Origin: Chitinophagales bacterium
GTDB taxonomy: Bacteria > Bacteroidota > Bacteroidia > Chitinophagales > S012-47
Assembly (NCBI GenBank): GCA_026981615.1
Contig: JALSIH010000015.1
Span: 1 to 33,387 of the forward strand
Length of the DNA stretch: 33,387 nucleotides
Direction of reading: 5' to 3'
The notes under the pieces were generated by a model, which worked only from the letters and a program-made list of their open reading frames with translations, was not told where the DNA came from and made no database searches. Positions within the stretch are counted from its first letter, which is position 1. Each line of letters starts with the position of its first letter. A program made the position numbers and the translations under genes. This document shows positions 1 through 33,387 of the stretch, piece by piece.

Positions 1-24
1 TACGTAATAAGATGTCTGAAACAG

Positions 25-134
25 CTTCCCGAGCACCATCCAACAGAACAAGGATTGAAACAGGAAAGCAGCCGTGCAGCGGCCCGGGTGCAGTTCGCTT
101 CCCGAGCACCATCCAACAGAACAAGGATTGAAAC
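25..134 (+). CRISPR. Distal end of a CRISPR array (two repeats, one full spacer)
   Basis: Two identical 37-base repeats lie at 25-61 and 98-134, starting cttcccgagcacc and ending ggattgaaac; the base before each repeat is also a shared G. They enclose one GC-rich spacer at 62-97. Bases 1-24 would be the end of another spacer whose repeat lies outside the window. No third repeat follows 134, so the array ends here. The ending ATTGAAAC resembles the 8-base crRNA 5' tag of type I-B and type III systems. That implies transcription on the plus strand with the leader and probably the cas genes to the left. The terminal repeat shows no decay. No cas gene is visible in the window, so the type assignment is an inference. 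Confidence 0.88.
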
Positions 135-490
135 TCGCAGCGCAGGCTTCTCCACAAGTGTTTAGGAGTTTTCGCTTTCTTTTATTGCAAATCATGGCAG
201 CGGCCATGGTAAATTATTTTCTCAACGATCCGCTATTTATTTTAAAATCTTATCCTTCTCGTATTATTGTCCTTCTTCTTGCAGGCAGCATCGCTTCCCT
301 GCTCCTGTCTTCTTATCCCGCTGAACTTGCAAAGCTCCTTGTAATATCCTCCGCAATGCCTGCAGCCCTTATTCTCCTCTTTTCCGACCCGATGGACTAA
401 ATTGCTTTGCATACAATGCCCCGGATGCCGGGCAGCACACTCACACAAAGGATGAACGGCCGGAAGAACCCTTTTATCCTCTCCCACAAC
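135..490. other. Gene-poor stretch after the CRISPR array; possible tiny membrane ORF
   Basis: No recognisable gene lies here. One plus-strand frame open to 400 could start at ATG 194 or 206 and would give about 65-68 residues with two hydrophobic stretches. The longer version of that frame begins inside the CRISPR spacer, which argues against it being a real gene. I see no homology, no convincing promoter and no ribosome-binding site. It could be a small hydrophobic protein, a remnant, or chance. Confidence 0.3.
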
Positions 491-520
491 GAATAAAACC
501 CCGGGCGCACCCGGGGCTTT
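491..520 (-). terminator. Rho-independent terminator hairpin
   Basis: A perfect 7-bp GC stem (ccccggg 499-505 with cccgggg 510-516, loop cgca) is followed on the minus strand by TTTTATTC. It lies about 170 bases downstream of the ClC remnant and would end that transcript. The plus-strand side (CTTTAT) is a weaker terminator, so it may work in both directions. Confidence 0.7.
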
Positions 521-687
521 ATCAATTTGCAAAGGGGAATTTGCAGTTGTAAATATCCGAAAAAAAATTTATTGCAGGCTTAGCTTTTTTGTATTCCGTG
601 CTTTGACGACATTTCTTGGCGCCAGCCCCCGGCCGCCAGACCTCGAAAACCGGAAAGCTTCTGACCAAAGCATCTCCCGAAGGCCGT

Positions 688-1394
688 CTATTTTCCCGCC
701 TGCTCCATCGTTCGTTTGAGCAGCGATGCGTAAATGGGCCGGTTGCCCATCATCGTTGTAAATACAGCCGCACTGACGGTGGTGATGATCAGCGGCAGTA
801 TCAACTCGTAATTGGAAGTCATTTCCACCGCCAGGACAAGGCCCGTGAGCGGGGCCCTGACGGTGGCCGCAAAAATACCCGCCATGCCGGCTACGGCAAA
901 GACGCCCGGTTGCTGAATGATCTCAGGATAGAAATGTGCCGATAAAGTGCCGAAGATCATCCCGAGAATGAGGCCCAGCGTTATGATCGGAGCAAAAATG
1001 CCTCCCGGGGCACCGGTGCTATAGCTGAAAATAGACAGAAAAAGCCGTGCTGCAAAGATGAGCAACAGTTGATAGATAAAAAATGAATCACTGAGAACTT
1101 CCTCTATCAGATCGTAGCCGCCTCCGATGAGCTGCGGATAAAAGATACCGGTAAGCGCAATGATCAATGCGGCCAGCAGACCTGTAAGCATCAAAGGTAT
1201 GCGCTTCGAGCCCCTGAAATAATCGAGAAAAAAGAGCAAGCCCCTGTTATAAAGAAAGCCGATCCCGGCAAGCCCACCAATAAGCCAATGACAAGCGCAT
1301 GAAGCAGCAAGCGGAAGTTCTTTGTCTTTTTGGTGAAGGAAAAACGGGGGTCTTTTCTCCAGCGTGCAGCAGATTTCTTAAAATATGCCTTCAT
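688..1394 (-). pseudogene. Truncated and frameshifted ClC-type chloride channel / H+ antiporter
   Basis: The two open pieces (1191-1394 and 688-1239) together match only the second half of a ClC protein. Visible signatures are SGGGY-like IGGGYDLI, the anion-selectivity motif GAPGGIFAP, AGMAGIFAATVRAPLTG and the conserved EMTSNYELILPLII. The usual family length is 400-470 residues. Here the first half, including the GSGIP and GREGP anion-binding motifs, is absent. The helix-J region starts correctly (HALVIGLLVGL) in the upstream frame, then needs a one-base shift near 1275-1282 to continue as an NRGLLFFLDYF-like stretch in the downstream frame. With half the pore missing and the frame broken it cannot make a normal channel. 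A sequencing indel could explain the frameshift but not the missing half. An intact-looking -7 element sits upstream at 1478-1485. Confidence 0.82.
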
Positions 1395-1477
1395 AAATTC
1401 CTGATTCCATCCATCTCAGCCCGGCAAGCGCGCTCCCGATTCGCAGCTCTGCAACCGGTTGGTGCATTATTCCGCAA

Positions 1478-1485
1478 CAAAGTTA
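1478..1485 (-). promoter_or_regulatory. Putative -7 element of the ClC remnant
   Basis: On the minus strand this reads TAACTTTG, matching the Bacteroidota TAnnTTTG consensus, about 85 bases upstream of the first ATG of the remnant. No clear -33 TTTG was found at the expected spacing. Confidence 0.35.
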
Positions 1486-1623
1486 GTGCAAAGTCTCCTT
1501 CATTCGGAGATGCGACAAAACGCCCGTCTGTCCGTAATGCTCATTGATCTGCTTTCCTGAGAACAACGGCCGGGATTCAGGGTCTTCTCTCTTTTCTGCT
1601 GCCGGATTCTCAAAATCCTTAAT

Positions 1624-2526
1624 TTGCAGTACAAAAAAAAGCCGCTGTCGGAGATGAAGCATAAAAGACGCAACTTGAAAGACCGGATGATTGAGATCGT
1701 AAAAGCCAACGGGGAGAGGGAAATCTACCACGAAAGCAAGCTGGCCGATTCCCTGCGAAAGGCGGGTGCTTCGGAAGACTTTACGGAGCGAATTCTGGAT
1801 GAAATAGAGGACCAACTCTATGACGGCATCAGCACAAGGGAGATATACCGGAAGGCCTTCCGGCTCCTGAAAAGCCACTCGCGCGCCATGGCTTCCCGCT
1901 ATGAACTGAAAAAGTCCATCATGGCCCTGGGCCCGGCCGGCTACCCTTTTGAAAAGTTCATTGGCGAACTGCTTCGCAATCAGGGTTTCCGGGTGCAAAC
2001 CGGTATCCTTGCAGAAGGACAATGCGTGACACATGAGATTGATGTGATTGCCGAAAAGAACAGCGTTCAACGTATGATCGAATGCAAGTTTCATCATCAG
2101 GCCGGCAACATCTGCAATGTAAAAATCCCCCTTTACATTCAATCGCGTTTTCTGGACATCAAAAAGAAATGGGAAGAGCAGGATGCCAGCGGCAGAAAAC
2201 GCTTCGAGGGCTGGGTGGTCAATAATACCCGCTTCAGCGAAGATGCCATCCAGTATGCCCGCTGCGTGGGCCTGCATCTGCTGAGCTGGGACTATCCGGC
2301 CGAAAACAGCCTGAAAAAACAAATCAGCTACTCAGGCCTCTATCCGGTCACCTGCCTCACTTCGCTGCGAAAATCCGAAAAAAAGGAATTGCTGCACCGC
2401 GACCTGGTATTGTGCCGGCAGCTCTGCGAAAAGCCCGGAGTACTCAGGGAGATCGGTATCTCCGAAGCCCGCAGCCGCAATATCCTGTCCGATGCCAAAG
2501 CCCTCTGCCATGCCATGAAGGGATGA
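1624..2526 (+). CDS. ATP-cone / PD-(D/E)XK (Mrr-like) nuclease fusion protein
   Basis: Residues about 22-107 look like an ATP-cone, the nucleotide-sensing domain of ribonucleotide reductases and NrdR (IEIVKANGERE, then KLADSLRKAG, GISTREIYRKAF). Residues about 108-185 look like a restriction-endonuclease-type fold: a helix with Glu110/Glu115 (FEKFIGELL), then EID (Asp140) and ECK (Glu153, Lys155). This is the E...D...ExK layout of active PD-(D/E)XK nucleases of the Mrr branch. The last 60 residues are helical with a possible helix-hairpin-helix (REIGISEARSRNIL). Starts at 1654 and 1687 are also possible; the ATP-cone begins just after the latter. It stands alone, between the ClC remnant and the RDD gene. 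A nuclease controlled by (d)ATP is an inference; targets are unknown. No methyltransferase or specificity subunit is nearby, so a classical restriction-modification system is unlikely. Confidence 0.85.
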   Translation: MQYKKKPLSEMKHKRRNLKDRMIEIVKANGEREIYHESKLADSLRKAGASEDFTERILDEIEDQLYDGISTREIYRKAFRLLKSHSRAMASRYELKKSIMALGPAGYPFEKFIGELLRNQGFRVQTGILAEGQCVTHEIDVIAEKNSVQRMIECKFHHQAGNICNVKIPLYIQSRFLDIKKKWEEQDASGRKRFEGWVVNNTRFSEDAIQYARCVGLHLLSWDYPAENSLKKQISYSGLYPVTCLTSLRKSEKKELLHRDLVLCRQLCEKPGVLREIGISEARSRNILSDAKALCHAMKG

Positions 2527-2636
2527 GCAGAAATGCCGCAGCAACAGGGAGGCATTGTCTCCAACCTTTGCCTCTGCATTACTAAAAAAGAAAAAAATCC
2601 CGGAAGGGGCTCTTTTCCATATAAGCTTTTAGAAGC

Positions 2637-3128
2637 TCATCCTTCGGCAGGCGCAACTTCGACCTCTTTGGCAAAGTCAAGTGAAATAACGGGGATATAA
2701 TAATAATAACTGCCTGTCATGACATTGTGCAGGGTATTCCCCTTGCGATTAAACAAGAAATACAGATACCCGATGCCTAAAACAATTCCGAAGAAAAACT
2801 TCAACAGGAATCTTTTATTGGCCTCTCCGCGGGTCAGCCGTGCTCCGTTTTCCTTCAATACTGCCAGTTTAAAGAGGCGCTTTCCGGGAGTCGTGCCATA
2901 TTTGCTCAGGAAAAATACATCATAGGCCCACCAGATGAAAGCCGGAAAGAGATAGACGAGGCTGATGAAAAGATAGTAGTTGTAATATCCCGCCAAAGCC
3001 GATAGAATGAAAAATCCGCCAAGCAGCGGGATGCTTGCCAGATAAACAATAAGCAAATCCGGAAAGAAACTCGCTGCAAGCCGTATCAGGGTGCTTGCAT
3101 TTTTCAAATTAACTGTTTTCCATTCCAT
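2637..3128 (-). CDS. RDD family membrane protein
   Basis: A 163-residue protein with three or four hydrophobic segments. It has the RDD signature: an Arg/Asp pair in the first helix (RLAASFFPDLLI, about residues 16-27), a second-helix Trp-Asp (WWAYDVFFL) and the GTTPGKRLFKLAVL loop (about residues 79-92). Family members are small integral membrane proteins of mostly unknown function; some are proposed Na+/H+ or solute transporters. The conserved third segment (LLKFFFGIVLGIGYLYFLFN) and the HNVMTGSYYYY ending fit the family. It is convergent with the ATP-cone nuclease, with about 110 bases between them, and upstream bases 3129-3328 carry no strong promoter or terminator. The function cannot be read from the sequence. 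Confidence 0.85.
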   Translation of the reverse strand: MEWKTVNLKNASTLIRLAASFFPDLLIVYLASIPLLGGFFILSALAGYYNYYLFISLVYLFPAFIWWAYDVFFLSKYGTTPGKRLFKLAVLKENGARLTRGEANKRFLLKFFFGIVLGIGYLYFLFNRKGNTLHNVMTGSYYYYIPVISLDFAKEVEVAPAEG

Positions 3129-3328
3129 TTTTATTCTACCATTTTATTCCTTTCATCCGCGAAGCTAGCTTTCCCTATCAATCACAGGCCCGCATTTTCA
3201 CATGCAATATAAGAATAAGTATAAATTTTTATCTCCGGATAAGGAAAAAATATCTGAAAAACATCGAAAAACAGATACTCAGAAAGCACCCGGACGCTGG
3301 CATATCTCTGCAAAATACCGCGATTTCC

Positions 3329-6300
3329 TTACTTCAACAATTTAGCATATTGCCCGGCTTTTTTCTTCCACTCCTCGGCTTTCTGTGCCTTTCCCTGCGC
3401 CTGCCAGGCATTGGCTCCCAAAGAATAAAAAGCATTGAGCCTGCGGGCCAGGCCGATGTATTCCTGCACCGAACGGGAGGGCCCGGAGAGCTTATTTGAC
3501 AGCTTGCGCAGTTCGTCCTCACCGGCTCCGCTGCGCTGCGCCCGCTGATAGGCTGCCATCAGGCGCTGATATTCATTCAGCACTCCGCTCCTTCCGATGG
3601 CATTGAATCGGCTTTCGTATTCCGCAATTCGCCCGCGGATGAATGCCAATCCTTTTTGCAATTGCCCGCTTTGCAAGAGGGCACGGGCCAGCAACAATTC
3701 CTGCTCTTCGTCAATGGGTATCTCCCTGAGCTCCATTGAGCGTTCCAGATAGCGGGCCGCCTCATCATAGCGCCCGGCCTGCAGGCAGGCCCGGCCCAGA
3801 TAGTAAAGCACCACCGGATCATCGGGATCGGCTTTGAGATATTCTTCAAAGGCGGAAATGGCCCCCGCGTAATCGCCTGCCTGCAAGGCTTCGTAGCCTT
3901 CGCTGTCCTTCTTTGACGGCCGCTTGATCACAGCCGCCATGGCTTTGCCCTCGACATCCACGGTGTAGACTGTATTGTGGGGCGGCCATTCTTTTTTCAG
4001 TATTTCCGTATCCAGAAAACGGGGCGTAAATATCGCATAGTCCCAGTCCGACCAGCGCCTGTTCTTCTGCCGGTTGCTCCAGTTGCCCGCATTGTTGTAG
4101 CGCCCCCAGCGGTCGATGGCCGGGATGCCCCGCTCTTTCATCATATGCCGGATAATGTAGGATACGTTGTGTACGATCCGTACCGTATCTTTTCTGCTCT
4201 TCAGCTCTTCCTCCTCGAGCCAGTCAACGGCAGGTTTGAGGGCATTGAACCAGTAATCCGTCTCATATTCTCCGAAATTCTTTGCCACGCCTCCGGATAT
4301 CTCGTTAAAGTAAGTGGCCTCCATAGGGTGATACCGGATCATCCAGCGGAGCGGCAAAAACAGGAGCACGGCCAGGAGCAATCCAACGACCCCCTTGGCG
4401 ATACGGCCGGGCATTCTGTTGATCAAGGCTTTCCACGAGAGCGCAGAGAGGACCGCGAGAATGGGGACGATAAACAGAAAGTGCCGCATGCCGTCATAGA
4501 GGGGCGATGACTTGTAGATGGCATATCCCAGGGGAAATATCACCGTAAAGAGGAGCATCAGCAAATGTCGTTTATTGTATGCTTTGTGCAGAAAGGCCAG
4601 GGGCAGAAGAATCAGCCCTGCCATCAGTGCCAGGGGCAGGGTGAGGAGCATGAACTTCGGCTCATAGTACCAGGGCACCTCGGTGCTCATGATGTAATTC
4701 CCTTCGAAAAGCACCCGCACGCCCACATTGAACTGTTCCATCAGTCCCAGGGCCTTCAGGGGATTGCCGATGGGATCGAGGTGGGCATAGGGCCAAAAGA
4801 GGATGCCGAGCATATAGCCCAGCAGCGAAACGCCCAGGATGATCTTCAGATAATGCTTAAAGTCGCGGGCAAAGTGCCTGCGCAACTGCGGGTTGGCAAA
4901 GACTTCCCAAAGGCCGAGCAGCCCGGTAAAGCCGATGAGCATGAGCCCTCCGATACGGATGCTGATGGCCAGGGCAATGCCGAGGGTCAGTCCGATGAGC
5001 GAAGAAATGCGCGGCCGGGGAAACTGGCGGATCGACTTCAGCAGGAAGTAGATGGACATAATATAGGCTGCGGCAAAGGGAATATCTTTCGGGTTGTTCA
5101 TGGAATGCCCGAAGAAGCGGGGCGTCAGCACCAGCAAAAGAATGGCCAGAAAGCCGGCCCCGTAGCCACCGGACATTTTGGCCAGTTTGGCCGCAAAGAG
5201 CAATGCCAGAAACCCGAAGAGGGCATTCAGCACGTGGCGGGTACGGAAGGGATCGCCTTTCAGGCCGAGGGTATGATGGACCGCAGATGCCAGCAGATCA
5301 AAGGAACCTCCGTAAAAGTGCAGGTTTTGCGGGGCATTGGCGCCCAGGTCGGGACAGCAGTTCTGGGCCGTATCGTTGCTGCCGCCACTGGCAAAATAAT
5401 CGTAGAGGTGCTCGCCATAGACATACTGCACATCCTCATCCCCGGTAATGCCGTAATCTTTGGAAATATAGGGCATATAGAAAAGCAGAAAGGCAAGGGA
5501 AAGGAAATAGAGGAGGCGAAAAACAGATGCCCGTCCGGCTCCGCTGCCAAGCTTGTCGTCCTTCCGGAATAAGGATCGAAGCGGATCGGAAACGAAGAAT
5601 TGCCATTTGAGGAGCAGCGTCACCATAAGCACCTGCATGAGCATTTTCAAGGCATCCCGCACGACACTCACTTTGCTTCCGGGCTCCTGAAACCAGTGAA
5701 TGGGCATTTCCCTCACAGCTATGTTTGCCAGGCGGGCCCTGTAAAGCAACTCCACATCGTGCGCCCAGCCGTGCACTTTCATGCGCGAGAAAAGCTGTTT
5801 TGCCACAGGGGCCGGATAGAGCTTAAAGCCGCATTGGGTATCCTTCACGTCAAGGGGTGTGAGGATTCGAACGATCCGGTTGAAGATATTGCCGGCCAGG
5901 CGTCTCGACTGGTCGCCCTCGGTAGCGGAGTCTTTCAGTTCGCGCGAGGCAATCCATATTTCATTTTCCGGCAGGCGGCCCCCGTTCATCTCCATCCAGC
6001 GCAGCAACTGCCCGGGTTTCATGCTCATGTCGGCATCCAGGGTGAGGATATAATCGCCCGTGGCCTCCATGACTCCGGTTTTCAAAGCATAGCCTTTGCC
6101 TCTGTTGGGGTGGTAGCTGATGATTCTTGCGCTGCCCCCTGCCTCCAGTTCTCTGAATACGGGGTGCTGGCGGATGGCCTCTACCGTTTGGTCCGTGCTC
6201 CCGTCATCCACGATAAGCACCTCCAGCGGCCCCTTCCACTTCCTGACGAAGTCGGACAATGGCCCGAATAATTTTTCCAGCCTTTCGGCCTCGTTATAGC

Positions 6301-6367
6301 AAGGTATGACAAGGGTTAGTTTCGGGGCGTTTTTCGCCCCCGCATGGCTATGGCTGCTCTGATTCAT
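3329..6367 (-). CDS. GT2 glycosyltransferase fused to a GT-C-like membrane domain and TPRs
   Basis: Three parts lie in one 1012-residue chain. Residues about 15-250 form a family-2 glycosyltransferase of the dolichyl-phosphate sugar synthase type: LTLVIPCYNEAERL, DDGSTD (54-59) and the metal-binding DAD (111-113), with QCGFKLY further on. Residues about 275-720 contain many membrane helices and an acidic first loop (ITGDEDVQY near 304), as in GT-C enzymes of the PMT/ArnT kind, which use a lipid-linked sugar. Residues about 815-905 contain TPRs (GDYAGAISAFEEYLKADP, then GRYDEAARYLERSM). The architecture suggests one chain that both makes a polyprenyl-phosphate sugar and transfers it across the membrane; the acceptor is unknown. 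The GT2 and GT-C activities are normally on separate proteins. A TATCTTTG element lies 22 bases upstream of the ATG. Confidence 0.87.
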   Translation of the reverse strand: MNQSSHSHAGAKNAPKLTLVIPCYNEAERLEKLFGPLSDFVRKWKGPLEVLIVDDGSTDQTVEAIRQHPVFRELEAGGSARIISYHPNRGKGYALKTGVMEATGDYILTLDADMSMKPGQLLRWMEMNGGRLPENEIWIASRELKDSATEGDQSRRLAGNIFNRIVRILTPLDVKDTQCGFKLYPAPVAKQLFSRMKVHGWAHDVELLYRARLANIAVREMPIHWFQEPGSKVSVVRDALKMLMQVLMVTLLLKWQFFVSDPLRSLFRKDDKLGSGAGRASVFRLLYFLSLAFLLFYMPYISKDYGITGDEDVQYVYGEHLYDYFASGGSNDTAQNCCPDLGANAPQNLHFYGGSFDLLASAVHHTLGLKGDPFRTRHVLNALFGFLALLFAAKLAKMSGGYGAGFLAILLLVLTPRFFGHSMNNPKDIPFAAAYIMSIYFLLKSIRQFPRPRISSLIGLTLGIALAISIRIGGLMLIGFTGLLGLWEVFANPQLRRHFARDFKHYLKIILGVSLLGYMLGILFWPYAHLDPIGNPLKALGLMEQFNVGVRVLFEGNYIMSTEVPWYYEPKFMLLTLPLALMAGLILLPLAFLHKAYNKRHLLMLLFTVIFPLGYAIYKSSPLYDGMRHFLFIVPILAVLSALSWKALINRMPGRIAKGVVGLLLAVLLFLPLRWMIRYHPMEATYFNEISGGVAKNFGEYETDYWFNALKPAVDWLEEEELKSRKDTVRIVHNVSYIIRHMMKERGIPAIDRWGRYNNAGNWSNRQKNRRWSDWDYAIFTPRFLDTEILKKEWPPHNTVYTVDVEGKAMAAVIKRPSKKDSEGYEALQAGDYAGAISAFEEYLKADPDDPVVLYYLGRACLQAGRYDEAARYLERSMELREIPIDEEQELLLARALLQSGQLQKGLAFIRGRIAEYESRFNAIGRSGVLNEYQRLMAAYQRAQRSGAGEDELRKLSNKLSGPSRSVQEYIGLARRLNAFYSLGANAWQAQGKAQKAEEWKKKAGQYAKLLK

Positions 6368-6388
6368 ATGATAGATGGCTTACAGCCC

Positions 6389-6396
6389 CAAAGATA
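6389..6396 (-). promoter_or_regulatory. Putative -7 element of the glycosyltransferase fusion gene
   Basis: The minus strand reads TATCTTTG, fitting TAnnTTTG, 22 bases before the ATG at 6367. It suggests that this gene has its own promoter rather than depending on the phosphodiesterase gene upstream. No -33 element was seen. Confidence 0.4.
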
Positions 6397-6442
6397 AAAT
6401 ATTGCAGGAACCCTTTCTCTCATTCCCATTTTCCCTCCGGCA

Positions 6443-6946
6443 TCAGAGGGCGCCCCTTTTGCCCAGTTCGATAAGTTTCAGATTCTCCATTTTGCCCCCG
6501 TTGATCTCCAGGGTGATCATGGTGCGTATTTTGTGAAAGCCCGCCTTTCCCGCTGCTCCCGGGTTGATGTGCAGAAGCCCTCTTTGCGGGTCGCGCATCA
6601 CACGTACAATGTGCGAATGGCCGCAGATGTACAAGTCAGGGTTTTCCTTCTCCAGCAGGGCTTTTACTCGGGGCGTATAGCGCGGGGGATAGCCCCCGAT
6701 GTGTATCATCAGCACCTTCAGGCCCTCCACTGTGAAAATCTGTATTTCAGGATGGATAAGGCGCAACTTCTGCCCGTCAATATTTCCGTAAACCCCCCGC
6801 AACGGAGCCAGGGCAGCCAGGCGATCGGAGAGCTCTGCGCTGCCGAAATCTCCGGCATGCCATATCTCATCGGCTTTTCGAAGATGACCGATCATGGCCT
6901 CGTCAAGGTGGCCGTGCGTATCCGAGAGAATGGCAATCTCAGGCAT
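6443..6946 (-). CDS. YfcE/MJ0936-type metallophosphoesterase
   Basis: A 167-residue calcineurin-like phosphodiesterase of the short YfcE class. All metal-ligand motifs are visible: SDTHG (Asp9, His11), HAGDFG (Asp33), GNID (Asn55), IHIGGYP (His82) and GHSH (His110, His112). Family members hydrolyse phosphodiesters with Mn2+ or similar metals; the physiological substrate is usually unknown. I chose the ATG at 6946 because the protein then begins MPEIAILSDTHG, exactly as in the family; a longer frame runs back to 7054 but only inside the upstream gene. This start overlaps the end of the upstream helical-repeat gene by 8 bases, which suggests translational coupling and a shared transcript. Confidence 0.93.
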   Translation of the reverse strand: MPEIAILSDTHGHLDEAMIGHLRKADEIWHAGDFGSAELSDRLAALAPLRGVYGNIDGQKLRLIHPEIQIFTVEGLKVLMIHIGGYPPRYTPRVKALLEKENPDLYICGHSHIVRVMRDPQRGLLHINPGAAGKAGFHKIRTMITLEINGGKMENLKLIELGKRGAL

Positions 6947-8435
6947 TCGATCTTTTCTTTTTCTGATAAAAACGGTAAAACGGCTCTCCGGATACCTGTG
7001 CTTCAAGATAGATATCAATGTCGAGATAATCGAGCACGTGGCGCTCCGCGTCATCTTCCTTTAGCCACTTTCCGACTTCGGCCAGGCAGGCAGAGGCTGC
7101 TGCCTTGCGCTCATTGTCACCGGTCCTGGCAGCCCGCAACAGGAAGCGGGTAAAAAGGGACTCGAGACGGTACGTATTCTTCATCTTTCCCAGTTTGCGC
7201 CTGTGATTTTCAAGCAATACAGCGGCAATTTCGAAATTGCCCGATTCGAAATGGACAAGGCCCTGCAGCAAAAGTCCGAAACGGTATATCTCCTCCGGAA
7301 TTTCCCTTTGCGGATATTGCAGCAAGAGAAGAACCCAGTGCAGCGCATCATCGTTCCGGCCCGCAAGGAGCGAGGCATAGGCAGCCGAATAATAAAAATA
7401 AGCGCGGTACCATTGCGAAAAATCATACTGTTTCAATGCCGCTCGCAGGGCATCCAGCAGGTGATCCAGATTTTTAAATTCGGCACGTTCCATCATCAGG
7501 TAAAAATCAAGGGCCAGCACATGCTGCCACCAGAAGATCAATTCCCGGTAGCTCAGCCCTTTTCTTTTACCGGGCAACTGCCTCAGTTTTTCGAGGTACT
7601 CTTTTGCCCTGTGAAAGTCGCCTTCGTTGCAAAGTGCCACGCAGATATTGTTAAAAGCAGAAACCAGATGGTACCATCGTTCATGGTCAATGGCCGGCAG
7701 CTGCATCAATGCCTCGATGGCCATTTTCTGTTCGGAGATGCTTCGTTCGGCTTCCCCCCTGAGGCCAAAAAGAAAACCCCGTGTATTGTGAGCGACAAAT
7801 TCCTCGGAAAAAGAGGCCCCTTCCTTTCTCCGGTATTTGAGAAAGGCCCGGTACTCCGGGCTCGCTTCGTCAAGGTGCCCTTCGCTGTAGAATTGCATAA
7901 AAAGCAGGGACGAGGCACTTTGCCACTTTGAGAGCTCCAGAAAAGAACGGCTCTGTTTTTCCATTTCTTCCATAAGCTCCGTCAATTGCCGCTTTTCATA
8001 TCCCGCATAGTTTTGCTGTGCCATCAGCAGTCGCTTTACCCGGAGGGCTTCCAGCTCCAGCAGGAAGAACTCATGGGAGGCGGCTTTTCGAAGCAATTTT
8101 TCCGTTTGCTTTTCCGCCTCACGAAGAAGCCCTTTTGATATCAGCACTTCAATGCGTTCCCGAAGACGCATGAGTTGAAGAAAAGTATTTCCGTTTCTGG
8201 AGAAATCAGCGAGGATATTCAAAATACGGACATAGAGCTTGCTGCACAGAACCGACAAATCCCGCTCATTTATACCGAGCGATGCAATGATCTCTCTACG
8301 TCCGGCACCTTTTTTTAGTAATCGGTAGCACGAGAGAAGCCGGGAAGCCCCTTTGTATTGCTGCAATGCAATAGTGATATAGCGCTGCTCTTCCTTGCTG
8401 AGCCGCGAAAGCAATGTCGACAAAGAAAGAGACAT
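6939..8435 (-). CDS. Helical-repeat (TPR-like) protein of unknown function
   Basis: A 498-residue, almost entirely alpha-helical protein without signal peptide or membrane segment, so probably cytoplasmic. It is rich in Leu, Glu, Arg and aromatic residues. Irregular TPR-like pairs can be seen, for example GDFHRAKEYLEKL, AGRNDDALHWVLLLL and SGNFEIAAVLLENHRRKL. No catalytic motif is recognisable. Proteins of this size and style are common as uncharacterised proteins in Bacteroidota. It overlaps the following phosphodiesterase gene by 8 bases, so the two are probably co-translated and may work together; a scaffold or regulator role would be a guess. It is divergent from the PKD exoprotein gene across an AT-rich region of 132 bases (8436-8567). 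Confidence 0.8.
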   Translation of the reverse strand: MSLSLSTLLSRLSKEEQRYITIALQQYKGASRLLSCYRLLKKGAGRREIIASLGINERDLSVLCSKLYVRILNILADFSRNGNTFLQLMRLRERIEVLISKGLLREAEKQTEKLLRKAASHEFFLLELEALRVKRLLMAQQNYAGYEKRQLTELMEEMEKQSRSFLELSKWQSASSLLFMQFYSEGHLDEASPEYRAFLKYRRKEGASFSEEFVAHNTRGFLFGLRGEAERSISEQKMAIEALMQLPAIDHERWYHLVSAFNNICVALCNEGDFHRAKEYLEKLRQLPGKRKGLSYRELIFWWQHVLALDFYLMMERAEFKNLDHLLDALRAALKQYDFSQWYRAYFYYSAAYASLLAGRNDDALHWVLLLLQYPQREIPEEIYRFGLLLQGLVHFESGNFEIAAVLLENHRRKLGKMKNTYRLESLFTRFLLRAARTGDNERKAAASACLAEVGKWLKEDDAERHVLDYLDIDIYLEAQVSGEPFYRFYQKKKRSNA

Positions 8436-8567
8436 CTTAAATAGAAACTTTCAAGAATCATAAATATAGTATTCCCAACGGTTTTAACCTATTTATTGGA
8501 AATCTTAAAAGGAAATAAATCATGAATAATTGTTATAAAAGTCATAAAAGCATGATATAAATTAAAT

Positions 8568-11500
8568 ATGCTATCAAAAAACTCAACCATGAAAGCAACG
8601 CGTAACGTTATTTTGCTCTTATTGGGTATCGTTCATTGTGTACATATTAGCGGACAAACAGACGAAATACAATTGCAAAGCACTTCAAACGGACAAATCG
8701 GACTGAGTTCAACCGACCTCGTATATCAGTTAAGTGCTGCTCCCATTACTACAGGTGAAATTATAACGCAGCAAAACACCCCGGACGGAAGGGTAGCCCA
8801 GTTGCTTGGCAATATACCGGATACACAGGGAAACAAATATCCGGCTGTGGCCATGTACAACCCGGCTACCCAATCGCTTGATTGGGTGTTGCAGTTGAAT
8901 ATTTTTTTAATTACCGACCTTCAGGTAGTCGAAGAGAGCAACGGCAGTTTCTCCATCTGGATCAGCAGCATGTCGGGAGACCTTGTAAAAATAGATCCGG
9001 ACGGAAATGTACTTGAATCCTATAAGCTAAATGACCTTGGCGGCAACAGAAACGCTTCGGCATCCTCTGCCGGGTTGTATAGCTACGCCATTATAAATAT
9101 GGCCTGGAGCACGGTCTACGCAAATACGCTATACCTTGCTGTACGAAGCTTCAGCATCAATCATGACGGATACGGCCTCATGTTATTGGCTCTGAACATC
9201 AGCAACGGACTCATCATCCAGCAGGCACTCGCCTTTACACTGACCGGCTCGGGCTATGTTTCCGGCTATCCGGGATATGAAATCAGGGGCCTCACGATAG
9301 GAAGCAATGGCAATCTATGGCTGGTCGCATATGATCAGGGTTCATTTCGTATGGTTTTCATGAATTTCACACCGGCTCTTGTTTTGCTGGCGGCTTATAG
9401 CTCACCGTTCTTTTATCTGGACTTTTATTCCTTTGCCGTGGTGAATGGTTATTTCCTGATGGCCGGCTCTTCGCTGCTTACCGGATGTGGAAACTGCCCC
9501 ACACTCGGGTACATGGACATCACCAACAATCCGGGATTGGTCTTTCTTTACTCCTTTCTGAACCCGGCCGGTATGCCCTCTGATCTTTACCGTGAATTTA
9601 CCGGCATTAGGGTCGATTGCCCGGAGACAGCAAAAGGCACAAACAACGCCTGTCCGGTCATTCTTTCGGGTCATGAATACAATTTCTATTCGGGGACGAT
9701 CTACGATCCCTTTCTTATCTCTGTTCCTGATTTTACAAATATCAGTACAGCCGAAAGAAAACTGGTTAAGAACGATACGGGGAAGGCAAACGGAGTGAGC
9801 AAAACGAAAGGCGGGGTGATCATGACTTACGGCAGCAGCGGGCGTTACTTCATTGACGAGGCTCCGTGGCTAAATCTATCTCTTCCCGGTGAGATCAACA
9901 ACTGCCAAAATACGGAAACCGTCAATACCGTATCGCAAAGCTGGACACTTGACAATGTCGGAATAGATGAAGACACGGGCGCACACCCTTTCTTTGATAT
10001 CAAAACGATTGCTGACGAGCTGATCAACCCCTATTTTTCCTCTTCCTGCCCCCGCAATTGCAATCTCACGGCCGATATGCTTCTTCTCGGAGGCCCCTGC
10101 CCCGGCAGCAACATCGACTTTATCAGTACGTCCTACGGAAATCCGGGCCCCGCCTACTACGCCTGGAAATTCAGTGACGGAACGATCATACAGGGAAGCG
10201 ACAAGGCGGCAATCTCCCGAACATTTACTGACACCGGACAGTATATTGTTACGCTCATTGTGAGTGATGATTTTGCCTGCGCAGACAGCATCAGCGATAC
10301 ATTCTACATATGCTCCGGCCCGAAAGCCCACATCTCTTCCGGAGACCCCAATTACTGTTTAAAGTGGGATGAATCAGACTCGCTGACTTTCCTTGACGTA
10401 TCGGACAGCAACGGCTGCGGGCAGATTGTTTCGCGCATATGGAAAAGAAACAGAGATACCGTAGCTACAGGAAAGCGCTATATCGGAGAGTTTTTGCCAT
10501 ACGATACGGCCAGGATTACCCTTATTGTAACAACAGATCAGGGATGTGTTGATTCTGCATCGCTAATAATTGAGTATGGCGAAGGCCCAGAAATCGATGG
10601 GGTAGATACAAGCATAACGGACCGTACACCGTGTAAAGATATTACGATCAGGTTTGAAGCTTTGGTATCTGAAGGCAGCAGTCCTGTAACCGAATATCGT
10701 TGGAGATTTAAAAGCAAAAAAGGAAATACTAAAAGTATCAACCAGACGGCAAAGCAAACAAGCATCATATTTGACGAATCCGACTCTTGGACTTACACGA
10801 TTACGGTAGTGGATTCAAACGGATGTGTTGACAGCCTGGTCGATTCTTTTAATATATCAATAGCCGACCCGCCCATTGCACAATTTATAAGCACGGCCCC
10901 CGTGTGCTTCGACCGGATTACGAGCACCGGAACAATAGATTTCACCGATCAAAGTTTGGCCGGAGATGCTCCCATCGTCAAATGGGAGTGGGACTTTGGG
11001 GACGGCAGCCCGGTTTCAAACAAGCAAAACCCCACCCATGACTTCACGGCAGCCGGCACCTATAACGTACAACTGATCGTGACAGACAGAAGCGGGTGTC
11101 AAGATCAGATAACGAAAAAGATTCGAATTCTCAGAGGGCCCGATGCGAAAATAGGAGTGCCCGGCTACTGGTGCCTTGGCTTGCCGCTCCATTTTAAGGA
11201 CAAGTCCGTGCCGGGAGATGCCCCCATCAACGCCTGGAAGTGGACCTTCGGTGACGGGGGCAATTCAAACCTGCAAAACCCTGTACATACCTACACCTCA
11301 ACAGGTGCAGGTTTAATTATCACGCTGAAAGTAACGGATACCAACGGATGCAGCGATCAAGCCGATGATTTGCTGGACATCATCACCGTGCTGGCATCCA
11401 TAGCCGGTGACAGCACAGGGTGTGAAGGAGAATCACTCAACTTTCAAGCCGCTGCCCTGCCGGCCGGAAAAAACTACCGCTGGAAATGGGATTTTGGAGA

Positions 11501-12401
11501 TGGCAGCACCGACACCGTGCAAAACACCTCCCATGCATTTCAAAACAAAGGGAGCTATACGCTGCAGCTGACAGCCATTGAACCGGGAGGAATATGTGCC
11601 GACACGGCCACAAAAAGCGTGATGATATACGGCAATCCCGATGCTTACTTTGCTGCCGACACCTTCTGCGCCCTGCTCGACTCGGTGCTCTTCCGCGATT
11701 CGTCCTATGCCGATCCGGGCAACCGCATCAATGCCTGGACCTGGTTTTTTAGAGACGATACTTTGTATGGCCGGGAGGTCTACTATTCGCCCAATGACAG
11801 TGCCGAGGGCCAGTGGGTCACCCTGACGGTGAACACCCTTCAGAATTGCAGCGATTCGTACAGCGATTCGGTTTACTTCGTAGTTGATTCACTCCTGAAT
11901 ACGGGCTTCTCTGCTGTCATCAATAAGATGAGCGTCACTTTCACCGACACGAGCCAAAATGCCATCCGCCACGACTGGGATTTCGGTGACGGCAGTTCGG
12001 CAGAAGACAGCTCCCGAAGCATAGATCATCCGTATGCCGCTGCCGGCACATACAAAGTCCGGCTTATTACTTATTCCTATTGCGACCGGGACACCCTTTA
12101 CCGGGATGTCACCATTGTACCTTCCGGTATATTAAGCGGTCCGCAGGGGAATTACGAAATTGTAATTCAGCCCAACCCCAATAACGGACAATTCCATCTG
12201 CTGCTGAAAAGCAAAAAACCCGGGACGGCTGACATTTCCATTTATGACCTGAACGGACGCCTCGTCTACAGCAAAAAAGAAAAGATCTCAAAATCCGGGG
12301 AGGCTTGGGATTTCGACCTGTCGGGAGAAAGCAAAGGCCTGTATATTCTGAAGATTGCAGGGCCGCAAGGACATAGCAGCCGATTGGTGATCTATCAGTA
12401 A
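8568..12401 (+). CDS. Secreted multi-PKD protein with T9SS C-terminal sorting domain
   Basis: A 1277-residue exoprotein. It opens with a signal peptide (hydrophobic core VILLLLGIVHCVHISG). ATG 8589, seven codons in, gives a more standard MKATRN start and may be the true one. Residues about 35-500 have no family I recognise but look like a beta-rich, possibly propeller-like region. Then follow about eight PKD-like modules (about 505-1185); the clearest carry WDFGDGS or WTFGDGG near residues 808, 895, 975 and 1140. Residues about 1190-1277 form a Type IX sorting domain: IQPNPNNGQFHL, ISIYDLNGRLVY, GLYILKI. The protein is expected to cross the outer membrane by T9SS and be cell-attached or released. 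PKD arrays usually act as spacers or adhesive modules; no catalytic residues are visible. It ends 3 bases from the stop of the convergent methyltransferase gene. Confidence 0.92.
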   Translation: MLSKNSTMKATRNVILLLLGIVHCVHISGQTDEIQLQSTSNGQIGLSSTDLVYQLSAAPITTGEIITQQNTPDGRVAQLLGNIPDTQGNKYPAVAMYNPATQSLDWVLQLNIFLITDLQVVEESNGSFSIWISSMSGDLVKIDPDGNVLESYKLNDLGGNRNASASSAGLYSYAIINMAWSTVYANTLYLAVRSFSINHDGYGLMLLALNISNGLIIQQALAFTLTGSGYVSGYPGYEIRGLTIGSNGNLWLVAYDQGSFRMVFMNFTPALVLLAAYSSPFFYLDFYSFAVVNGYFLMAGSSLLTGCGNCPTLGYMDITNNPGLVFLYSFLNPAGMPSDLYREFTGIRVDCPETAKGTNNACPVILSGHEYNFYSGTIYDPFLISVPDFTNISTAERKLVKNDTGKANGVSKTKGGVIMTYGSSGRYFIDEAPWLNLSLPGEINNCQNTETVNTVSQSWTLDNVGIDEDTGAHPFFDIKTIADELINPYFSSSCPRNCNLTADMLLLGGPCPGSNIDFISTSYGNPGPAYYAWKFSDGTIIQGSDKAAISRTFTDTGQYIVTLIVSDDFACADSISDTFYICSGPKAHISSGDPNYCLKWDESDSLTFLDVSDSNGCGQIVSRIWKRNRDTVATGKRYIGEFLPYDTARITLIVTTDQGCVDSASLIIEYGEGPEIDGVDTSITDRTPCKDITIRFEALVSEGSSPVTEYRWRFKSKKGNTKSINQTAKQTSIIFDESDSWTYTITVVDSNGCVDSLVDSFNISIADPPIAQFISTAPVCFDRITSTGTIDFTDQSLAGDAPIVKWEWDFGDGSPVSNKQNPTHDFTAAGTYNVQLIVTDRSGCQDQITKKIRILRGPDAKIGVPGYWCLGLPLHFKDKSVPGDAPINAWKWTFGDGGNSNLQNPVHTYTSTGAGLIITLKVTDTNGCSDQADDLLDIITVLASIAGDSTGCEGESLNFQAAALPAGKNYRWKWDFGDGSTDTVQNTSHAFQNKGSYTLQLTAIEPGGICADTATKSVMIYGNPDAYFAADTFCALLDSVLFRDSSYADPGNRINAWTWFFRDDTLYGREVYYSPNDSAEGQWVTLTVNTLQNCSDSYSDSVYFVVDSLLNTGFSAVINKMSVTFTDTSQNAIRHDWDFGDGSSAEDSSRSIDHPYAAAGTYKVRLITYSYCDRDTLYRDVTIVPSGILSGPQGNYEIVIQPNPNNGQFHLLLKSKKPGTADISIYDLNGRLVYSKKEKISKSGEAWDFDLSGESKGLYILKIAGPQGHSSRLVIYQ

Positions 12402-12404
12402 TGT

Positions 12405-13109
12405 TCAGAATTTTTCTTCCGCGGGAAGCGCCAGGAAGTACTTGTCGTCACCGCGCTGGAAAATGGATACAAAACGCTCGCTCGTCAAAGGCCCTTTGCC
12501 GCTGATAAAATCCCGGGGGGTATAAATCCGCATGCGAAGTTCTCCGCTGAGCAATTCAAAGGTATCCTGCGGGCGGGCGTTGTAGCAACTCAACTCCTTG
12601 TGGTAGTGTCTGAAGAAAATGCGGGGGCGGTCGCGCAGAATGCGATTCCGCGCACCCGTCAGCACCTGCTGTTCACCTCCGCATACATCAATTTTCAACG
12701 CCCCCATCCGGTAGTCGGCCGGCAGAAAATCATCCAGTGTCACACACGCTACCAAAATAGAGATGCTCCGGGCTCTGCGGGGCAATTCTCTTTCCATGAT
12801 ACCGCTCAGTGCCGGCTTATTGATCACGTACATGAAATCCAGGTGATCATTTACATCGGCTACCGCTTTTTCCACAAAACGAATGTTTCCCTTTCCTTTA
12901 AATTGTCTTTTCAGCTGCTGCATAAGGTCGGGAACCGGCTCGATCGCGTAGTGGACTCCGTCCGGAGCATATTTTGAGAATAGTTTCAGCATATGCCCCC
13001 TGTGCGCTCCTACATCCACACAATGATCCTCCTTGCGTAAAATTCTTTTTACGATTTGATTGAGAAGCGCAGCGGATGAATTGAGTTTGATAACAGGCCT
13101 GCGGAGCAT
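12405..13109 (-). CDS. FkbM-type SAM-dependent methyltransferase
   Basis: A 234-residue Rossmann methyltransferase. The SAM-binding motif I is CVDVGAHRGHM (30-40); motif II ends in the acidic IEP (56-58). The FkbM hallmark is KIDVCGGEQQVL (139-150), followed by a region equivalent to KPRIFFRHYHKE. The family typically O-methylates sugars or polyketides. In the canonical hallmark KIDVEGAE the fifth residue is Glu; here it is Cys143 and the Ala is Gly. This could change metal or substrate handling, or mark a divergent subfamily. No polysaccharide cluster surrounds it, so the substrate is unknown. A TACTTTTG element lies about 70 bases upstream. It is convergent with the PKD gene with almost no spacer. 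Confidence 0.86.
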   Translation of the reverse strand: MLRRPVIKLNSSAALLNQIVKRILRKEDHCVDVGAHRGHMLKLFSKYAPDGVHYAIEPVPDLMQQLKRQFKGKGNIRFVEKAVADVNDHLDFMYVINKPALSGIMERELPRRARSISILVACVTLDDFLPADYRMGALKIDVCGGEQQVLTGARNRILRDRPRIFFRHYHKELSCYNARPQDTFELLSGELRMRIYTPRDFISGKGPLTSERFVSIFQRGDDKYFLALPAEEKF

Positions 13110-13177
13110 GAATCCAATTGTGATTGTGTGACTTTAGAGTAAACGGAATAAGAAGGAAAAAGGTATCTTATTCGCTG

Positions 13178-13185
13178 CAAAAGTA
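13178..13185 (-). promoter_or_regulatory. Putative -7 element of the FkbM-type methyltransferase gene
   Basis: The minus strand reads TACTTTTG (TAnnTTTG consensus) 69 bases before the ATG at 13109, in the short region between this gene and the alpha/beta hydrolase gene. No -33 TTTG is seen at normal spacing. Confidence 0.4.
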
Positions 13186-13250
13186 CAATATTGCAGGGGA
13201 TCATGTACACAAGGCAGTTAACACTGTGCTCTGTTCCGCTCTGCTGACGG

Positions 13251-14033
13251 CTATGTGTCTTCCCTTTCGCCCTGCAGGAGAAAGTGCCGCACGACAGAAG
13301 TAAACTCCCGGGGCGCTTCGGCATGTACCCAATGCCCCGTATTCTTAATGGTCACGATGCGGGCCTTCGGGAAAAGTGCCTTGATTTTCGGGATGTCCTC
13401 GTCCAGGATGTAGCCCGAATGCTCACTCCGGATAAAAAGAGCCGGATGCTCAAAGGGATAGAGGCTCCGGACCTCCTCCAGAATGCGCGGATAGTTTTTA
13501 TAGAGCACCGGGAGGTTCATCTTCCACTGAAAGTGCCCATCGGGTGTGCGTTGCAGATTTTTCAGTAAAAAAAGACGTATGTTTTCGTTGTCAATGATCT
13601 TGCTCAGGGCCAGGTCGGCCTCGTGGCGCGAAGAGATTTCTGAAGGATTGAGCGCGAAGAGTGCCTTGAAAATAAGCTCATGCCCGGGGAGGTATTTCTT
13701 TGGGGCAATATCCACCACGATCAGCTTGTCTGTTCGCTCCGGATAGCTCAGGGCAAAGTGCATGGCCGTTTTTCCGCCCATGCTGTGCCCGAGGACATGC
13801 GCGCTGTCGAGGCCTTCGTCATCCATCAGCTCACGAAGATCGGCAGCCATCACTTCAAAGTTCATCTCTTCGGCATGGGGCGAGCGTCCGTGGTTGCGCT
13901 GATCCACGATGTAGACCTTAAAGTCCCGGGCCAGCTCCCTGGCAATGCTTTGCCAATTGTCGAGCGATCCGAAAAGTCCGTGCAAAATGATCAAAGGGCG
14001 GCCCGCACCGAATACCTTAAAATTTAGTTTCAT
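13251..14033 (-). CDS. Alpha/beta-fold hydrolase (YbfF-like esterase)
   Basis: A 260-residue single-domain alpha/beta hydrolase. The oxyanion-hole loop is LHGLFGS (17-23), VDQRNHGRS follows strand 5 (43-51), the nucleophile elbow is GHSMGG (Ser84), and the catalytic His is in NTGHWVHAEAP (His234). The HGLFGSLDNW and DQRNHGRSPH patterns are typical of the YbfF branch, which contains acyl-CoA/carboxyl esterases. Length and order match the family. There is no signal peptide, so it is cytoplasmic. It is separated from guaD by about 100 bases and points the same way, but I see no sign of a shared function. The natural substrate cannot be told. Confidence 0.93.
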   Translation of the reverse strand: MKLNFKVFGAGRPLIILHGLFGSLDNWQSIARELARDFKVYIVDQRNHGRSPHAEEMNFEVMAADLRELMDDEGLDSAHVLGHSMGGKTAMHFALSYPERTDKLIVVDIAPKKYLPGHELIFKALFALNPSEISSRHEADLALSKIIDNENIRLFLLKNLQRTPDGHFQWKMNLPVLYKNYPRILEEVRSLYPFEHPALFIRSEHSGYILDEDIPKIKALFPKARIVTIKNTGHWVHAEAPREFTSVVRHFLLQGEREDT

Positions 14034-14136
14034 TTTCAGCTTTTTCCTTTCAATGCCAAAGGGGGATGAAGAGTTTGGGAAGAAGCGACTTTTTCGTGCA
14101 GTCCTTTACACATTTCGCTTTCTTCCCGCTCATTTT

Positions 14137-14604
14137 TCAATACTCATTCCGGTCCGGATCGGCCATCCAGGCCTCGAAAGGCTGTTTGGCCCTCCCAAGC
14201 TCTATTTTTTTAAACGGAATTTTTCTCTTTCCGGGGTCTTTCTTCAATTCCTCATAGATGAAGGCATCGTCAAAGCCGGCCCGTGCAGCGTCACTTGCCT
14301 CCGTGGCAAAATACACGCAATCCAGATGAGCCCAGTAAATGGCCGAAAAACACATGGGACAGGGCTCACAACTGCTGTAAATCTCACAGCCATCGAGATG
14401 GAAATTGTTGAGGGCTTTGGCCGCGGCCCGTATGGCCCCTATTTCGGCATGGGCCGTGGGATCGCAATCGACCGTCACGCGGTTGACACCTTCGGCAATA
14501 ATCTTCCCGTCTTTCACAATGACTGCCCCGAAAGGCCCGCCTTTTTGAGAAGCTACATTTTCAATTGCTAAATTTATGGCCCGCTCAAGAAATTCCTGTT
14601 TCAT
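14137..14604 (-). CDS. guaD: Guanine deaminase (CDA-fold)
   Basis: A 155-residue cytidine-deaminase-fold enzyme that closely resembles Bacillus GuaD, which converts guanine to xanthine with release of ammonia. The zinc site is complete: HAE (His52, Glu54) and PCPMC (Cys82, Cys85), with the family stretches GGPFGAVIVKDG, DPTAHAEIGAIR and AGFDDAFIYEEL. The domain-swapped C-terminal end (PFEAW...DRNEY) is also GuaD-like. I chose ATG 14604 over the longer frame to 14700: it gives the normal length and lies 24 bases downstream of a TAATTTTG promoter element. Only 13 bases separate its start from the divergent acetyltransferase start. Confidence 0.93.
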   Translation of the reverse strand: MKQEFLERAINLAIENVASQKGGPFGAVIVKDGKIIAEGVNRVTVDCDPTAHAEIGAIRAAAKALNNFHLDGCEIYSSCEPCPMCFSAIYWAHLDCVYFATEASDAARAGFDDAFIYEELKKDPGKRKIPFKKIELGRAKQPFEAWMADPDRNEY

Positions 14605-14617
14605 CCAAGTACAAGTT

Positions 14618-15064
14618 ATGTCGCGGTCAAAATTAATCTTTCGGGAACTGGCTTTCGAATCTCCCGCATACTTTGAAGTCTTAAAATTACGGGAGCGCAT
14701 ATTGAGGAAGCCGTTGGGCCTGCAATTCGATCCTGACGAGCTGGCCCGCGAAGGCAGCGACTACCACCTTGCACTCCTGGACGAAAATGCAAGGCCGGCC
14801 GCCTGTCTTGTCCTTGCGCCCATCGACCGGAGCCGCATCCGGATGCGACAGGTAGCCGTGGAAGAATCTTTGCAGGGGCGGGGAATCGGCCGCGCGCTGG
14901 TGGAAAAAGCCGAGGCCTTTGCCCGGGACAAAGGCTACCGGGAGATGAGCTGCCATGCCCGCGCGGTGGCATTGCCCTTTTATCTGAAGATGAATTATAA
15001 AATCACCGAAGGGCCATTCCGGGAGATCGGAATTGATCATTACAAAATGTCAAAACCGCTGTGA
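14618..15064 (+). CDS. GNAT family N-acetyltransferase
   Basis: A 148-residue acetyltransferase when started at ATG 14618 (MSRSKLIFRELAF); the frame stays open 14 codons further upstream, but those overlap the start of guaD. Acetyl-CoA binding motif A is clear: RQVAVEESLQGRGIGRALVEKAE, where QGRGIG is the pyrophosphate loop. Motif B follows as CHARAVALPFYLKMNYK. The length is normal for the single-domain family. The acceptor (amine, amino acid or protein) cannot be told. A TAAATTTA stretch about 45 bases upstream may be a poor -7 element. It is head-to-head with guaD with 13 bases between start codons. Confidence 0.88.
   Translation: MSRSKLIFRELAFESPAYFEVLKLRERILRKPLGLQFDPDELAREGSDYHLALLDENARPAACLVLAPIDRSRIRMRQVAVEESLQGRGIGRALVEKAEAFARDKGYREMSCHARAVALPFYLKMNYKITEGPFREIGIDHYKMSKPL
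14628..14635 (-). promoter_or_regulatory. Putative guaD -7 element inside the acetyltransferase gene
   Basis: The minus strand reads TAATTTTG, matching TAnnTTTG, 24 bases before the guaD ATG. It falls within codons 4-6 of the divergent GNAT gene, so the two genes would have interleaved control regions. Confidence 0.42.
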
Positions 15065-15133
15065 AAATGGCAGGAAAGGCATGAGAAGCACAAGGAAATG
15101 CCGAAAAAAAGTGGAGAAACAAAGATGAAAATC

Positions 15134-15141
15134 TACCTTTG
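15134..15141 (+). promoter_or_regulatory. Putative -7 element of the OmpH-like lipoprotein gene
   Basis: TACCTTTG matches TAnnTTTG and lies 26 bases before ATG 15167. The longer reading frame begins upstream of this element, so its presence supports the later start. Confidence 0.42.
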
Positions 15142-15166
15142 TGCCCTGTTCAAAAAGAGAAATACC

Positions 15167-15850
15167 ATGAAATTCAAGACATACCTTGCCCTTTCCTTTG
15201 CGCTGCTTATCGCGATAAGTTCCGGCTGCTCGGGCGCTGCCGAAAAAAGCGAAGAAAGCCAAACGGATACCCCGTCTGTTGACAGCCTTATGCCGGAAAA
15301 CGAGCAGAGCAAGCCCGAAGAAGCAGGGCCCGACAGCAGCGTGCAGGAACTCCCCGCAATGAATGCCGTGGATGAGATCGCCCCTTCGGAGAAGAAGTAT
15401 TCGCGCATCGGCTACATCAGCTCCGTTGTCATTCTGACTTCGCTGCCCGAAGTTCAGCAGGCCGAAAAACAACTGCAAAATTTCGCTCAGAGCCTGCAGT
15501 CGGAAATCGAAAGACAAGAAAACGAATTGCAGAAAAAATACACCGAATATATGGCCGATAAAGAGGCCAGCCAGTCGATCGTAGAGGTACGAACCCAGGA
15601 ACTGCAGCAGATGCAGCAACGCATCGTGCAGCTGCAACAAAATTCGGAGCAGGAGCTGGCCAAGCGCAAAGAACTGCTTTACGCCCCCATTCTGAAAAAA
15701 GTGGACGCAGCCATTGCAAGTGTAGCCAAAAAACACGGCTACACCCATATCATGGACATTACAGCCGGCTCGCTGGTGTATGCCGACAGCAGCACTGACC
15801 TGACGGCCCTTGTACTGAAAGCCATGGGCGTAAGTGCACCGGCCCGCTAA
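15167..15850 (+). CDS. OmpH/Skp-like periplasmic lipoprotein
   Basis: A 227-residue protein from ATG 15167. It has a lipoprotein signal peptide (hydrophobic core LALSFALLIAI) with a lipobox-like SSGC, the lipidated Cys being residue 21. An acidic Ser/Glu/Pro-rich linker fills about residues 22-75. The rest matches the OmpH/Skp fold: a beta strand (IGYISSVVIL), a long coiled coil (about 95-175, rich in Gln/Glu/Lys) and a C-terminal KKHGYTHIMDITAGSLVYAD strand region. Skp chaperones hold unfolded outer-membrane proteins in the periplasm and are normally soluble; here the chaperone module appears anchored by lipid through a flexible stalk. The stop codon overlaps that of the convergent MFS gene. 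Confidence 0.87.
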   Translation: MKFKTYLALSFALLIAISSGCSGAAEKSEESQTDTPSVDSLMPENEQSKPEEAGPDSSVQELPAMNAVDEIAPSEKKYSRIGYISSVVILTSLPEVQQAEKQLQNFAQSLQSEIERQENELQKKYTEYMADKEASQSIVEVRTQELQQMQQRIVQLQQNSEQELAKRKELLYAPILKKVDAAIASVAKKHGYTHIMDITAGSLVYADSSTDLTALVLKAMGVSAPAR

Positions 15851-17103
15851 GCCGGCTTTTCAGGCGCAGCCCCCGAACGGATAAAAAAGACAAAATAGAG
15901 CAGGAGCAGAAGAGCGGCAAATGCTGTCATGAAAAAGAGTGCGGCTGCCCCGAAGCGATACCAGAGCAAGCCTGCCAGCGCACTTGCCGCAAGGGCAAAA
16001 AGCGACTGAAAGCCCGTATAAAACCCGATGGCCGTGGCCGTCTCTTCGCCTTTCACCAGATTGCTGATCCACGCTTTGGAGATGCCCTCGCTGGCCGCTG
16101 CAAATATGCCGTAAAGCAAAAAAAGAAGAAAGTAAACGGGCAAGTGCACACCCGCCAGTGCCATGCCGAGATAGACTGCGGAATAAAGCAGAAGCCCGCC
16201 TGCAAAAACCCGCTTCAACCCCACCCTGTCGGCCAGGCTCCCCAGCGGAAATGCAAAAAGGGCGTACACAAGATTATAAAATATATATAGTCCCACCACC
16301 TCCGTATCGCCCAGGCCGGCATCCTTTGACTTCAGAATCAGAAACATATCCGAACTGTTTATCAAAGTAAAAAGCAGAAGGCCCGCGACCAGCTTGCGGT
16401 AAGCAGCCGGGCTCTTCTTCCAGTAAGCCACGAAAGAAAAAAAGTGCAGCGAAGCACTGCTCTTTTCAGGTGCACGGGGACGTTCCTTTTCCTTCAGGAG
16501 AAAAGTGCTGCCCACGGCCAGGAGCCCCGGCAAAAAAGCGATAAAAAAGAGATTGACATAATCCTTAGGAAAGAAATAAAGGTAAAGCAGCGCCAGTGAC
16601 GGGCCAAGCACGGCTCCGAGCGTATCCATGGCCCGGTGAAAACCGAAAACAGCGCCTCGAGTGAGGGAAGTGGATTCTGCCGAGAGAATGGCATCGCGTG
16701 CACCGGTACGTACACCCTTCCCGAAGCGATCCATGGTGCGTGCCAGAAAAATGCCGGCAGGATGACGAAAAAGACCCAGGAGCGGCTTTGAGACGGCACT
16801 CAAAGCATACCCGAAGCGAACGAAAGGCACCCTGCGACCGAGAAAGTCGGAACGCTCGCCAAAGTAGCCTTTGCTCAATCCGGCAGCGGCTTCGGCCAGC
16901 CCCTCGAGCACACCGATGAGCAATACGGAGAAACCGATCTCGCGCAAATAAAGGGGCATGACGGGATAGAGCATCTCGCTGGCCATGTCCGTAAAAAGAC
17001 TGACCATCCCCAGAAGCATGACGGTGCGGCTAATCTTCTTCAAGTCTTCAAATCTTTCGGCTAAAATAAAGGAAACGCGCCTGTCAGACGATGGCCCCGG
17101 CAA
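15847..17103 (-). CDS. MFS transporter
   Basis: A 418-residue carrier with about 12 hydrophobic segments. It starts with the VSLFTDMASEMLYPVMPLYL pattern and has GERSDFLGRRVPFV after helix 2 (MFS motif A position) and GSLADRVGLKRVF after helix 8, the repeated half. These features fit the major facilitator superfamily, in a branch often annotated as a drug or sugar-type exporter; the substrate is unknown. The ATG at 17103 overlaps the end of the nucleoside-transporter gene by 20 bases; ATG 17019 is a shorter alternative nearer the first helix. It is the last gene of the etfB-etfA-bfn-nupC run. Its stop overlaps the convergent OmpH-like gene by 4 bases and no terminator separates them. Confidence 0.9.
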   Translation of the reverse strand: MPGPSSDRRVSFILAERFEDLKKISRTVMLLGMVSLFTDMASEMLYPVMPLYLREIGFSVLLIGVLEGLAEAAAGLSKGYFGERSDFLGRRVPFVRFGYALSAVSKPLLGLFRHPAGIFLARTMDRFGKGVRTGARDAILSAESTSLTRGAVFGFHRAMDTLGAVLGPSLALLYLYFFPKDYVNLFFIAFLPGLLAVGSTFLLKEKERPRAPEKSSASLHFFSFVAYWKKSPAAYRKLVAGLLLFTLINSSDMFLILKSKDAGLGDTEVVGLYIFYNLVYALFAFPLGSLADRVGLKRVFAGGLLLYSAVYLGMALAGVHLPVYFLLFLLYGIFAAASEGISKAWISNLVKGEETATAIGFYTGFQSLFALAASALAGLLWYRFGAAALFFMTAFAALLLLLYFVFFIRSGAAPEKPA

Positions 17104-18961
17104 TGACAGCCGTCATGAAAGCAGCTACCGTGCCGCCAATTAATGCGCGGATGCCAAAGCGGGCCAGTTGCTGCCGCTGATTGGGTGCCAGTGCTCCGAT
17201 GCCCCCGATTTGTATGCCGATGGAGGCAAAATTGGCAAAACCGCAAAGTGCATAGGTGGCGATGATGATGGCTTTTTGCGAGCGGAAAGCCCCCTCCTGA
17301 ATCAGTTGCTCCATGGACTGATAGGCAATAAACTCATTGATAATCGTCTTTTTTCCAAGGAGCTCACCCACAGAAAAGACATCCTGCCAGGGTGTCCCCA
17401 GCACCCAGGAAACCGGTGCCATGGCCGTGCCGAGGATGAAATCAAGCGAGAGGCCGTCAAAGCGGCCGGCCGTGATACCTGCAATCCAGTCATTGATACC
17501 GACCATGCCTCCGAAATTCATCAGGATGACATTGAGCATATAAATAAGTGCCGTAAAGGTCAGCAGCATGGCGCCCACATTGATGGCCAGTTTCAACCCA
17601 TCCGTTGTACCGTTTGAGATGGCATCCAGGAAGTTGGCCCCGATCTTATCGCGGGGCACCATTACCGTTCTGTCAATATCTTTCCGGTCCTGCGGATAGA
17701 GAATTTTTGCCGCCACGATGGCAGCCGGTGCCGACATGATGCTGGCCGTCAGCAGGTGGGTTGCAAAAAACTGCATCTGCTCGGGGTCGTTGCCTCCGAG
17801 AAAACCCACATAGGCGGCAAAAACGCCCCCGGCAATGGTGGCCATTCCCCCTACCATCAGACAAAGCAACTCCGATTTTGTCATCTTTTCCAGATACGGT
17901 TTTACCACCAAAGGCGCCTCCGTCTGTCCTATAAAAATATTGGCGGCTGCCGCCAGGCTCTCGGCTCCCGAAAGACGCATCGTTTTGCTCATCATCCATG
18001 CAAAGACATAGACAATGCGTTGCATGATTCCGAGATAGTAGAGAATAGAAGAGAGTGCCGAGAAAAAGACAATCGTAGGCAGAATTTGAAAGGCAAAGAT
18101 GGCACCGAAACTTGGATCATTGACAAGCGTTTCGCCAAAAAGGAAAGAGGCTCCAAACTTTGAAAAATCGAGTACCCATATGAAAAAGCTGGAAATGCCG
18201 GCAAAAATATCCTTGACAAAGGCCACCTTGAGCACAAGAAAAGCAAAGACAACCTGAATACTTATCCCGGTGATAACCAGACGCCAGTCAATCAGTTTTT
18301 TATTTGAGCTCATCAGATAAGTCACAAAGATGAGCACGACCATCCCGAGCAATCCGCGCCAGACATCCTCAAAAGTAATCTGCCCGATAACCACGCCTTT
18401 CAGCGGCTCAAACTCGAACACCTCGCTCCCGTCCAGCGATTTCAATACCAGTCTTTTCGGGGCAAATTCATCGATCAGAAAGCTCAGCACCCGAAATTCG
18501 GCCGGCATGCGCCCATCGGGGCCGAGTGTAGTGACCCCGGCCGAATCACTCAAGAGGATCAGACGGGGCGCGCCCGAAACGCGGCTATAAATGATGGAAT
18601 CTATTCCCAGGGTCGTATCCTTTGCCGGCACGATGAATCGAAGGGTATCATCAATTTGCTGCCATGTGCCCGACAACACAAAGCCGTTGCGACCCCAGGT
18701 AAATGTCTGCCCCCGGTTGGTTTTTACAAGGGCCAGTTCATACTCCACGCTGCTGTCTGTCTCCTGCACATTGGATTGCACCAGTCGCCAGGTTCTGACG
18801 ATTTCCCGGTCGAGGCCGCTGGCGTGCAGCCCCTGCCCGCCCATGCCGAGCAGAAAGAACAAAAAATAAAGTACGTTGAACGGGAGGGCTTTTTTAGTTT
18901 GTCGATCGTTTATTGATCTCGTCCCGGATCCTGGCTGCTTTTTCATAATCTTCCTGCTCAA
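17084..18961 (-). CDS. nupC: Concentrative nucleoside transporter (CNT/NupC) with extra N-terminal domain
   Basis: Residues about 195-625 are a CNT-family Na+ or H+-coupled nucleoside importer: GQTEAPLVVKPYLEKM (about 342-357), GGMATIAGGVFAAYVGFLG, and the late NEFIAYQSM motif are the signatures of the nucleoside- and cation-binding helix hairpins. CNT proteins are usually about 400-430 residues. Here about 190 residues precede the first transporter helix: a hydrophobic signal-like stretch (FNVLYFLFFLLGMGGQGL) and a beta-rich domain (RTWRLVQSN...GTWQQIDDTLRF) resembling a lipocalin-like fold. This part probably lies in the periplasm. The start is uncertain: ATG 18961 or 18946 overlap the bfn gene by over 50 bases, and no ATG lies between the bfn stop and the signal-like stretch. 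Confidence 0.9.
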   Translation of the reverse strand: MSRKIMKKQPGSGTRSINDRQTKKALPFNVLYFLFFLLGMGGQGLHASGLDREIVRTWRLVQSNVQETDSSVEYELALVKTNRGQTFTWGRNGFVLSGTWQQIDDTLRFIVPAKDTTLGIDSIIYSRVSGAPRLILLSDSAGVTTLGPDGRMPAEFRVLSFLIDEFAPKRLVLKSLDGSEVFEFEPLKGVVIGQITFEDVWRGLLGMVVLIFVTYLMSSNKKLIDWRLVITGISIQVVFAFLVLKVAFVKDIFAGISSFFIWVLDFSKFGASFLFGETLVNDPSFGAIFAFQILPTIVFFSALSSILYYLGIMQRIVYVFAWMMSKTMRLSGAESLAAAANIFIGQTEAPLVVKPYLEKMTKSELLCLMVGGMATIAGGVFAAYVGFLGGNDPEQMQFFATHLLTASIMSAPAAIVAAKILYPQDRKDIDRTVMVPRDKIGANFLDAISNGTTDGLKLAINVGAMLLTFTALIYMLNVILMNFGGMVGINDWIAGITAGRFDGLSLDFILGTAMAPVSWVLGTPWQDVFSVGELLGKKTIINEFIAYQSMEQLIQEGAFRSQKAIIIATYALCGFANFASIGIQIGGIGALAPNQRQQLARFGIRALIGGTVAAFMTAVIAGAIV

Positions 18962-19493
18962 TGGCTTCGTTGAGCATCGTCTTCAGTTCATCAATAGATT
19001 TTGCGGTGTAGCGCGGGGGCTCTTTTTCTTCGGAACCGATGACGGAAGGGGGTTCCACATCACTGAGTTCACCCTCTTCAATTTCAATACCGGCCGTATC
19101 CATCACCGATTCGAAAGTGAATATAGGACATTTAAAGCGGGCTGCCAAAGCGATGGCATCCGAGGTGCGTGAATCGATATGATGAATTTCTCCCTCATGT
19201 TCGCAGACCAACCTGGCATAGAAGACCCCGTTGATCAGGTCGCTGATGATGACTTCCTTCAATTCGATTTTAAACTCGGTGAGTATGTTTTTCATCAGGT
19301 CGTGGGTAAGGGGGCGGGTCGGCTCAATCTCTTCAATGGCGATGGCAATGGCCTGTGCCTCAAATCCCCCTATGACAATGGGCAGGCGCCTCGAACCGTT
19401 CTTCTCGCCCAGCACCACCGCATAAGACTGCGATTGTGTAATGCTGTGCGATAGGGCGATAATCTCGAGTTCTATTTTCTTTTGCTCATTCAC
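18894..19493 (-). CDS. Bifunctional nuclease (BFN/DUF151) family protein with UVR motif
   Basis: A 199-residue protein. Residues about 5-140 form the BFN (DUF151) domain, with LPIVIGGFEAQAIAIAI, the TRPLTHDLM stretch and SRTSDAIALAARF. Residues about 160-195 form a UVR coiled-coil motif (ELKTMLNEAIEQEDYEKAARIRDEI), the kind that in UvrB/UvrC mediates protein contacts. The plant founder of the family was reported to have both DNase and RNase activity; in bacteria the role is poorly known. The acidic linker between the domains is variable. It begins 3 bases after the etfA stop and overlaps the next gene, so it is part of the etf operon. Confidence 0.92.
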   Translation of the reverse strand: MNEQKKIELEIIALSHSITQSQSYAVVLGEKNGSRRLPIVIGGFEAQAIAIAIEEIEPTRPLTHDLMKNILTEFKIELKEVIISDLINGVFYARLVCEHEGEIHHIDSRTSDAIALAARFKCPIFTFESVMDTAGIEIEEGELSDVEPPSVIGSEEKEPPRYTAKSIDELKTMLNEAIEQEDYEKAARIRDEINKRSTN

Positions 19494-19496
19494 AGC

Positions 19497-20462
19497 CTAA
19501 TTTTTTTCCTTAAACTTCTTCAGCGCTTCAATAAGTTTCGGAACGACCTCAAAGGCATCGCCCACAATGCAATAATCCGCATGTTTGAAGAAAGGTGCTT
19601 CGGGATCCTTGTTGATAACCACGATGGTCTTGCTCTGATTCACCCCTGCCAGGTGTTGGATGGCTCCCGATATGCCGATGGCCATGTAGAGGTTGGGCCT
19701 GATGGTTCCGCCCGTCTGCCCCACATGCTCGTGGTGAGGGCGCCAGCCGGCATCGGCCACCGGACGCGAGCAGGCCGTGGCAGCACCCAGGAGCCGGGCC
19801 AGTTCTTCGATCATGCCCCAATTCTCGGGGCCCTTCAGACCGCGGCCTCCCGAAACCACAATTTCCGCTTCTTCAAGCGGTATCTCGCCTTCTGCTTTTT
19901 CCACCTTTCTTACTTTGATTTTAAAATCGGAGTCGCTCAGCCCGGCATCAAATTCCTCTACCGCACCTTTGCCCGGCTTTTCTTCCAATTGGAAGGTGTT
20001 CGGGTTGAGCGCCAGCACCTTTATGCCGGTCTCTATTTTATAAAAGGCAAATGCCTTGCCCGAGAAAACAATTTTTTTGACGACAAAATCACCCTCGGTG
20101 GAAGGCATATCCACCACACCCGGCACATATCCCGCCTCCAGTTTGGCAGCTACAAGGGGCGCCACCGACTTGCCTGTGTAGTTGAATGAAAAGACGAGCA
20201 GATCCGCATCGCTTATTTCGCGGGCTTTCAGAATCATTTTGCCGTAAGCTTGCGGATCCACATGCTCCAACTTCTCATTTTTTTCGACAAGTATGCGGTC
20301 GGCTCCATGGCGAGCCAGGGCATCCGTGTCGGCATTTCCATAGGTTACAACCACGGTTTCCGTACCGAGTTTTTCGGCCAGCATGCGTCCGTACATTACG
20401 GCTTCAAGTGCCGCTTTTTTATAAATCCCTCCTGCGTTTTCTGCAAATACCAGTACCGCCAT
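19497..20462 (-). CDS. etfA: Electron transfer flavoprotein alpha subunit
   Basis: A 321-residue EtfA, the FAD-carrying subunit of the soluble heterodimer that takes electrons from acyl-CoA and other dehydrogenases. The C-terminal FAD domain is complete: VSGGRGLKGPENW, then GQTGGTIRPNLYMAIGISGA, HLAGVNQSKTIVVINKD and the ending FKHADYCIVGDAFEVVP. The N-terminal part (MAVLVFAENAGG) is the usual adenine-nucleotide-hydrolase-like fold. It starts 1 base after the etfB stop, as expected for subunits made in equal amounts. Its electron acceptor would be ETF:quinone oxidoreductase, which is not encoded here. Confidence 0.97.
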   Translation of the reverse strand: MAVLVFAENAGGIYKKAALEAVMYGRMLAEKLGTETVVVTYGNADTDALARHGADRILVEKNEKLEHVDPQAYGKMILKAREISDADLLVFSFNYTGKSVAPLVAAKLEAGYVPGVVDMPSTEGDFVVKKIVFSGKAFAFYKIETGIKVLALNPNTFQLEEKPGKGAVEEFDAGLSDSDFKIKVRKVEKAEGEIPLEEAEIVVSGGRGLKGPENWGMIEELARLLGAATACSRPVADAGWRPHHEHVGQTGGTIRPNLYMAIGISGAIQHLAGVNQSKTIVVINKDPEAPFFKHADYCIVGDAFEVVPKLIEALKKFKEKN

Positions 20463-20463
20463 T

Positions 20464-21213
20464 TTATATCACTTTAGCTTCGTTATGTAATAAGTCGATC
20501 AATTCTTCCGGATGCTCCGGATCGATGTACTTGCAGCCCGATTTGGCTGCGGGTTTTTCATATTTGACAATGCTTGTCAGGACGGGCGCATCTTTGGCTT
20601 CCACAACGGTCAGCGGCTTTGTTCGTGCCTGCATGATGCCCCGCATGCTTGGGATGCGGGCCTCGGCCATGCCTTTTTGAGCACTTACGACCAGCGGCAA
20701 CGGGGCTTCCACTTCCTCCTCGCCTCCTTCAATTTCCCGTCTGAGAATTGCCGTACCGTTATCCCCGATGTCCAGTTTGCTGGCAAAAGATACAAAGGGC
20801 AAGTCGAGCATACCGGCCAGCATGCCGGCCAGTGCCGCACCGTTGTAGTCGATGGTTTCCTTTCCCGTCAGAATTAAATCAAATGACTCATTGCGGGCAT
20901 ATTCGGCTATCTGAAAGGCCGTATTGTAGGTATCCAGCGCTTCCATATCCACCCTGACGGCTTCATCCGCCCCGATGGCCAGCGCCTTGCGAATAATCTG
21001 TTCGTTTTCCTTCGGCCCCACATGGATGACCACTACCTTGCTGTCACCTCCCTTTTCTTCCTTTAATTCGATGGCACGCACCAGGGCATACCACTCGTCA
21101 TACGGATTGATGATCCACTGAACACCGTTGCTGTCAAATCGGGTATCGTTGTCCGTAAAATTGATCTTGGAAGTCGTATCGGGCACTTTGCTTATACAAA
21201 CCAGTATTTTCAT
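20464..21213 (-). CDS. etfB: Electron transfer flavoprotein beta subunit
   Basis: A 249-residue EtfB, the partner of EtfA. It starts MKILVCISKVPDT and has the family blocks INPYDEWYALVRAIELKE, HVGPKENEQIIRKALAIGADEAVRV and DLILTGKETIDYNGAALAGMLAG. The last block is the region near the bound AMP in ETF beta subunits. The C-terminal arm (about 195-249) that wraps around EtfA is present. It is the first gene of a five-gene minus-strand operon (etfB, etfA, bfn, nupC, MFS), with a TAATTTTG promoter element 37 bases upstream of the ATG. Confidence 0.97.
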   Translation of the reverse strand: MKILVCISKVPDTTSKINFTDNDTRFDSNGVQWIINPYDEWYALVRAIELKEEKGGDSKVVVIHVGPKENEQIIRKALAIGADEAVRVDMEALDTYNTAFQIAEYARNESFDLILTGKETIDYNGAALAGMLAGMLDLPFVSFASKLDIGDNGTAILRREIEGGEEEVEAPLPLVVSAQKGMAEARIPSMRGIMQARTKPLTVVEAKDAPVLTSIVKYEKPAAKSGCKYIDPEHPEELIDLLHNEAKVI

Positions 21214-21249
21214 ATTTTAGAGCTGTTTGCCGGGTGATTTGAATGAGCA

Positions 21250-21257
21250 CAAAATTA
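21250..21257 (-). promoter_or_regulatory. Putative -7 element of the etfB operon
   Basis: The minus strand reads TAATTTTG (TAnnTTTG) 37 bases before the etfB ATG. A near-match to the -33 box (TTCG in place of TTTG, 21277-21280) sits at the right spacing. The rest of the 275-base region up to tilS (21214-21488) shows no other gene or strong hairpin. Confidence 0.48.
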
Positions 21258-21488
21258 ACCAAATAAAGGCAATAAGCGAAATGCGAAAAAGTGCTGCCGG
21301 CAGGCCCTGAAATTGAAAAAACGGCCGGTATTTCTTTCTTTGACCGGGCCCGAAACGGGAAAGACCCAAAAAAGAATGAACTTCGGGATGCGACCGGAAA
21401 GGGGATGCCGAAAGAATGCGGAAGTGCCGATGCCGGGCACTGAAAACGGGGAATATGAAGCGGAGCAGGCGGCAGGAATAATGGAAAT

Positions 21489-22877
21489 ATGAACAATGAA
21501 GAAGGACGGATGAAAGAAGAGAAACTGACACAGGCATTCGGGGAATTTATACGCTCGGAGAATCTCGTCAAAAGCCATGAACGGATTCTGGCTGCCGTCA
21601 GCGGAGGCCTCGATTCCGTGGTGATGCTTCATCTTCTGCAAGCGGCCGGCATTTATTTCGGCATCGCCCATTGCCACTTTGGCCTGCGCAGCGAAGCCGA
21701 CCGGGAAGAAAACTTTGTACGTGAACTCGCGGAGAAACTAAATCGCCCCTTTTACGTGAAACACTTCGACACGGAGGCCTATGCCCGGAGCAAAGGTATT
21801 TCCATTCAAATGGCAGCCCGCGAGCTCCGCTATGCCTGGTTTGAATCGCTGCGTCAGAAAGAGAAATACCACAAGATTGCCCTGGCCCATCACCTCAACG
21901 ACCAGGCCGAGACCATCCTGCTCAATCTCGCCAAGGTGACCGGCATCCGGGGCCTGCGCGGAATGAAAGCAATGAGCGGCCATCTCATACGCCCCCTCCT
22001 CTTTGCCGGCCGCGAAGAGCTGGAAGCCTATGCCCGGCAACATAAAATTGAATGGAAAGAGGACGAGAGCAACCGCTCGATTAAATATGAGCGCAACTTC
22101 ATACGCCATCGCATCATTCCGCTTTTTAAGGAGTTGAATCCCCGCTTTATTGCCGGCATCGAAGAGACGGCCTCGCAGCTCCGCTTTGCCGAAACGCTTT
22201 TTCTTGAGCGCCTTCAACAGTACAGAAAGAAATTGACGGAGCACAGAAAAGACGGCATTTATATTCCGCTCAGGCGCCTTTTGCAATATCCGCAGCCCGC
22301 GGAACTGCTCTTCGAACTGCTTGCACCCTACGGCTTTCGGAAAGACCAGCTTGCAAATGCCTTCAAAGACCCGGAGAGCAAGGGCAGCAGATTCTTTATG
22401 AGCAAGGAATGGCGCCTGATACGCAGCCGGGATTTCCTCATACTCACCCCGGCCGACCCCTCGCTTGCGGTCTTCCGCCTGATTGACAAAAAGGAGAAAA
22501 GCATTCGCTTCGGGGATGCTGTTCTGAAAATCAGACATCTTGACAAGGCTTTGGAATGGCCCCCGAAAGGAGACCCCCGGAGGGTCTTTCTCAGCGCAAA
22601 AGAACTCGAATACCCCCTGATACTCCGGAACTGGAAAAAGGGCGACTATTTCTACCCTTTCGGCATGCACAAGCCCCACTCGGATAAAGTGGGAAAAAAG
22701 AAGGTAAGCGACTATTTGAATGACCTGAAACTCAACCCCGTGGAAAAAGAAAATATCCGGGTATTGCAAAGCGGACAACGCATTGCCTGGGTAGTCGGCC
22801 ATCGAATCGACCACCGCTTCAGAGTGAAGAAGCGGGAAGAGCCTGTCACGGAGTTTCGCTGGATTCCTTCGGAGTGA
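21489..22877 (+). CDS. tilS: tRNA(Ile)-lysidine synthase
   Basis: A 462-residue TilS, which converts the wobble cytidine of the AUA-reading tRNA(Ile) to lysidine using ATP and lysine; essential in most bacteria. The N-terminal PP-loop ATPase motif is SGGLDS (38-43). Next come the HCHFGLRSEADREENFV region, LAHHLNDQAETILLNL and GIRGLRGM. The C-terminal substrate-binding domain is complete (LRNWKKGDYFYPFGM, KKVSDYLNDLKLNPVEKENI, VVGHRIDHRF). ATG 21510 is an alternative start. It is directly convergent with the metalloprotease gene: the two stop codons abut with no base between them. Confidence 0.96.
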   Translation: MNNEEGRMKEEKLTQAFGEFIRSENLVKSHERILAAVSGGLDSVVMLHLLQAAGIYFGIAHCHFGLRSEADREENFVRELAEKLNRPFYVKHFDTEAYARSKGISIQMAARELRYAWFESLRQKEKYHKIALAHHLNDQAETILLNLAKVTGIRGLRGMKAMSGHLIRPLLFAGREELEAYARQHKIEWKEDESNRSIKYERNFIRHRIIPLFKELNPRFIAGIEETASQLRFAETLFLERLQQYRKKLTEHRKDGIYIPLRRLLQYPQPAELLFELLAPYGFRKDQLANAFKDPESKGSRFFMSKEWRLIRSRDFLILTPADPSLAVFRLIDKKEKSIRFGDAVLKIRHLDKALEWPPKGDPRRVFLSAKELEYPLILRNWKKGDYFYPFGMHKPHSDKVGKKKVSDYLNDLKLNPVEKENIRVLQSGQRIAWVVGHRIDHRFRVKKREEPVTEFRWIPSE

Positions 22878-24302
22878 TTACTGCACCAGCACCCTTCGAA
22901 TCAATCGGCCCCGCTCATTCTCTATTTTCAGCAGGTACACTCCGGCAGCCACCCCGTCAAGCGGAATTTGGAGCTGAGGTGATGAGCCGGACAAATGCTT
23001 TATCTGCTTGCCGCTGAGATCAAGGAGTTCAATCTGAACTTCACTCGCCACGGGATCGCTGAAAAGCACCTGCAAGACAGCGCCCTGCCGGACAGGGTTC
23101 GGAAATACGCTCACCATGATTGTCGGATTTTGATCCAGGCCTGTAGGCAGACTGACGGTAAATTCATTTGTCGTACTGAAGGGACCGCAGGTATTGCCTG
23201 CGGCTACAGGTCTTACCCGCCAATAGTACCTGACTCCGGGAATCAGTTCGGATGTAGCGAAAAGCGTGTCCTCCACCATGATATCGATCACATTCTGAGC
23301 CATGGAAAAGAAGCGCGACACCTGAACCTGATAGCCCATCGCCCGGGAAACCGGAGACCATTGAAAAACAGAAAGTGTTCCGTTTACATAAGGGTTGGAG
23401 GCATCGGGGCTCAATTGCTGCGGGGGCATCAGTGCTCCGTAGTACGGCACTTCCGATGCCACCATCCCCTGTTTTGAGCGATTGATATAATTGCGCATGG
23501 CTGCCTTTTGCTGTGTGCTGAAGCGTGTCTGGCATTCATCCGCACTGTATGACATAATCAGTGTTTCATCCGGAACAACGGTATCGCCCACCGGATCGAG
23601 CAAAACGCTACCGCTGTAAGGGCAGTCCCAGCGATCGGCCAGGTAATCGGCCGGAGTGTCGCAAAAACCATCGCCTGCCGTTTTACAATTCGAGCCATCG
23701 GCCCGCTCTTGTTCATATTCGGGAGGCGTGCCGTGCTCCCAGCCGTTGAATGTATGCGGAACACCGAGGTAGTGTCCCAACTCATGCGCCAGCGTAGTGC
23801 TCCCTTGAAGCATGCAACTTTTGGCTATAGCTACGGCATCGGCTGACGGATTAAAATACCCGCAATTATCTGCCGCATTTTGCACAAAAAAAACATTGAT
23901 GCGATTGGCCACCTTATATTGCCTCATCATGCGGGTACCGTCTTTATAATTGTGCACGTAGTAGCTGCTGTTGTCAATATAGAGGGGTGGGCGCTCAAGA
24001 TAAAACTGGATGCCGCTGCCGCCATATTGCTCATTGAGGGCACAAACAGACTCCAGCACCATGGATAAGTCTGCATAACCATTGCCTTCGTTGGTGCCGA
24101 CAATGTGAAAGACCAGCGGCAGGTAATAGGTAATCTGAGGCTCGGCCAGCGCCCTTGTGCCGAGAGATCGCTGAAACTCTTTCAGGAGGGCCGTTCTTTC
24201 CTCACCGAGGGACATCGTGCCGCAATAATTGGCAGGAGTGCTCTGGGCAAATGACTGGAAGAAAATGAAAAATGCGGCTATCAGGGAGGAAATTGACTTC
24301 AT
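22878..24302 (-). CDS. Secreted M43-type metalloprotease with T9SS sorting domain
   Basis: A 474-residue exoenzyme. It has a signal peptide (residues 1 to about 19, ending SFAQ) and a metzincin zinc site HELGHYLGVPH (173-183) with the Met-turn at IMSY (Met250). The tail of the zinc motif and the CDTPADYL segment are typical of the M43 cytophagalysin/pappalysin family. Residues about 285-380 look like a fibronectin-III-type module (LSPDASNPYVNGTLSVFQW...VRYYWRVRPV). The last 85 residues are a T9SS sorting domain (VSVFPNPVRQGAVLQV, IELLDLSGKQIK, GVYLLKIENERG). It probably acts outside the cell to degrade proteins. It may be made as a proenzyme, with the N-terminal 50 residues as propeptide; that is an inference. 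Confidence 0.93.
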   Translation of the reverse strand: MKSISSLIAAFFIFFQSFAQSTPANYCGTMSLGEERTALLKEFQRSLGTRALAEPQITYYLPLVFHIVGTNEGNGYADLSMVLESVCALNEQYGGSGIQFYLERPPLYIDNSSYYVHNYKDGTRMMRQYKVANRINVFFVQNAADNCGYFNPSADAVAIAKSCMLQGSTTLAHELGHYLGVPHTFNGWEHGTPPEYEQERADGSNCKTAGDGFCDTPADYLADRWDCPYSGSVLLDPVGDTVVPDETLIMSYSADECQTRFSTQQKAAMRNYINRSKQGMVASEVPYYGALMPPQQLSPDASNPYVNGTLSVFQWSPVSRAMGYQVQVSRFFSMAQNVIDIMVEDTLFATSELIPGVRYYWRVRPVAAGNTCGPFSTTNEFTVSLPTGLDQNPTIMVSVFPNPVRQGAVLQVLFSDPVASEVQIELLDLSGKQIKHLSGSSPQLQIPLDGVAAGVYLLKIENERGRLIRRVLVQ

Positions 24303-24391
24303 AAATATCCTAACTATAAAATTTGCGCTAAAGTATTAAAATCATGCCTTCCTTTTTGCCATTAGCAGGATAAAAGCATCATGATAATGTC

Positions 24392-24399
24392 TAATTTTG
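24392..24399 (+). promoter_or_regulatory. Putative -7 element of mdh
   Basis: TAATTTTG matches TAnnTTTG and lies 39 bases before the chosen mdh ATG at 24439. The in-frame upstream ATG at 24397 falls inside the element, so it cannot be the start if the promoter is real. Confidence 0.48.
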
Positions 24400-24438
24400 C
24401 AGAGAAATAAATCGTTCAATACTAAAAGAAAGATTGCC

Positions 24439-25374
24439 ATGAAAGTTTCAGTAATAGGCGCAGGAAATGTAGGTGCCACCTGCGCGGATGTTTTGGCACA
24501 GAAGGATATAATCAAAGAGATCGTCCTGCTTGATATCAAAGACGGAGTAGCCGAAGGAAAAGCCCTCGATATTTGGGAAACGGCTCCGATCAATTATTAC
24601 AGCAGCAAGACCATTGGCGTTACCAATGACTATGGAGCCACATCCGGATCGGATGTAGTGGTGATTACAAGCGGCAGGCCGCGCAGCCCCGGAATGAGCC
24701 GCGATGACCTGATCAGCACCAATGCCGCCATTGTCAAATCCGTGACCGAAAATGTCATAAAGCACTCCCCCGAAGCCATCATCGTGGTGGTGGCCAACCC
24801 GCTGGATGTGATGACCTACACCGCCTATCTGACGGCAGGCATCGACAGCAGCAGGGTCTTCGGCATGGCCGGCATTCTCGACACGGCCCGCTACCGGGCC
24901 TTTCTGGCCGAGGCCCTTAACGTCTCGCCCAAAGATATTCAGGCCGTATTGATGGGCGGTCATGGCGACACCATGGTTCCTCTGCCGCGCTATACCACGG
25001 TTTCGGGCATACCCGTCACCGAGCTTATCGACAAAGAGACCCTGGATGCCATCGTGGAAAGGACGAAAAAAGGCGGTGGCGAGATCGTCAACCTCCTCGG
25101 AACTTCCGCATGGTATGCCCCCGGTGCTGCCGCTGCTCAGATGGTGGAAACCATCGTCAAGGACGAGCATCGCATCTTCCCCGTCTGCTCGTGGCTGACG
25201 GGCGAATACGGACTGGAAAACATTTATCTCGGGGTTCCTGTCAAACTCGGGAAAAACGGTATCGAGGAAATCATAGAACTGGAGCTCAACGAAGATGAGA
25301 TGAAATTGCTGCGTGCGAGCGCAGCCCATGTAAAAGAAGTATTGCAGGTGCTGGACGATATGAAGATCGTTTAG
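24439..25374 (+). CDS. mdh: Malate dehydrogenase (LDH-like)
   Basis: A 311-residue NAD-dependent malate dehydrogenase of the LDH-like group, which interconverts malate and oxaloacetate in the TCA cycle. It has the Rossmann motif VSVIGAGNVGATCA, the substrate-loop arginines in TSGRPRSPGMSRDD, VVVVANPLDVMTY, and the catalytic His in GGHGDTMVP. The SAWYAPGAAAAQM stretch is typical of this group. The Arg in the mobile loop (GRPRSPGMSR) indicates malate rather than lactate as substrate. ATG 24439 gives the standard N-terminus (MKVSVIGAG) and sits 39 bases after a -7 element. A very strong terminator follows. Confidence 0.96.
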   Translation: MKVSVIGAGNVGATCADVLAQKDIIKEIVLLDIKDGVAEGKALDIWETAPINYYSSKTIGVTNDYGATSGSDVVVITSGRPRSPGMSRDDLISTNAAIVKSVTENVIKHSPEAIIVVVANPLDVMTYTAYLTAGIDSSRVFGMAGILDTARYRAFLAEALNVSPKDIQAVLMGGHGDTMVPLPRYTTVSGIPVTELIDKETLDAIVERTKKGGGEIVNLLGTSAWYAPGAAAAQMVETIVKDEHRIFPVCSWLTGEYGLENIYLGVPVKLGKNGIEEIIELELNEDEMKLLRASAAHVKEVLQVLDDMKIV

Positions 25375-25397
25375 TACGCTGTTCAGGTGTCTTATAG

Positions 25398-25436
25398 AAA
25401 AAGCCTTTGCCGCAGAGCGGCAAAGGCTTTTTTATT
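25398..25436 (+). terminator. Strong rho-independent terminator, probably bidirectional
   Basis: A perfect 13-bp stem (aagcctttgccgc 25401-25413 with its complement 25417-25429, loop AGA) extends to 16 bp with flanking A and T runs, followed by ttttttattt. It lies 24 bases after the mdh stop. On the minus strand it lies just past the stop of the propeller exoprotein, so it can serve both convergent genes. Confidence 0.93.
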
Positions 25437-25462
25437 TCCTCCGATTCTTCTTTTCTTCCGCT

Positions 25463-28400
25463 CTAGTATTTTATCAACTTGCGGCTAAGCGATTCCCCGT
25501 TGGGCAGCTGCAGCTGAAGAAAATAAACCCCGGAAGCCCAGTCACCTGTTTCCAGATTCAATATGCTTCCTTCCTCTGCTGCCGGAATTTCATATCTGCC
25601 AATCAAGCGTCCCTTTGAAGTATATATACTCAAGTTGGCAGGGGCTGCAAGGCCCGACACACTTAGCTGCACCCTGGCACCGGCCGGATTGGGCCACACA
25701 CGAAGAGAAGCCTCCTGCGGGTCTGCAAATGTGGCTTCCCTGATTCCGGAGTAAAAAGCAAAACCACTGACCTCGACAATCTTCAGGCGGTAGTACCAGG
25801 TGCCGGGTCCGATATCAAAATCGCTCCAGGAATAACTGCCGCTGCCCGTACCCATGTCGGCTTTGCGGAGGTGCACCCGTTCAAAATGCCGGCCATCAAG
25901 CGAACGCTCGAGTTCGAAATGATCCAAATCTTCCAGCCCTTCGATATCCCATTCGAGGCGGGCATGGTCCTCCATGGCGATGGCACGAAAACCGGTCAAC
26001 ACAACAGGCAGGAGATTGGTGGAAGGACCCGTAATAGTGAAATCATCAATGCTGACACCGGCATCCGTCACCGACCGGTCTGACCGGAAGAGAAAGCGAA
26101 AAGCCACATTGCTGTTGCCGGCCAGAGAAGAGATATCGAGGCTGTAATTGGTGAAAGCCGAAACGGAACCCGCAAAGTAGGGCTCTCCGTAAGGAAAGGC
26201 CGTGGAGCCGTTGCTGTTCGTATTCGGGAAGTTATAGAATGTATTGTCACCGATAAGATACCAGTTATCGCCTTTGTCCAGCGAATATTCCAGCCTGAAG
26301 CCGTCATACGCATCGGTAGACGAATACCACTCGGTGCTGTATTTGGCATAAAAACTCAGAGTATAAATACCGGCCACCGACATATTGAAATTGGGTGTCC
26401 AGAGCTGGGCATCGTTAAAGTTCTGATAATTGCTTGCCGTGAGCCCGGTAACCCAGGCATTGCTTCCGCTGTTCGTGCCGTTTTTTCCTGCCACGGTCGA
26501 GTTGCCTCTTTCGAAGCTTACTCCCGAGGTGCTGTTGGAGCCAAAGTAAGACGGATTGACTTCAAAGTTGCCTCCATCGGTCAATGCAAAAGGAATGAAC
26601 TGATTGGGCAATATGCGGATATAATTGCTCTTCGTCTTTACAGCGGCCCCACCGTTGATCGTCAATGTGACGGTATAATCACCGGCCGTGCTGTAGCTGT
26701 GTGTCGGGTTCTGGGCCGTACTCGTATTCCCGTCTCCAAAATTCCAAAGCCAGGAAGTGGCTTTGTATGAATCATCGTAAAACTGTACGGCATTGCCGAT
26801 ATATCCCACGGTTTGCGCGGCCCCGAAATCGGCCGCAGCGGTGGTAAACACATCCGAAGAAAAGAGTCCGCGCCCATGCGTGGCCGCCACAACGAGATTG
26901 TCGCTGCTGCGGTATTGCAGCATGTCCGTACGTATATTGCCCATGCCGCTGTTGGACGCACCCCATACCGTAGAGGCTCCGTTCAGGTTGTCGGTGGACC
27001 ATACACCTGCCTCCGTAGCCAGCAGCACCTGGCTGGTATTGTTCGGATTAAACAGGGCCCAGCGAACCGGCATGTCGGGCAGATTGCCTTCCACATCCGT
27101 CCAGCTGCTTCCTCCATTGCTGCTTTCCCACACACTTACTTCTCCGTAATTGGAATAAGTAATCAACACATGGTTGGCATCGGCCGGGTCAATCTCGATG
27201 CAGGAGAGGTAGGCAGAGGGCAAAGAGGCAGTCGTCACATTATTAACCGTGGGCGAAGCCGTGTTTGCATTGTCAACATAATAGACCGAACCGTCATCGG
27301 TGCCGAACCATACGCGGTTGGCCGTATTGGGATCGCAGGTGACGGCCGAAACCTGGCTCGAGAAACCGGCATTGACCGATGAAAAAGAAGTGCCCGTATG
27401 CGGATCGTTCCAGCGCAAATAATATCCGGGACTGTGAGAAGCATAAAGGATATTGGCGTCATTGTCAAAGTCGCCGGGATTGATAAACTTGCCTGTAGCT
27501 CCTGCATTGATTTGCGAAGAGAAGCTCAGTCCTCCGTCTGTAGAGCGGTAATAACGGTTGTACACGTAGGAAGTGTACCAGTAGTTGGAATCGCTCTGAT
27601 CAATGTGACAGAAAGCACCGTCACCACCCGTCACTTCCTGCGTGTAGTTAATGCCTTCACTCAAATAGCGGTGCGAACCGTTGTCCTGTGCCCCTCCCAG
27701 AAATACGGAAGTATCTCTGCGGGGGTGCATGGCTGCGGCATAAAGCTGCAGGACATTGTAATTTTCGCTGCGATCGGAAATATCCGGAGAAGAAAGGGAG
27801 GCATTGCCGGAGAGATAGATGCCCCCGTCATTGCCGAAGAGCACCGTATCCGAACTGCCGGGCAGAAAACAGATGGCATGCTGGTCGGCATGCACTTCCT
27901 GATAGCCGCCACCGAACCAGTGAGATATTTCGGTCCATGACGAGCCGGAGTTTTCCGAAAGCCAGAGGTCGATTCCACCCAAAAAGATGCGCGAGCTGTC
28001 GTTGGGATCAAAGGCAGCAATCAGATCGTACCAGGCCTGCCCGCGTGTAAAATCATTGGCTCCCTGTGTGGGTACGGTTAAAGATGACCAGTTGGCCCCG
28101 GCATCGCTCGAAAGGTAAATGCCGAAGCAGTTGTTGTTCGTAGCATCCTGAAGAACGGCCAATACCCGGTTTGAATCGGAAGGTGCACAGGCAATTTCGA
28201 TGCGTTCAAAGCCGCTGGCGGGGAATCCTCCTCCGTTGATTTTGGTCCATGTGAGGCCGTCATCCGTAGATTTATAAAGCCCGTCCGTATTGAAGATGCC
28301 CAAAGCGGCATATAAGTCACCATTTTCGGCCACCTCGATATCCGAAGCGCGGAAAATACCGGTCGAGGGCAAAACTCTTGTCCAGCTTGCTCCTCCATCG

Positions 28401-29158
28401 CTGGAGCGCATGATGCCGCCCCGGTTGGTGTAAATGCTCCGGCAGGCGGCCAGCACCGTCCCTGCCGAAGTAACTACAATTTTGTTGACATAATCAAAAT
28501 CGCAATTGCCGGGCCCTGCGCAGGTGCTGGAGTTGCTGGTGACTGTGCTGGCAAGCTGGCTCCAGGTGTTGCCCCCGTCAGTTGATTTCCATATTCCGTC
28601 ACCCCGCACGGCATCGGTATTGAAATATCCCTCGCCCGTGCCAAAATACATTACCTGTGTATTGGAGGGGTCGTAAGCCAAAGAGACCACAGCCATGTTG
28701 CTCAGTGTGGCATCTACGATTTGCCAGGCAGGACTGGCCTGATAGATATTTGCCGCTTTCCAGAGGCCACCGCTCACCGAGCCAGCGAAGACAGCAGAAC
28801 GAGTGGGATCATTGGGGTCAAACAATAAAGCCCGTGTCCGGCCGCCCTGATTTTTCGGACCTCTTTCTATCCAGTTGACATTGGCTATGGCCGCCCGACT
28901 GTTCAGGGTCCTTCTTGCTATCTCGTACGCCTCTTTCAATCTTTCGCGCGGCACCACACCGAGCTCGCGGTCAACGGTCATTTCGAATTCCTGCTGCATG
29001 GCCAGGTCCATGCGATCATATTTGGACAAGCTTTCGGCTGGCAACAAAGGCAGCGCAGCACTTTTGGCAGAGGGCCGTTCAGTAGTGGCGAAGACCCAAA
29101 TCAGTGCCGGAACAAGAACACTCAGGGTGATGAGCAGTAAAGGTAATCTCCTGTTCAC
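25463..29158 (-). CDS. Secreted Asp-box beta-propeller / PKD protein with T9SS sorting domain
   Basis: A 1231-residue exoprotein with an N-terminal signal-like helix (PLLLITLSVLVPALIWVF). After a short region, WIERGPKNQGGRTRALLFDP begins a large beta-propeller of the sortilin/BNR type. Asp-box repeats are plain: STDGGNTWSQL, SSDGGASWTRV, STDDGLTWTKI, SSDAGANWSSL, STDGGLSFSS and SSNGGSSWTDV. A PKD module (WLWNFGDGNTSTAQNPTHSY) lies near 770-850. Next comes a jelly-roll-like region with repeated Asn/Tyr/Ser (about 860-1055), a fibronectin-like segment (LEWDIEGLEDLDHFELERSLDG), and a T9SS sorting domain (about 1145-1231; VWPNPAGARVQLSV, GVYFLQLQLPNG). Similar proteins are called glycosyl hydrolases because of the propeller, but no catalytic residue is evident; adhesion or glycan binding is equally likely. 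Confidence 0.92.
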   Translation of the reverse strand: MNRRLPLLLITLSVLVPALIWVFATTERPSAKSAALPLLPAESLSKYDRMDLAMQQEFEMTVDRELGVVPRERLKEAYEIARRTLNSRAAIANVNWIERGPKNQGGRTRALLFDPNDPTRSAVFAGSVSGGLWKAANIYQASPAWQIVDATLSNMAVVSLAYDPSNTQVMYFGTGEGYFNTDAVRGDGIWKSTDGGNTWSQLASTVTSNSSTCAGPGNCDFDYVNKIVVTSAGTVLAACRSIYTNRGGIMRSSDGGASWTRVLPSTGIFRASDIEVAENGDLYAALGIFNTDGLYKSTDDGLTWTKINGGGFPASGFERIEIACAPSDSNRVLAVLQDATNNNCFGIYLSSDAGANWSSLTVPTQGANDFTRGQAWYDLIAAFDPNDSSRIFLGGIDLWLSENSGSSWTEISHWFGGGYQEVHADQHAICFLPGSSDTVLFGNDGGIYLSGNASLSSPDISDRSENYNVLQLYAAAMHPRRDTSVFLGGAQDNGSHRYLSEGINYTQEVTGGDGAFCHIDQSDSNYWYTSYVYNRYYRSTDGGLSFSSQINAGATGKFINPGDFDNDANILYASHSPGYYLRWNDPHTGTSFSSVNAGFSSQVSAVTCDPNTANRVWFGTDDGSVYYVDNANTASPTVNNVTTASLPSAYLSCIEIDPADANHVLITYSNYGEVSVWESSNGGSSWTDVEGNLPDMPVRWALFNPNNTSQVLLATEAGVWSTDNLNGASTVWGASNSGMGNIRTDMLQYRSSDNLVVAATHGRGLFSSDVFTTAAADFGAAQTVGYIGNAVQFYDDSYKATSWLWNFGDGNTSTAQNPTHSYSTAGDYTVTLTINGGAAVKTKSNYIRILPNQFIPFALTDGGNFEVNPSYFGSNSTSGVSFERGNSTVAGKNGTNSGSNAWVTGLTASNYQNFNDAQLWTPNFNMSVAGIYTLSFYAKYSTEWYSSTDAYDGFRLEYSLDKGDNWYLIGDNTFYNFPNTNSNGSTAFPYGEPYFAGSVSAFTNYSLDISSLAGNSNVAFRFLFRSDRSVTDAGVSIDDFTITGPSTNLLPVVLTGFRAIAMEDHARLEWDIEGLEDLDHFELERSLDGRHFERVHLRKADMGTGSGSYSWSDFDIGPGTWYYRLKIVEVSGFAFYSGIREATFADPQEASLRVWPNPAGARVQLSVSGLAAPANLSIYTSKGRLIGRYEIPAAEEGSILNLETGDWASGVYFLQLQLPNGESLSRKLIKY

Positions 29159-29248
29159 ATATATATTTTAAATTAATAAATAACCGTTCTCTTATCCAAA
29201 GGGCAAGAGTTATCCCAATATTTTCGGTGAGTGGCATTTTTTCCTCGA

Positions 29249-30913
29249 TCACGGAAGTGAATTCCCCAGCTTGAGTCCGAATTTTCTTGCCGTTTTGCGG
29301 GCATCCTCATAACCTGCATCCGCATGACGGATCACTCCGATGGCGGGATCGTTGTGCAGCACCCTCGAAAGGCGCCTGGCGGCATCGGCAGTTCCATCGC
29401 AAACGATGACCATCCCGGCATGCAGGGAGTAGCCCATGCCCACACCCCCACCGTGGTGGAAGCTGACCCAGCTGGCTCCACCGGCCGTATTGGCCAAGGC
29501 ATTCAGGATGGGCCAGTCGGCAACGGCATCCGAGCCATCGAGCATGGCTTCGGTCTCGCGATTGGGCGAAGCCACCGAGCCGGTATCAAGATGGTCGCGG
29601 CCAATCACAATGGGTGCCGAGAGCTCCCCGCTGCGTACCATCTCATTGAATGCCAGCCCTGCTTTTTCGCGGGCCCCCATGCCCAGCCAGCAAATGCGGC
29701 TCGGCAGCCCCTGAAAAGCAATTTTCTCTTCGGCCATATCGAGCCATCGCATGAGCGCCTTGTCTTCCGGAAAGAGCTCTCTCAGCTTATTGTCCGTCTT
29801 GAAGATGTCCTCCGGATCGCCCGACAAAGCAGCCCAACGGAACGGGCCCTTGCCTTCACAGAAAAGCGGACGAATATAAGCCGGCACGAAACCCGGAAAA
29901 TCGAAGGCATTGGCAAGCCCCCGCTTGTCATGTGCCTGACCGCGGATATTGTTGCCGTAGTCAAAGACGATGGAACCGCGCTTTTGCAGGTCCAGCATGA
30001 GGCTTACGTGCCGGGCCATGGTATCGAGCGAAAGGCGGATGTATTCTTCCGGGTCCTTTTCTCTGAGAAGGCGTGCTTCTTCCACACTCATATTCACGGG
30101 GAAGTAGCCGTTCAACTCGTCATGGGCCGAAGTCTGGTCGGTAAGGGTATCCACTTCCACATTGCGCTCAATCAGCCGTTGCAAAAGATCGACTGCATTG
30201 GCTACCACGCCCACCGAGACGGCTTCTTTTTTCTCCTTTGCCTCCAGGGCCATGTCGATGGCTTCGTCAATGTCATGAGACATCTTGTCGAGGTACTTTG
30301 TCTCAATGCGCTTTTCTACCCGCCAGGCTTCCATTTCCGCAGCCAGACAAACCCCTTCGTTCATGGTAATGGCCAGCGGCTGGGCCCCTCCCATGCCACC
30401 GAGGCCGGCCGTCACGTTGAGTTTTCCTCTCAGACTGCCGTCAAAATGTTTCTTTGCCAGCGAAGCATACGTCTCATAGGTGCCCTGCACAATGCCCTGC
30501 GAGCCGATATAAATCCACGAGCCGGCTGTCATCTGTCCGTACATGATGAGTCCTTTGCGCTCGAGTTCTCTGAAATGCTCCCATGTAGCCCAACGGCCTA
30601 CAAGGTTTGAATTGGCAATAAGCACCCGCGGGGCATCTTTGTGAGATCGGATAATGCCTACTGCTTTTCCGCTTTGTACGAGCAGGGTTTCATCGTCTTT
30701 GAGGTCCTTCAGGGCTTTTACGATTTGTTCGTAGGCTTCCCAGTTTCGGGCCGCCTTTCCGTTGCCTCCGTAGACCACCAGTTCTTCCGGCTTTTCGGCC
30801 ACCTCGGGGTCGAGGTTGTTCATCAGCATACGCAGGGCAGCCTCCTGCACCCAGCCTCTTGTGTTGAGTTTGCTTCCCCTCGGGGCACGAATGGTCTTGA
30901 CGGAATTTGCCAT
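29249..30913 (-). CDS. hutU: Urocanate hydratase
   Basis: A 554-residue HutU, the second enzyme of histidine degradation: urocanate plus water gives imidazolonepropionate, with tightly bound NAD+ as electrophile. The NAD-binding [10 protein letters not shown] (170-179) and the conserved region with the active-site-area Cys ([20 protein letters not shown], Cys near 406) are present, as are [11 protein letters not shown] and [14 protein letters not shown]. The length matches the bacterial type. hutH, hutI and the formimidoyl hydrolase gene are not in the window; hutU stands alone, flanked by a POT transporter and an exoprotein. A TAATTTTG element lies 19 bases upstream of the ATG. Confidence 0.97.
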
Positions 30914-30931
30914 TTAAAATAGAATTTAAAT

Positions 30932-30939
30932 CAAAATTA
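30932..30939 (-). promoter_or_regulatory. Putative -7 element of hutU
   Basis: The minus strand reads TAATTTTG (TAnnTTTG) 19 bases before the hutU ATG. It implies a very short leader, and a hutU transcript separate from the POT gene, whose terminator lies just upstream. Confidence 0.42.
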
Positions 30940-30972
30940 ATAAACATGAAGATTCATTCATAAATAGATTTC

Positions 30973-31012
30973 CCTATAAAAAAGAGGCTGTCTCTTTTCG
31001 GAAACAGCCTCT
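30973..31012 (-). terminator. Rho-independent terminator of the POT transporter gene
   Basis: A 9-bp stem (agaggctgt 30983-30991 with acagcctct 31004-31012, loop of 12 bases) is followed on the minus strand by a T run (cttttttatag). It lies 22 bases after the POT stop and separates it from hutU. Confidence 0.85.
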
Positions 31013-31033
31013 GTTGAAAAATATTACCCGGAA

Positions 31034-32554
31034 TCAGTGGATTCCTTTCATCGCTTTGTTGAGCACGGGGGAAAGGAGCAGGATAATAATACCGGTTCCC
31101 AGCATGGTCATCGAAATAAAGGGATAGAGTTCCAGGCCCATATCATATTTGGCGTTCATGCTGTGGAGGATGCTTTCGAGCACTCCGGCAAAGTAGTTGC
31201 CGGCTGCGAAACTGGCCATCCAGAGCCCCATCACCACGGAGACGAGCTTGGGAGGGGCCAGCTTGGTTATCATCGACAGGCCGATGGGTGAAAGCATAAG
31301 CTCACCGAGGGTAAGCACTACATAGACAACGACCAGCCAGAGGGGAGATACGAGGTGGCCTCCTGCAGCCTGATTGCTGGCCTGTGACATCAACCAGAAA
31401 GCTGCTGCACCAAACAACATCCCCAAAGCAAATTTGACGGGGGTTCTCGGGTTCAGTTTCATCTTATCGAGTTTCAGCCAGAGAACCGAAAAGATGGGGG
31501 CGAAAATCAGAATGGCAATGGGGTTTACATTTTGAAACCAGGTGGCCGGAATTTCCCAGGAGCCCAGAAGGCGGTTGGTATTTTCCTTGGCAAAGAGGTT
31601 CATGGTGCCACCGGCTTGCTCAAAGCCTGCCCAAAAAACGATATTAAAGAAGGCCAGCACTACAATCACGGCCATGCGGCTCCACTCTTCGGTGCCCTTT
31701 GTGCCTTTGAAAATGACAAATGCCAGGGCAGCGCCCAGCCCGAGGAACCCGACCGGAATCAGAATATCGGTAACGCTGTGTGGGATCAGGCCCCAAATAA
31801 AAACCAGGGCCAGTGTAATCAATACCAATCCGATGGAGTAAATAACTATGTTGCGCCAATCTTTGCCGTCAAGCACCATTTTATCCTCCGGGGCATTGGG
31901 TGGCAAGCCGTTTCTTTCAAGCGTATGCTCTCTTGTCTTCATCCACATTACACTGATGATCAGGCCGACACCGGCAGCGAAATATCCCCAGCCCCATTGG
32001 ACATTCTCTCCAAGTCCTCCGGCAATGAATGGCCCGAGGATGGCACCAAGGTTGATTCCCATATAGAAGATATTGAATGCCGAATCCTTGCGCGGGTCGT
32101 TGTTGTCATAAAAATCTCCGACAATGGTTGAGATATTGGGTTTAAAGAAACCATTACCGAGAATCAGCATCCCCAGTCCGAAGTTGAACATGAACATACG
32201 GGAAGCCGGATCAAGGGAACCGGCCATGAATGCACTGGCTGCCAGCAGAAACTGCCCGACTGCCATCACCAGCCCACCGATATACACGGTTTTTCTTTTG
32301 CCCAAAAAACGGTCGGCTACCCATCCGCCCAGGATGGGAGTCAGATAAACCAGACCCGTGAAGATGGCATAAATTTCAAGAGCCGCTTTCCGGTCGAGGC
32401 CAAAACCGCCCTCCAGCAATTCAGCGGTTAAGTAAAGCACCAGCAGAGCCCGCATTCCGTAATAGCTAAAGCGTTCCCACATTTCTGTGGCGAACAGGGT
32501 ATACAGTCCCTTCGGGTGAGAAATTTTACTCCTTGTCGGATTTAATTCGCTCAT
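31034..32554 (-). CDS. POT-family proton-dependent oligopeptide transporter
   Basis: A 506-residue importer of di- and tripeptides driven by the proton gradient. It has the POT proton-coupling motif ExxERFxYYG as EMWERFSYYG (24-33), the second signature FNIFYMGINLGAILGPFIAG (about 160-180), and GLVYLTPILGGWVADRFLGKRK between helices 2 and 3 (MFS motif A). Twelve to fourteen hydrophobic segments and the normal length support an intact gene. It is placed between an S9 peptidase and hutU, in the same direction, which fits peptide uptake feeding amino-acid breakdown. A -7 element upstream and a strong terminator downstream suggest a monocistronic transcript. Confidence 0.96.
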   Translation of the reverse strand: MSELNPTRSKISHPKGLYTLFATEMWERFSYYGMRALLVLYLTAELLEGGFGLDRKAALEIYAIFTGLVYLTPILGGWVADRFLGKRKTVYIGGLVMAVGQFLLAASAFMAGSLDPASRMFMFNFGLGMLILGNGFFKPNISTIVGDFYDNNDPRKDSAFNIFYMGINLGAILGPFIAGGLGENVQWGWGYFAAGVGLIISVMWMKTREHTLERNGLPPNAPEDKMVLDGKDWRNIVIYSIGLVLITLALVFIWGLIPHSVTDILIPVGFLGLGAALAFVIFKGTKGTEEWSRMAVIVVLAFFNIVFWAGFEQAGGTMNLFAKENTNRLLGSWEIPATWFQNVNPIAILIFAPIFSVLWLKLDKMKLNPRTPVKFALGMLFGAAAFWLMSQASNQAAGGHLVSPLWLVVVYVVLTLGELMLSPIGLSMITKLAPPKLVSVVMGLWMASFAAGNYFAGVLESILHSMNAKYDMGLELYPFISMTMLGTGIIILLLSPVLNKAMKGIH

Positions 32555-32592
32555 AGGTATCGTTTTTTATATGATTGGGTTAAATAAGTTTC

Positions 32593-32600
32593 CAAATATA
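32593..32600 (-). promoter_or_regulatory. Putative -7 element of the POT gene
   Basis: The minus strand reads TATATTTG (TAnnTTTG) 39 bases before the POT ATG at 32554, in the 85-base gap after the S9 peptidase stop. No -33 TTTG is evident. Confidence 0.42.
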
Positions 32601-32639
32601 TTAAAATCAAGGCAATGTCTATTGAAGCATTTCAACGCC

Positions 32640-33387
32640 TCAGAGATTCTCAAGAATGAAGTCCGTCATCATGCGATAGAGATGATAATGGGTCTTCGAT
32701 CCGCTGAGGCCATGGGCTTTGTTGGGGTAGACAAAAAGTTTAAAATCTTTGCCATTTTCGACAAGGCCCGATATCAGTTCGGCTGAATTTTGGAAGTGGA
32801 CATTGTCATCGGCCAGGCCGTGCACCAGCAGGAAGGGGTCTTCCAGTCCGGCTGTGTAGTTGCCGGGCGAGCCGTCATCGTATCCGCTTTTATTTTCTTC
32901 ATACGTGCGCATATAACGTTCGGTATATATGCTGTCATAGTATTTCCAATTGGATACCGGTGCTACAGCAATACCCATCGCAAAGAGCCGGGCCTCTCGA
33001 AAAAGCATGAGCGAAGACATATAGCCCCCGTAGCTCCATCCGAAGATGCCGATGCGCGAAGCATCCACATAGGAAAGACTTCCCAGAAAGCGGGCTGCCG
33101 CTGCCTGGTCTTCCACCTCGGCCTGCCCCATCTTCAGATAGGTGTATTTCTTTTGAAATTCCTGTCCGCGGGCCCCTGTCCCCCGGTTGTCTACCGACAC
33201 CACGATGTATCCCTTCTGTGCCAGCATCTGAAACCAGCTCGTATTGCGGCCACCGTAGGCATCGCTCACGGTCTGGCTTCCCGGCCCTCCGTAGACATAC
33301 ATAAAAACCGGATATTTTTTCGCAGCGTCAAAGTCCGGAGGCCTGATCATCCAGGCATTCAGCTCAATGCCGTCATCCTGCTTAAAG
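32640..33387 (-). CDS. S9-family serine peptidase (DPP-IV/prolyl-oligopeptidase type), C-terminal part
   Basis: Only the C-terminal catalytic domain is in the window; the frame stays open through the right edge (FKQDDGIELNAW before the first internal Met), so the start and the beta-propeller domain lie outside. About 249 residues show the S9 alpha/beta hydrolase: VYGGPGSQTV, VDNRGTGARG, the nucleophile in GWSYGGYMS, the acid in HGLADDNVHF and the His in PNKAHGL. The layout matches dipeptidyl-peptidase IV-like enzymes that cut after Pro or Ala near the N-terminus. Such enzymes in Bacteroidota are usually periplasmic; the signal peptide is not visible here. The neighbouring POT carrier would import the di- and tripeptides it releases (inference). 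Confidence 0.94.
   Translation of the reverse strand, partial: FKQDDGIELNAWMIRPPDFDAAKKYPVFMYVYGGPGSQTVSDAYGGRNTSWFQMLAQKGYIVVSVDNRGTGARGQEFQKKYTYLKMGQAEVEDQAAAARFLGSLSYVDASRIGIFGWSYGGYMSSLMLFREARLFAMGIAVAPVSNWKYYDSIYTERYMRTYEENKSGYDDGSPGNYTAGLEDPFLLVHGLADDNVHFQNSAELISGLVENGKDFKLFVYPNKAHGLSGSKTHYHLYRMMTDFILENL

Follow-up and report, generated by a model that had tools for sequence, protein, structure and literature searches.

An ATP-cone/PD-(D/E)XK protein of the AF1548-like family as a candidate adenine-nucleotide-gated endonuclease of stress-related gene neighbourhoods

The structure of the protein AF1548 from Archaeoglobus fulgidus (PDB 1Y88) was released in 2004 under a deposition title that gives its function as unknown, and no report of a measured activity for any member of the family was found in the literature. 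The literature matches to AF1548 were mostly unrelated accessions, and nothing was found for an ATP-cone combined with Mrr, with a nuclease and CRISPR, or with a beta-lactamase and a stress protein. ATP-cones are known as evolutionarily mobile domains (PMC9110341), and the residues K50 and K62 of the ATP-cone protein NrdR of S. coelicolor contact nucleotides (PMC9110341; PMC12176259).

The window, i.e., the whole stretch of DNA analysed here (33,387 nucleotides from a Chitinophagales bacterium), contains a gene for which a first-pass annotation had proposed an ATP-cone-like N-terminus, an intact E...D...ExK nuclease core and a helical tail. All three parts were recovered (Table 1). The profile search that the annotation had suggested gave scores above the Pfam cut-offs for the ATP-cone (PF03477, 28.4 bits against 25.8) and for the Mrr catalytic domain (PF04471, 24.6 bits against 21), the latter with its catalytic residues intact. 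The score of the AF1548-like C-terminal domain was slightly below the cut-off (PF22357, 23.7 bits against 23.9); despite this, the domain was assigned on the basis of a fold match and of an alignment with 1Y88 that extends to residue 294. AF1548 (1Y88) was also the top match among solved structures (E = 8.6e-34, residues 112–294). In an alignment of 40 homologues with identity down to 31%, the residues E110, D140, E153 and K155 of the nuclease core were invariant, and so were the lysines K27 and K39 of the ATP-cone. The Pfam and 1Y88 alignments, together with this conservation, suggest that E110, D140, E153 and K155 form one catalytic site.

Table 1. Features of the window around the ATP-cone nuclease gene (residue numbers refer to the 300-aa reading)
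Feature	Position	Strand	Details
ATP-cone / PD-(D/E)XK (Mrr-type) / AF1548-like_C protein	1654–2526	+	about 290 aa from ATG 1654 (279 aa from ATG 1687)
ATP-cone domain	1693–1878	+	residues 24–85; PF03477; fold matches; K27 and K39 invariant
Mrr_cat nuclease core	1942–2097	+	residues 107–158; PF04471; E110, D140, E153, K155; fold matches
AF1548-like C-terminal helical domain	2341–2505	+	residues 240–294; PF22357; 1Y88 alignment
Two CRISPR-DR7 repeats, end of CRISPR array	25–134	+	Rfam; repeats 25–61 and 98–134; contig end
Decayed ClC chloride-channel gene	688–1406	-	Pfam Voltage_CLC; codons 56–260 missing; pieces in different frames
RDD-family membrane protein, convergent neighbour	2637–3128	-	Pfam RDD 3.7e-21; synteny kept in same-genus genome

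Structure prediction, which had likewise been suggested, led to a confident AlphaFold2 model (pLDDT 93.5, pTM 0.87). A fold search with this model returned AF1548 (E = 1e-15; TM-score 0.82 by target; 192 aligned columns covering most of the AF1548 chain), followed by the ATP-cones of NrdR and ribonucleotide reductase (RNR), which support the ATP-cone assignment, and by PD-(D/E)XK nucleases including Can2, MspJI and EndoMS. The architecture is already known: its PD-(D/E)XK core with the catalytic residues places the protein in the AF1548-like nuclease family (PDB 1Y88), which is uncharacterised, and its full-length relatives already carry the annotation "ATP cone domain-containing protein". The C-terminal domain presumably resembles the helix-hairpin-helix or Rad51 N-terminal-like folds.

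The reading frame 1624–2526 (+) is unbroken, as had been stated, but the TTG at 1624 that had been taken as its beginning is probably not the start codon. The equivalent TTG of L040, a relative from the same genus, lies outside the frame of the gene, while the equivalents of the ATG codons 1654 and 1687 have stayed in it. In addition, the homologues mostly start near residue 22 of the 300-aa reading. Taken together, this points to a protein of about 290 or 279 aa. The sequence TTAATTTGCAGT is located at positions 1619–1630, just 5' of the nuclease gene, and is conserved in L040. It shows a loose similarity to a -7 promoter element of Bacteroidota.

The distance between K27 and K39 is the same as that between K50 and K62 of S. 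coelicolor NrdR. The conservation of these nucleotide-phosphate lysines allows us to assume that the ATP-cone likely binds nucleotides. The glutamate of NrdR that contacts the base (E56) is matched by E33 in the window protein, but only 17 of the 40 homologues have this match, and the position of NrdR R51 is occupied by Ala or Ser in most homologues; therefore, discrimination between ATP and dATP cannot be assumed. The ATP-cone serves as an ATP sensor in other proteins, and nucleotide gating of the nuclease is our best inference. The protein could also be a NrdR-like nucleotide-sensing, DNA-binding regulator that uses the nuclease fold for binding only, given that the NrdR ATP-cone is among the top fold matches and that the ATP-cone of the nuclease is the only one detected in the window genome (94% complete). 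However, the four catalytic residues would not be expected to stay invariant in homologues with identity down to 31% if the protein were non-catalytic, and this function is considered highly improbable.

The first-pass annotation had noted a decayed gene and a CRISPR tail in the surroundings and no methyltransferase partner, and these points were borne out. Rfam recognised two CRISPR-DR7 repeats, and the decayed gene was identified as a ClC chloride-channel gene. In L040 the latter is intact and encodes 453 aa, whereas the window copy consists of two pieces in different frames, without codons 56–260. L040 carries five CRISPR repeats at the position of the two in the window, and its ClC and nuclease genes come in the same order. 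A second contig of the L040 genome overlaps L040 at 98.8% and runs on into RDD and glycosyltransferase genes, so the order CRISPR–ClC–nuclease–RDD is kept within the genus. A partial second copy of the nuclease gene in this genome was considered as a paralogue and was ruled out, since it is the same contig overlap.

The fusion of an ATP-cone and a nuclease is not peculiar to the window locus and is spread over many phyla. A match to the nuclease was found in 49 of the 296 genomes of a phylum sample, in 9 of 41 relatives and at 50 loci of the GTDB collection. The fusion occurs in Bacteroidota, Balneolota, Patescibacteria lineages, Chlamydiota, Nitrospinota and Acidobacteriota, as well as in one gammaproteobacterial and one archaeal (thermoproteotal) metagenome-assembled genome. 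Two plasmids, from Pontibacter and Criblamydia, bear a homologue. No homologue was found in viruses, either among 50,697 phage records or in IMG/VR.

To describe the surroundings of the homologues, open reading frames were called and clustered in 112 loci and in the window, and near-identical loci were merged, which gave 97 locus groups. Pfam and PADLOC tallies were made on the same two sets, namely 140 genes near the nuclease and 140 more distant genes. The first-pass annotation had seen a plausible logic for phage defence in the domain combination and a hint of an accessory locus in the position next to the CRISPR array, and had proposed a survey of neighbourhoods for defence genes. The survey did not bear this out, and the defence reading failed by the refuting condition that the annotation itself had set: PADLOC revealed no enrichment of defence families in the near set compared with the distant one across the 97 loci. 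A scan for repeats covered 113 loci and gave hits in L040, L063 and the window, of which the one in L063 proved not to be a CRISPR array once its sequence was read. CRISPR adjacency was found in 1 of the 97 distinct groups and is confined to the genus of the window; the relatives mostly adjoin genes for stress and nucleotide recycling and not for virus defence, so the array beside the window gene is probably a coincidence. An anti-phage effector, cutting DNA once infection disturbs the ATP/dATP balance, would agree with the resemblance of the nuclease core to Can2/CARF-PDDEXK and ZorD, with the patchy distribution in the phylum sample and with the array in this one genus. Such a role is nevertheless unlikely in view of the surroundings without defence enrichment, the single CRISPR-adjacent group and the kind of partners that recur.

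The recurring partner is a beta-CASP protein with the domains Lactamase_B, Beta-Casp and RMMBL. In 34 of the 93 groups that have a following gene, the beta-CASP gene comes immediately 3' of the nuclease gene and shares its strand; in 38 of 97, it is no more than three genes away. The median distance over all cluster members is 5.5 bp. The beta-CASP gene is often accompanied by genes for thymidine/AMP phosphorylase, PRPP synthetase, PPK2, universal stress proteins, HSP20 and metal-transport ATPases. A beta-CASP, thymidine/AMP phosphorylase or PRPP synthetase gene was found within three genes of the nuclease in 40 of the 97 groups and not at the window copy; the salvage link is absent from about 60% of the groups. 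Beyond beta-CASP, the recurring neighbours of the nuclease encode universal stress proteins, HSP20 and P-type ATPases, together with 2-hydroxyacid dehydrogenase and CDGSH proteins. In the Pfam tally, the near set contained 13 Beta-Casp, 7 Usp, 4 HSP20 and 3 thymidine phosphorylase domains, versus 3 Usp domains in the far set, where the other three were unlisted (at most 2 each). Mapped onto a tree of 90 homologues, the linkage requires 14 changes, of which well-supported branches force at least 10; the linkage is therefore clustered, yet it did not arise in a single event.

The Pontibacter and Criblamydia plasmids share the order nuclease – beta-CASP – thymidine phosphorylase – PRPP synthetase. 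In a Fulvivirga island with the nuclease, PPK2 is found along with an NDH2-type dehydrogenase and a GAPDH-family protein. The nearest kin of the window locus, L041 and L045, are without beta-CASP and have a kinase-like gene directly 3' of the nuclease and an NDH2-type dehydrogenase gene nearby; L041 additionally has a metal ATPase gene near the nuclease. An FNR/CRP-like box with 9 of 10 matches was present in 7.8% of the leaders, compared with 3.7% for other genes and 3.0% for shuffled sequences, which corresponds to few cases, and no FNR-type box clearly stood out 5' of the homologues. Some related genomes encode, two genes 3' of the nuclease, a putative glucoamylase that has an N-terminal ATP-cone of its own (L090:1241–2776, L091:9185–10720).

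The partner genes also occur together without the ATP-cone nuclease. Beta-CASP, thymidine phosphorylase and PRPP synthetase are found together on Legionella and Acidovorax plasmids that do not carry it, and near one another in Agrobacterium; the setting of the partner genes without the nuclease includes phosphoketolase-type genes, PPK2 and metal ATPases. Long stress/energy islands of Fulvivirga (L042:110–20643) and of the Acidovorax plasmid (L161:1669–19063) have a common gene set, namely PPK2, metal P-type ATPase, beta-CASP, thymidine phosphorylase, PRPP synthetase and a GAPDH-type gene. In Bradyrhizobium diazoefficiens, the genes bll3117-3116-3115, annotated as thymidine phosphorylase, PRPP synthetase and MBL hydrolase, are induced by microoxia (PMC6515984), and this operon is FixK2-dependent (PMC9104804). 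By its annotated functions, the operon appears comparable to the partner set of the nuclease.

The nuclease gene of the window genome is solitary and is not in an operon with beta-CASP or salvage partners. This genome encodes a beta-CASP protein of the linked type (46% identity to the query) on another contig, where its gene adjoins DnaJ-type, thioredoxin-type and ClpB-type genes, as judged by sequence and cluster matches. A search with one query protein did not find a thymidine/AMP phosphorylase in this genome. No ATP-cone was detected in its RNR large subunit (G000:C187:1593–3197).

The best explanation of these data, to which we assign a probability of about 0.5, is that the protein is an adenine-nucleotide-gated endonuclease acting in a nucleic-acid-recycling module at times of stress. 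The nuclease would cut nucleic acid, probably DNA, and the cutting would be tuned through the binding of adenine nucleotides (ATP or dATP) to the ATP-cone, perhaps via changes of the oligomer like those of NrdR and RNR. Its usual setting would be islands for stress and low energy, in which it may break down or recycle nucleic acid beside the beta-CASP nuclease and nucleotide-salvage enzymes, a role chiefly other than that of an anti-phage weapon. For the window organism, where the partners are not in an operon with the nuclease, we infer this role. It can be suggested tentatively that the nuclease, beta-CASP, AMP/thymidine phosphorylase and PRPP synthetase constitute one system that digests nucleic acid to rebalance nucleotides or energy as oxygen or ATP declines, and that this module spreads on plasmids and islands. 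A nuclease of DNA repair or recombination, specific to a structure or to damage, is a rather doubtful alternative; its ATP-cone would couple cutting to dNTP supply, and it would reside in stress islands for repair after stress. It would be in line with the similarity to EndoMS and Hjc-like proteins, the helical C-terminal domain and the stress proteins among the neighbours, but no recurring family of recombination or repair was among the neighbours listed, and the commonest partner is the beta-CASP protein with its RMMBL domain.

The reading as an adenine-nucleotide-gated endonuclease provides the AF1548 family, solved yet uncharacterised, with a testable role, and the recurring pairing with beta-CASP and salvage genes points to energy-linked nucleic acid turnover under stress rather than to phage defence. 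The window protein has the nuclease core and the C-terminal domain in common with AF1548, whereas 1Y88 contains no region corresponding to the ATP-cone, since the solved chain is 199 aa long and the match begins at residue 112 of the query. The proteins of Pontibacter actiniarum (WP_237151220.1) and Criblamydia sequanensis (WP_176454803.1) show 47–49% identity over 91–94% of the window protein; their genes, unlike the window gene, are lined up with those for beta-CASP, thymidine phosphorylase and PRPP synthetase. Like the CRISPR ancillary nucleases Can2/CARF-PDDEXK, the window protein has a nucleotide-binding domain before the PD-(D/E)XK core. However, Can2 was solved with cyclic tetra-adenylate, while the sensor of the window protein is an ATP-cone, and no association of the window nuclease with type III CRISPR was seen. 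The ATP-cones of NrdR and RNR share with the window protein the fold of the N-terminal domain and two lysines at the spacing of NrdR K50/K62, but the output domain is a Zn-ribbon in NrdR, a barrel in RNR and a nuclease in the window protein.
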